A DNA stretch of 64,000 bases from Cladochytrium replicatum (Eukaryota > Chytridiomycota > Chytridiomycetes > Cladochytriales > Cladochytriaceae). Numbering within the stretch: the stretch's first letter is position 1; each line of letters opens with the position of its first letter. The notes beneath the pieces are model-generated. The model was not told where the DNA came from. It saw only the letters and a list, made by a program, of their open reading frames with translations, and made no database searches. This document shows, in pieces, positions 1-64,000 of the stretch. The translations under genes were made by a program, and so were the position numbers. The stretch covers positions 162,153 to 226,152 of the forward strand of contig JAHLKD010000091.1 of NCBI GenBank assembly GCA_025526935.1, read 5' to 3'.

Positions 1-2
1 TC

Positions 3-200
3 CACTACGGTGGCCGGGAGCTATTTGCGGCTGATATTGAGAGATTCATCGAACGTGCACGAGCCACGACTGGTCTAGAAGTCGAAGTATTTCGTGAGCC
101 GCTGGCACCACACATCACAGTGATGCTACCGAAGTTTTTTCCGACAATGGCACAACCAGGGTTATCTGCCATTGCTTCTTTCGTAGACCAAAAAAGTTGA
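3..200 (+). CDS. 3' end of an HSL-type alpha/beta-hydrolase (esterase/lipase), partial
   Basis: The window opens inside a reading frame beginning HYGGREL and ending at TGA 198-200. The preserved part matches the C-terminal end of the hormone-sensitive-lipase (alpha/beta-hydrolase fold 3) esterases: a YGGRE..DDI-like strand and helix, then VFREPLAPHITVM. There the histidine is in the position of the catalytic His. The nucleophile and oxyanion hole lie upstream of the window. A second, decayed copy lies at 1445-2172 with closely matching text (YGGREVLAGDIER, VFRDPVAPHVAVM), so this is one member of a tandem pair. Activity of the full protein is inferred from family. Substrate unknown. Confidence 0.7.
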   Translation, partial: HYGGRELFAADIERFIERARATTGLEVEVFREPLAPHITVMLPKFFPTMAQPGLSAIASFVDQKS

Positions 201-994
201 TGTCGTGCTACTTCAGGAAGATGGGATGCGTCACAATAAGGAGTGTGAAAATTCTTGTAGAATGTGAATGACATAAAGATAAAACCGGTCCAATTTTCCC
301 TCAGAATAAAAACAAACCATGCAGATGTTGGGCATTTGTCTCGCATTTCTCTCGCTTTCCTTCAGTATCGCCTCGGCTGACCCGCTTCAACGTCATAATT
401 GACTCATCAGGTTCGAAGGCATACCCCGTCTCCGTCTTCCAAACCTGGTTCTTCCGCGCCTTCAACTCAAATCGCACCGATGTCAAAGACTCGAGAACAC
501 AAACTTTGTGCACATCTGAACGGGGATTTAATATCACTCTGAATCGAAAAGCAAGAATCCGAATCGTGGTGTCGAAGCAGCCGCTATTGCGTTTCAGGTC
601 ATACTTATTCGAGTCTGCAAAAGATGGAATGCAGCCGTGAGGACCAGATTTCGAGCGATGAATGCTCCAGAACATTTGGCAGCGACTCCACATGGTTTTT
701 GTGTCTCTGCTTTGTACATTCCTTTGGATCGATGTTCACTCCCAGAAACAAAAACAGAAAAATACAGGAGCAATGATATCACTTTCCAATGGTCATACCA
801 AAACCTGTCAAACATTCGTATGCCACGAAACTCTACATATTGATCTGGAGCACGGCATTGCGGCGTTGAGGGGATGGCTGCATCTGCGAGAGTCGAAGAA
901 GAGAGGTGGAGATGTTGCAGGAAGCACTTGTTGGAACAGCATCGGAACCCCGGGCTAGATCGAGCCAGTATAAAGTTCCATGAGACACGACATC
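201..994. other. Intergenic stretch, no gene recognised
   Basis: Short open frames exist on both strands (for example around 662-958 on the plus strand), but none shows a recognisable domain, a convincing start or splice-linked continuation. It probably holds the 3' flank of the first esterase and degraded 5' sequence of the second copy. Confidence 0.4.
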
Positions 995-1068
995 AATCTT
1001 CAACGGGCGTAGAGGAGCTGAATGGTTGGAAAATCTTCAACGGGCGTAGAGGAGCTGAATGGTTGGAA
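995..1068. repeat. Perfect tandem duplication, 2 x 37 bp
   Basis: The unit starting AATCTTCAACGGGCGTAGAG occupies 995-1031 and is repeated without a mismatch at 1032-1068. The identity suggests a recent slippage or duplication event. It lies between the two esterase copies, outside any supported coding region. The following stretch, 1069-1444, holds no recognisable gene apart from possible degraded N-terminal sequence of the downstream esterase copy. Confidence 0.9.
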
Positions 1069-1444
1069 ATTTAGCGATTTTGGATGTCACAATGTTCCCA
1101 GAGCGGATGTACGTTGCGGATCTGAAGCCAAACATGACGAACTTGTCTTTGCTGGGATTTGTCACGTACTTTGCATAATGTGCGGCAGCCCAGTTGAATT
1201 GGCACGTGTAGCTTCATATGTTCTTCAGAATCGACCGGATGAGTTGGTCAGAATTGGGATCAGATTAACCGACACTACATGTATATCAGATTCTAATGGT
1301 CCTCAGAGTTGTCGATATTCATCTTTTCTATGAAATAGATTCATGCGGTGTGACGCTGTGTGACGCTGTTGGGACACTTGCGGTTCAAAGCATTGAGATT
1401 GGGCAGCTTGTTTTCATGTACTAGCACTAACCCTAATCACTGGG

Positions 1445-2172
1445 TTGTTGATGAAACCCCCGGACCGACCCCTCCTATTATATTTCCACGGAGGAGCCCA
1501 CTCGTTCTGTTCATCGCTAACCTATGTTGAAACGTTGGGTCAGCTTGGTAGACTGGCTGGCATTCGCATAATTTCGCTTGAATATGGACTTGCTCCAGCG
1601 ACCAAGTTCCCAGGCAAGCTGAACGAGGCTCTTGCTGCATTCAGGTTCCTTCTGAAAAGCCGGAAGCCAGGGCAGGCTGTGTTCGTCATGGGCGACTCGG
1701 CTGGTGGAAATCTTGTCCTCGCACTTCTGCAAACAAGTTGACGATAGCGAGTGGAAACTGCTGGTAGGAGCCATCCTCATCGCTCCGTGGGTTGACCTGA
1801 GCCGCCCACCATGACAGCACAGAATACTCGTACGATTCTGTCGAACAGGAATAGATTACGCCTCATGTCGAGGACTTCGTTCCATAAGGAGTTTCTTTTG
1901 CCGACCGCTCATCTCGCCCGTATACGCCGACCTCAAAGGATTTTGCCCGTTGCTCGCATACTACGGTGGCCGTGAAGTGCTTGCAGGGGACATTGAGCGC
2001 CGCACATCGAACGTGCCAGCGAAAGCCCGCGAAACACCAGCTTTGGAAGTCCAAGTATTTCGCGACCCCGTGGCACCACACGTAGCCGTGATGTTGCCAC
2101 AGGTTCTCCCCAACACTTTCTGGCCCAGGTACAGCCGCCTTTTCATCATTTGTCAAACGCAAGGCAGTTTGA
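1445..2172 (+). pseudogene. Decayed tandem copy of the HSL-type esterase
   Basis: A first frame (1445-1741) carries the hallmark YFHGGAHS oxyanion-hole motif and the nucleophile elbow GDSAGGN. It stops at a TGA right after LALLQTS. Homology resumes one base out of frame at 1740 (LVGAILIAPWVDLSRP), stops again, reappears at about 1920 (ISPVYADL, YYGGREVLAGDIER), and a last shift near 2110 restores a tail ending at TGA 2170-2172 that parallels the first copy's end (FSSFVKRKAV versus IASFVDQKS). No intron-like GT..AG pairs explain these shifts, which fall only a few bases apart. At least three frame changes and two stops point to a pseudogene. Sequencing error is possible but would have to strike several times here. 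Confidence 0.75.
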
Positions 2173-2405
2173 TGTGCAACGCACCATGTGTACCGACTTG
2201 ATAACCGAGAATAAGTGATCCTCTGTGTTTCGATACAATGTCTACACTGCTTCCCTTAAGTCCTAGTGCTCCTTAGTACAACGATGCAAGCATGTCGCAG
2301 TTCGCAGTTCCCCCAACCTTCTTTTCTTAAAATGCAGAATTAGTCCCCTTTTTCCTTGTGTGTCTCAAGTGAAAAATTTCAGATGCGCCTTCCCCAGCTT
2401 TGTGA

Positions 2406-5114
2406 ATGTATTTTGGAGGATTAATGGGTGCTGTGGGTCGAAGCCGCTACGTACGGCAACCTTCGTTGCTGATGGCTGCCATGCTCGCTCTGTCGTCTGC
2501 GCGTGCGACTGAGTCAATGGGGCCAGTCCCCGGACTAGCAAACGCACTCATTACCGATAATCAACAACCCGTCACAACATGCACCCCCGCCAGCGAGGCA
2601 ATATCGATATGCAAGCCTTACGTTACCTGGTCGACCACTCCGGAAGATGCGATAGTAGGGCTGACACTAGGGAAATACAAAAGGGAACACAAGGACCTTG
2701 TTGCCAAGTACGACGCAGACTGCGACATCGCTTGGACAAGATACATGTGTACTTGGATGTACCCTGTTTGTACGACTCTTAATAATGGTGAGCTCTTGTT
2801 TTGCAGCTCGGTGTGAATTGATTGATGCTTCCAAACAGGATCAATAAACGTGGAGTCTACTGTGTGTCCGTCACTAATGAATGATACATACAACCGATGC
2901 TACAGAACATTCACCAGTTTTCACGACAAGCACCTCGAGGAATTCCTTCAATTAACAATCCCCTTGAACACCAGCGTATCGAACTGCCATGGCGATATTG
3001 CGAACCCACTCAAAACAATTTCGCAAACCTTCACTTGCTTTGACCCTCTCAAGACCAAGCTTCCAAATCACACAGACGAAACTTCGCTAACAAGCTGCTT
3101 AGCGGAGTCTGGGTGCTGTCTGAGGTATCAATGAACGGTCATTTGCTCATTCATCATTGATCGTGCTCACTTTCAGCTGCCCTCCGGCTTATTACTTCTA
3201 CCCGAATGGCTACGCTGCCATTTTTGTGGCGGTTACTGGAGCTTTCAAGCTGATATCCCTCCTTTTGGTGTTAGCAACTGCCATCACCTACATTGTTCTC
3301 CCGACCAAGCGATCGCACCCACGAAAAGTTGTGCTGTTCATAAGTATTTCGATGGCTCTTTGGATTCTGCCAGCATCCATTGGGTTCATGTCACCATCCA
3401 AGGTTTTCTGCAAAGATGAGATTACTTTGGCTAGTCAGAGCAATAACTGGCTGTGTGGAATTACGGGTGCCTTCTTTATATTTGGTATGCTGAGTACTGC
3501 GACGTGGTCGACTTTTATGTTGGTCAACATTCATGTGGTATGCCATTTCAGCTTCAATGTTAAATCATCTAATGTTCTTCAAAACGTAACAGCAAGCGGT
3601 GTGGCAGTCTTCTATACTGGGACATTACTATTTGGTTCACCACGTCATATGTTGGGGAGTTCCGCTCCTCCTCACAATCTCTACGGTGTTCACTGGCTCA
3701 ATCAGATATGACTTCGGCCCAGTCTGCTTTGCTTCCGAAGAAACGGCTACGTTCATCATCTTCATCCCAATTTTCTTAATCGTGCTCCCCGGGATGCTTT
3801 TACATATCTACACAACGATCTGGTTGACCAGTCGAGTTCGCGAACAGAGAGCCAATCCAGATATACATCGCCAGTCGATGCCCTCCACCCGCAATTTCTC
3901 AAGCGTGCAACTCGCACGGGTCGAGAGCGGTGTCAGTATCTCAGCACTTGCACCACCAACTCCACCACAGCATCCTGTCTTAGGGAATCCTGTGTCGTCG
4001 TCACCAACGCCGCCAAACTTCTTAATGATCAGAAACATATCTGATACAAACGTGGCGGCAAGCCCGTTCGGTCCCACCGTCCCCCAGGAGCAAGTCAATA
4101 CACCGATTGGAACACCGTACAGCCAGAGCCACCTGACCACAACAACCATGTCTACCGGCTCAAGTGGCGGGCCACGGCGAGCAGCTGGACGCCGAGTGAG
4201 TCGTGGGGATGTCACAGCAGCTGTTGGAAATATTGCTGTGCCAGCAACGCCCCCACTTGCGCCAACGTATCCTCCACCGCAACCGGGGCCAACAACGCCA
4301 ACGAGGGCAAAGAGGTCGCCGTCAACTTTGGCACATGAGAGGTCGACCACTCCAATTCTTCCTCCCCCCACGCCTGCACAAACACCAGCACCACCACGAC
4401 CGAGGCCGCTGATCATTGGAGCGAGAACCGTTCAATGGCGAACGTGGGGCTTGTTTCTGTCTTATGTACTATGCCCCGTTCTCGTACTGGTAAGTAAATT
4501 TTGTTCACATCACAAAGTCGGGGCTGAAAATTCTTGTTCAGTTCTTCTTCGAGTACAACATCAAGGGAGTAAGCTCATTGGTGGATTACAAAAATCCCTT
4601 CGACAGTGACGTAATGCACGACTATCTTCTCTGCATGGCGAAGGATGGGCAGGATGCATGTGCCATCGACTTCATTCGAGGGGGTCGGATCCCCCACCTG
4701 TGGGTGACCGTCGTCATCGACTTTATAATATCTATATCGGGGATCTACCCATTCTTCGCGTTCACCTTCCGCAGTGAGGTCGGGAAAGAGTGGAAGGATG
4801 TTCTGCAGCGAAAGGGGGTTTGGAAGAAGGATGAAAGGATGGGTTCAGCTGGGGAGAGATGGAAGAATAGGTTTGGATGGTTCAGGTCGCTCAAACGGAT
4901 GGCTGGGAACGCGACGCGGAAAAAGAAGGACCCTCCAAAAGCGGATTCAGAGACGGAGGCGGAGATGGTCGTGGGGCCGGCTTTGACACCAAATCCTGCC
5001 GACACTACTTTGCCGCCTGTACCGCGTTCGTCCATTTCTCCGGCGCAACAGCAGGAAATGAGAGCTTATTTGGAGGAAATGAGATGGGGCAGGAATATGA
5101 GCGATAGAAAGTGA
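2406..5114 (+). CDS. Frizzled/Smoothened-like seven-transmembrane receptor
   Basis: Five exons (2406-2787, 2839-3124, 3177-3537, 3593-4489, 4542-5114) splice to 832 residues without a break. Residues 1-35 resemble a signal peptide (LLMAAMLALSSARA). A cysteine-rich ectodomain follows (about 50-235), with at least ten Cys including TCTP, CTWMYPVC and CLAESGCC, arranged like a Frizzled CRD. Then come seven hydrophobic segments of the Frizzled membrane region: VTGAFKLISLLLVLATAITYIV, a loop with C, WSTFMLVNIHVQAVW, HHVICWGVPLLLTI, FIIFIPIFLIVLPGMLL, WGLFLSYVLCPVLVL and VTVVIDFIISISGIYPFFAF. Loop 3 is very long (about 190 residues, Pro/Thr rich). The tail lacks the KTxxxW Dishevelled-binding motif of animal Frizzleds. 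Wnt ligands are not known in fungi, so ligand and coupling are unknown. The 2406 ATG is the first in frame; 2424 is an alternative start. Confidence 0.85.
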
Positions 5115-5439
5115 GTTTTTCTTTGATGATTGGTGTCACCTGAGCTGTTGTTCTTTTGTTCGTTTGGTTCTTGACATTTCTTTGATCTAGCAAAGGAAAC
5201 GCCTTTTCTGTTTGTTAGTTTTTTTGTGTTTCTTGGATGCGTTTTGTTTGCATGTTAGCTAATCTTCCGCACATTTGTGCTCTGACACTTCACTCGCAGC
5301 GTCCCTTTTTTTTAAGTTTTTTTCGTCGATTGTTCTCTTACATACCCAATTGTATCACTAGTGTTCATTTGGTTTAGTGCTCTTTTTCTTATTACAAATA
5401 GGAAATCAGTTTAATCCCACGAATCTGCATGAATTTTGA

Positions 5440-5455
5440 GTCACTTTAAAGTGAC
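5440..5455. promoter_or_regulatory. Perfect 16-bp palindrome upstream of PEX11
   Basis: GTCACTTTAAAGTGAC is a perfect palindrome about 145 bp before the PEX11 start. The GTCAC/GTGAC half-site recurs at about 5465 and 5492. This could be a dimeric transcription-factor site; that is inference from symmetry and position only. The rest of 5115-5600 is T-rich 3' flank of the receptor gene with no gene seen. Confidence 0.35.
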
Positions 5456-5600
5456 CCTTTCTGGGTCACACCGTCCATATCAGGACAATGTGTCACATCA
5501 CCCACAAAACGACCAGTTGAAAACCCCCGCCTGCCCGGCTATTTGACCCATCAGAACTTTTCAACAGGATCGTAACCAAGAATTAAACGCTCAACACAAG

Positions 5601-6668
5601 ATGGTGGCTGCCAGCAACGGATCTCGTCCACAAGCGGACGCTGTCGCTCTCCCCTCAAAGCCTGTCCCCGCGATGACATCCAGCGACGAAGAGCTCCACG
5701 CGCACCACGGCCCAATAGTTGGCCGCGTTCTAGCAATGCACCATGCCTTGATCCTGACAGATGGCCGCGACAAGATGTTCAAGGTATTTCTCAGTCATAA
5801 CGACCACTATGCGTCTAATCTCACCATTCTCTTTATTGATGGATCACATAGCTTACACAATTTTCCGCACGAATGATTTTGTGGTCTGCCGCAACCCTTC
5901 GGCCACAACTGCAGCAATTCCTTGAATCCTATGGAAAGGATGTCGAGGTTCCAGATCTACCTGTTCCGCTCCAGAAACGACTGAACTCGATCGTCGCGGC
6001 CATGTCGCTTACACGGAAAGTCATCCGCACTTTCCACTGGCTCGAGCCCATCGAGAAGATGGTCGAGGTCGATCCAGCCGTTTACCCAGACGACCGTGTC
6101 CGACACAACATGCTGGTGATCAACCACATTGTTGGGTAAACCTCAACATTATTTGATTTTCTTTTCTCACATGCCTCAATTCAGCACTGCGTGTAACGTC
6201 GCAGACGACATCAACTGCCTCGCCAAGATCGGCGTCCTCAGCTCAAAGACCGGAAAGCTCTGGGGTCCGCGCGCTTCCCAGCTTTGGTTCACCTGCATCT
6301 GGCTCGACCTCTACGAAAACACAATGTCGTTCTTGGACGTCTACACACTCAAGAAAACCGCGCTCCGACGCAATCTCCGAAAGGCAGAGTCGCCCGTCCC
6401 GCTCCACAAGCGCCAGCCGACGACAATGTCGGTGCTCCTGCCATCGAAAAGCAGCACGGGCACCGTCCAGCAGCTCGACACACGTCTACGAGCCATCTAC
6501 ACGATCTATTTCAAGCTGTTGATGGATCTGATTTACTGCTCGTACGACGTGTTCCACCTCGAAGGGAAGGGGTGGGATCAGGGGTGGCAGGTGTGGACGG
6601 GATTGATTTCGGCATGGATCGGTGCACATAAGCTCTATGGAAAGCTTCGTGACCGCATGTTTAACTGA
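5601..6668 (+). CDS. PEX11: Peroxisomal membrane protein PEX11 family
   Basis: Three exons (5601-5783, 5852-6135, 6185-6668) give 316 residues. PEX11 proteins sit in the peroxisomal membrane and drive its elongation before fission. The first helix region reads MFKLTQFSARMILW, matching the KLIQYSSR..W start of the family. It is followed by a segment with LTRKVIRTFHWLEP (the RK.LRLGK.l-like helix), then NVADDINCLAKIGVL and LWGPRASQLWFTCIWLDLYEN, the conserved C-terminal half. A second C-terminal helix near residues 270-310 (YTIYFKLLMDLIYCSYDVF) completes the usual architecture. The length suits a PEX11C/fungal-type member. The start is the first ATG and lies close after a long T-rich intergenic stretch. 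The gene is convergent with PCF11. Confidence 0.9.
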
Positions 6669-6941
6669 GGGCCTCATGTGTTATATATCCCTTGTTTTCC
6701 TCGTATACGTATAGCAATAATATACCATGTTGGATTGATTGAGTTTGAAAGGAAGTATATTTGAAAATCACCACTGGTACTCCTTCACAATTGAAACGTT
6801 GCTGACATTTTTTCTCTCGGAAGTTGTAATTCACTCATCAAACAAGGATCGAGCATGGAAGAAACGCAAGCAAAAAGTTTCGTGAAACCGGCAACAAAAC
6901 GCTGCACGCCATTTTACCATTTTTTGAGATACCAACATCTT

Positions 6942-9884
6942 TTAAAATGAAGCCAAATGAATCAAAATCGTCGGTCTGAATAGTGCAATCAACTGCCTCT
7001 TCGCATCCCTATACCCATCACCCCCATTCCCGCTACTTGAACTTCCATCCGCCAGAGGCACGATCCCGCTACTCCCCAGACTTCCACTCGCACGCGGCAC
7101 CATAATCGCCGACGAAACGGCTTCCAGAGTCGCCGGAGAGAGCAACGGAAGGCCTTGCGACGACAAATTTTTCGTGTAGGGGCCGCTTGTCGTTATGGGC
7201 AGCATTGAAGGGGCATCTTCCCTCCTAGTGTCTCCATCCGGATCGGGTTTCACAAATCCAAAGGGCCTCGCATCCGAACCGAAAGGTGACGCACCTCGTT
7301 GAGATGACAGATTAGCAACGTCATCTTCTCCATCACGTTTCCGCTTGCCAGCGTTCGAACCAGAAATGGGCGGAGTTGACGTCGCAGAAGTTGGGGGCTT
7401 CAGACCTGGGGGCGACGTAATCGCTACACCGTCCGGGAGCGACTGGTGATCGCGGTGACAAGTGCAGTGAAACAGCTTAACGATTTTAAAATGTCAGAGA
7501 ATGAATTTTCAAAAAAAGGAGGGGGAAGGTGAGGTTGTTTCGGGATATTGGTAGAAGAGTAGGTTAATTCAGTAAAGCCCGTTTAGATTTTTTTGTTTTG
7601 TTTGTTTTAAAGTTATGACGATAGTTTGGCGAGGGCAAAAACAATATCCAAATTGACCGTGTCGGTTGCAAGTGAGCGACGAGCACGGAGTATGGAGAAG
7701 AAGCAGTCTCAGTCAATATACCACAGAAATACAAAGACCCCCGCCCAGATTTACCTTATTGTTTACTCTGACAGCATTGCGGAACATCCACTCTTCCTGA
7801 TCTTCATCGAAAAACGTCTTGAGCGTCTCATTGCAGATACCGCAAGTCGCATTTTGTAACCCATCCGTGGGAACATCGTGTGATTTCTCTTCAACTGGCT
7901 TTTCGGTGACCTTCTCTTTGTTTTCGAAGAAGGAGGTTGGGGCTGTTCAATCATAGTTAAGTACAATCAACTAACAAGGGAACCCGTTCTTACTTACCAT
8001 GAGAGCTCTTGACAAGAAAGTCAGTCTCAAGTTCCGTAACCCACGCCTCCCCGGCAAGGTACCACTCCCTCGACATCGCCCTCTTGTCCTTCTCCTTAAT
8101 CCTCTTGTTTTGCCTAAAATGCCAATCCAAGTGCTCCGAATTTCGTTCTTTGCCAGTATCTGTGCGGGCGTATCGTGAACCACATTGTGCGCACTGAATC
8201 TCGAGACTCTCGTACAAAAATGCCACCAATCCAGTCACCTTTTGGTTCACACCTTGGTTTGTGAGCAAAATGCGTGGGAACGAGGAGGAAGGAACGGTAG
8301 GCATCCGCGGAGCAACTATTGGGTTCGGAGGCGTGGTGGTTACGGTACCAGAAAGGAGGCCAAGGCCGATCAAACTGTCGAGGGATACCGGCGCATTGGT
8401 CCCGTATACTTGCGAAATGGGGGGGAGAATGCCGAACGCTCCTGCAGAGAAGGCGGGTTGGACCAGCGGGTTAACCAGTGGTGGAATCGAGACTGCTGCG
8501 GCAAACGGATTAGCGAGCGGTGGGATGGATAAAGGAACAGATAGGGGCGTTTCAGGTGTTGGGATCGGCAGAACAGGTGCATTTGGTGGTGAGATTTGCA
8601 GCAACTTCTCCTTGATCCGCTCGACTGTCAGAGCATCCAACGCAGTACTCTGGACTACTTTGAGAAGCTTCCCCGACGATAAACAACGTAAATGAATGGA
8701 ATACTTGGTTTGTGATTCCGCTTACCTGAGAACAAATTACTACTTGTTCGTTATCGACACGACTGAGAGGGTTAAGTGCAGCCATTTGCTGTTTCTGAAG
8801 TAGGAGCATCTGGATTTGCTGCTCAATCGCAATTGTCGCGGCGTTCATGACCGGCACGACTGGAGGTAATGGACGGGTAACAACCAGTTCTGTTCCTATG
8901 TGCGGCCGAGGAGCTTCACGGTAATGGCTTTGATAGTCCGTCTGTGATTAGAAACTCTTAATACCTGTTTTGTGGTTTTGGGCATATGTAAATTAAAAGC
9001 TTACTCGAGCTTGACTCCTTTCCGCGGGGTAATTACGGTCGTGCTGGGATGAAAAGGGCTCTTTGTGCTCTCTGAAAAAGATCGATGTGTCATTAGCTTT
9101 GTGATATCGCAGAAATTGTATTCTTACACACATTGATGATTGTGGATATTGTCCATTTCGTCTTGGCTGTTGTGACAACGTCGTGAGAATTTATGACTAA
9201 GAACATAGCAAAACCATACCACAAAGATTGGATTGACATGGATATGCTGTCCTACGGCTCCTCGTCCCAGGGAAAGTTGCTTTACCGCAGAGTCCAGCTG
9301 ATGCAGAAGCGTAGGTGGGAAGAGCGGTCCGCCCGGGTGGTTCCACCAAGTCATGAGCACTTTCTGCAAACGTTGTTTTTCCTCATTCTCCATAGCGTCA
9401 AATGCGACCAGGTATGTTCGGATTAAATTTTGCGAGAACTGCTTAGTGTAAACAGCGCCCAAGTTTTTGCAAATAGAATCGAGCAGGTAGAATACCGGAA
9501 GTTTCTGTTTCGGCGGAGCCTAAATTTGGAGATGGGAAAGTTGTAAGTTTAAACTGAACCAAAAAATTATTGGATAACACAGAAGACGAGGGAAGCCCGA
9601 ATAAGGTTGTCCCAAACCCATGTACAAAATTGAAGGACAAAGGGGTAATGTTGGTTGAGTTCTCATTCCAAATTACAAAGATACAGAAATCAACTCAACC
9701 AGATTGTCCATACATTTCGAATTTGATCTTCTATCACTTGAACAATGACCGAAGCGGCATGAGAGTTTTCTTGAGCAATGATGGTGAGATTTGTGATAAT
9801 GGACCTGCAGTTGAACGTTAGATCTCCAACAGACGCTCGATACTCTTGTCGAAGGGTCTCGAGCTCAGCATCCGTTGGCGCCAT
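6942..9884 (-). CDS. PCF11: PCF11, CTD-binding subunit of pre-mRNA cleavage factor
   Basis: Read on the minus strand from ATG 9884. The N-terminus is a CTD-interaction domain: LRQEYRASVGDLTFNCRSII, then after an intron KQKLPVFYLLDSICKNLGAVY, then a helix with TWWNHPGGPLFPP. This domain binds the phosphorylated tail of RNA polymerase II. A Gln-rich stretch (QQIQMLLLQKQQMAAL) and a Pro-rich linker follow. The first zinc-binding element reads CAQCGSRYARTD..HLDWHFRQN and continues with AMSREWYLAGEAW. The second is split over introns: CGICNETLKTFFDEDQEEWMF, then LFHCTCHRDH. The tail after it is low-complexity and ends at the TAA at 6942. Introns are short, and the exon boundaries at the two zinc sites splice in frame. 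PCF11 acts in 3'-end cleavage and transcription termination in the nucleus. Exact exon edges were not all computed. Confidence 0.9.
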
Positions 9885-10383
9885 TCTGGTATTATTCGCA
9901 CCAGCGTCGGTTGGACAATAGCACTTGGTGAGAAGGTCCGGCAGGGAGAGTTTGTCTGGCGTGAAAGCGGATTAGTAACCGCACCCAAACACATTTCCAG
10001 CACATACCTGAGGGAAAATATAGGGTGGCGAAGAGGAGAGGGATGTGAGCAAACTACAGAGACACGGGATGTCTTTGATATTGGCGGTAAAACAGCGCCA
10101 AATCTACTATCGTTTTGCGAGCTAGTTTCGCAACTGAAACCGACAGGAGACACACAGACAGCAATTTATTCCGAAAGGTTGGTACCACCTCTCCAGACAC
10201 AATAACTATGAACGCCAGCAAGTAACAACAAGTAAAGAGGGGGAAGGGTTGGTTTCGAGAGGTGACCGAGACACAGCCTCTCGAGGGACTTCTTATGATT
10301 TAGCGTGAGAAAGTAATATTGAGAATAAACGAGCGTGTTTGTTTTTTGGAATGTGAGCGTCGCAACATTAAGTGTATACACAT
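9885..10383. other. Intergenic between PCF11 start and RPL9 stop
   Basis: About 500 bp containing the PCF11 5' flank and the RPL9 3' flank. Open frames in both directions (for example 9846-10205 plus) have no recognisable domain and overlap the PCF11 start, so I treat them as chance. Confidence 0.5.
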
Positions 10384-11121
10384 TTACTCCTTGACAACAG
10401 TGCTGCGGTCAGAAACGTAGATACCCTGAAGAAAGAAAACGTCGTCAGGTGGAACTATAAACCCGCACACCGGAATGAAAGTCTTACATCCAAGAACTTT
10501 CGGATATCCTTGTTCTTGACAGCGCACGATTGCTGGATCGAGGCGGCTAATTAAATAGTCAATTTCTGAAACAGCAGATTCAACGCCCGGTACGACATAC
10601 CCGACTGCGAGACGTTCTGGATGTCGTTGCCGATAAGAATAATCTCATCTTTCTGTCCAGTGGAGTGGGTGACCTTGACACCATCGAGCATTTTTACCCT
10701 TCGGATGACCTTCTCACCCAAGAAATTCCTGACTTCGACAAGGGTGTCGCCCTCGCTGATGTTGACGTTGATGGGAAAGTGGGCGTAAACAAAGCGCATC
10801 TTGTACTCGAAGCCCTAACAAAAATAATTAATAAATCACGTAAAATTCTACACTATAATGGCCGCACACCTTGGTGACACCAGTGATCATGTTCTCAATG
10901 TGGGAGCAGATGGTACGGATGCAAGCAATGTGCTTGCGGGTGCCCTGCCAGACCTTCACACGGACGGTGTCGGGTGCAACACGAACCATCTCGAGGTTGA
11001 CGTGGGTGAAGCTCTTCTTCAAGGTACCACGGGGACCCTTCACGCGAACCGTGCGGGCCCTGAAGTCCAAGGACACACCTTCGGGGATTTTGACGTCGCG
11101 GTCTTGAACAATCGGCCTCAT
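10384..11121 (-). CDS. RPL9: 60S ribosomal protein L9 (uL6)
   Basis: Four exons on the minus strand (11121-10870, 10814-10601, 10546-10488, 10425-10384) splice to 188 residues, the normal length for eukaryotic uL6. The start [19 protein letters not shown] and the repeated uL6 fold strands ([31 protein letters not shown]) are clear. So are [11 protein letters not shown] and the C-terminal [14 protein letters not shown]. The protein belongs to the large ribosomal subunit near the factor-binding region. The third intron is only 54 nt and hides in an open frame: unspliced reading runs on to a false end. Splicing at CAGTCGG/GTATGT and AATTAG/CCGCC restores [15 protein letters not shown]. High gene conservation makes the annotation secure. 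Confidence 0.97.
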
Positions 11122-11672
11122 GGTCGTCTAGTGTGTGGGCGAAGTTGTCTATGTATGCAGAAAACGGCGAGTGAGATATGGAAATCGATTCTCATGCCAC
11201 AGTCCCTTCAGTGTTTCGAAACCTGTTTTCCCTCCAACGATAGTCCAACATAGAATTCAAAATAGCCACACCCTTTTCCGACGCAAGCTCTTCCATGGGT
11301 GGCGAGCACCCATCCATCCAACATCCATCCATCCGAATCCATGCCATCCGCACCATCATCCGTTATTCTACTTGTTTCAGATACTTCCAGATTCCCCTGC
11401 AGTCCATCCTCGTGTTGCCTCGGCCGTATTCTCCACTCACCGGCGAGTTTCCCTCAAATCCAAACAGTGTGGCTGTGCACTTCCACCAACCAATGGCACG
11501 TGTTCTAGATCCGTGGGAAATTTTTTGAACACAATAGTGAGTGGGAAGTGCAAAATAATTTTTACAGGCTATTGGTGGCCATGGATTTTTCTCGGAAAAA
11601 TAAGCAACGCAGTTGGTGTTGATGAAATTCACTTTAAGTTTGCCATTGTATTGGGCTGAAATTCTGACAGTG
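11122..11672. other. Intergenic, CATC-rich; no gene seen
   Basis: Upstream region of RPL9 and downstream flank of the Nudix gene. A short CATC microsatellite-like run lies near 11303-11345 (CATCCATCCAACATCCATCC). Plus-strand frames here are low-complexity shadows of the acidic Nudix tail or of this repeat. Confidence 0.5.
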
Positions 11673-12959
11673 TCAATCATTATCACCATCATCGCCATTT
11701 CCGTCAATTGCTGCATATCTGTAATCCCTTTCTTCGTCCTCTTCTTCGTCTTCAACTCCTCGGTCGTCCTCCTCTTCATTTTCTTCGTTTCTTTCTTTCC
11801 CTCCATTCCTACCCCCCTTTATTTGCCGCTGCGACATTCCAGAGCTTCTCTTGTCACGGTTGTTTCTATTTGCCCCCTCCGCGTACACCGAAAACCCGAC
11901 CCCAAATCCTGCCCCCGGCGCTCCAGTGCCCGGTACAAATACCACATCATCCCGCTCCATGCCGAGCACATTCAGTGGCCAAATTGCTCCGCCTTTAGCG
12001 ACATAAGGAAACCAGATCAATGGCTCGCGTCCTCGCAAAGGAAGATGCTCCCCGAAATGTTCAAGTGCAACCCAGCATGCACCGGCTGAATGCACGTCCG
12101 GAACGTGCTTTGGTGGCGAAGGGATCGTGATCATGAATGCTGGGAGTTGTGGAACTGCTTGGAAGAGGGCTTCGGCGGATCGTGTTGGCGATGGATTCGA
12201 TTCAGGTGCAGGCTGCAAATTTGGTGTTTGAGTATTCAGAAGCTGCTGCTTGAGTGACGTGGATGTACATTACCTCCGCATAGAATATAACACGGATCCT
12301 AAACCCGTATTCGGACGGTGTGTATTCCATTCGAAGGATTCCTTTGATTAGAACCACCACACCGGCCTCTTCGAGCGTCTCGCGCTCCGCTGCGCTGACA
12401 AGATCCTCCCCAACTTCTACACCTCCCCCTGGGAGCCACCAGCCCTGATGAAAACATAGATTGTTTATAAAACTATCGTAGATGTTTGCCGAGTGCAAAA
12501 TACCTGAGATGACACCTCGTCAACCATCAAGAACCTTCCATCCGAAGGTCGTCGACACACCACCAACGCAAACACAGGTTGACGATGGTTCACTGGCTTT
12601 CTTCTCAGTACGCCCGCACTTCCTCCCTCTGTTCCATCTCCATGTGCTTTGTCAAGATGCTTCGGGAGCCCCGCGACACTCTCCTTGCACACTGAGCAGA
12701 CAGTTCCACCTGGTTCTTGTGTATGGTACAGAGGCACATGTACTCTAAGCTTTGATATCGTAAATTCCAGGCCGCAGTATGGACAGCTGTACTCAGCGTC
12801 ACCATCTACTCCCGGTGTGTGTTTTGAAATCCTGGATCCGGGTCTCCCGCCTCGCGTAGGGGACGATGAAGACTTTGTGTCAAATATGGATCGGGTGGCT
12901 CGTTGAGCGTGGATGGATGTGAGGATACTATACAGTGCTGGGAAGTAATCCGTCACCAT
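11673..12959 (-). CDS. Nudix hydrolase with N-terminal C2H2-type zinc finger
   Basis: Three exons (12959-12504, 12444-12274, 12212-11673) give 388 residues from ATG 12959. Residues about 40-90 hold two CxxC..H elements: CPYCGLEFTISKLRVHVPLYH and CSVCKESVAGLPKHLDKAH. A Nudix domain follows, with a complete box GGGVEVGE..RETLEEAGV (G-x5-E-x7-REUxEExGU) formed exactly across the first intron. The tail is basic, then strongly acidic (EENEEEDD, EDEEEDEER). Nudix enzymes hydrolyse nucleoside diphosphates linked to another moiety; the substrate here cannot be read from sequence. Zinc fingers suggest nucleic-acid or protein binding. An upstream frame (13008-13412) may be an additional first exon: see that entry. 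Confidence 0.8.
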
Positions 12960-13007
12960 GTTGACTCCTTTCCTGATAGAAGGAGTTGAGCCATGAAAGC
13001 AATGCAA

Positions 13008-13412
13008 TCAGTTGTCTGTTGTTTTGAACCTTGACCAGTAACTTCTTTCTCTCGCATCAACGCTTGCCCGACTACTCCACAACACAACAAACGCTCGCTT
13101 TCCTATCGGTGCGCCCAATGCCCTCAGCCGTCCAATGACCTCTTTCACTTGCTTCCTCGCCCCATCCTCGCCACCTTCATGCTCCACGACCAGCACTGCT
13201 GGGCTGACGCTCAGGAGCAACGTCAAGACGTCCTCTGCAGTGGTTAGGACATGGAAACCAAATGTGCGTGCGGGAAGGACCGATGGTAGAACTGCACTTG
13301 GAGGGATAACCTTGGATTGTGATCCGAGAACACGACGGGGGGCTGCGGTTAAGGCGTCCATGGAGTCAGCTGTGAAAATCACAAGATGCGGAAGGGTGGT
13401 AGGTGTGGTCAT
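13008..13412 (-). CDS. Short unrecognised frame, possibly the true first exon of the Nudix gene
   Basis: From ATG 13412 the frame encodes about 134 residues ending FKTTDN with TGA at 13008-13010. The composition looks like a small alpha/beta domain with alternating hydrophobic strands (PHLVIFTADSMDAL, FGFHVLTTAEDVLTLLL, PAVLVVEHEGG, RAFVVLWSSR). This loosely resembles a degenerate receiver-like fold; no catalytic pattern is certain. It stands in the same frame as the Nudix exon, separated by this one stop. A 63-nt intron from ACTG/GTCAAG to TATCAG/GAAAGG would remove the stop and join SYW to KGVNMVTDY in frame. The donor GTCAAG is unusual, so the fusion is only a possibility. Alternatively it is a separate small gene. 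Confidence 0.45.
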   Translation of the reverse strand: MTTPTTLPHLVIFTADSMDALTAAPRRVLGSQSKVIPPSAVLPSVLPARTFGFHVLTTAEDVLTLLLSVSPAVLVVEHEGGEDGARKQVKEVIGRLRALGAPIGKRAFVVLWSSRASVDARERSYWSRFKTTDN

Positions 13413-13554
13413 GGAGATGATTCGGTTTGTTTGAGATCGTGAATGGTTGGGGTCGCATATCAACAACCAATCACTACACAATTTAACTTCTAAATTTCAA
13501 AAAAATTAATTTGCATTTCAGGAACACAAATTCCAGTACAAGGAAACAAAGTTT

Positions 13555-15483
13555 CTAAGTTAATTTCGATGGTCTGTAATCCAAATAGTTCTCGCTTTCT
13601 GCAGCTTCGTATTCGTTGATCAGATCTTGCACCACTTCCCTGTTGAAGTCAAAATGAATCAATAAACCTCATTCTTTAGTGTACTTTTAGTACCTGGAAA
13701 TATCAAACTCCTCCAAACCGTCCGCGAAAATCGTCTCCCTCTTATACTGCTCCAGGAAAGCATTCCGCTTCCTGAGACGGTCGAATTGGTCACAAGTCCG
13801 TTTGAACATCTATTTTAACGAAATGTTAAAAACAAATCTACGGACTGTTTTCCCGAACGTTACCGTAGAAATACTTGTGTGATTTGCAAGCATGAGTCCC
13901 GAAACTTTGTGGCCAGCCTGGATGTACGGACTCTTCTTCGAAAGTGCTACTTGAATACTCGCGGGACCCCACGGAATGAATTGTGCGAGTCTCCTTTCAC
14001 GTATTCTCATGAGTGACTTGTGAACCTACTCAAAAGGTTGGTGATCGCCTGCAAACTCCTTAATCTTCTTCGTACCTCAGTGGGATCCACATCGCCCTGA
14101 ATGATATTGAGGATGGAGATATAGCAACTGTTCTTCGACACTGTCGTTGAGACCAACTTATTCTTCGCCTGCAACAAACGCCTCATCACATCGAGGACAG
14201 TTGTTTTGCGGACGCCTTTTGCCTGATCATTGGTTTAGTGTCTCTTCTTTTGAGGCACGAACTAAACTATCAAAGCTGTCTTACTGATTCAACTTGATCG
14301 CTGCTATATGGTGTATAACTAGTCGTTAGATAGTGGCACCGAGGAGTTGGGATCAAAGATGCAACCAGTCCCACAAGATCGTTGTTCATGTAGCCGGGGT
14401 ATCGAAGTGTAGTTGTGCTGGCACTCATGACTGTCGAAACCTGTTTGAATATATAACAGGATGATCGAGTTCCAATCGCATTTAAAAGTTCCAATCCCAT
14501 AAAGTACCAATTGATTTGTCTGAGCGAAAGTTGGGTTAGAGATGTGAAGCCTGTCGGCAGCTATCCGATTTAGCGCGGCGTTATCAAGTACCACCTAGAA
14601 TATTTATGTTAAATTCTGGAGTGCACATCGAAGCATTCGATCCATCTTACCACTGAGTCGGCGCATGTTGTGAGACGCTTCAGTGTAAGCATAGAGTTAT
14701 ACGGCTGCACAACAACATCACTGGTTTCTTCGCTGTTTGGAAACACCGAGTACGTCTGAATAAGCTTCTTTGGATACCGATCGTTCAGTGTCTCGAGCAA
14801 GTAAGATCCCAATCCAGAGCCCGTTCCGCCAGCAATAGAGTGCAAAAGCATGAATCCCTAAGAACCGCGAAACCTTACGTCGGACGCAGAATGGAGCTTC
14901 TTCAAAACCCACCTCCAAACTATCACTGCCGTCTGCTTCTCTGTCAATCATTTCAATTATCTCTTCATGGACTTTCTCTCCTTGGGAATATCCATATGCC
15001 CAGTTGTTTCCAGCACCACCTCCGTCCTGAGACATGAACACATTTTCTGGATTGAACAAGTTTGCGTAAGGCGAGGCCATGATGTTGTTTATGACCTGCA
15101 ATTAAAACAGATTTTTAGGTAATTCTCGAAAAGCAATCTTAATAGCTCGCTTACTCTTGGTTCCAGATCCAGCAGGATCGATCGAGGTATGTAGTGTTCA
15201 TCATCCGCCTATTACAAACGTGGTTCACGATGTTGTCGTCCCAATTGACACACTAGAACATACTTGATAGAAGAAAACATCTTTTCTGTCTCCGGTCTCG
15301 GTTGCAAAGTCTTCCAAAATGCCATCTGGTCGGATCCCGTGTTCGGCACACAACTGTTGCCAAAACACTTGTCCAACTGACAGTACAATGTTCGCACAGT
15401 TAGAATTTGTAGATAAATCGCAGCTCCGACTCACTCTGGTTCCCGCACTGGCCAACTTGCAAAGTGATGAGCTCGCGTGGCAT
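13555..15483 (-). CDS. TUBG: Gamma-tubulin
   Basis: Minus strand, about ten small exons. It starts [16 protein letters not shown] at ATG 15483, followed by [25 protein letters not shown], and [17 protein letters not shown]. Next comes [21 protein letters not shown], then the GTP-binding loop [19 protein letters not shown], and [21 protein letters not shown]. The C-terminal domain has [18 protein letters not shown], then a helix with [20 protein letters not shown], and ends LDYRPSKLT. The asparagine and loop texts are gamma-specific rather than alpha or beta (for example GNNWAYGY and [14 protein letters not shown]). Gamma-tubulin nucleates microtubules at the spindle pole or centriole/basal body. 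It diverges from a decayed WD-repeat gene 130 bp upstream. Confidence 0.95.
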
Positions 15484-15612
15484 TTCGCAGACCAGAAGCT
15501 GTCCAAATTTGGGGGTGGGGCTTGTCGGTTGTTGGTGACCTCAGCGCACACGAGGAGGGCAAAATCAGCAATCAGCACACCGATGTGCAACTGGACGCTG
15601 CAGTCACCAGCA

Positions 15613-16240
15613 TGAGCATTAGCCCTTGGGGCAGGGACGAAGTTGCATTGGCCGCGACAGCATTTTTACCCCAGTGCTGGCCGAACTTCCTGACTTTCTC
15701 AAATTTATAGCAAGATGGGTCTTTGGATCATCGATTTGGAGAGAACCCATTTGATCGACCTCGAGTTATGCAGCACGTAACAAAGTGGGAAGTCAGCGAT
15801 GTGCAGTGGAATACACACAAGTCTTGCATCTACAGACACAATCTCGATCAAAAACTCTGCCGGGACTTGAAAGGATACGAAAAAATTTTCTAGTCGAATC
15901 AAAGTACTCTGAAATATCACACCAAGTGGGGCGGTGGTGAGGCAGAGAGTCCAACGACTTCGCTCGGCCGTTCTTCGAGCGTCGACGTTGATTACGCCAA
16001 GAGCTTTTCATATCATCAGATGGTTCAGAGTGACGCTCGGAAGATGCTCTCGGGAACGTGAGCTCGAAGAACGTTGCCTTCATCTTGAACATCACAAGAC
16101 AGCTCTGTCTGATCTGAGCTGGAGTCCCATTGATTCATACCTGTTGGCAACATGCTCGAATGACACCATCGTGTGCATATGGGATATGCGGACGCTCCCC
16201 AATTAAATGGGTTACGTCCTTTCAAACTGGACAGGTAGGC
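15613..16240 (+). pseudogene. Decayed WDR59/Mtc5-like WD40 gene (GATOR2/SEA complex type), truncated
   Basis: Fragments occur in order along the first two WD repeats of the WDR59/Mtc5 family: [15 protein letters not shown], then GLWIIDLERTHLIDL, then MQHVTKWEVSDVQWN, and last ALSDLSWSPIDSYLLATCSND with TIVCIWDMRT. Matching residues in the family are the SISPSGRD..LA, GL.IIDL, WEVADVQW and ATCA.DS..HCWD segments. One internal intron (ending TTTATAG at about 15712) still splices in frame, but a base change in frame occurs near 15770, stops lie at about 15892 and 16058, and another shift occurs near 16200. Homology ends at about 16240, where mobile-element debris begins. I read it as a 5' remnant of a TORC1-signalling gene. 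An intact copy may exist elsewhere. Confidence 0.65.
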
Positions 16241-16367
16241 ATATAAACTTTTGTTGAAAGATAAACTCTGAATTATATCCGATATAATCATTGAAGCTGT
16301 CAAGCTTTATCATACAACACGTCAAAAGAAGAAAGTGTCTCACCGGCTCAGATGGCATCGCAGAGGT

Positions 16368-16562
16368 CTATGATTTTCTCGGATAAAATTCGGTAGTCTT
16401 CTGCAGGCCAGGAATCAATTCCCGATAAAACTCGGCTGGACCCCAAAACATCCAAAATTCGGCAACTGTCCGTGGTGGCAATAAATTCTTAACTGATCTT
16501 AACTTGGTTGGGTCAGGCTTCCTGCCTTCTTGATCAAATACAAATCCAAGTGCGTTGCGCAT
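16368..16562 (-). mobile_element. Ty3/gypsy retrotransposon fragment (end of reverse transcriptase)
   Basis: The minus-strand frame reads GFVFDQEGRKPDPTKLRSVK, then NLLPPRTVAEFWMFWGPAEF and YRELIPGL. This matches the family text GHxVSxxGIxPDPxKVxAIxxxPxPxTxxxLRxFLGxxxYYRxFIPxxx at the end of gypsy-type reverse transcriptases. Only this piece is recognisable; it starts and ends abruptly and no long terminal repeat is evident. It lies just beyond the truncated WD40 gene, so it may be linked to that gene's loss. Confidence 0.75.
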
Positions 16563-17266
16563 TACAACCTAAAAGAATGACTTTGCCGTCTTCAAAGTCC
16601 ATCCAAACTGAACAGTTCATCGTAACCAATGGATCTGCATCAACATGCTTGAATGCAGTTGTTTGTGACAGGTTCTGATCATCAGCATATTTAACTATTA
16701 TCTTCCGTACAAGTCCTTTGTTTGAGAATCTGAGCATTTTTTTAAGTGAGCTGGAACATTCTTTGGACCCTATGGCATATGTGATGGAGCAATCACTTGC
16801 CCAGATCCAGGCATTTGTATTGCTAATAAACGCTTTGCTCTCTCTGTGCACACAATTTGATGGAAAGCCTTATTTTGATCACCTCCTGATGCAACAGCAA
16901 ATGAAGGATTTTGTAACCACCATAGTACCAAGTGCATTGAAACCCGGACCCGACCCGCCGAACCTTACTCTATCTTCATCAGGAGCAGAACTGATTGCAC
17001 TCAATGAATTGACCAGGTAAATGGTATGGATCAGTCTTATGCTCGATGATTTCATGGTCAATCTCAGAAGTTATGTATCAGGACAATAAGTTCACTGAGG
17101 CAATGGCAAAGGATATGACTAATAATGGACATATCAAACACTTGGATACTTGAGAAGGTTTGTTTCTCAATGTATCAAAAAACTAGGAGACATGGTTCAA
17201 ATCCACCATGTCTCCACAACAGATTGGATACTTTCACAAAACGACTTCAGTACAAGTAATATGTTA
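16563..17266. other. Mobile-element-like debris
   Basis: Open frames on both strands (16534-16851 minus, 16718-17020 plus) look like fragments of pol-type sequence, but I cannot assign them. A GC-rich motif AAACCCGGACCCGACCCGCC at 16940-16960 closely resembles one at 61230-61262. Nothing else recognisable is present. Confidence 0.4.
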
Positions 17267-17375
17267 GGATTAGTCAGTCAATCTTGTCTTAAGATAAAGA
17301 GAAGCTGAACTAGTGACACGGTAATACATTGGGATTAGTCAGTCAATGTTGTCTTAAAATAGAAGCTGAACTAGT
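17267..17375. repeat. Imperfect direct repeat, two units about 65 bp apart
   Basis: GGATTAGTCAGTCAAT..TTGTCTTAA..GAAGCTGAACTAGT occurs at 17267-17314 and again at 17332-17375, with a few substitutions and a short deletion. It may be part of a degraded terminal repeat. No gene is visible between here and 17612. Confidence 0.7.
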
Positions 17376-17612
17376 TATATTGTTCAGCTGACGTTTACTC
17401 AGGAAGAGTAATATGTATTTATGATTGTGGAAACGAACTTACATGTCTTCTATGATGTTACCACATATGGAATATTATGTGTTACTTCAGTCAAGGGTAT
17501 TTTTTGTTAAAGAATTCATGGTCTGATACAGCACTATTTAGTCTGAATTTTCAATTTTTGGTTATCCTTATCACAACTTGAAAATGACAAATGAGGACTT
17601 AGACATTGCAGA

Positions 17613-19300
17613 TCAGGCACTAGCAATAGGGCTCCAAACCAAAAACTCTCCGCTCTGTGGATGCACGTAAACAAAATCAACCAAAGCGAGATCTTGCGGA
17701 GGCAGCTGCAGCTTTTCATTTTCAGGAAGCTGAAGCGGCAAATATCCCATCGAATTCGCCGTGCCTCCAACGTAGGACCTCACACTCGCATCCCACCATG
17801 CCTGGAACTCTGCCTCGCTGGACGCACGCACTCCACTCTGATTTTCCGCGTTACTTAAAAACTCAACTCTGAGCTTTGACTTTAACTGTTCAACTTCCAA
17901 TCGTTTGCTCCGCGCATTTCGTACAGCCTCCAAAAGCGACGCACCGCACGCAATAAAGAATCCGCCGCCAGAAGCGCCGATCAGTGCGCTCGACACGGCC
18001 ATCACGATCTCGGGCGGGACTGCTACTACTGCAGGAGCAGCAGCGGCACCCCCTGCACCAAACTCTGGGCCAATGTAAGCATTGTTTGGGTTAGCTATGT
18101 GATGGAATGCGGCTTCTTGTCCTCCGACGCCCGGTGTCCCTTGGAACCCCTGCACTTGATACGCGTTGTTCGGATTCATGATGTGGTGATAGACAGCATC
18201 GTGCCCACTAACACCAGGTGTAGCCTGGAATCCCTGGGCGGGGAGAGGAGCCTGTGCGGGATATTGTAGCTGTTGATTCGAGATTTGCTGAGTAAGTTGT
18301 GGATCTGGTTGAGGAAACTTGTTGGGAGAGTCCTGCCCCAACAACCCGTTAGGCTGCCCCGCTTGCTGATCTGCACCGACACTCCGCGGTTGCTGATTAT
18401 GTTGCCCTTTTCCACGGTTGCGAGTGTGTTTGCCTCCCTTTCCGGCCACCTTTTTGTACAAGACGTAACCAGGGAAAGCAAGTAAAAGAACGAGAGCAGC
18501 GACTGCAATGCCCGCTATGGCACCGCCACTGAGTCCGCCTTCATTACCGCCCGTATTGGAGTTGGAGACTACTCCTGGTGAAGGTGAGACTGACGGGTTT
18601 GTGGAACTCGCAGCCAAAGCGGCTGGAACAGAGCGTTTAAACCACATAATTTTTCGCAGTATTTAGGTGCATACCCTGCGGACTAGAAACTAGCGATTGG
18701 ATGGAACTTGTTGAGGTAGTTAACAGTTCGGATGACGAAGGAGATAGCAAAGGAGAGGGACTTGGCGAGGGAGACGGGGATGGTTCGGGAGACGGAGATC
18801 GAGGCGACGGTGACGGCGACCTGCTGGGCGAAGGGGAAGGCGATGTTCTTGTAGTGGTCGTTGTCGTTGTTGTGGTGGTGCTCTAAAAGTGGATCGATTC
18901 AGTTGATTTGATAATGATCTGTGTTGGGATCAAAATTCGATACCCCTCTGCAATTTTGGATTGTCAACGTGAAGGCACGAGTGGTTGTAGAACAGGAAGC
19001 ACAGTTTTCCCGTCCAATGCACCCATCCGAGCTGAGATCATTTCCAGTAAGTGCTAAGTTTCTCAAACATGTCCTCAGATCAACAAACCATAATAAGTTA
19101 GAAACTGTGACGATGGAGGCGCCCTGCGATGTTGTATAGGTGTACGTATTACAGCTCAAACCGGGGTCCTGTCGTTTAGATAGTTCGTTCACCAACGGGA
19201 AGCTAGCCTGTGGACCATTTGCAGATACGAGGAATATCAATAGAGTAAGGAAGGTTGCACCGAAAACCAAAACTCCGCCGTCGTTCCTTGGTCGCGCCAT
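17613..19300 (-). CDS. Mucin-like single-pass membrane protein, function unknown
   Basis: Minus strand from ATG 19300, at least three exons. A signal peptide (GGVLVFGATFLTLLIFLVSA) leads to a small ectodomain of about 100 residues with Cys pairs (LSCNTYTY, TCLRNL, DGCIGRENCASC, IQNC). An intron joins it to a Ser/Thr/Pro stalk (STTTTTTTTT, then SPSPSPSRSPSPSP, about 18700-18890). The next splice enters a Gly-rich stretch and a transmembrane helix IAGIAVAALVLLLAFPGYVLYKK. The cytoplasmic part is Gln/Pro rich with a repeated module GFQATPGV..YHHIMNPNNAY and GFQGTPGV..FHHIANPNNAY. A second hydrophobic segment (VMAVSSALIGASGGGFFIACG) and a basic coiled stretch follow. The layout resembles fungal cell-surface sensors or adhesins, but I recognise no family. 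A divergent decayed paralogue starts at 19689. Confidence 0.75.
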
Positions 19301-19688
19301 CAGATAAGTTGGAGAAAATGTGCTGAGGAAGGGGGAAATGTTGGAAGGGAAGAAAATGTTCGACTCCACCACCAAATATTCTTCGATGTCTCGGTGGGTC
19401 ACGAGTCTTTGTGTGCAGATAAAGAACGAGGAGTAGTGAGATTTTATATTAATGGGCAATCGGGCTCTTGACATAGGTGCATAGGTCCTTTTCGATTAAG
19501 CTCTGTAGATGTCGAATGAACAACTCCTCGATCTCCCCTTTCACTGGGTACAACGGCATGATCCCTGCTGATTTCTCCTGAAGTACCATTTTTTTGCAGC
19601 GCCATCGCAAATTTTCAACGCCGAGGGGCGGTGATGAGAGACACTGGTGATTTGTGGAACGAAATTGAGTTTTGTAGCAAGGGTCGGA

Positions 19689-21040
19689 ATGCAGGGAGCA
19701 AAGAAGCGACACGATCGTGGCCTAGCTGTATTCGGTGCCGCATTGCTCATGTTTCTACTCTACACAGCTTTTCTGGACATATCAACAAGGTAGCGGGAAC
19801 AGCAGAGCCTTGGGCACTAACTTCCCGACTCGTGCTGGCCTTGGAAAAAGATAAGAATCTTCAATAACGTGCAAAACATACACCCATGAAGAATTCGTCA
19901 TTGAAGCTGTTGTCACATTCTCGACCTATCTGTGGTAACGAATCTGGCACATTTTTTAGCTCATCCCGAAGTTTTGAGTAACTTTTCTTGCAGTAATGAT
20001 GGATGTTTTGGGAGAGAGGTGTGTGGACCTTGCACTACAATCTCTTTGGATTTTCTGCGGACTGCAATCACTTATCTTGGAAGGGTGAGTGCTCCCCATT
20101 GCTTCTGTGATAATTGCTTTGTTGATTGATTTGGTATTGTTAGCCTTCGCTGTCTCCATCCCCAAGTCCTTCCCTTTCACCTTCCCTGTCGCCGTCACCG
20201 TCTCCAAGTCCTTCTCCATCCCCGTCACCATCTGCACGGTCGCCATTCCAATCTACGTCATCGTCTCCTTCACCGTCCCTGTCTAGTTCACCATCATCTT
20301 CACCATCATCTTCACCATCACCTTGTCCATCACGCTCTCCTTCTCCATGTCCTTCACCTTTACCATCGCCCCCTCAACCTTGTCTCAACTTTCCTCGCCA
20401 AAGCTGATTCAACGACGGGCGGTGGGCTCAGCGAGGTACCATAGCTGGAATCACGATTGGTGCACTGTTTGTCCCGCTACTGTTGGCGTATACTGCTTAC
20501 CCTCTCTTCAAGAAAACACCCACGCCAGGTCGAAAACCACAGTCGGGACGCCCATAAAGGAAATTATCAACCTGCACCTACACATTCCGAGCATGACGGT
20601 CATGGTGGGAATGGACAGCACGGAACCCCTCGAAACGTTGGGGAGGAATACAAATCGCCTGGTTCCGGCCAGCACACAGGTCCAGGCCAACCGCAACAAA
20701 TTCCAGATTCTGGATACAACCACCTTCAGTCGCCCTCCGCGGGTTTGGATGGCCACGGTTCGAATGGACAATTCGTGCAGCAACCGAATTCATACGGAAT
20801 CGATGGTCACGGCGGCCAGGTTGTCCAAAACGTGGGCAGGACGGAGGGCAATCGGTTGGCCATTCGCTTCAAGGAGGTCTTAACGGGTACCCCTCGAATG
20901 CATACGTGGACTCCGGAGGCTACGGAGTCGGCATGCAACCTGGCGCACATTTGGGTGGGACGCCTATTCAACCAGAGATCATAATGGTAGTCTCGAGCGC
21001 GATCATTGGACTCTTCTGGAAGTGTAATATTCTTGGTGTG
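19689..21040 (+). pseudogene. Decayed divergent paralogue of the mucin-like membrane protein
   Basis: The same parts appear in the same order as in the gene at 17613-19300, but on the opposite strand and in changing frames. They are: a signal peptide MQGAKKRHDRGLAVFGAALL; the Cys region ITCKTYTHEEF and then SCSNDGCFGREVCGPC; a Ser/Pro stalk (PSPSPSPSPSPS, about 20140-20400); the transmembrane helix IAGITIGALFVPLLLAYTAY; a disordered tail with GLDGHGSNGQ and NSYGIDGHGGQ; and finally PSNAYVDSGGYG then PEIIMVVSSAIIG. A normal intron precedes the stalk. Stops or shifts lie at about 19789, 19934, 20405, 20560 and 20850. The copy lacks the intact tail beyond 21040. Sequence similarity is moderate, so the duplication is old. 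The two genes point away from each other with a 389-bp shared upstream region. Confidence 0.7.
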
Positions 21041-21068
21041 CGGTATCTCCCTGAATCTTGCTAGCTCT

Positions 21069-21398
21069 TCATCCTCGCCGTGCTGAATCGATGCACCCGC
21101 CCTGCGCCGAATTCATCAATGAGAGCCTTCTCTCGCACTTCTGCTCCGATGGGGTCCTTCTCTCGTTCATTGCCGTCTCTTCAAGATCTTTTGTCATGTT
21201 CAACAGTCGTTCTGACTGTTTGAGGACCTGTTTTGTCCTTTCACGGTCCTCATCTGCGTGTTTGATAGTCACTTGGAACTCTTCAACCTTTGCAGTGACA
21301 GGCATTCCTCTGTAAATGCCGTACTTGTGTCCCTGCCGCCTGTAAAAGTCCAGAAATGTTGTTTCCTTCTGAAAGGAAGAGCTTTTCAAGCACTCCAT
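21069..21398 (-). CDS. Coiled-coil frame, unassigned
   Basis: The frame holds a hydrophilic helix with heptad spacing (VTAKVEEFQVTIKHADEDRE, then RTKQVLKQSERLLNMTKDLE) of the kind seen in SNAREs or tethering factors. No signature zero-layer residue or anchor can be established. It lies between the decayed membrane-protein copy and the transporter gene. A real exon of a small gene and a chance frame are both possible; 21399-21692 shows nothing further. Confidence 0.3.
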   Translation of the reverse strand: MECLKSSSFQKETTFLDFYRRQGHKYGIYRGMPVTAKVEEFQVTIKHADEDRERTKQVLKQSERLLNMTKDLEETAMNERRTPSEQKCERRLSLMNSAQGGCIDSARRG

Positions 21399-21692
21399 AC
21401 GATAGGCATTGTGTCATTATACACCACATACAAGTACGTACTGAACGAATTGCATGCATTTGAGAATTTTGGGGCTTTTTATGTTGCTGAATGAAGAATC
21501 AGATATATTCTTCATAGTAATGAACACGGGAAGCGTGATAGTTGCAACAAGATGTCCAAGCTTTGTTAGAATAGATGTGGTTCAAAAATTGAAGTTAACA
21601 TTCTGTTGTGGTGAGGGGAAAAAATAAGACATGGTGTTCAAAACCATCGAGTCCTTTTCAAATTGGTCGGCTTCGATGCTACGGGATACATT

Positions 21693-24600
21693 TCAGCATT
21701 CGTCAGTGGTCAACCCTTTCGCTGCACGAGCAAGAGAGAGCAACTCGTCGAATTCACCGGTCTCGAGACACATGGAGCGGAAGATACTGTCCTCCCTGGT
21801 CATCAAATCATACGGATGGGCGAACTCTGCAATCGCACCGCTGTCCATGACCGCAACCAAATCGTAGTCAGCGATAGTTTTCAACCGATGCGCGATTGTC
21901 AGCACTGTTGCACCGGCCATCTCTGTGCGGATTGTCTGCTGGATTCTCGTGTCGGTCTCGTGATCGACCGACGCAGTCGCCTCGTCCAAGATGATCACCT
22001 TGGACTGTCGGATCAACGCCCTCGCGAGACAGAGAAGCTGCTTCTGACCGTGGGAGAAGTTGCCACCACCATCTTTCACTTCCGTATCCAGAGTGATTTT
22101 GACAGCGCCGGCGCGCAAAGTTGCTGCGTCATCGGTGCGAGACTCTTCGTCGGACTCTGAGCTCGTAATGGTTCCGCTTTCACGAACAACGTGGGCACGT
22201 TGAAGCGAGTTGTTGAGCGTTGCGTCGTCGACGGTGCCGAAGGGATCGAGGTTGCTACGGACCGTCCCAGTGAAGAGGACTGCGTCCTGCGGAAGCATTA
22301 CCAATTTGGAACGAAGGTCGCGTAGCCCGATGGCCCCAATGTCCACTCCATCGATCACAATTCGACCACTGTCCGCCTCAACCAATCTGTTTTGAATTGC
22401 ATTGCGTCAACAAAAGAAATGTACTGCAAGTCAAATGTTATTACCTGAAGAAAGCGGTAGCGAGGGATGACTTCCCAGCACCAGTACGACCAACAACACC
22501 AACTGCGGAATATCACTCAGTATGTGCATAGACAAACTATTAAGTTTTATCACTTACCCTTCGATTTCGCAGGGATGTCCATGGTAACCTCCTTGAGAAC
22601 CAAAGGCAGATCCTTTGCATACTTCATAGAAAGCTTGTCCACGAACACATGTCCCGCAGTGGGCCACTGGATAAACAGATAATAAGCTAAACACTCACAC
22701 TACAACAAATCTTCTTACCCCTTCAGGCGGCCTGTTGTCCTCGATGACATCCGGCTTCTCATGGTCGATCTCCAAGTACTCCCTAATACGCTCCACCGAG
22801 TTGAATCCAGTCTCAAACATGGCAACCATGTACACCAACTGTCCCAAACTGAAGTTGAGGGACATAGTGTATGTCAAACACAGACCGATGGTTCCGGCGG
22901 ACAGTTTGGCGGCAATAAGACTAATTCCGGTGGCAAGGACGACAAGCTGAGAGATAAACTGGATGCGAGTCGACAGCCACTGCTGAGCAACGCTCATGTT
23001 GTACGTGGAGCGGTTGTAGATATCCGTGCGTTTGTAGAACTCTGACGTGAACCGGGCCTCGGCAGAATAGGCTCGAACAGTCACAACACCACTTACGGAA
23101 AAAAAATTTAGTGTTTAAGGAGAGGCATTCGGGCACTAACGAACTTGAGAGTTTCGGTAAACAACGAAAACAGAGGGCTCCGAGTCACCGATTCCAAGCG
23201 CCTAAGCGTTCGAGCAGTGCCAATGTAGTACGCTCCAATCTTGTAATACATATATCCTGTCATGTAGACTGATCAGAACTATCCCACACGTGAATGCAAG
23301 AAAATCTTACCGATAGGGAAGATCGCAATGATCAATCCGGGAATGAACAGGGACACCATTATCAACACAAACAGACAGTACAGAATTGCATGGACAGAGT
23401 TGGCAACAACCGTGCTGACCATCCAATCCACACCCCTGGTATCCTTAGTGACACGGTTCATGATCTGCCCGATGGGCGTGGTCTCGAAGAACCGAATCGG
23501 CGCACGGAGCAACGAATCCAGGAACCTCTCATGGACACGGCGACCCGCATTCACGCTCGCGTGGATAAGGTAGATCAGACGGAAAGAGATGGCGCACATA
23601 GTTCCGATACCAAGCAGTCCGTAGACGGTTAGATAGTAGTTCACATCGACCTCGGGTTGATCGTCGCTCGATATAAATCCAGATGATTGTTGGAACACCA
23701 AAGGAGCGGGCGATGTGCTCCCGTTGAACGAAAGGTAGGGGTTCTGCATCGACGGGGGATAGAATGCCTGGGAAGCGTCCGTGAAAGCGGAAGTGCTGAA
23801 GAGATCGGCGCTCGGTTTTGAATATTGGTCAGACCAAATGCGAACCCACTGTCGGAACGTTTAGAATAACAAAGGACACAGGATAAATCACTCACGTAGT
23901 CCATAAGAAGTGTGAAAACGTGGTTTGTCGAGTACCCAGCAATAAGGATCAAAAGGGCGGGAATTCCTCCGAAGGCCGAGAGATAGAACTTGTACACTTT
24001 CATGTCCACCTTTTTTTTACACTATGAGTTCAAAGAATCCAATTTCAATTCAGATAGAATTTACCTTTCCTTCCTCAACTTTCTCTTCCTTAGTCAGCTT
24101 TCCCTTCTTCGCCTTGTCGCCGTCTGCTTCCTCTTCACCTGACTTTGCTTCCGCCTGCTCCTCAGACACAAATCCTTTGTTCCTCTCGAGATACAAGAGC
24201 TCCTTTGAGGCGACAATGGACGCGGAGAATGCATCGGCCGCCTCAAGCGTCGCTACCTTGTCGTCGGCGAACAGCTCGTCAAGACTTCCCTGTACTGCGA
24301 CAGTGCCTTCGACGAGAACGACAATGTGATCGGCACGCGGGAGGCAGAGCGATGTAGCGTTTGTCACAAGGACTCTGGTGCGAGATGCCATCAAGCCGAG
24401 AATGCAGTGTTGAAGGAGGTGGCGTGCGGTGGGTGCGTCGACAGCAGAGAGACAGTCATCGAGGAAAATGTATTGGCAGTCACTGTATGCCGCACGAGCG
24501 AGCGAGATGCGCTGTTTTAAGATAAAGCATAAGGATGACGGAACAGCTACTAGATAAATAAATTCAAACCTGTTTCTGACCACCAGAAAGGTTGATTCCT

Positions 24601-27462
24601 TTCTCTCCAATTTCGGTCATATCACCGCCCTCGAGTGTTTCCAGGTCCTTCTCCAAACTGCAAGCAAACAGCACTTTGCGGTATCGTTCTTCGTCGTAAT
24701 CTTTGCCGAACAGAATGTTGTCTCGCACTGTCGCGTTCAAGAGCCACGCCTGCTGCGAAACAAAAGCAACCGGTCCGTTCGCGCTGAGTCCAGCGCTCTC
24801 CTTCAAGTTGGCGTAGTTGATTCCGAAGGAGGGAACCTCTTCGTTAGGTGTGAAGTAGTCACCTGCGACTCGGTACATTTCTCCAAGAATAGCCATGAGA
24901 ACCGACGATTTTCCAGAGGCAGTCGCACCGCACACAACGGTGAGCTTGGAAAGTGGGACGGTGATGTCCACTCCGCTGAGTTCGAAACCCTTTGCTTCTT
25001 CCTCGACAACCACAGCGGACGACGTCTCAGCGGCAGCGGTAGCCGGAGTCTTAACAAACCAAGACTTGACTCGCTGCGTGATTGACAGAGGCTTTGCCAC
25101 TTTCGCCGCACCGTTAGTCTCCTTCTCTGCCTCTTTCTCCTTCCATGCAAACGTGCCGTCCTTCAATCCAACAACCGGCAGGGCTTCGCCATTCTCACGT
25201 CTACGAGCAAGTTTGGCGCGGTATTGCTTGTGCGATTCCGAGTATTTATCCAGATCAGGCTCGTCGAGGTACGTGATGATACGCTTGAACGATACCCAGG
25301 CGTCGATCAACTGAACGAGGGTTTCGGGGAAAGCCTGAAGAGGCTCGCGAAGGAGTGCGAACAAGCTGAGAGCCGTGAAAGCTGTCGTGGCGGTGAGTTC
25401 TCCACCAGCGAGTTTGGTGAACGTGAAAAACGTAACGAAAGACACAATGATTGGCGCACAAACCCAGAAGATACGGGTAGCAGTTGAGATGTAGCGAGCG
25501 GTGATGAGCATATTGAGTTCGTTTTTGCGGAGGTTGTCGATACGATTGCGGAATTGTGGTTCCCATGCATAGAACTTGACAATGCGCATCGCCTAAACAG
25601 TAGGCTGGTGAGCCTTTGTCATCGGGATTTGGAGTTTTCATCGCACCTGTAGCATTTCGTTGACTGCGGTAGCACGGTCGTCGGTTGCAGAGCTGAGCTT
25701 CTGGAAGTAGTTATTCATTTGCTGAGCCAAAGGAGTTCCAGCGAACATCAAGGCAACCATTGTAAAGACGCCAGTCAGGGCAGCTGGACCCAACAAAATC
25801 AGCAGATAGATAACGCAGAGAACAATCTGTACGCCTGTAGCGACAGGGTAGTACTGGAAAGAAGGGATCAGGACAAAGAAGAAAATTTTAGAGATCTACT
25901 TACAAGGTACGCGGAAAATTCTCCGACGGTGGTCGCATCCTTGCCCATCAAGTTCACAATCTTTCCAACTGAAGCAGTATCCGAACCTTCCTTCCCGTCC
26001 TTTTTGACTTCGCCCATAATACTGCGACGGAGGGATTTGGTGTAAATGAGCCCAAGCAGAACATTTCGGAAGCGGAGGGATAGGTGACGTCCCAACTGTA
26101 GCACAAAACAATGATTAGAGCCAAACACCAATTTAGATGAAACACACCGTGTTGATTCCGTTGTCTGTCCCGACTTGTACCATGGTAGCAACAAACAACA
26201 TAGTCACGATGAAGTATGGATACCACTCTGGACGGTCACCAGGGGACTCAATGGAGCCAAGCAACTGCTGCAAGAAAAATGAACCAGAAAAGTAAAGCAG
26301 AGAGGAGAGGACGACCAGAGTCCACTGGACCAAAAAGAGCCAGCGACCGTAGTTCCAGAATCGTGCGACAACTGTCTTTGTACCAACACTGAGAGGAAGA
26401 AATGGTTTGTACTTAAAGAACCCGTGCTTGGAACGCCAGATCAACGTACCTGAGCTTGGAATATTCCGACATGGAGTTCGCCATGACCAACGACGTTGGA
26501 ATTCCCCAAATATCTTTGACCTCGATTTTGTTCTGTGAACCGAATCGCATCATAGGGTCGTACCAGGAAAAAATAATCCATGAGAAGAACGACGTGTCCT
26601 TTTCCGGTGACGGGTGAATCTCCAAGTTTACCGGCTGTGAGCTCATCGTAACAATAAACTCTCCGCATCATCACCTACCCCATCAACCAGCTTCAGCTCA
26701 AGTTTTCCAAGTTTGAAAACGTGAAGACCGTAGAAGGCCGTAAGCGCAAACAATCCCACAGACACTGCAGCCGCAACCTTTGCCAGAGCCGATTCAATTG
26801 GGAAGAGCGCTAGAGCTGCAATGGTAATGAGGAAGTAAAATCCCAATGCAAGAAGGACATTGCGGCGCTGGCGTTTGTCATGCTCGAATAGCGCAGCCGG
26901 TTCAGGCTCGGAAAATGTTGTACCGTAGAAGAAGCTGATTGCTGCGATCACCTTGGATTACAAGTTAGAGATCCAACAGTACAATGAGAGCTTATTTAAC
27001 CCTACGAAAGAGAAAGCGAAGCCGAATGCCACCAGGGTTGTATAGGCGGACAAAACAGATCCGGCAAGCAGTGCTCCAAGTGTCGCGAAGAGCGGAGCGC
27101 CAATGTAAAAGTTTGGTTTAAACTTCCCAGATGCAATGGAGGCCTGGCGCGATCGCAGATCTACATCCTCCTCGAACGTTTCCCAGCGATCAGCAAAGTC
27201 GTCCACGGGACGCTCATCGTCCGAGGCGACAGGAAGATATCCTGCCCCGTAATGCTTTGGGAGGTGAGCTTTCTTCCAGCCTCCATAGCGGATTAGAGCA
27301 GGCAATAGGAAGACTGCAGTGTAAGTCAGGACAACCACAGTGTAAGGAAGCCTGCGAGACCGAGACCGAGATTAAGACATGGAAGCGAGCACAAAACGGC
27401 AAAGCTTACGGAAGAGCGCGACATTCCGCCGACAGCGGGTTCTCCCAGCACGCAGAAGCCAT
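21693..27462 (-). CDS. ABCC (MRP-type) multidrug-resistance-like ABC transporter
   Basis: Minus strand from ATG 27462 (MASACWENPLSAECRAL), many short introns, roughly 1500 residues. It has an N-terminal TMD0, a linker with SFFSWIIFSWYDPMMRFGS, and TMD1. NBD1 has Walker A GATASGKSS, the Q-loop VSQQAWLLNATVRDNILFG, signature LSGGQKQ, Walker B YIFLDDCLSAVD. TMD2 (RFFETTPIGQIMNRVTKD) precedes NBD2: PQDAVLFTGTVRSNLDPFG, signature-like FSHGQKQLLCLARAL, Walker B VIILDEATASVD, H-loop TIAHRLKTI. As usual in the ABCC family, NBD1 has Asp instead of the catalytic Glu, and NBD2 has the Glu. Such proteins export conjugates, for example at the vacuolar or plasma membrane; the substrate is unknown. The NBD2 signature has His where Gly or Val is common. 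The Lys-rich linker after NBD1 is charged (GEEEADGDKAKKGKLTKEEK). Confidence 0.93.
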
Positions 27463-28640
27463 GATGCACACCAGAAAATGCGTGCAGCGCAGCGGGTGAT
27501 AACGCAAAGAAAAGCAATTTGCAATGGTGGCGCGGTTTTAGGATGTGGTGGGACGGACGATGAATTTTATCACAAATTTACAGTGAGTCTTGGCACAGCA
27601 GCGAATCACAAAGAATTCAACGGGGACCTGCAACGAGATCTCAGTAAGAAGTTGACCGTATCGTGCGTGGTGTGTGATTGCTACGGACAGCGACTGTACA
27701 AAACATAACTTGGAACACTTGGTCGAGAAGCCGAGTTGATGTTATGTGTGTGCTCTGCCTTCCACGAGTGGACAAAAAAGGCATGGGTAGCAAATTGGTG
27801 ACGGCAAATTTGATTTAGCCGATATCGACAGCTCAGCATAATACCATGAAATCATTTGTGAATAGTGTTGATGGTATGATGTGATGAAGCCAACGCTTGC
27901 TCGAAAGTAGATGACTGACGGCAGATCTGGTTCCGGAAATCGCCGTTCGATTCCTTGGAATCGAAATTTTATTAGAAAGATCTTCAAAGTGTTTTTCATT
28001 GAGCTGCCATTAAGAAACTATCAGTGTGTTGCCGAAAAAAAAAGTTCTAAACAACGGGCATCGCTGACCTTTCCTGGGTCGTGGTGGGTCAAACTGCTGA
28101 TCCGATCTAACTTGGTCGGCGCTGCTTGCATTTAATAATATTCTTACTTCATTAGCACATTCGTCCTTCCGCCAATTGGTGGGAATTTAGGTTCAAATGA
28201 ACCAATTCCATATTCAGGTTTACAAAGCGAGTTCACATCGGTTTCATAAGCTTCGGACATATGAAACACACCCAAGACAACCACTGTGAAACCCGGTACA
28301 TATCGGGAATGTTTTCTCCGCGCCAACAGCAGTCAAGCAAGCACTTCGATTTATCTGGAAATGGAAATGGTACATCGCCATCTAGTTTCACCAGTCACCA
28401 TCCCACAACTCTCAAATCCAATCATTAAAATTGTATCATCCACACGGCCACTTCCATGTGTGGAACAGATTGGTTAAAATTGGAGCATGATCCGGATTTA
28501 TTTCTCGCTAATTCAACCTGTGATCCCAATCACTTTTGACCAACTGATCGCGAAGTGCCTTCATACAAAAGCCATATCATCGCACGATTCTCCACGTCCG
28601 CCACTTGCAACTTGAGGCCCTTCCTCTAAAGCCTCCAAAA
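27463..28640. other. Shared upstream region of transporter and zinc-finger genes
   Basis: About 1.18 kb between two divergent genes. Several short frames occur (for example 27742-27999 minus) but none has a domain or splice support. I see no tRNA-like fold or transposon text. It probably contains two promoters. Confidence 0.5.
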
Positions 28641-30257
28641 ATGGCTACTCTCTACTCTGTCGCCTCACCCGCTATGAGCAGCCTAGTCAGCTCCCATCCT
28701 CTAACGCCTCTCTCTGGCCCTGAGAACGAGCTTGCGGCCGTTGACTTCCATCTCTCCGACATTAACTCGGTTGCCTACATCGGTGACTTGATTCAAACAG
28801 CTGCGCAGAAAGGAGCACAATACGATGACTTCCTTGGCGCAAACGAGGGATTTATACTCACCAGCATCGATCCATCTTCAATGGACGCGTCACTCAAGAT
28901 CATGCACGGCCAGTCTATGGAGTTCTCCGGTTCATCTCTGGACATGGTGAAATCAAAACTCTCGATGATGGTAGTGGTGACAGATGAGCACAAATCTCGA
29001 GATGCTGGAAGTCCAACGGCGATTACGACTGCTTCCTCTGCGACTTCTCTTCCATCACCACCTGCCAGCGCGGCAGCGTCAATCCACGTCAGTCCCGAGA
29101 TCAGCCGGCAGACTTCGGCTGCAAACCTCGGAGAATGGGTATTGGGAGGTGGAGAAGAGGCAGCTGGCCTTCTGCGAGGAAACACAGAGGACGTTATCCT
29201 GCAGTTACCCGAGGGCGATTTATTTGGGATTCAAACGCCCTTCACAGCACCTTCGTCACCAGTTCTCGTGCGGACTCCTTTGGATCTCAGCAACCAATGC
29301 CCGGACCTCGACCTTGATGACTACCTCGTAGGAATGGGGACGGCTTCCTCGTTTGGAGAAACATTGAAGGTGTCTCCTTCTAGCGAAATTTCATTTCAAT
29401 CGAGCGCCGGCTCTTACCAATCTGGTGTCCCGAACACTGCGGTATTCGACATGGGCCTCATTGGTTCAATGCAACTCATTACAGACTTCGTCCACGTTCC
29501 ATCTGCACTCATAACACCACCTCAATCAAGCGGTACACAGGAGCTCGATTACTTTTATCGGCAGCAACTCTTCACTACTGCAGCTCCACCAAACTCCACC
29601 GATTCATTTGCCCCAATCACGTACATGCAACCTTTCCTTCCATCCATGCAATCCAGCTTGCCACCACTCGATTCAAACTTTGATTCAAACCAGTTTCTGT
29701 CCATGTCTCAAAACACTCTCTTCATGCCGACCTCGTTCCAAACTTCTCCTCAGGACCTTCGCTTGAGCCCCATGCCCACCCAGGCTCAACAAATGTATCA
29801 GGCCACGAACACATTCTCAAATACATCGCATCCCCAAGTTCCGACAACACAGCTGGCTCCCCCTGGAAAACTGCCGATCAGCAAATCGCCATACCAGTCC
29901 GCCGCTTATTTGGCGAAATCGGTAGTTGCTACTCCCGTACCTCAACCTCAGCCCACTGCGCGAAATGCAAAATCCAGCGCTTCCTCTTTCCCATGCCCGT
30001 TCCCCGAGTGCAACAAGGTGTTCCAGCAAAAGTTCAACCTCAAATCGCACATGCGTTCCCACGCAACCGAGAGGGCATACCAGTGCAACATGTGCGAGGC
30101 AGCGTTCAGGCGCTCGCACGATCTTAAGCGTCACCACCGCTCGCTACACACTCAGGTAAAACCTTTCGGATGCGATTTGTGCGACAAGAGGTTCTCGAGG
30201 ATGGATGCGTTGAAGAGACACACGAGAAGACACATGAATGGAGATGTATCTGATTAG
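28641..30257 (+). CDS. C2H2 zinc-finger transcription factor (Crz1/Msn2-like finger block)
   Basis: A single exon of 538 residues; the start is the ATG in AAAAATGG at 28641 rather than the upstream non-ATG. The first 440 residues are Ser/Pro/Gln rich and disordered, as in activation regions. Three C2H2 fingers close the protein: [20 protein letters not shown] then [25 protein letters not shown] then [24 protein letters not shown] then RRH. The linkers TERAYQC and QVKPFGC are typical. The text NLKSH.R.H..ER..C.MC...F.R.HD.KRH resembles calcineurin-responsive Crz1 and its relatives, but no clear PxIxIT docking motif was found, so regulation by calcineurin is not claimed. Two AATAAA signals (30339 and 30394) follow the stop. 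Confidence 0.88.
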
Positions 30258-30519
30258 TTTGATTGTTTTTTTTTGTTTTTTTGCACTGTTCATTTCTTCC
30301 CACTTTGACTCCAGAGAATACGGTATACCTTCATCGAATAAAACATCGGAATGACTCAATGGCCTGTTAGCCGTCTTGTGTAAATAGTGAATAGTGAATA
30401 AATCTACCTGTAAATAGAACCATCCATCATTTCCCAAGTAGATCCCAACAAATACATTCCTTCTCTGATCTTGATCTTCGGTGGCTTCAATACCCAACGC
30501 CACGATTACCTCCCAATTA

Positions 30520-32175
30520 ATGGCTCCACACGAAGGACACACTGCTGCCGAGGGTGCTCCAGACGGGACGGGAGGGTTCGCCCTATTCAGCAGCGGTCTG
30601 GTCTTGCATGTGCTCTTCATCATCATTGCGTACTTTGTCCTAATTCCTCTCGGCATCAGCGCCGCGGCAGCCAAATCTCGACATCACGTCCCAATCCAGA
30701 TTCTGGCAGTCATATTTGCTACCGTTGGTACTGCACTTGGCCGCATCACCTCCCTCATACGTTCTAATTCGAACCTTTCAGGCTATGTGCTAGGCGGGAG
30801 GGTCCCATGGCAACCTTCCTACGCTCCAAACAACCCACATATGTACACGGGTTTCATTCTCATCGTCCTCCTGTTCGCGCAAAGTGCGTTTGGAGCAATA
30901 ATAAAGTTCACTAAACCGGCGGGGGCGGGACGATCGTCGCGGTTCTCCCCAAATTTCAGGGCTACTGTTCGATCAGCTCACAAATGGCTCGGATGGGCAC
31001 ACTTCTTCCTGCCTTATGTACAAGCAGTATTTGGAGTTATTGAAGCTACAACAGCTTGTCAGGGTGATTCTATTGGAAGTAAGATGATTGCAAGGGGGAC
31101 TGTCGTACTCGGCTGATTGCGTATGCGGCAGATTGCTTGGCTCACTTCATCATGGGGTCATTCTTCTTGCTCTATGGAAGCATTATGATTACTCAAACGC
31201 TACTTGGATGGAAATCTCCAGTACGACAAGGTTTGTCTGTTTTCCTTGTTCCTTTCATGACAGGTCTGACACTTCCATAAGACTTGATTGATTCAATCAT
31301 AATTACAGTGTGGGGAACAAGTAAGTGAACTCTTATATGCTCATACTTAAATCCAGAGGCTCATCCCATCCAGTTAACACCTTCACAGGTTGGTCAGACT
31401 CATGTTTGGGTCACCATAGATTTCTCAAACTCCCAATGCAGAAAATCCTGGGATGAACAAACGCTGGCTTCACGGCGACTGGGTAAGGTGGTGTACCAAT
31501 TTCGAACCTTACGAATTTTAACCCGCTGGTACAGCAACATACAGGTGAAGGTGTGCTTTTCGTTGGCGGAGGAATCGCCTCTCTCGTATTTTCCATGTTT
31601 GCAGCTCGGAAGAGCACGAATGTCGCTCCAGTTCGAAATTATTTCCCTGCGCTAGTGATTGCTCTTACTGGGGTCACAATGCTAATGCATTCTCAACACG
31701 CCGAGTAAGTATCGTGTACCAACTTTGTCCACACATTCTGATCCTGCTCTTTTTCAGGTTTGGCATTATCGTACATCGATGGTTTGGGATCTGCCTCATC
31801 ATCGGAGCGACGTGCCGCATTATCCATCTCTACATCCCGACACTGGGGATGGAGTTGGGCACAGGCACATTCTTTGTCCTTGGCGGACTGCTTTTCCAGA
31901 GTGCAAACTGGGACTTTTTGATGTGGTTGGGGCAGGGGACGAGCATGGACGGAGTTGCGTACGCGACATTTGTCACTGCACTTGGACTGTTCATCATTGG
32001 CTATGTTGGGGCATGGTGCGGTGTACATTTGTGGTTCAAGGGAGGGAAGAGAAAAGAGGAGCAATACGAAACTGTTGCGTTGCAAGGGAGAGCAAGTGGG
32101 AGCATGGACGGACAATGGCTACCCGTGGGAACAGACGAAGATGACGAGGAACCAAGTCAACGGCAACCGAAATAA
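30520..32175 (+). CDS. Ytp1-like multipass membrane protein (DUF2427/Ytp1)
   Basis: Seven exons (30520-31063, 31132-31230, 31282-31320, 31374-31388, 31442-31482, 31535-31704, 31758-32175) sum to 441 residues in one frame. The N-terminal half matches DUF2427: GLVLHVLFIIIAYFVLIPLG, KSRHHVPIQILAVIFATVG and NNPHMYTGFILIVLL. The second half matches the Ytp1 C-terminal domain: HKWLGWAHFFLPYVQ, CLAHFIMGSFFLLYG, WGTINTFT, QHTGEGVLFVGGGIA, and HRWFGICLIIGATCRI. Several His residues sit inside predicted helices, as in b561-like proteins. The function of Ytp1 proteins is not settled. One exon is only 15 nt. The gene ends 18 bp from the stop of the convergent RhoGAP gene. Confidence 0.85.
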
Positions 32176-32193
32176 AGCTTGCATCCTCCTGGA

Positions 32194-35100
32194 TTACTGC
32201 TCTTTCTCCTCTATAAAGTTTTTGAACTCTTCGATCAGCGCATGCCATTCTCCAAATGCCCCCCGCATGAGCTGTCTGCCGTTCCTGATCTGATCCCATT
32301 CTTCTGCAACCATTTCCACACGGCGCTGATGGATTTGTCGTAGAGCGTGAGTCCCTTCGCATATTTGCATCAGCTCAACATCCATCCGCGTATATTCTTC
32401 GAGCAGTGCCCCATTTGACTCCTTGAGTTCCTTGAGCTCGCGTTTCGCGTTGGCGAGGGACTCTTCGAGGGCATGGTGCTTGCACAAGAGCATTGAGGCA
32501 GGCACTCTGGGCTTTTGGGATATCGATTTGCAGAGTTCGGAGCCTGAAACGAGAGGCTCATGAAGGTCGATGCGCTCCAATGTGTCATCTTCGGTCATGT
32601 CGGGAAGGAGAGTAATGTCTCCGCCATCATCTTCGCACTTGTCAATTAAGTCATCTAGATTTACATCCAGTGTCAGGATCACCACCAAAGGTTGTCAATT
32701 GTGATACATGATCGCTGGACCATCTCACCTCTCACATCATCACCAGCAACCGGAATGGCTCCATCCTCGTTTCCCTTCATTTCACTGGCATCAACATTGC
32801 TGAATACCAGCTAGACAGACGATTTGAGAAGTGAACGATACGGAATTCAATAATAGAGTATTTGACGCACATCAGCAAAGAAATTCATCTCACCCACGTA
32901 AGTACCTTCACGGCCCATTGTCTGACAGCACTGGAAACTTTTCCGAGCATGAAGAATCTTTATGTATTTGAATGGAATGAATGAAAATAAAAAAAATGTA
33001 CACCACCAAAAATGGAAATCGAACGAATACAAAAGTGTGGGCATTAAAGGTGAATCACACTTCAAAAATGTGCTCAAAATTAGAGAGGATCGTTTCAACA
33101 ACCATGCTCTGGTGCTTGATCTCTTCTGCGCCTACGGATCCGGGCATAGACGCCATGGATATCATCTCGGTCTTCGGTGCATCGAGCAGCGTAGGACCCC
33201 AGATAATGGAAAGATTTTGGGCGTTCATCTTGGTCTCGAATTCGTGACTCTGAACCCTGGGGTAAGTAAAATGATTAGCCAATGAAGGTTGGATGTGGTT
33301 GGTAACATAAATACGTACTTCCACAAGTGCTGCATCAACGCTTGGAGGGTAGCATAGTGGTAGTCGGAAAGCGAGTTGATGAGCTCATGGATGGCGACTA
33401 GTCGTGCGTTAGGGTCTCTATGTTCTGCGAAAGAAAACGGAGTAAGCACGAACTTCTCGAATTGCCGTCTCCCTGGTCTTACGTGCCGCTTGGATGAACT
33501 GGTGGTAGTGTGCGCGAGGAATCAGAGGATCTGGCAGTTCCCGGAAGAACAGTTTAAGTGCGCTCGTTACATTGTTGACTTCGCCGCCCATGAGTTGCTC
33601 AACGTTCGTGGCTTCGGCATCTTTAAAAGTGAGCGGATATCGTTAAGAGACATAACGGCGAAGAAGCTCGAAATGAACTCACTCTTGTTGAAGCTTGCGC
33701 GAATCTGCTGGACCACAGAGGTTTGCCCCGACACTCGGTACAACCCAACTGTGCGCATGCCATTGTTCCTCTCGATCACGTCGATGCACTTGCTAACCAC
33801 AAGTGGAACTGTCAAGTTGTCGCGCTCAAGCTGCTCTGCGAGATCCACTCCAAAGACAAAGCTTTGGGGTCCGTTTGTTGGCACTGGAATTGCCTGTAGT
33901 TTGACAGTCAGTAAATTGGGGAAAGTCTCGAGAGTCTGTGGGCTCACCATTGTGTATTGCTGGTAAGCGAGATCACCCTTCTGGTGCTGCTTTGAGTTTT
34001 GTAGGTAAGACTTGACGAAACCATCAAAGTCATCACGGTTGTTGATGAGATTAATGATTCCCAAGATGCCTGGCGTTGTTTGATCCAGCGGGCTGATCGT
34101 GGTCGCTTCGCTCATCATGGCAGATTCCATTTGCTGTGCGAAGCGGTCGAGTTGCGTTTGGAGCCCTTGGTCGCACTCATCGTTGGTTTCCTTCAACATC
34201 TAAAAGAATGGCAATATTGAGAACGGAAGCAGATACAACGAAATCAACGTTACTTACTCTCAGATACCTTGGGAGATGAATATGGAAGTAGTCGGTGCGC
34301 ACGGTGTTGGTCTTGTGGAGCTGTGCCTTGTAGTTCTCGTTTGCCGTAAACGCTTTCGCTCGAGCATCTTCTTCCAGTTTTTGAAGCTATGATACAATCA
34401 ATCAGCATCTCAACGAAGATACATGTTCTGGATTCGTACCTTTTGGGGATTCGGTGCACCCTGCTTGAACATGTTCCAGTCAACGTGAGGAAGCTGTGCG
34501 GAGCGAACTTTTGCCAGAGTGCGTCGACCCAGTGTCCCGAGGTTCTGTGGCTCGCTTTGAGACGCTGCCATGTATTCCCCATTTGCGGCCATATCGCGAC
34601 TGAGAATAGCCTTTTCCCATTCCTCTGACGCTTGTTCGTAACGTGTCTTTGTCTAACAAGAAAAGAATTATGAACCGTTAATTGTTTCAAAGAGATTATG
34701 TATACCTTTTCCAGAGCAGTTTCCGAATCTTGCACAAGCTTCCAGCTCTTCGCTCCAGCTTCCTTGAGCTGCTTTCGGCTTCTCTCGGTGTTCTTGTTGA
34801 TGTTTGAAAGGTTGTCCGCGACGTCCGACACTTGCTCAGAAAGTTTGAGACGATATTCGCCGATTTTCTCGTGCATTTGGCAAACGCTTGTCCAAGACGC
34901 ACCGAAGGAACTGATGGGACGAAAATCAGGATAACATTAACAGGGATAAGGAAATTGAAAATCACCCAGATTTGGCCTCGGGCTTGACTTGTGAGAACGC
35001 TTGTGCGAGTTTCATCATGGACTTGGCGTACTCCTCTTCGATTTGTGCTCGCTTCTTCAAGAAAAGAACAGTTTCTTTGCAACTGACTATGCTCTCTTTT

Positions 35101-35799
35101 GCCCGCTCAAGAAGGAGTGAGAAACCTCCCTGTCAACAAATGTTAGAAAAAGATGACAGAAATGAAAGAAACCGTTTGTACCTCGTAATCAGAGAGCGTT
35201 CGAACGAGTCGCTCGTCATCAGAGGACGTCGGTTGCCGCAACGCTGGGTCACCAAACTCCTCTTCGTCAAGCACACTTCCGCCATACATGTCGACGTCGT
35301 CTGTACCACCAGGACTAGCTGGCGGGCCATCGGCATTCCAGGATGGTGGCAAGCTTGCACGAGTCCGCGACGACTTGGTAGACTTTATCGATCGAATCGT
35401 TCCGATTGTTCGCACCGTCTGCTGGATGTCGTAGGAAGAATCATCTTCATAGCATGTGTCGGAGTGCGAGGGCGAGTGGATAGGGTGTGCGCTCATTGGA
35501 GGCGGCGACGACTGCTGGTGGTGCAGGGATACTGATGACGGGGAATGCATCATTGGTAGACCGGTTGGTTCCGCAATGGACTGCCTGTGTTTTGAGAGGC
35601 GAGCGCGAGAGAATGGGTTGATCTGAGTTCCAGTGCGCATGATTGCAGTTGCAGCTGCGTTGAAAGTACGTGCTGTAGCTGATTGATGATTAGCCGTAAA
35701 AGCAGGCTCGGGGATGGGGGGATCCGACAGCATTTCCGGGGGTGGGAAAGGCCCAAATTTGTGCTTTGGAAGGAGCGCGTCGCTCACGTGACCTCTCAT
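32194..35799 (-). CDS. F-BAR and RhoGAP domain protein (Rgd1-like)
   Basis: Minus strand from ATG 35799. The N-terminus is a disordered, Ser/Pro-rich region of about 200 residues. An F-BAR domain follows: LLLERAKESIVSCKETVLFL, EEEYAKSMMKLAQAF, KWKL-like helices, a linker with KLEEDARAKAFTANENYKAQ. The RhoGAP domain begins FGVDLAEQLERD and has the arginine finger in GLYRVSGQ, then NNVTSALKLFFRELPDPLIP, and NLSIIWGPTLLDAP. A C-terminal coiled coil (ALEESLANAKRELKELKESN) is linked through further exons. The protein should stimulate GTP hydrolysis by a Rho-family GTPase at curved membrane. The order matches Rgd1 in yeasts, with extra N- and C-terminal tails. The gene is convergent with the Ytp1-like gene. 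Confidence 0.9.
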
Positions 35800-35856
35800 A
35801 TTTGTTGGGAAAGCAATACATATGTCGAAAACGCACAGAAATGTAGCACTGAAACT

Positions 35857-36862
35857 TTACATCTTGGACGATGACAGCCGTTTCAAAACACCCCCAAGTG
35901 ATGCAACAACTTCTGGAGTGTTCAAAAAATTGTAGCCTGTCTCAACATCGATGGGTGCCCTGCCGATCGTCATCTCGGACAATTCGTTGCGCAAGATCGC
36001 CTTTGTCGCATGACGTCCTTCATCAGGGAAGCGAAGCATCCGGTCCATCACTTCAGTAGCTTTCGCAACGAGGGCTTCTGGGCTGTCAACCACGGCCTCA
36101 ACCAGTCCGTACTCAAGCGCTTGCTTTGCGTTGAGCATCTTTGCCTGGAGGGTCATCTCGGCAGCCTTCGTTCCACCAACAAGCCTTTCAAGCAGCACTA
36201 GCCATGAGTAAGGAACCGGGATGCCAAGAGCCACTTCACTAGATCAAGCAAAAAGTCGTTAGAGTTACTGAAACCGACAGTGACATCCGAGTCTGTACTT
36301 CAAGCCAATGGTGCCATCCGATGTGATGATGCGGTGATCGCAACACATTGCAACAACGCATCCGCCAGCAGGGCACGCTCCACGAATCGCGACTATGGTG
36401 ACGAGAGGCGATCTCATCAATCGACCCAAGAAAACATTCTGGATGGTCTGGAATTGGATGTATCGTTCCTAATGCACGTTATTATTGCACTATTGGTCTT
36501 CAACTATTGTTCTTCCAACTTACCCGCTGAGGCTTGAATAGCTCAGTGATGTCATTTCCGGCGGTGAACACAGGACGGGCCAGGCCAGAGCGAATGATGA
36601 TTCCTGAGAAAAGTCAGAGTTTGATCAATGAAGGGATAATAATCGCACCTCGAATGGGAGTCAGGGGCGGCAGACCCTGCACTACGCGGGAGCTGTTGGT
36701 TGCCGGCAAACGCGACGGCATCCTGGACTCAGCTTCCTCCAATGCAGCCATGAGGCCGTTCCACACGTCCAGGTTCATAGAATTCACCGGGTTGCGGGCA
36801 ATGGTGACGAACGCATAGTGCTTCCCCTCGGCAACTTCCAGCTTGACGTACTTGTTAGCCAT
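35857..36862 (-). CDS. Enoyl-CoA delta isomerase (3,2-trans-enoyl-CoA isomerase), likely peroxisomal
   Basis: At least three exons on the minus strand from ATG 36862 (MANKYVKLEVAEGKH). It belongs to the crotonase fold. The oxyanion-hole strands are VFTAGNDITEL and IRGACPAGGC, and the Glu in IGLNEVALG fits the catalytic residue of mitochondrial ECI1. The family isomerises double bonds during beta-oxidation of unsaturated fatty acids. The protein ends SSSKM, and SKM fits the C-terminal peroxisomal targeting consensus (small-basic-Leu/Met). No strong N-terminal presequence is seen, although a longer in-frame start would add residues from 36985. The first intron splices CGAG/GTGCG to CTCAG/GAATC in frame. 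Divergent from the gene at 36916. Confidence 0.87.
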
Positions 36863-36915
36863 GTTGTTAGCACACGCGACAAAATCACCGCCCCCAAAAT
36901 TATCGTAGGATCCTA
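36863..36915. promoter_or_regulatory. Very short bidirectional upstream region
   Basis: Only 53 bp separate the two start codons of divergent genes (enoyl-CoA isomerase and a small membrane protein). Transcription must start inside the neighbour's gene or both share a minimal promoter. The text is inferred from annotation, not from a motif. Confidence 0.5.
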
Positions 36916-37389
36916 ATGGACAGCCAGCAGATTCCGGGCGGGCCGAGACGCACAAGATGGAAATGGCGCTCGAGCTTCGTCGCAACCTTCATCGTCTACT
37001 TCCTCGTCCGCAGGCGTGTCAAAGCAATGTACTTCAACACGGCAGGAACAAATACCCCAGCTGGTTCCCTCGAAGACCAAATCTACCTCCCTCCTCCATC
37101 TCTCCGCGGCCGAGCAAAGCGTTTCGTCGCGAATCATCCTTGCCTCTCTTTCCCCATCATATTCATTATAATTCTGTTCGCCTGGCTGCACCTTGCTCTC
37201 CCAGCATACCACTTCGGCCGAAACCATTTCCATCCCGAGTGGTTCCGGCATGGCATCTCTGTTACAGATGGAACGGCACCGAAGAGTAGTCCGTTCGACG
37301 GTATTATTACAGGATCGTCGTCTGCGGCTTTCAATTCTCCCATCGGGGCAAACGAAGGGGAGGGAACGAACAACGACCCACAAAAGTAA
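36916..37389 (+). CDS. Small membrane protein, unrecognised
   Basis: An uninterrupted frame of 157 residues. It has a basic N-terminus (PRRTRWKWRSS), a short hydrophobic segment (FVATFIVYFLV), then a basic stretch RRRVK and a clear transmembrane helix LSFPIIFIIILFAWLHLALP near residues 75-95. The tail is Gly/Ser rich. There is no family I recognise. The start lies 54 bp from the divergent isomerase, so the protein may be co-regulated with beta-oxidation, but this is speculation. Codon use looks like the neighbours, which supports coding. Confidence 0.6.
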   Translation: MDSQQIPGGPRRTRWKWRSSFVATFIVYFLVRRRVKAMYFNTAGTNTPAGSLEDQIYLPPPSLRGRAKRFVANHPCLSFPIIFIIILFAWLHLALPAYHFGRNHFHPEWFRHGISVTDGTAPKSSPFDGIITGSSSAAFNSPIGANEGEGTNNDPQK

Positions 37390-37525
37390 CCACCGAGCTC
37401 CAAAGAAAACCTCAGTTGAGCTTTTGCATAGATTAGAGCAGAATAGAAGGAATTAAGATGGGGTTCATGGGTTGTTTATTCACTAGTTTTTTTGGCAAGA
37501 TCAATACACAATTTGGAATCGCAAC

Positions 37526-40234
37526 TTAAGCAAACAGGCCGCAAAAAGCAGATAGATGGTCAACTGTAATGCCATCTGCACGCTCTAGCATGGAGATCCA
37601 AAGCTCTGCAGAGTCTGTTTCCTTCGCGAGGGCAGGCAAACGCTTGCACAGGCTTCAAGAGTATGTTAAAAATGGACACACTCTATGAATGAAACTCGAA
37701 ACTTACGCATGTACAAAAACCACCGCGACTGTCCAATCTTCGACAGATGGCCTTACAGCGGTGTTCTCGGAAAGCGATAAGGTTCGAACTAGACCGATAA
37801 TGTCGTCGTTTAGCGGTGTTACGATTCCATACTCCCGTCGCAGATTGTTCACGCTGTATCGTTTAACAGAATGTCAGTAAAACATTTTGTGCCAAAATTT
37901 AGATCCAACCACGTACGTCTGAACAATCTTCTGCGAGAATATCGACTTGCGCATCAATTCCGTGTCATCTGTTTCCAAAGGAAGGTCGCTCCAACTCATT
38001 TCTGGATCTCGCAGATACGCCTTTGTCGTTTCAGTCACCATCCGGTCCAACCTCATCCAGCACCGTCCAAACAAATTGAGTTCCGCTTTGACCTTCATCT
38101 TTCTCGGCTTCAGCCAGTTCTCCTCAGTCTCGTCTTCGGTCTGAGATTCATCAACGTCCGTCAACGATCCACCATCGTTCGGTATTGTTGCAGGCGGATG
38201 CTGGTCAGAAGGTCGACTTGGCGCTTTTCGTGCCGCCTGCTCAAGTCGGATCACTTCTTCAAAGGAGATGAGTTTCATCGATGGTTTGACGTGTGGTTTG
38301 TGCGGTGAGACTATCGTCCCTTTGTTCAATTGCCCACCACTTGACTTCCGTCCCACGGCTCGGACTGCCATCGCTTCCGTTGGCTCTACGACCTGCGCTG
38401 AGATAATGGAGGTTCGCTTTCTCGGTGGTGCGTGAGAAGCCGAGGGGGTAGGCTTTGGTGTCCGAGCAGATGTAGAGGGGTTGCTGGTTGAGGCACCCCA
38501 GTGTTCGACAACAACGGCTTGCGTTGGCTTATCGTCAGCGCTCACCGCCCGCTCGTGAGTTCCAACAGCTCCTTTCGACGACGGAAGAACCAGATTAGGC
38601 TTTTTCTCGTCATTGGCGCCAGTCATAGATGCATCCTGTGCTCTGTCAATCCTAGTGTCCAGATTGAAACCCTTCTGTGTTACCGACGGTCCGAATTTCA
38701 CGACCTGATCAGTATCAGCCTCCCCTTTTGGATAACCAGTTGTTATAGGGTCCTCCCATCGCTCTACTACAGCATCTTGAGAAATCAAAGCACGTTTCTC
38801 TGTGTTGGTCTCTCCCGGCAATTTGTTCTTGATCGACTCTCCTTCTGCCTTCACAGTCGCCGATCCGCCAGCATCAGTCGCAAGTTCTGTGCTCGATCCT
38901 GCTACTTCGTCCACAAATCTGACTTTTCTTTGTTCTTTCGCCTTCTTTGATTTTCGAGAATTTGATTTGGGTGGATTCTCACTTGCTTTCACGATCAGCG
39001 AACTAGGGAAAGTTGGCTCAGCTTTGGATGGATTGCTGGGCGTCGTTTCTGGGGTGTAATTTTCCTTCACATCCAGGTTCATGGTCGGCGCTGGCGATTC
39101 AGGTTGTTCTGGGATCTCTTCTTTTTGAAGACTCTCACGCGCCTGAAATGCCACCGACCACAACTCTTCATCGATACCATTGGCGGCTTCTGGAACTTCA
39201 ATAGTACTCGAGTTCTTATCAACCGGGTGGTCCTCCATAGTAGCAACGCTATGAACCGTTGTCCTACCCTTCTTCCCTTTCCGCCTGATCTGAACTCTGT
39301 ATCCCTCGATCTCATCAAACCGCTCAGCTGGAGGCACGGGCGTTTCAGTGACAGGTTGATGTTTTGCTAGTGAATGAGAATCTGTTGATCCATCCACAAC
39401 TGGTTCATCCCCAGACCGCTCATTCTTCAATACCACACTTTCAACCAAAGCACGCTCCTTCACTGGTTTCAGCTCAAAATCTGTTGGTGGGAGAGTTTTC
39501 AGCAGAGCCTTAACGTATCCCATGACCTGTGCGTCGCGCGATCGTTGCTCATCGGCTGATTTCGCTGCTTCAACATCAGATACTGAAAATTCTGCCGGAA
39601 ACACTTCAATGGGGGTGTACCTTATCAAACCAAATTTTAGTCTGAGAAATAACGAGGAACTCCGGTTAAGTTTGAGATTACCGCGAAAGATCGCGAAGAT
39701 AAACGGGATCCGTCGAGAGCTGATTTGAAAAGTATCGAGATGCAGCCAGGCATTTGGAGGAGCAATAGCAACTCAATTCTGAGAGGTCGTATATCTTCAG
39801 GTCTGTCCGAGAAATCCTGTATTTCCCGGTGAATTTCTATAGAACGTGCTTGAGCTCTCTTAAGTAGTTGGAACGAAATCTGGAAGTTTACCTGTGGAGT
39901 GTTCGAACACACAGGGTATCCACAAAGTTTTGCGCCGAATGCCCGCTCGTCCACAATCTCGCTGTAATCTTCAGGTGTCAAGTACTTTCCCTATTTATGA
40001 AAGAGCTCAATATCCTTCGCACACGTAATGGGCAGCATTCCGTCCTACAGCATCGGCTAGGGCTGCGGTGTCGACGGTTTCAGAATACAGCTTATCCTGC
40101 ACCTGCAGCACGAAGCGTCTCCATTTCTTTCTGACTTCCAGCAACAATCGCGCACGCTGCTTATTTCTTACTTCGACGCTTGCAGATGCACTTTTCGCCT
40201 TGACGCGATTCTTCGCCCTCGTCATTGGGTCCAT
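37526..40234 (-). CDS. RTR1: RPAP2/Rtr1-family CTD phosphatase
   Basis: Minus strand from ATG 40234. The N-terminal helix is basic (NKQRARLLLEVRKKWRRFVL). The zinc-binding Rtr1 domain has LTPEDYSEIVDERAFGAKLC followed by GYPVC, then, after an intron, KYRISRTDLKIYDLSELSCY and CSSKCLAASRYFSNQL. The C-x-Y-P-x-C and CYCSSKC pairs are the family's metal ligands. A long disordered region of about 480 residues rich in Ser/Pro/Lys/Glu follows (large exon 37874-39628). The last exons add NNLRREYGIVTPLNDDIIGL and end HLSAFCGLFA at TAA 37526. RPAP2/Rtr1 removes Ser5 phosphate from the RNA polymerase II CTD and helps polymerase import. The long middle is unusual for yeast Rtr1 but common in RPAP2. Confidence 0.9.
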
Positions 40235-40372
40235 CCTGAGCCACGACTGTCAACAACTGACTTATACGGTTTTTTTAAACATTTTATTGTATTTCAACCT
40301 CGGGAAGCCAAGTAGATGGAAGTTGAATCTTTCCATAGCTTTAGGTTCGTGTAGATTCTAAATCCCCAAAAA

Positions 40373-41222
40373 TTATCCGTACGTCTTCTCATATCCAGTC
40401 TCGTTCAAAAACGCCGTGATGATGGCAACGCAGTTCTCGAGAGCTGCCAGCCATTCGTTCATCTGTGCCTCCACCTTTGCCTGATCCGTTCCAAGTTTGG
40501 CATAGAAATCTTTGCGGTAAGGGCAAGCGTTCATGGCAAGCTACATTAAGAGTCAATGTCAATTAAGTACTGATGATATTTACAGAACAGATCAAGCAAG
40601 ATCATAACCATGAACGCTCGAATCTGCCGCTGTAAATGTCTCTGGGATTGACACCTACCGAGAAGATGGGGCGAACCAAGAACGAGTGGTGCCTCGAAAG
40701 GGTAACCTCGTACGCCTTCTGGAACGAGGTTTTCAACTCCTCGTTCGGGTTGTCGACGTTGCGACGGAGGGCTTGCGAAGTGAACGTGAGCCCACGGTTC
40801 AACCACACCAGCCCAACCGTCGCGGTGTTCTTCTTCTCCTTAACCTCTTCGACCACGAGCTTTTGAAGGGTGTTGAATGCGACAGGCTGGACCAAGAACC
40901 TTTCACGAATTTTCTAGCGGCACCAATTCATCGGTGCCATTCAGTTGGTGATTTGACTTCAGCACTGTCCATATCTCCCATACCGTGACGTTCCCGTTCA
41001 TGTCAGACTTGACTGGGGCAAATGCAGTCGGATGCAGAATATCTAGTAAAGGATTTGTCGCAGTCAGACCTCATGAGGAGATCGAGTGTCGCAACACATT
41101 TTCGTACCGAACATCTTGATGAGCGCCTCGGTCGACTCCAAGAAAGTGACCACATCGATGCCCTCCTCCCCGATGGGCACCTCGTTGTACCGCCGCACCG
41201 CCGTGTCGAAGAAAGTCGCCAT
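40373..41222 (-). CDS. GLTP: Glycolipid transfer protein
   Basis: Four exons of about 200 residues on the minus strand from ATG 41222 (MATFFDTAVRRYNEV). The sugar-headgroup site is present: FAPVKSDMNGNVTKIRERF holds the Asp, Asn and Lys, VGLVWLNRGLTF the Trp, and SRHHSFLVRPIF the His. The C-terminal helix has NEWLAALENCVAIITAFLNE and the protein ends GYEKTYG. GLTP moves glycosphingolipids between membranes and may sense them. The exon-exon join near 40919-40984 (ACG/GTATGG to GCTAG/AAAATT) is in frame. Divergent from the helicase gene with 67 bp between starts. A fatty-acid 2-hydroxylase acting on the same lipid class lies 3.3 kb away. Confidence 0.95.
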
Positions 41223-41289
41223 GTATGGGGTGATCGACGTTGACGCGTTGAATTCTGTGGCTCAACCCATAAAACTGTCCCTCAAAAGA
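41223..41289. promoter_or_regulatory. Short bidirectional upstream region
   Basis: 67 bp lie between the start codons of GLTP (minus) and the helicase (plus, ATG 41290). An in-frame alternative helicase start at 41221 would overlap the GLTP start. I prefer 41290 because the family N-terminus begins close to FVNELARLVDEEE. Confidence 0.45.
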
Positions 41290-44200
41290 ATGGGTCCGTC
41301 CGATTTTGTAAACGAACTGGCCCGTCTGGTCGACGAGGAGGAGAAGTGCGACAACGATGAGGTGCTGCAGAACAGGTCTCGCTATTCTCCCCAGGAATTG
41401 CAGCGTCGAGGAGTCGCATTGGTGAACTTGCAAGCTTCCTCCATTCGAACCGGTCTTGGCGGACAAAGGTATAACCAAAACTCAGATCGAACTCCAGCAT
41501 GCCCACGAAGCCTGTGTGAGCTTTCAGTCTTGTAGATTTCGAAGCCCCGTCTGATAGAAGCGGGATTCTTCCAACTCACAGATTGAAGTGTGTAAGCCCA
41601 CAAATGCATGATCTCGTCGTTTTTGGTTGACACGACCAACTACAGAGTCGGTGATATCGTTGCAATCGAAGAGTACGTTGCCAAAGCAAAATCAACTCCG
41701 CGCGGGAAGTCGGGTGGTACCAACGGCTCACAGTCTACAAACTTTGATCGCGCCGATTCTGGAGTCGTGTATAGAATTACGACGGATAAGATCGTTGTGG
41801 TGTTCAAAGATGACCTTCCAGACGTGCTCCAGAACGATGCGTCGAGAGTCTCGATGTTTAAGTTGGCTAACAGTATCACGTACACCCGTATGCGTTACGC
41901 ACTCAAGGATGTGAATCGTGCAATAGGCGAAACCTCTAGCGGAGAGCCTTCGGACAGCCTACTTCGAGTCTTGTTTGGCTTGCAGACACCGTCGTTTGAC
42001 ATGGACTTGTCAAAGAACGTTGAGTTTTTCGATAAGGGTCTGAATGATGCACAGAAGGAGGCTGTAAAGCTTGCCCTGGCGAGTAAGGAGCTCTTCCTGG
42101 TGCACGGTCCACCTGGTAGGTGCTCGTCCCATAACAAGAAATCCGCACACTGAACAGCATGTGGTTCGGTTCCTCTTCTGCTTCATTGCAATCCTATTAT
42201 CTACTGTGCGAACTAAAAAAGGGACGGGAAAGACGTACACTTGCGGTAAACTTGATGTTCGCACACATTTTGTTTCTCGCAAACGATTAATACATGCTTT
42301 GAACAGTGGAGATCGTACGCCAGCTTGGTAGGGAGCTGACATCGCTTTCGTTGATTTATTCCTTACTCTTGATTCACCGGCAGCGAAACACGGAAAGAGG
42401 GTTCTGGTGTGTGGACCCTCCAACATATCCGTGGGTCAGTATAAACACAGAAAAATCCATCTTTATGCTAAAATGTTGTTTCCAAGACAATCTTGTGGAG
42501 AGACTTAGCAAGTGCAAGCTGGATATCGTTCGAGTCGGTCACCCTGCTCGTATTCTCGACACTGTTTTGTCGCAGTCGTTGGGTAAGTGTTAGCCCTTTT
42601 TGTTGATCTTTTTAGGTTAATATCATGCGCAGAGGCGAGAGTGCGGTCCTCTGACGAAGGCCAGATCGTGAACGATGTGCGGAACGACATGGACAAAGCA
42701 CTTGCGTCCATTCAAAAATCCAAAAGCCGAGCGGAAAAACGCGAACACTACGTTAACATGAAAGAGCTGCGGAAAGAGGTGCAGTTTTCACTTCTGATGG
42801 TACAACATCTGCAGCGACACTTAGGCAATTCGAAATTTGTAGTTTAGACAACGGGAAGTGAAAGTTGTCGATGGGATCCTTCGGAACGCCAACGTGGTGC
42901 TGACAACGTTGAACGGCTCGGGATCAAAGAAGCTAATGAAAGAAAACTTTGATGTTGTTTTGATCGATGAGGCAACCCAGGTGTGTTACATCATGACCAA
43001 AAAAACCCGAACACCCTCTAACCATGTTATAGGCTCTGGAGCCCGAGTGCTGGATTGCAATGCTCAAAGCAAAGCGAGTAATATTAGCAGGCGACCACCT
43101 GCAGCTTCCCGTATGCATTTCTGATTTTTATGTGAACCAAATCTCACGGCGTTGTCCGCACAGCCAACAGTCAAGTCAAAGCCAAAGAAAATCAAAGAGA
43201 TTAAAGGATCAAAAGCTAAAAAAGCAGAAGCAAGAAAAGGAAGTGACACTTCAGAAGCTTCAAAGGCAGACGATTCTCCCAAGCCTGGAGTTGTCGAGCT
43301 TCCCAGCACGCTGGAGAGCACATTGTTTGATCGTATGCTGAAGCAACATGGGAACAAAATCCGCAAGATGCTCAACATTCAATATCGAATGGTAAGAAGA
43401 ATGATTTGAGAGTTTCATGATTGAAAACCTGATGAGATGACTGGAAGAACGAAATGATCATGAAGTTTTCATCGAAGGTGTGTGAATTTAATCAGTTTAT
43501 TCGATGACGTTCACGAATTTCCTCTCAGGAATTCTATGAGGGGAAGTTGACCGCACATTCATCTGTGAAAGATCACCTTCTGAGCGATGCTGACAAGATC
43601 AAATCAACGGGTAATTTACTTCAGCTAACACATCCGATGAAAAATTGATCTGCTTGCTTTAGACGAGACATCAGTGCCAGTCGTTTTCATTGATACCGCT
43701 GGTTGTGAAATGAGAGAACGCTCTGAAGAGGATGACGCACCGGCTGGCGATGATTCGGCCCAGTCAAAATACAACGAAGGAGAGGCGGAGTTGGTTGTGC
43801 AATATGTTGAGAAGCTCACGTCGGCTGGAGTCAATCCCTCAGATATTGGAATCATTTCGCCATACAACGCTCAGGTAGATCAAGTATAGACAGCATCAAA
43901 TTGCAAAGTTGAGATCGGAAACCTTAGGTAACTCGACTGCGGAACACTCTCAAAGAGAAGTATCCACAGCTCGAGATTGACACTGGTATGTTAAATCGAG
44001 TGCTCCATTTAGAAACACTCACCGTGTATACTCTGTAGTGGATGGATTTCAAGGTAATTCGGGTCCGATGAGCTCTAAATTTGATGCTAATCTAGAATAG
44101 GACGAGAGAAAGAAGCGATCATCGTTACACTGGGTGAGTATTAATACGAATAGGAGCAAGATTATTATTGTTTTGATCATCACCAAAAATCACATCAGTG

Positions 44201-44386
44201 CGAAGTAACGATAAAGGTGAGATCGGATTCCTTAGCGAGCACCGAAGGTTGAACGTGGCAATCACACGACCTCGACGTCACCTTAGTCTGATTGGGGATT
44301 CAGAAACGCTGTCGGGCAAGGACAAGTTCTTTGGCCGACTGTGCGAGTATCTTTCCGACGAGTGTGAGCTGCGGTTCCCCAATTAA
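41290..44386 (+). CDS. IGHMBP2/SMUBP-2 type superfamily 1 DNA/RNA helicase
   Basis: Many short exons. The N-terminal part has FVNELARLVDEEEKC and NLQASSIRTGLGGQ, then, after an intron, SLVDFEAPSDRSGI and VGDIVAIEEYV (beta-barrel region). The RecA1 domain follows: LNDAQKEAVKLAL (Q motif), HGPPG/TGKTYTC (Walker A split by an intron), VVLIDEATQ (Walker B), LEPECWIAMLKAKRVILAGD (motif III). Next are KIRKMLNIQYRM (motif IV), VDGFQGREKEAIIVTLVRS (motif V) and RRLNVAITRPRRHLSLIG (motif VI). The order and motifs match IGHMBP2/Hcs1 rather than Sen1. A Lys-rich insert lies before motif IV (PTVKSKPKKIKEIKGS). The intron joins at 42790 (GAG/GTGCAG to TTTGTAG/TTTAGACAA) are in frame. Helicases of this family work on ribonucleoprotein and polymerase complexes. 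Confidence 0.92.
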
Positions 44387-44522
44387 AGATAGTCAGTAGT
44401 GCAGTATCAATAGCATTGCCCAACACCCAACACGGCTGTGATCCGTTTCCTCGTTATTTTTTATCACAAATTCTGGTGGTGGGTGTGGCTGGGAATTCGA
44501 CTCATCGAATTCGAATTCTGAA

Positions 44523-45671
44523 ATGGTGGAAACGAAGTTCTTCTCGCCTGCCGACGTTGCGAAACACCACACGGCGCGCTCAGTATGGATCATCGTCGAT
44601 GGGAAAGGTACGGACCGGTGCATCGTTCCTGGGTGCATCCCCTGAAGTGTTTTCCGTTCCACAGTTTACGACATGACAAAGTTTTTGTTTGATCATCCTG
44701 GCGGAGAGGAGTACATTCTGCAGTACGGTGGCCAGGATGCTTCGAAGGCCATGCGTGACCACACCGAGCACGACCATTCGGAAGCGGCTTTCGAGATGCT
44801 TGCGGACTATTACATCGGGGAGCTCGCTACAGATGAAAAAATGGATAAGCCCTCGACAACTGCAACTGCTGTACCAAACGGGAAAGATCCCATGGAGTAC
44901 ACCAACAAGGAAAAGTTCATCGACATTGCCAAACCCATGCTCTACCAGGTGTGGACGAAGAACTTCAAAAAGGAATACTACATGCAGCAGGTCCACATCC
45001 CTAGGCACTGCCCCGGGTCGGCTCCCATTTTCGGCCACCCGCTTTTGGAAATGTTCACCCTTACGCCATGGTACGTCGTTCCGATGGTTTGGCTTCCCGT
45101 CGTGGCGTACCATGTCTACATGGCGAGTGCCTTCCACAGTCCCACTGCGATCGCAGTCATGTTTGCCATTGGTATTCTGAACTGGACCTTCACCGAGTAC
45201 GGAATCCACCGTTTCTTGTTCCACGTCGATGACCTCCTTCCGGACAACAAATATGCCCTCACCGCACACTTTCTGATGCACGGCATTCACCACTACCTCC
45301 CTATGGATGGGTAAGAACTTGAGAGGGCTGGGTTCCACTCATGCCATGAGTAACCGATATTTTCCGTTGTCGATATTAGAATGCGTCTTGTCATGCCTCC
45401 CGTTCTGTTCACCGCGCTCTCTCTACCCGTTTACAATCTGTACAAAGTTTTCCTTCCAATCGGGGTGGTTCACGCTGTCGGAGCCGGAACATACTTTGGC
45501 TATATTTTGTACGATTTGATGCACTACTACCTTCACCACGGTCGGCCGTACGGTGCTCACATCCGTGAAATGAAGACCTACCATCTTGATCATCATTACA
45601 AGCAACCCAACGCTGGATTTGGAATCACCAGCAAGCTGTGGGACTACATTTTCGACACCGTGCTCTATTGA
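44523..45671 (+). CDS. SCS7: Fatty-acid 2-hydroxylase with cytochrome b5 domain (Scs7/FA2H)
   Basis: Three exons (44523-44607, 44665-45310, 45380-45671) give 340 residues. The N-terminal cytochrome b5 domain reads FFSPADVAKHHTARSVWIIV then DGKVYDM, with the heme motif HPGGEEYILQYGGQDASKAM and the second axial His in HTEHDHSEAAF. The membrane hydroxylase domain has the His clusters HRFLFH, HGIHHYLPMD, HYYLHHGRP and HLDHHYKQ, which bind the di-iron centre. Scs7/FA2H hydroxylates the alpha carbon of fatty acids in ceramide, in the endoplasmic reticulum. ATG 44523 is supported by the b5 domain beginning immediately after. The start lies 136 bp past the helicase stop on the same strand. Confidence 0.96.
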
Positions 45672-45938
45672 ACGGATTTTGGGCATTGTCGCGTTTGCTC
45701 TTCTCCACCGGAACACACGGATGGAACGAAACGTCATTCAATTTGTTGCAGAGTTCGTCTGGCTGAGCTGGCCACTATTTTTCCGCCTGAACTGTTACTT
45801 AAAAAGTTCTTTGATTCCATGTTTCTTTGCGTGCTATCGGTTTCGTTTGTGTTCTAGATCCCATAAATAATTAAGTGCTATTTTTATAATTTTTTAAGAT
45901 TTCGTTGCCCTCGTGACTACGCGCTCCGTGTCAGCACA

Positions 45939-48278
45939 ATGTCAACAACGGAAGGTCCCCCTTTGCCCCCAAAAATCACCAGAAAGCCGCCCAACAGGAA
46001 CGGCCGGGCCTCCGTGCCAGTCTCCACATCTGCTCCACAGCTGCTCCACAAAGTCTCGTCGGCGCCACCTCCTCTGCACCACGCGCAAACCTTTTTTGTG
46101 CCTCAGTCGCCTCCATCAATGACCTCCGGGCCTAGCACACAACCAATCCCAGTGTTCCCGCAGCCAGGTATCAGCGCTGCAAGTTTTCCATACTTCCTGA
46201 TGAAACCCAGTGACTTGCAAGGGGCGGGTGCGTCCTCTGGCCCGCCCGCCGGATGGTGCGACCCCACATCCCGGGTCGTTCCATTCCCGATGCCGTTTGC
46301 ATACATCGCTCCTCCCTGGGCGTCCCAAATGGATTCGAGCTCAATGGCAGCGATTGGTGGGACGCCACCGGTGGCACCCGCCGCGCAACCGGCGGACGTA
46401 TCGGGCCGGGTGAGAGAGAAGCTGATCGCGCATGGAACGCCGGCGCATTTGATCTATGCGACTCCCGGGGGTGCTGTGGGGAGATACTTGACGTCGTTCA
46501 TACTAAGGCTATCGCCAGTGGTCGAAGTCGTCGAGTCGGTCATGGCTCTATTGAGATGGAAGTCTATTTGGAGGTCGCTGGCTGGGATCGCTACATGGGT
46601 GCTTCTTTGTAAGTAGTCATTTCAGAATAATTTTGGGCTCAGTGATAGGTCGGGTCGGCTTCTTTGGAAATCATTGCTGATTCTCGCAAATATTTTTAGG
46701 TTTGCACCCCATAATCTTGTCAGTGCTTCCTCATCTTGTCCTTGTGATGATTGTGTACAGATCACAGGGGATGAAGGAAAGGATGATCAACTCTCCACCG
46801 ACACTGTGTTCTCAGCCTCGAAGCTCCATGGCATCCGTCACTTCCACAACCAGTACAAGCAGTTCGAAAACACTCCAGAACATTCCTTCTTCCGAAGACT
46901 GCCTCAGCGAGTCAAAAATCGATGATGCCAAAAAGCATTCACCTTCCCTCGAGATAGCCGACTCGCTTTTTGATGACGAAGCTCTCTACAAAAAGGAGGT
47001 CTATGCTCGCAACCTGCGGTTCTTCGAAGATGCTACGGAGCACTTTTGCGTAATCTACGATCAGGTGAGAATATGTCTGACATTTTGTGAAACAAGTGGC
47101 CCATGTATATTCTTACACAGGTTCACACATTCATGTGTAACTTGGAAACGCAACAAAGCGAAAAGACTCCAATGATTACCCGAATCCTCCTTTCCACACT
47201 CCCCTTCCCACTCCTAGCTATCGCAGACCCGTTGATCCAGAATCACTTCGGATCGCTATCTCCACCTTCACGAATTTCAAAGTACCCCAACTCGTCATTC
47301 TGGTTTGTGACGGTACCAATGCTCATCCTCGGAATCTGTGCATTTCTCTACCATACGCCCCTAAATCGACTGGCGGTCAATTTCGTCCGGACATTAACTT
47401 GGCTCGTTCAATTGGCATGGAGGGCTACCCAGAAGCGGCCGTCCAAAAAATTAGTTGATGAAGCCGTTGAAACAACGCATATAGAGGAGCAGAAGCCTGA
47501 GGAGGAACCCCAACCGATGGAGGAGAAAAAGAAAAGCATGCAGGACGTGCAGAGGGAACGGACAATGTCAGAGGAAACGTTTAGATTCAGCAATTGGAGG
47601 CGGAAGACGGCTGTGGAGGTGACGGAGAGGGTGGAGGAAGGGGAGGAGAAGGTGATGAAAAGTTCCAGAGGAAATTCCGTTGGCGAGGCGAAACAAGCTA
47701 AAGTGGGGAGGTCTGGCGAGGAGGACAGAGGATCACGGACTGGGGAGGTCGAGTTTCCACTGCCGTTTGCAATCGAGAGAAGACGGGAACCGACGGATTG
47801 TGAGATCGTGGAGGTGTTTGAAAACCAGCGATGGTATGTTAGCCCACTTGATCTTGACCTGAACATCGAAACTGACACTGTGTTGAAAAAGGTGGGCAGG
47901 TGAGCTCTATTCGTGAATGACGGAGGAGGTGGATTACTTAACGTTTGACCAGGATCTGGATGGACATCGAATTTGCTGCATAAAGATCCACCACGCTGGA
48001 GCGACGACACGGGACACTTTGTTTACCAACCAGTGAGCGAATATCCACTCCCTGGGTTGAACTGGGAATGGGTGGATTATTGGAAAACATGCGGGAAGGA
48101 CGAGCGACAGAATGACGGCTGGGAATATTTGTACGACCTTTGTTTTGTGTGCATTCGAACTGTTTGTTTTAATGATTTTGTCTGCAGCGACAACGACTGG
48201 AAGAATCCGACGCCGCAACCGACCATGGCTTCGTTGACCAGACGGCGCAAATGGATCCGATATATGAGAAGAAAGTGA
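45939..48278 (+). CDS. Pex30-type DysF peroxin (peroxin/dysferlin domain protein)
   Basis: At least five exons from ATG 45939. The N-terminal 150 residues are Pro/Ser rich. A reticulon-like membrane region follows: WRSLAGIATWVLLC joined to LHPIILSVLPHLVLVMIVYR, then after acidic exons ILGICAFLYHTPLNRLAVNF. The last part has the DysF halves: EIVEVFENQRWY, then GWTSNLLHKDPPRWSDDTGH, WEWVDYWKTCG, and WEYF.DNDWKNPTP with the basic end RRRKWIRYMRRK. This is the layout of Pex28-32 proteins, which shape the ER at peroxisome contact sites. The join near 47840-47950 cannot be closed in frame by any GT/AG pair I tried, so the gene may carry a one-base defect or the sequence an error there. Confidence 0.78.
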
Positions 48279-48637
48279 AACAACACATGAGGCGAGTTTG
48301 GAAATCACAGACAATCAAACAAATTGTACGGCCGATGTTTCTCCAAAAGAGTTGGCCCTGAAAAGACAAAGACATTTGCTTAACTCTTCATTCGCTTTAT
48401 CTTTTGACTATAGTATGTGTTGGTTTTCAGTTAAAATGGACAGTACTAATAAAACAGAAACTGGGTGGGATATGAATCTATCAACGTGAAAGGACAAGCG
48501 AAATGGTAAGGAGAAATGTCACAATAACGCTGAAAAAAAGAAAGTTGCTCGATAAATAAACGACGAAATTATTGTTGGCGGCCCAAAAATGTGTGAAATC
48601 CATGCGAACACAATTCAATTCGATGTGACATCGCAAA
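48279..48637. other. Convergent intergenic, no gene
   Basis: 3' flanks of the peroxin and the four-helix protein. Low-complexity A/T rich text, including AATAAA-like signals near 48449. Nothing else seen. Confidence 0.5.
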
Positions 48638-50168
48638 TCATCTGTGTCCATAGTGATATTCATTCGGTGACCCATTTTGCATTTCCTCGGCATGTACACG
48701 CATCACCATCTCGACTTCCGTGTTTGTCGCACCAAGCGGAATTACCGGTGGCCCGGGTGGCGGACTTGTCGCCGCAGACGTAATAACCGATGGCGACACA
48801 GTCGTATGCGCCGACATGGAGTGTCTCCGTTGTGGCTGCGGTGGTGGAATTTCGACCTGCAACGCGGGCGACGATTTTCTCGACATGCGCTCCGCGGAAA
48901 TCGTTGCAGCGATAGCCGGTGGAGTGGGCGGATAGTTTTGTAGTTGGTAGTATGCGATCGGAGGCGTGCGCGGGGTCGGAGTGCGTGATGGCGGACCCGA
49001 TGGCGAGGAGCTGTAGGCGCGGTCCAACTCGTCGTAGGACGTCCCGGCTCTCAGGGATCTACTGAGGGATTTGTAGTATCGGTCTGCGTATCCGTACTGA
49101 TACCCTGGGGGTATGGAGGAGCGGTCTGCGGAGCTTGTTGTTGGGGATAAGGTTGGAGGGACTGGTTGGATCTGAGAGTTGGAGTCCCGGGACATGGCGG
49201 GCGTCGTGTGGGTTTGGTAGGAGCCGGAGGGTGTTTGGGTCGAGTTGCGTGACAGCGCGGTCATCTGCATGGAGTTCCGCGGAGGAGAAATCTTCTCGAT
49301 GGATGGTACGGAAACAGGTCGCTGGTCGGAGGTCTGGGTGAGCACCGACTCCAGTCGATTTCGGGACCCTCGATGAGATTTTAGGTCACGCTCGCCTTTG
49401 GATGTTACGCAAGTGAATAGGAGGAGAGGGAAGACAACGGTGCAGAGGCATGCTGCCGCCACCAATGTCCAAAACGAATAGGAGTACGAAACGACGGTGT
49501 AATATGAATAAGATGACGACTCGTTGAGCCGAGAGCTGATCGTTTCCAGATTGACCTTTGCGAAAATGAGCAGAACAAAGACAGTAGCATGTAATGATCC
49601 TGAGGAGAACAAATTTCTTAGAATCTAACCAATAATTAGTCCGGGAAATCTGCAAACCTGAGAGTAAGCCGCTAAAAACCGCCATTGGATATGCGAAGGC
49701 AGCTCCAGACCCGTTTCTGTAACCGAATAGGAGCGCAACGACCGCAAAGAACGCACAACATAGCGCAACAAGCGAGCACGCTCGTGCGGCGTTCAGTTTG
49801 TCATAGATTCTAGTCCCCATCTCACTCGCCGCTGCACTGGCTACCCACGTTGGAAACATCTCGACAGAAGAACACTTGCCAGTGTCACAACGACCCCAGA
49901 ACCCAATGTGAACATTTTCGTCTGATATGGGGATCGAAGTGGATTGAGTTGAAGAAGTCTGAGACGGTGCAGGTGCTGATGGAACATTCGTTGGCCAAGT
50001 AGATGTTGGAGTGGTGGCGTTCAGGGTGGTCTTAGCGGATTCGGCAGTGGTCGCGTTGCGCACGCTCACGACGCTATAAAGCTCCGCTGCTGCCTGCGAG
50101 AAGGCATTCAATGCGATGACTAGAATGAAGCATACGGCCGTGGTTGCCGTGAGCACTTTGGTGAGCAT
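48638..50168 (-). CDS. Four-helix Sur7/claudin-like membrane protein
   Basis: Two exons on the minus strand (start ATG 50168, intron near 49602-49660 joining GLLSG to SLHAT). Four transmembrane helices are visible: LTATTAVCFILVIALNAFSQ, ACSLVALCCAFFAVVALLFG, FAYPMAVFSGLLSG..FVLLIF and FWTLVAAACLCTVVFPLLLF. The loop between helices 1 and 2 is Thr/Ser/Pro rich and holds IGFWGRCDTGKCSS, similar to the W-G..C..C signature of claudin and Sur7 proteins. The long cytoplasmic tail (about 250 residues) is rich in Ser/Pro/Arg (SSSPSGPPSRTPTPRTPP). In fungi such proteins organise plasma-membrane domains (eisosome or cell-fusion sites). The call rests on topology and this motif only; sequence identity to Sur7 is not established. 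Confidence 0.6.
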
Positions 50169-51209
50169 CGCCGACAGCTCGCTCTCATTCGCAATCCTGC
50201 TTCAATGATTGGCAGTGCTGGCTCTGGATGGTCCTTGCGAGGACTTCAGGGGGCCAGAGAGCAAGAAACTTGGACTCAGATGGAACTTCCTCCGTATTGC
50301 CAATCGGATTTTTGCGGTGTTTTGCAAATGCTGACGGGTCACAAATTTTCGCGAAATATTTCAAGAATTGGAACAATTGGTGCAACTGCAACGAGAGATG
50401 CTGCAAAGGAACCTTGGATGGGCAGCACACCACACCCATTTTGTGGTTTTATTGACCTTTGACGTTCACGCTGGGAGTACTGAACTCTTGCAATGTATCC
50501 CAGGCCAGTCAAAACATGTTTCATAAACGGAAGGACGAAGCCGTTGCAAAAGGCACTGGAAGGGATTGATGAGAAAGACGAGGATGCAGAGGATGCAAAC
50601 GATTCTGATGCTCTAGAGAGATAGCAGAGTATCCCGACGCTGCTGCTTCACAGTCTTTGGCGACCGGGCTGCGGGGCACAAATCGAAGGGCTAAACGGAG
50701 AGCGAGCTGGGATCGTTCTGAAGATGACATACGTAAGGTGGTTTCGGCTTGACCAAGGACAGGCGTTGTTTTGATTCGGATGATGAGGACGCATGCACTC
50801 ACAAGGCTACAGAAAATGAAGCAATTGATCATTTGAGCCAGGAAAACCAGTGAGCTCGGACGTTGCATTCAGTCCGTCCTTGATCTCGGAATCGAGCTTC
50901 ATAAAGGTGATGATGCCAGATGGGGTTCAAGGTCCACTTAGCAACGAGCTCGTTGGCAAAGCCGAAAGAAGAAAGCAGGCCATCCATAATCGCTGAAGCT
51001 CTAGATGATTTGTTTGCATAGTGATCTCGTCAGTAGATGGCATGTACACAGAGCTGAAACTAGGAATTAATCGTGTTAAATTATGAACATATTTGCTGGA
51101 AAACTATCAACTGCACTTGGTTTCATCCGAAACTCTCATCGCCATCCAATCAGGGTGTCCGACGGGAGGCTTAAGTCAGCGCGGTCCAAAAAGGTTGAGT
51201 GCACAGACC
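50169..51209. other. About 1 kb without an intact gene
   Basis: Frames such as 50521-50868 minus have no domain. On the minus strand 50870-51010 carries open coding-like text (IMDGLLSSFGFANELVAKW) that continues in shifting frames, perhaps another decayed gene. I cannot assign it. Confidence 0.4.
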
Positions 51210-51620
51210 TCACTTTGATTGCAAACTCTCGATGATATCATCCAAGTGATGGCAAAGACCTGGGATCTGCTGATCCCAAGAACTTAGTAGTCTTGAAGAA
51301 GATCAATCGGTCGATCTGGTCTTTCGTAGCCGCCAAGCGTCCCTCTCCAACCATCCGCGATGCAATCTGTTCCGTCTGCTCCAGGGGAATCGCAAGCAAC
51401 GAACCGAGCTCACTAAACGTGATGTTGTTGTACAACTTTGACGCTGAGAGCAAGATATGTTCTATCACAGCGCGATCCAACACAGTGGTCCCATCGCTCA
51501 GTTTGTGAGCTGCTGCGGTTTCAGTGTTCTTTCAAACTCCTCCACCTCGGCTTTGCGCAGGACGCGGTCAAAGGGACATCTTCTCGAGGATGCCGCGCCC
51601 GATTTAAGTAAACGAAGAAG
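51210..51620 (-). pseudogene. Decayed 3' part of COP9 signalosome subunit 4 (CSN4)
   Basis: The PCI-domain end of CSN4 is recognisable: ILEKMSL, then [20 protein letters not shown]. Next comes [20 protein letters not shown], continuing [20 protein letters not shown] and [11 protein letters not shown], and finally [20 protein letters not shown]. These match CSN4 stretches such as [20 protein letters not shown] and DQIDGIVHFE and the final WDKQIQSLC helix. The homologous blocks lie in different frames: shifts occur at about 51575, 51515 and 51270, with no intron signals. Homology does not extend past 51620, so the 5' two-thirds is missing. Only three shifts in 400 bases plus the truncation argue for a pseudogene. 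The signalosome deneddylates cullins; an intact copy would be expected elsewhere if the pathway is kept. Confidence 0.75.
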
Positions 51621-52014
51621 CTGAAGGTTTGTCTGAAAGTTCATTTCATGGAACTAGCTGTGGATGAGGAGGAGAGACAGTAGCGGGCATTAACGTTTGG
51701 AGAGTTGTTTGAGGAGTTGTCTGGCATCGATAACTACTTGCCAACCAGGCCATCTGTTCCCCTGTATATTAAGCTCATTGGAGTTTTTCATTTCACCTTG
51801 ACTTATGACGAACTATTTCATGCTGCTAACATCCCTGGAACATAGCTTTGCTCCCTCTCAGCGACAACAAAAGATGTATGGTTTTATTATAGCTCAAACT
51901 TATGCAATTAGCGCTCATTCACGGTGTATATGGAAGAGCAAGTGAAGAAAAAGTGCAGAAACAAACACGGTTCGCTTTAACAACATCAATTGTACAACTA
52001 GTTAGCTATTTGTA

Positions 52015-53782
52015 TTAAGCTGTCATAAGCCTTGGAATATTTGAAAGATGCTCGTCAACAATCTTCCAAAAGTCCACAACCGCCTGGGTGTCCTGGTGAC
52101 GTCGGTTTCGATCGATCTGTAGATGTCTTAGTTGGCTTAAGAATGCCACCATCATTCGACTCACCACAAGTGGATGTATATTCCAAATCTTCAGGCCGTC
52201 CTTTAGCTGGTCATCTTTGTACTTCAAACAGAAACCACGAACTTGCAGAGAGAAAATGAGCAACATCCTTTCCAAACCGGACATTGTTGTCACCTGCTCG
52301 AAATATACTATCCGGTCTGCCCCCGCCAAGCTTCCAATTTTTAAACTGCCAATCTTGGCCAATGGCGAACACGGCTACAACACGATCCCTACGATTTCGG
52401 TTTAGATTTCGTTGTAACAATGAAAGTCTTTTATCTTTATACCACTGCTCTTGTGTAAATCGTTCTGGCGCATCTACCACAAGGAAGTTCTCGGGCACTC
52501 CGGGTCGGTTAACAGACGAGCGAGTTATTATGACCGAATCCGGTTTCGACATTCCTTTCGCGATCAGTTCGTCAGAGAGAACGAATTTGGGGCTTCAATC
52601 AAAATTAGCAACGCCTAACAGACATCAACTTGTCACTCACGAGCTTCCAAGGAACTCCTTCACGTTGTACAAATTGAGCATTGCAGTCCGAGAGCTTGGT
52701 ACAATGATAATTGGCATTTTGTCCTCGCCCCCAGCGGGACCTTTGTTGCGCGACTGCAGCTTTGAAGCCGTGGGGTATTGCCGCGGAGGAGCAGCAGAAT
52801 GCTGGGGCCGTCTAGGATCCACCTTCGCCGTGCTACCTGGTTTCGGATCTGAAAGAAATAGTGAGATGAGAAAGGGACAATGCTACCATTTCGTACGTGA
52901 AGCTTGAGCAGTTGCTTTCGACGGCTGTGATTCAGAAGCTGCAGTTTTCTGCTGTGCCTTTGGTCCAAAAAACTCTTGACCGAGTTTCAGTACGTTGCTA
53001 AAATTCTAAGACTTGATAATTAACATAAAACCTCTCCAAAATTTAAATTCGCAAACCTTCGAGCCTTGGATGCAAATAACTTTTCGTCGGTCGTTCAGAG
53101 TCCTCTCTCGTTTCATGCAACCCAAAACAAATAGATAGTCCTAAATAAACAATCGTTCAGAGAAATGCAAGATATGAGACCACGATTAGCCTACAGGATC
53201 ATTCGCCTCAATTTTGCGGCGTTTAATTGCTTCATCCATGAATGCAAGAGCGTCTTCACCTTCATCTTCAAGCGGTCTCTTTGCTTCAAATCCAAAATCA
53301 TTGACAAGTACTCGCTGTTTGATCCCAAGTTCGTGCTTACCCGTCTCGCGATGATCCCCCGCATCGGCGCCGGCCTTTTGTGATGCACCTGCACTAACTG
53401 ATCCTGCGCCCGTAGCAAGTGCCACGGAAGGTGCTCCACCGGCAAGCTTGAGTGTTGCTTTGGGATCGGTCAAATAATCCAACAATGGTCGACGATCGAT
53501 GAATGACACGGCTCTCCAGTCGCCAACAAGCGAACTCTGCTCGAGATAATCTGTGTGCTCTAACTTCGAGTTTTGAAGAAGGAAAGCGACAGCCGCGATA
53601 GTGTAATCTTTGTATCCGGACGGATCTGCAATCGAGAATCTCTCCATGGCACCGTTATCTGGAATATCGATGAAGGAAGCAGAGCGTATGTCCGGGGCCT
53701 CGGTTGCAGCATCAGTTTGGAAAAGCCGTGGTCGCTGGCCAGCCAAATTGGCGGTCCGGAGGAGAACAACCGGAAGTGCCAT
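52015..53782 (-). CDS. CDC73: CDC73/parafibromin, PAF1-complex subunit
   Basis: Minus strand from ATG 53782 (MALPVVLLRTANLAGQ), several exons. The N-terminal part has YTIAAVAFLLQNSKLEHTDY and SFIDRRPLLDYLTDPKATL, as in parafibromin. A linker with LGIKQRVLVNDFGFEAKRPL follows. The C-terminal Ras-like domain has MPIIIVPSSRTAMLNLYNVK then EFL, ELIAKGMSKPDSVIITRSS, RFTQEQWDRVVAVFAIGQDW with QFKNW, and FCLKYKDDQLKDGLKIWNIH. The protein ends HLSNIPRLMTA at TAA 52015. Cdc73 connects the PAF1 complex to elongating RNA polymerase II and histone modification. The order and the WQFK..W signature make the call secure. The gene is about 590 bp from the CSN4 remnant and convergent with nothing obvious. Confidence 0.93.
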
Positions 53783-54214
53783 ATTGCAGAGGTGATCAGT
53801 GGCTTTGTGATGGAACGTCTTAACAAATTAACACAACGAGTTTGATCGAGTCTATTAGTTTATGGGTAGATCGATACAATTGGTATCGCAATACAGTTGC
53901 GAATATAAAAAAATAAAAAGAATAATAGAATGACCACCCGCCCTGATGCCTTGACCGGCAACACTGTGACGCAAAGGACGGAGAATAACTGGAAAACAAA
54001 ATTCCAAAACAAGATCGCAGCGAAATGAAGTCTGGTATCGAAAAAGGCAAAGATGTCCGAAACAGAGTGTACATTTGTCTATACAAGAAAAGATCTCCCC
54101 TCTAATTCATGAGCCAGTGACAGGTGTTGTTGGTGATTGTGAAAAAACAGATGTGAGTGTGGACCGTGAATGAATGACGGAAAAACAGCGTTCCACGCTT
54201 TGAGACATCCCGTT
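53783..54214. other. Intergenic, no gene seen
   Basis: 432 bp of A/T-rich text between the CDC73 start and the 3' end of the stathmin-like gene. Frame 53820-54086 minus is low-complexity and unsupported. Confidence 0.5.
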
Positions 54215-55353
54215 CTAAGCGAGGCCAACGGAAGGTTGCAAAAGCGGTGTCGATTCATCAGGAAGCTTGGACTTTTCCTTTGCCTGAGAAGCTTCGCCAT
54301 CCTCTGAACCGATGTCGACAGCTGTCCCGTTGGACCTCCCACTACCGCTCCGGCTTCCAAGCGGCAAGCTAACCGAAGACGAACCCTTTCCGGAATCCGC
54401 ACTTTTAGCGATAGCCGGAATGACTGCTCCAGCTCCTTTAAGCGCATCAGAAAGTCCCATCTCGCCGCCCCAAGATACGTTGAGATCTTCGTTCGAAAGC
54501 CGCCCTAGGTTACGTTTGCGCTCTTGCACTTGGCGGGCATGCACCTCCTGTCGAGCAAGCTTTGCCTGGAGCTTCTCCATCCCTCGGATGCGGTTCTGTG
54601 CGACTTGCTGCTCTTTCTCCAGCATCCGCTGTTTGAGAGTGACCGGATCGTCTACAGTGGGCTTAAGCTGCCTAGTGGAGGATGTGAGCTGTGGAGGGCG
54701 AGACTTTCCCCTTGAACTCCGGCGCGCTTCTTGCTGACTGTCCATTTCCTATGGTTTCTTTAAGTTCGACCTTGTATTTGAATGTTGGTGATTGTTTTTC
54801 CGATTTTACCTTCCATCGAGCTTCTGTGTTGGCGAGCTTTGCTTGCAGGTCTTGTGCCGTAAGTTCCAGCTTAGGCAGCGAAACCTTGGTTTGTGCAATA
54901 CAGCTCGCGCCAGTAGGAGGTGCTCCAGCGATGTTTTTTGTGGACGACTTTTTGAAAACATCGCAATCCAAGGGGATCTCGAAAGCCACCGGTTTTCGAA
55001 CCGCTCCTGAATAATCTGTGGGCTTCTTCTTGCGTAGTGAGAAGGAAATAGCATTACCTTCATCCTTGGTGTTTCGAGCCGGATCAGATACTGGTTTTGC
55101 CGGGGCAATGGAGGGAACCACTGGTTTTGACAGTGTGGTGCCTGTTTACTCTTAATATAGGCCACTCTTGGAGAAAGAGATTTCTATTCTTACCAAGAGA
55201 TACTGAACAAGTTTCTGGGCGTGGATCAGATGTAACGGGAATGACTTGGGCAGGATTGGTACAATTTGTTGGGAACGCTGTGACTGTATTCTGCTGGATG
55301 CTGGCAGTCTCTGGTGCAACAGCGAGCATGCCTTTTGAAGCTCCGCAACCCAT
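54215..55353 (-). CDS. N-terminally acylated stathmin-like coiled-coil protein
   Basis: Three exons on the minus strand from ATG 55353. It starts MGCGASKGML: Gly2 fits N-myristoylation and Cys3 palmitoylation. The middle holds KPVAFEIPLDCDVF, matching the AFEL start of a stathmin domain, and KLELTAQDLQAKLANTEARW, matching SLEEIQKKLEAAEERRK. After an in-frame intron (TGGAAG/GTAAAA to CCATAG/GAAATG) comes a long helix EMDSQQEARRSS, MLEKEQQVAQNRIRGMEKLQ, AKLARQEVHARQVQERKR. This resembles the tubulin-binding helix of stathmin; the human protein STMND1 has the same MGC start. The rest is Ser/Gly rich (DSGKGSSSVSLPLGSRSGSG). If right, the protein would bind tubulin at a membrane. The family link rests on short motifs, so I keep it tentative. 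Confidence 0.55.
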
Positions 55354-55882
55354 TGTGAATGCGTGTTCAAATTGATAATTGAGAGGAGAAATAGAGAAAA
55401 GAGATCCCCGAACAATAAGGATGCCTGGAGCAGGTAACGAAACAGTTGGAAGATCGGAATGTCCACAAGAGTGCTCTTGATTCAAAGAAATGTGTAGGGC
55501 CTGTCGGATTCAAAATGGAACAATACGATGATGTTCAGGAATCTGAGGGATTAGTTGGGTTGGTTTAAATAGACAGACACAGCTCACCAGAAAGAGCTGT
55601 GTCGATCCAATGGTCTCGAACGCTGAGGAATCGTGTGATCTCCGATCCTGCGCCTGTATACTGTTTATAGAGAGTCGAACGGACTGGAGCACCAACTGAC
55701 CCGATATTGAGAAAACAACACCTGATCGCGAATCACAGTTCCAGGCGAATCACAGCTGAATTATTCATAAACAAGAGAAAGAAGATTCAGGTTCTTTTTC
55801 TTAACTGCTGGAATAAAGAGCCTTTTTTGAAACAACCGAGTAATCTTATCTTGCGAAGTTAACTTTTGTGAATTCCTCTGTT
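55354..55882. other. Upstream region of two divergent genes
   Basis: Together with 55883-55979 this separates the divergent stathmin-like and esterase genes. Short frames (55510-55695 minus) are unsupported. The distinctive feature is the dyad listed at 55883. Confidence 0.5.
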
Positions 55883-55920
55883 CAGTGGCTTTGACATATT
55901 TCAAGACCTCAAAGCCACTG
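55883..55920. promoter_or_regulatory. Perfect 12-bp inverted repeat upstream of the esterase gene
   Basis: CAGTGGCTTTGA (55883-55894) and TCAAAGCCACTG (55909-55920) are exact reverse complements separated by 14 bases. The dyad ends 59 bp before ATG 55980. It could form a stem in the 5' leader or be a dimeric protein site; which is unknown. Confidence 0.5.
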
Positions 55921-55979
55921 ATGGCGCCGCGCCATCCAACTCATCAAAACCCGTACGCCACACCGTCCCACGCGATTCG

Positions 55980-58206
55980 ATGATGAACTCCACGAAGTGT
56001 GCTGTATCAACGACCCTGGCTGCCATCGCGGTGCTGTACCTGCTGCTGGTTGGACTGCCCTACTTCAGGAAGGATACATCTCGCTCGTATTCTGGAGTTG
56101 ATCCCGAAGCGATTGCCCAATACCAAGATGATTACGGTCAAATGGTGGTATCTTCCGCAGACCTGCCGTGGCCTCACCATGGCCCAACTTTCAACGTAAA
56201 GATCGACATTGGTCCAGAGAGGTCTTCGAGAGTGAAAGTCGAAAAGCTCGACGGCCGCGTGCTCCTTCTTATCTCCAAGGATGGATCGAAAGAGCCACGA
56301 TTCCAAATCGGCACGATGACTAAAGGTGCCGACGGGAACATCAACTATGCTGACTCGCAGCAAGTATTTGGCTTAGACGTCGAGGAGTTTCCCGTCGGAC
56401 GAGTCGTCTCGTTCCACCCTGGCAACAGGCGTGTTCATGGGTTTCCTGTGAAGACTCTCTTCGACATACCAGATGGAGAATACTATGTCCAGGTTCGTAT
56501 GAGTATTGAGTGTTTCGGTGAACCATGTTCACAGCGCAGTTTTAAGGTGGTCGTGAACGTATTTGATACATTCGTCCGGTCCGATGGAGTAACTGTAAAG
56601 CTGCACGCTGATCACGGGGAAGGTCAAAACTGGCGCTTCGCACCAGGAAACCTTCTGTCTGATGTGGTCAAGGTCAGAGTCCACCATGGAAGGCCATCTG
56701 TGCCACTTCTAGTCGTGAACAAGTAAGTCTAAGTGCTATTCCAAGCGCTGCGCTTTGTTAAGCTGCTGCCTCAGACGAATCCCTACAATTGAGAAGACAT
56801 ACGAAGACACCAATTACGTCAAACACATCAAGATCCGCAGTGAACTTGTCAGGTATCCCTTAGTTCCTTCCAGGAAAAGTCCCGTGTTTCTGAATTACAT
56901 CCAGCAAGTTCTATGGACGTGACATGTACCTTGGCGCTTCCGTCCTGCTTCCAGAAGGCTTCCACGAGCCCGAAAACGCCAACACGCACTACCCGCTTGT
57001 TCTATACCATGGCCACTTTACTCCCACGTTCCTGATCCCCGCCGCATTCCGTGAAACGCCTCCCGATGAAACGGCAGAGGACTACGCTTACACAGAACAA
57101 CTTTACAGCTACTACCTATACAAAAACTGGACGTCTCGAAGCCCAGACAGCCCCTTCTACAATAACCGAGTTATCGTCATGACTGTCCAGCACGCAAACC
57201 CATGGTACGATGACAGCTACGCGACAAACTCGTTAAACGTCGGGCCGTACGGGGATGCGATTACTTACGAGCTTGTCCCGTATGTTGAGTCTAGTTTCAG
57301 GGGAATCGGCAAGTCATGGGCTCGTGTCATGTTTGGTGGTTCGACTGGAGGATGGGGTTAGTATCAACAGTGCAAATTCATTATGTTTTATTCGTTATTA
57401 AAATCGTCTGCTCTGTCGTTTTGTAGAGTCTCTTGCAGTCCAGGTAACCTTGTTAACTCACCAACTTGCATAGTCGTGCCATCACACTCACTTTGCCTCC
57501 TCAGATCTTCTATCCGGATGAGTACAACGGATGCTGGGCGTCTTGCCCCGATCCAGTCGACTTCCGCCGATACACAAACATTGATATCTACAACCAAGAC
57601 AACGCGTACTACTACAAAAGCTCCTGGCGCAAGACTCCCATCCCCGCCGAGCGAAACGCGTATGGCGACCTTTTCGCGACCCAGGAAGAAGCAAACTGGC
57701 TTGAACTCGCAACGGGCGGGCACAAATCTCGATCCGGCGAGCAATACGACATCTGGCAAGCAGTGTACTCCCCGGTCGGAAGCAACGGCTACCCGGAACC
57801 AATCTGGAACAAAGAGACCGGCGAGATTAATCGCACGGTGGCCGAATATTGGCGCGAACACTGGGACCTTTCGAATATTATTGTGAGGGACTGGAAGAAG
57901 CTGAGCAAGTCGCTCAGGGGCAAGATTAGAGTCTACGTTGGTACGGCGGATTCGTTCTATCTTGAGGGTGCGGTGCGGTTGTTCGACGAGGCGGTGAGCA
58001 AGCTTGAGCCGGCGTGGAATGGAAAGATTGTTTATGGCGCGTTCCCGGGCTCCGGATTGGGCCACGAGCACTGTTGGTCGGGAAGCCCGAATGATCCGGT
58101 TACCATTTCGAGGCTTACGAATTTGCCACGCTTGATCGGGGAAATGACTGACCAGATGGTGTCGAATTCTCCGGATGGTGCAGATGTCTCGAGCTGGCGT
58201 TACTGA
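55980..58206 (+). CDS. Membrane-anchored putative esterase (alpha/beta-hydrolase fold)
   Basis: Five exons (55980-56722, 56775-56852, 56905-57356, 57427-57443, 57505-58206) give 663 residues. An N-terminal hydrophobic helix (STTLAAIAVLYLLLVGLPY) acts as signal or anchor. Residues 30-270 look like a beta-rich accessory region. The catalytic half has YPLVLYHGHFTPTF, RVIVMTVQHANPWYDD, and the nucleophile elbow FGGSTGGWESL, with Ser in G-x-S-x-G form. This is followed by FYPDEYNGCWASCPDPVDF, then KIRVYVGTADSFYL (acid residue region) and GLGHEHCW (likely catalytic His). It resembles large bacterial-type putative esterases; the substrate cannot be told. Exon 4 is a 17-nt microexon coding the residues directly after the nucleophile. 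The reading frame is intact throughout. Confidence 0.8.
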
Positions 58207-58385
58207 CTTTGTTCAACACGTGCACCTTGTGCTTGTGCAGTTCTCCAGCCCTTAACAATTTCAATGCGGCCGTTAAATTTGAACAGTGGCGATTGTTCTT
58301 ATGTTTGTATTCCTTAAAAGCTGTCACAAACGGACGACTTGATCTGAAAACACCAAAACACATACCAAAAACTTCTCAAAGGGAC

Positions 58386-59200
58386 TCAAGAATCTACATA
58401 AGCGTTGGAGTTTCGTGCCTGTTCGATCCTTGCGTCCCGCGTCTGCATCCACAACTCACTCACAATCTCAGGCACCTGATCCTCCGCACTCGTGTTCATC
58501 CAGTTCAAGTACGTACACCTTGCCAGATCCGCCACCTCCTCCTCCTCATACTGCATCTTTGCAAATGTAAACTTTGACGGGTTGAAATCTGGCATCTCCG
58601 GGTTCGCAATCAGCGGAAAATACACGATCGCCATGTCTTTCTACGGCAGCAGCTCTCCCCGGGGTCAGATCATCGGTTGTGCGCTGTGGGCGGTGCCTGC
58701 TCGCGATGGATATAGGGATGGAGGTTGTGGTTGCGCGGGTGTGGAATGGGGGTGGAAGTGGAGGTCTGAAAGTTACTTGAGGAAGGCGACCTAGATCTCT
58801 GTGCGGATGGAGAATCTGGTCGCGGTGCGTTCAACAGGCAGACAAAGAGATCCTTTTGCTGCGATGTATAGATTTGCGAGCATCCAGCATGATCTTGAGA
58901 CCCCGAAAGGTATGTTACGTTATTGTATAACCTAGTCTCCTCCATTGCTTTTAGATATCCTGCTGCTCCAATCATAGCCTGGAGGAAAGGCGGTTGATGA
59001 TTTTTGTCACTGCAAGATTTTCCCGCCCACCTTGAATCCACCACCACCTCCTGTTACCGCTATTTACTGGAATATCCAGCGGATCAACGTCTTCAGGTTT
59101 CTCTCCGATGAACTTTGCAAAAGACTCTCGCCTGTTTGAGATACGGTTCTGGACAATTTCTGGGATGAAACCTTCTTGTCCCTACAACGGCATGTGTTCT
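58386..59200 (-). pseudogene. Decayed cytosolic phospholipase A2-like gene with internal deletion
   Basis: Minus-strand fragments follow the cPLA2/lysophospholipase catalytic domain: EGFIPEIVQNRISNRRESFA, EKPEDVDPLDIPV, AMIGAAGYLKAMEETRLYNN, then VTYLSG. The catalytic text then continues one base out of frame as VSRSCWMLANLY, where the family has GVSGSCW. A stop follows at about 58790. From 58634 the C-terminal end appears: IVYFPLIANPEMPDFNPSKF, with TFAKMQYEEEEVADLARCTY. The several hundred residues that should lie between are missing, as is the region before the glycine-rich loop. Frameshift, stop and deletion together mark a pseudogene. The protein would have released fatty acids from phospholipids. 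Confidence 0.7.
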
Positions 59201-60401
59201 ATGTGTTCTCTGTGCCCAGATTTAACAGATTTAACACAGCTGTAAAAGATCGGAAGGTTCCTAAAACAATCACAGAGATATCCTCCAGAACGTCACATCA
59301 ATACCCGGTCGGACACACGGTGTTGTCTTTAAACCAGCTTTGAAGATGCTGGATGTGTCCGCCATGCCTAGCAAGGTTTTTGCATTTTCTTCGGCATGTT
59401 CTGCGCTATTACTGAGCCGGGATCCCTTTCGACGAATTTTTGCATATTTTACAAATTGGGACAATTTCTGTAACAAGAAGGTTACAAATACAGAAACACA
59501 CGGCGTACGATCGTTTGCTTCCGTTTCGATATACTTCAGCAACTCAGCACGCTGCTTTGAATGTCCCAGGCCATAAAGTGAGAGCGTAAAGTGAGAGCGT
59601 AAAGGAGCCTCTGGCGCTTGTATTCATTTTGCCGCGCTTTCCCATCAGCTAAGAAGGCATTTTGACTCTTCACATGCAAGTGGCAAATGGAAGCAACAGT
59701 CCGTCCACGATTGACAGTCAAGAGAATCCCCGGTGAAATCGGAGTTTCGTGGTTCAAGTAGTGAATCTCCGTCATCTTGATGTGTACTCCCATCGACGTC
59801 AAACGAATACCATAGATACTCACAATATTTTGCCACAAACCCATCACCTCATATTTCTCAACAACTTGACCATTGCGTGACAATTTGAAGCATGTCACTA
59901 ATATATTGGTGTAATGTGGCAATGTTTGAGTTGTTTTATATACATTATTTGCACATTGGCAATCCCATGGCGCATTTGTTCTTTGCACATTGACTTGTTG
60001 GGAGATCTACTTGGCTTTCCTGACATCTGCATTGGATACAGATAGAGATCACCAGGTCAACCCCTCACCTCCTAAGCCAGTAGTGCCATTTTGGTGCATG
60101 GGAACTTTTGATCGCAACAAGCATCCAATTACTGGATCATCCATTCCATTGTGTCTTACAATATATATCATGAGTTGGGACTATCTGCTCCATGACGTGT
60201 GTGTCACGAGTCACTAGAGGGCATAGGAGGTGCCAATACTGCCACTGCTCTATGCGTATGGTGGTCCTGAATTGCGGATTGCTGTCAGGTTTGTGCTAGT
60301 GCAGCACTCTAGACCCCTTCTCTTACTTGGTATAGATGTAATCCGTCCAATGTGTTTTGCCATTTGCATCTGCCCTCTTCTTCAGCCATCATTTATGCAA
60401 T
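59201..60401. other. Repeat-region flank with an unassigned frame
   Basis: The minus-strand frame 59536-59988 (about 150 residues; YEVMGLWQNIVSIYG, ILLTVNRGRTVASIC) looks coding-like, but I cannot assign a family and it has no obvious exon partners. A short 13-bp direct repeat (GTGAGAGCGTAAA) lies near 59578-59604. Nothing else is supported here. Confidence 0.35.
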
Positions 60402-60487
60402 AACCTCTGATCCTCTGATGATGGTACCATGTTCGTCAAACCTGAACCTCTGATCCTCTGATGATGGTACCATGTTCGTCAAACCTG
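60402..60487. repeat. Perfect tandem duplication, 2 x 43 bp
   Basis: The unit beginning AACCTCTGATCCTCTGATGA fills 60402-60444 and 60445-60487 without mismatch, and the first few bases repeat again. Identity suggests a recent duplication. It lies in non-coding text between the cPLA2 remnant and mobile-element-like debris. Confidence 0.9.
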
Positions 60488-60540
60488 AACCTGGCTCTTT
60501 GCGGGGGCAGGGAGAAGAATGGCGCAAAAAAACACTAATT

Positions 60541-61262
60541 GTCTCAATGTCGTTGTATTCAAGAGGGAACTGAAATTGTTTCAGGCCATATTTACCATTG
60601 AGAACATCTCTGAAATTTGAAAATCAGAGATTCGACAAGCACATTTGTAATCAAAGTTAACACTCTTACAGAAGCAGATTAGCACACTCTGTGATTGTGC
60701 AGGAATTGATCTTTTTAATCCACCAGAAGTTCCAGATGCATTCCTGAAAGTGTTACTTTCTGATGGAAGATTCAATCGTGACATGCCAAGAGTGTTGATC
60801 AAACAGACCTTGATGGCTGTATGCAAAATTCATAAGGCTTTCTCTTATATGGAAAGGATTTGGGAGAGTTCAAGGAATTTCCTTTTGATACAGAATTGAC
60901 AGGGAAATTACCAGTAGAGCCTCCTCCCAGGAGATTTGGCGCAAAGCAAGTGGAACCAGGAAAGAGTTTGATACATTTGCCAGGCTCAAACGATATGGTC
61001 CGATACCTGATGGAGAGTATGTTAGCGAGGTGGTTGTTGTTTTCTACCCTGAAGAATCTGGGAGAACACTACATATTACTGGAGATCATACAGTATTGAA
61101 TGCTCACACAAAGTGTACCCGTTCACACCAGTGGCGACCCGCATCAAACCCTCTGTGTCAGGTCGTGTTTGTCTGGGGACCCGCTGGGTCACTGACTGGT
61201 ACAAAGGGAATACCCGGACCCGAAGTGGTTGAAACCCGTACCCGACCCTGACCCGCCGGGTT
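60541..61262 (+). mobile_element. Probable retroelement remnant
   Basis: A plus-strand frame with two in-frame stops runs from about 60580 to 60890 (LCDCAGIDLFNPPEVPDAFL, then RFNRDMPRVLIKQTLMAVCK). A second one starts at 60860 (FPFDTELTGKLPVEPPPRRF). The text looks protein-derived but matches no family I can name. The GC-rich motif GAAACCCGTACCCGACCCTG at 61230-61262 parallels one at 16940 beside a gypsy fragment, which is the reason for this call. Confidence 0.35.
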
Positions 61263-61394
61263 TTTGCTGCCCAGGAGAGGATTGATTGAACTTTGAGTTA
61301 GACCACGGATATTTACATGAACACTTTGTGTCTGTGTGGACAGTGTGTTATTTAGAAACACTATCGTAAAAAGAAACAAAACTCTACTGAACAA

Positions 61395-62200
61395 TCACAA
61401 GTTGATAGGTGGAACAGCCCAAATCAGCTTCTGTATCTGGTTCATATCGTCAGAGTCCCATCCACCACTGGTTACGTCCTTCGCCAACCCAGTCCTGATG
61501 AACCGATCAAAGTCGTCATTTGAAAGCATGAAATCCTTGGCTAAACCTGTCTTCCAAGGTTTCCAATCCACCTCAGGGAGCATTATGGACGAAAGATGCG
61601 CGATATATGCCGTCCAGAACCTTAGCCACTCAGAAGGATATGCATCCACTAATGCCCTGAACATGCGATAAATAGTGGCAGACGTACTTAGCGAATTATT
61701 GTGCCATATCCAGTTTCCGAGCAAAAACCCTAAGAAGAGTAAGGCTGCTCCGAGCACTGCTAATTGAAGTTGATATTCGGCTTGAGCAGTCGTCTGATTC
61801 AACAAATATGGGCCGTAAGAACTCATTTCGGGAGAGGACTTCGTAGTTAACGTTGAGGTACTTGATTGATTGTGGAAGAGACGGCAATTTAAGGTCATAA
61901 ATAACCTCATTGATCTTATGCATCTGGAAGCAGATACCCTAGATGACCTCTTTCACCAAAAGGATAGCCGTACGACGGTGCTGCTGCAGGCTAAGCAATG
62001 CAAGGGAACTTGTTGGAGAACTGGTACGATGTACCTTCGGAATTCTACCAATCCCCTTGATAGCCGATGATATGCTTATTGGGCCGCCTGTTGATGTTGG
62101 CGCCGCAGGTGCTGCAGCTTCTGAATGACCAGCCTGTCGTTTCAGAGCAGCAAGCTCTCCCTCCAGGGCGGTCACACGTGCTTTCCATTGTGAAATCTCC
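61395..62200 (-). CDS. Small coiled-coil membrane protein, unrecognised, 5' end uncertain
   Basis: Three exons splice in frame on the minus strand. An N-terminal coiled coil (EISQWKARVTALEGELAALK) leads to GGPISISSAIKGIGRIPK. A 44-nt intron (GTACAT..GCTTAG) joins PAAAPSYGYPFGER, and another joins SSYGPYLLNQTTAQ. A transmembrane helix follows (LQLAVLGAALLFLGFLLGNW). The C-terminal part of about 100 residues is soluble (DAYPSEWLRFWTAYIAHLSS, and SNDDFDRFIRTGLAKDV) and ends WAVPPINL. The first exon and start codon were not found. The consistent splices make a real gene likely; the function is unknown. Confidence 0.5.
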
Positions 62201-62775
62201 TGGGAAGTGTTAAATTCTGTGTACCCTTGGAGGGCTTACCCATTGTTTTGTGCAATAGGCTTTTTCTCTTGGGCTTGAGAAGTTTTTATGCTATTGCTCG
62301 ATTTATGTTTTGGGCAGTCATGCTGTTTATTTTCTTTATTGTTATTGTTGAATATTCTTCTGTGTGGGATATTTATTGCAGTGTGAGGGTGGCTGGTTCC
62401 TTGAGACAGTGGAACAAACCAAACACTCACACACCACAGTCTTCCTGGTTAGCAATCCCAGCCTTGATTTGTATTAGCCACAGAGTGCTTGTGTGCAACA
62501 AGGGAATTTGCTTTATCATCACCCCATATTCAACTGGGCCAAGAGACGGAACCTGGAGCTGTTGTGCTAGCTAAAGTACAGCTAAACACGCCCTACCGCT
62601 GCCAGGAGAAGCCCTTGGTTTTTAACAGGTGGTGGTTTCATCCAGGACCCACCATTTTTGGACCTTTTTGTGCGTTCACTCAGGAACGTATTACCGGCTA
62701 CACAAACACTTCCCTGATTACTCAGAATTACGGGCGATCAGTTTCGATTATTTTACGCATTTTTCTGAGCACAAT
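62201..62775. other. Region before the terminal frame, no gene seen
   Basis: Short plus-strand frames (62227-62574 and 62489-62914) have no domain. If the following frame is a retroelement gag, its leader or long terminal repeat should lie here; I could not find paired repeat ends. Confidence 0.35.
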
Positions 62776-64000
62776 ATGTCGACAACTTCGAGGGTTCAGG
62801 ATCGCTTGGCGAGGGCTCATGTTGGACAGCCTTTGGAACCTCGGGAACGATTGCGGCATCTTGCGGAGCGCTTGGGGGAACCTCGCAATGCGTGGAGGAA
62901 TGCGTTTTTGTTGATGTATTCATTGGAGGACGTTGCTGGATTTTTGGCCAGTATTGGATCTGGCCAGATCGCTGTCCCGAATGCACTTGTGGAATTGCTA
63001 AACCGTGCGCGTGAAGAGGGACGCGCTGAATCGGCCGTATCGCTCGAGCAGCTTGAAATCGAGAACGATGCACTTGTGATGCAGTGCTCGGCGCTTGCGG
63101 ATAACTTGGTTCTGGCGACGGATCAGCTTGATCCCATTGATGTTCCTGATGTCGAGGACAATGGAGAGAAGTGTTGGACTGATTCCCAGACCCAGACCGA
63201 TTTTTGGGATGCCGATTTATCGAACCATGATGGAATTGGCCAAAACTTGGCAGACCTGCAAAAGGAACTGGCTAGTGCTTGTCGAGAGCTTCGCGTTGCA
63301 CAGGAGAATGCAGCGGAAGCACGGCGCAAGGCAGCCAGTGCTGCAGCGGAGCTAGAGACGGCTCGATCGGTGGAGGCAAAGCGAGTTTCAGCTCTGGATG
63401 ACTTGGAGAAGCAGTTGAAGGCGTCCCAAGAGCTTGCCAGCCAACTCCGCATCGAGGCCGAACTGGTAGAGGCGGAATTGGCCTCAGTGAAGGCTGCTGG
63501 AGCCAGTCTTCGCACTCGTTTGGATCGCGCCAACATACCTGACGGCGAAATGGCGCAGCAGAGCGCGCGTGGAAGCGAGGTCTCTTCACAAAACAAAAAT
63601 GGACCTCCAACGTTGGCAGATCGATTTTGTGGTCTGTGGCGAGCAGAATGCAGGGCCAACCACAAATTGCGTGAAGCTTTGGATTTATCAATTGCTGAAT
63701 GTGACAGATTGAAGAGGGATCGTGATCAGATTCGAGCATTACTTGCAGTGTCATCATCATCTGACGATCAGCACTCTGATATGCAAGAGCTTGGACCAAA
63801 GGACTCGGCATCACAACAAGCTTCCCCAGTTTTACCATCTGCCCAATTTGTTTTGAAAGATGCAGCTGTACCAACAGTGAAAACACTTGGAACTAGTGAT
63901 TATCATGGACCTACAGCGGATGTTTTCCAGAGCTTTCCAGTTGGCCAATCTTCCCCTCCACAGGGAAACATTGGACTGGAAATTGTTTCAGCACTCCAAC
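62776..64000 (+). CDS. Long coiled-coil frame running off the window, possible retroelement gag
   Basis: An unbroken frame from ATG 62776 (MSTTSRVQDRLARAHVGQPL) continues past the end: 408 codons are visible without a stop. The first 100 residues look helical (LRHLAERLGEPRNAWRNAFL). A long coiled coil follows (LADLQKELASACRELRVAQE, then LDDLEKQLKASQELASQLRI), and a conserved-looking helix pair CGLWRAECRANHKLREALDL is next. The end is Ser/Pro rich. Single-exon length, the repeat-rich surroundings and a small N-terminal globular part suggest a Ty3-like gag, but no zinc knuckle or protease is seen inside the window. A cellular coiled-coil gene is the alternative. Confidence 0.5.
   Translation, partial: MSTTSRVQDRLARAHVGQPLEPRERLRHLAERLGEPRNAWRNAFLLMYSLEDVAGFLASIGSGQIAVPNALVELLNRAREEGRAESAVSLEQLEIENDALVMQCSALADNLVLATDQLDPIDVPDVEDNGEKCWTDSQTQTDFWDADLSNHDGIGQNLADLQKELASACRELRVAQENAAEARRKAASAAAELETARSVEAKRVSALDDLEKQLKASQELASQLRIEAELVEAELASVKAAGASLRTRLDRANIPDGEMAQQSARGSEVSSQNKNGPPTLADRFCGLWRAECRANHKLREALDLSIAECDRLKRDRDQIRALLAVSSSSDDQHSDMQELGPKDSASQQASPVLPSAQFVLKDAAVPTVKTLGTSDYHGPTADVFQSFPVGQSSPPQGNIGLEIVSALQ

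Follow-up and report, generated by a model that had tools for sequence, protein, structure and literature searches.

Frizzled receptors are a hallmark of animal development, yet they are also present in amoebae and fungi, and the text of an eLife 2025 study reports an Fz domain in the fungal and amoebozoan homologues and no Frizzled detected in 23 choanoflagellates (PMC12716839). The locus studied here raises the question of whether a chytrid gene, described in an earlier note as a Frizzled-like receptor in a fungal genome, belongs to this family and, if so, how its product might signal. The note's remark that such receptors had already been reported from early fungi agrees with the eLife study and with two others: Krishnan et al. 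2012 describe two Frizzled receptors in Spizellomyces punctatus (PMC3251606), and the main text of Liu et al. 2025 places 187 fungal Frizzled homologues in class 17, with nearly none in Ascomycota or Basidiomycota (PMC12842992). That main text does not mention Cladochytrium; its supplement may list the protein studied here. A 2026 review, in its account of class XVII, gives neither a ligand nor a functional test (PMC13308352), and among six papers naming Cladochytrium replicatum there is no title on GPCRs. The first report of Frizzled-like receptors in fungi thus dates from 2012, and the present gene adds a member to a functionally blank class. Because of these earlier reports, the receptor holds little surprise for the specialist; its use lies in that functional blank and in the tidy set of paralogues around it.

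The gene and its duplicate

The window, meaning the whole 64,000-nucleotide stretch of DNA that was analyzed, lies on contig C91 of an assembly of 50.5 Mb in 198 contigs. The host is indeed a fungus, the chytrid Cladochytrium replicatum of the order Cladochytriales. The gene occupies positions 2406-5114 of the plus strand in five exons, and splicing out its four introns (GT..AG, 51-55 bp) yields an uninterrupted frame for exactly 832 residues. The exon boundaries were reproduced by a spliced-alignment script, and the product is 100% identical over 832/832 residues to a public Cladochytrium replicatum protein (P0001, BJ742DRAFT_834609), so that the full-length, intact protein that had been proposed is confirmed. 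NCBI lists it as a “hypothetical protein,” a record that lacks the Frizzled name of fungal class XVII. The features referred to below, including the cysteine-rich domain (CRD), are as follows.

2406..2787, plus strand: exon 1, residues 1-127 plus one base, comprising the signal-peptide-like N-terminus and the beginning of the CRD
2839..3124, plus strand: exon 2, remainder of the CRD, then part of the linker
3177..3537, plus strand: exon 3, end of the CCLSCP linker motif and TM1-TM3 (gene model and predicted structure)
3593..4489, plus strand: exon 4, TM4, TM5, long third intracellular loop and start of TM6 (gene model and predicted structure)
4542..5114, plus strand: exon 5, remaining part of TM6, then the third extracellular loop, TM7, the cytoplasmic tail and the stop codon (gene model and predicted structure)
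2574..3041, plus strand: diverged Frizzled-type CRD, residues 57-195, with intron 2788-2838 inside; 8/10 canonical cysteines, C7 replaced by M141
3193..3841, plus strand: TM1-TM5, residues 229-426, with intron 3538-3592 inside; PF01534 match at 242-428
3842..4408, plus strand: third intracellular loop, residues 427-615 (189 residues), Pro/Ser/Thr-rich, predicted disordered, 12 S/T-P sites, slow-evolving
4409..4799, plus strand: TM6-TM7, residues 616-728, with intron 4490-4541 inside; R626 aligned to the FZD3 TM6 arginine
4776..4793, plus strand: EVGKEW, residues 721-726, at the place of the animal KTxxxW; E725-W726 invariant in a 10-protein fungal alignment

An alpha/beta hydrolase gene lies upstream, and PEX11 and a CID-domain (Pcf11-like) gene lie downstream. 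Contamination as the origin of the gene is disfavored by these neighbors, the short introns, and a collinear duplicate. The latter is on contig C83, where window positions 1437-16241 correspond to G000:C83:72349-86847, and a further segment (57772-60022) is matched in inverted orientation at C83:90756-95595. In the comparison, which covered C83:52-96 kb, DNA identity in pieces longer than 100 bp was approximately 67-85%. The receptor copy there (L026:1303-3988) is open and has the same five exons. This intact copy was not among the protein-database matches of the window protein; the public annotation may lack a gene model for it or give one of unusual size.

Since the gene sits in a duplicated block, it could be a decayed or non-functional leftover of a past large-scale duplication. 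Against this stand the open frames and shared exons of both copies and their divergence: over 821 aligned codons (Nei-Gojobori), dN was 0.097, dS 0.728, and the ratio 0.133. We give the leftover explanation next to no credence and regard it as already refuted, unless a transcript is never found. Judged by its codons against those of its duplicate, the window protein has been under long-standing purifying selection. By region, the ratio was 0.124 for the CRD (95% range 0.064-0.212), 0.067 for TM1-5 (0.032-0.118), 0.067 for the third loop (0.036-0.109), 0.204 for TM6-7 (0.104-0.389), and 0.180 for the tail (0.091-0.329); the linker (0.269, 33 codons) and N-terminus (0.549, 47 codons) are given without ranges. 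The third loop, although predicted to be disordered, is thus as constrained as TM1-5 in this one gene pair, which argues that it does something. We consider this constraint the most informative new observation. The C83 twin retains 10 of the loop's 12 S/T-P sites, and a long loop, with APPTPP, is also found in a paralogue on contig C9.

Class F membership and the ectodomain

The best Pfam family of the window protein is Frizzled (PF01534), at 45.3 bits against a cut-off of 22.3, so that the outcome named in the note as a refutation, a missing PF01534 hit or a better match to another seven-helix class, did not occur. The protein also exceeds the cut-off for 7tm_2 (31.8 bits), while Dicty_CAR (PF05462) scores 14.2 bits, under its cut-off of 21. 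Hydropathy revealed seven hydrophobic stretches, to which helices in the predicted structure correspond, with TM7 split in two. The nearest solved structures by sequence are FZD3 and FZD6; in a PDB search with the single sequence, the 15 rows up to E 10 comprised 11 Frizzled, GPR97, and three gp120. The structure prediction proposed in the note pointed the same way: the first 29 of the 50 listed matches to the predicted fold are Smoothened or Frizzled. The model was built on 10 sequences (mean pLDDT 55.6, pTM 0.49) and is weak at TM6 (confidence 40-65). Among the matches listed, class F passes into other receptors with a small drop that amounts to a tie (23.7 vs 23.2 for TSHR), and three further class F rows (22.9, 22.4, and 21.8) fall below TSHR; absence from the list is no argument against a family outside class F.

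An alternative is that the protein belongs to another receptor class, of the adhesion/secretin or slime-mold cAMP-receptor type, and matches PF01534 by chance. The 7tm_2 score lends this some substance, as does the behavior of PF01534 elsewhere in the genome, where it catches eight places that also pass the Dicty_CAR cut-off. However, Frizzled leads by 13.5 bits over 7tm_2 and by 31.1 bits over Dicty_CAR, and the CRD, the CCxxCP linker, and the fold all indicate class F; this alternative is largely refuted and, in our estimation, very improbable. The 7TM fold places the protein in class F, and PF01534 together with the seven helices places it in class XVII. It is well shown that the window protein is a genuine receptor of class F (the Frizzled/Smoothened type) and belongs to fungal class XVII. 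The gene is real, intact, and correctly recognized, a member of a class already known, and it shares with other class XVII receptors (Krishnan et al. 2012, Liu et al. 2025) a PF01534-passing 7TM domain, an Fz-type ectodomain, and a chytrid host.

Within class F, the resemblance to Smoothened deserves weighing. Among the matches listed, Smoothened gives the highest scores for the linker plus 7TM, and the receptor could be a Smoothened-like sensor with no protein ligand, in which a membrane sterol or lipid acts through the CRD or the bundle. Unlike Smoothened by sequence, though, the window protein retrieved no SMO chain either as a single query (15 rows up to E 10) or in a six-sequence profile (32 rows up to E 1), and the Smoothened-versus-Frizzled Z differences of 1-2 are small. 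We regard a sterol or lipid sensor as unlikely, though worth keeping in mind.

The N-terminal parts described in the note fared less evenly. Its signal peptide survives as a signal-like start by inspection: arginines are followed by a hydrophobic LLMAAMLALS and an AXA-type SARA site. The ectodomain has 13 cysteines before TM1, but it scored only 14.2 bits against the Pfam Fz CRD (PF01392, cut-off 32.1), so the Pfam check proposed for it failed. A profile made from two CRDs, that of the window gene and that of its C83 twin, found no Frizzled in the PDB; its three rows were all gp120 (best E 0.026) and were dismissed as chance. Aligned by hhalign to five other fungal CRDs, the same pair matched over just 22 columns (probability 1.8%). 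With the contig C9 paralogue added, the profile found the ROR2 CRD in the PDB at E 8.8e-6. The other 13 of its 14 rows up to E 10 were Frizzled, at E 0.086-0.93 and individually not significant, and it matched the other fungal CRDs over 106 columns (E 2.1e-4, probability 46%). The CRD of the relative P0003 passes Pfam, yet as a single query it reached nothing in the PDB below E 0.019. Against a profile of the five other fungal CRDs, the window CRD scored 14.1 bits, a value reached by 0/1000 full shuffles and by 6/1000 with the cysteines fixed.

The spacing of the cysteines is also informative. A published Fz CRD pattern is CnCnCX8CX6CnCX3CX6,7CnCnC, with bridges C1-C5, C2-C4, C3-C8, C6-C10, and C7-C9, as given in the text of PMC6938638. 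The window CRD reads C59, C69, C106-X8-C115-X6-C122, C137-X3-M141-X6-C148, C177 and so keeps 8/10 canonical cysteines: M141 stands at the place of C7, and either C9 or C10 is absent. The simplest reading would be that the C7-C9 bridge was lost as a unit. Based on the extended profile, the spacing, and the shuffle test, the ectodomain is a diverged Frizzled-type CRD that is recognized only with the help of the contig C9 paralogue; the cysteine-rich ectodomain of the note thus stands, minus two of the ten canonical cysteines. The missing cysteines and the long third loop set the protein apart from other class XVII receptors. In the predicted model the CRD is of low confidence, 30-68 per ten-residue block.

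Among 14 proteins checked, both core cysteine patterns are present in seven (C9, C5a, C8, C5b, P0003, P0004, and P0005), which by our reading of the positions would carry the full ten cysteines. In the window gene and C83, the first pattern is accompanied by the second in its methionine form. Only the first was seen in P0007, and only the second in P0006, P0008, P0009, and P0010, although this region seems to be incomplete in P0006 and P0008. The CRDs of P0009 and P0010 (Mortierella sp. AM989 and Entomortierella beljakovae) lack, again by our reading, C1 and C5, the partners of one canonical disulfide, apparently a second case of a bridge lost as a unit.

Signaling motifs and a possible mode of action

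The receptor resembles animal Frizzled, with FZD3 and FZD6 nearest by sequence, in its CRD, linker, 7TM fold, and TM6 arginine. It differs in lacking KTxxxW and YPERPI, in its 8/10 CRD cysteines, and in its 189-residue third loop. KTxxxW is replaced by EVGKEW (721-726), with the tryptophan kept, and in a profile alignment YPERPI is replaced by HPRKVV, SHPRKVVLF facing RYPERPIIF of FZD3. In the same alignment, R626 shares a column with the TM6 arginine of FZD3, which we take to be position 6x32. According to the text of a study of FZD5, Y2x39 and W8x54 of the YPERPI and KTxxxW motifs matter for Dishevelled, and the basic residue 6x32, through its contact with W7x55, forms a switch that affects the binding of G protein and of Dishevelled in opposite ways (PMC10387068).

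These motifs bear on whether an animal-type Wnt-Frizzled-Dishevelled pathway operates in this fungus. The CRD, linker, and 7TM architecture is that of Frizzled, and the tryptophan of KTxxxW remains; however, both motifs whose residues matter for Dishevelled in FZD5 have changed. Searches of the genome with Wnt and DIX profiles gave no match, and the controls of the search were likewise silent. We consider such a pathway hardly credible. G-alpha was found at 31 places, approximately nine gene loci by our own grouping.

Our preferred reading, toward which we lean by a modest margin of confidence, is that of a non-Wnt, G-protein-coupled class F receptor with the third loop as a docking platform. 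The motif losses, R626, the Wnt and DIX searches, and the plentiful G-alpha are what suggest a non-Wnt ligand, G-protein output, and scaffolding by the loop. In such a receptor, the CRD would bind an extracellular non-Wnt ligand, such as a lipid or glycoprotein of fungal, algal, or plant-surface origin. Heterotrimeric G proteins would then be the target of the seven-helix domain, in which the TM6 switch position still carries a basic residue. The third loop, long, conserved, and bearing S/T-P sites, would be a platform for phosphorylation and docking and would stand in for the Dishevelled interface, whose motifs the receptor lacks. Zoospores or young thalli might use the receptor to sense surfaces or neighbors, although both the identity of the ligand and the zoospore role are guesses.

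A broader proposal, which we consider somewhat less likely than not, is that fungal class F receptors preserve a form of Frizzled signaling free of Wnt and Dishevelled, with a non-Wnt CRD ligand, G proteins as transducers, and the conserved, disordered third loop as a scaffold. If true, it would show the role of Frizzled before Wnt existed.

Paralogues and the counting of fungal Frizzled genes

The receptor does not stand alone; it is one of at least seven CRD-bearing class F genes in the genome: the window gene on C91 and those on C83, C9, C5 (at 576 kb), C8, C5 (at 395 kb), and C97. All seven were modeled from the CRD through TM7, and the window gene, C83, and C97 (public model P0003) from start to stop. 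CC[LM]xC is found just before TM1 in 7/7, and CCxxC is invariant in the ten-protein fungal alignment. The set comprises three duplicate pairs and one single gene. The dS values of the pairs are alike (0.73, 0.69, and 0.62), which suggests that one large event, a whole-genome duplication or hybridization, lies behind them. The dictyostelid Fsl/Fsc receptors are likewise an expanded non-animal class F family, mostly without KTxxxW; compared by description, many of them lack a CRD in the account of PMC10445921, whereas all seven genes here bear one. So tidy a set of paralogues suits tests of ligand, coupling, and the role of the third loop.

Relatives were found in Phlyctochytrium, Chytridium, Gigaspora, Dentiscutata, Funneliformis, and Mortierella-type fungi. 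Two of the protein-database searches gave two proteins each and a third, with a paralogue as the query, gave eight; these yields are no measure of the number of fungal relatives, and the yields of two probably arose because scoring covered only the 7995 candidates sharing most words. In a tree of 15 fungal rows, unrooted and made up of fungi only, with no animal or amoebal row, the window gene, C83, and C9 grouped together (98/96). The joining of C9 to the other two may be false, through long branches meeting there.

PF01534 alone can mislead the Frizzled count in this genome. Its search returned at least 11 places at 10 loci; the CRD-type genes among these are C83 and C9 only, and the window gene itself is missing from the list. 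Open frames at the other 8/10 loci also exceed the Dicty_CAR cut-off, with the better match being Dicty_CAR in five of the eight and Frizzled in three. For this reason, a count of ten Frizzled loci was rejected. The eight frames are fragments and not whole genes, and one of them (L033) fits several 7TM families about equally; we take most of the eight loci to be cAMP-receptor-like. PF01534 was above its cut-off in only three of nine fungal relatives scanned. Given this shortfall and the Dicty_CAR overlap, counting fungal Frizzled genes by Pfam may err in both directions. A genome search with PF01392 gave five places up to E 1, two of them above the cut-off. Six of the eight cAMP-receptor-like fragments form, by eye, three look-alike pairs on different contigs (L034/L036, L035/L037, and L038/L039), which is in keeping with large-scale duplication.
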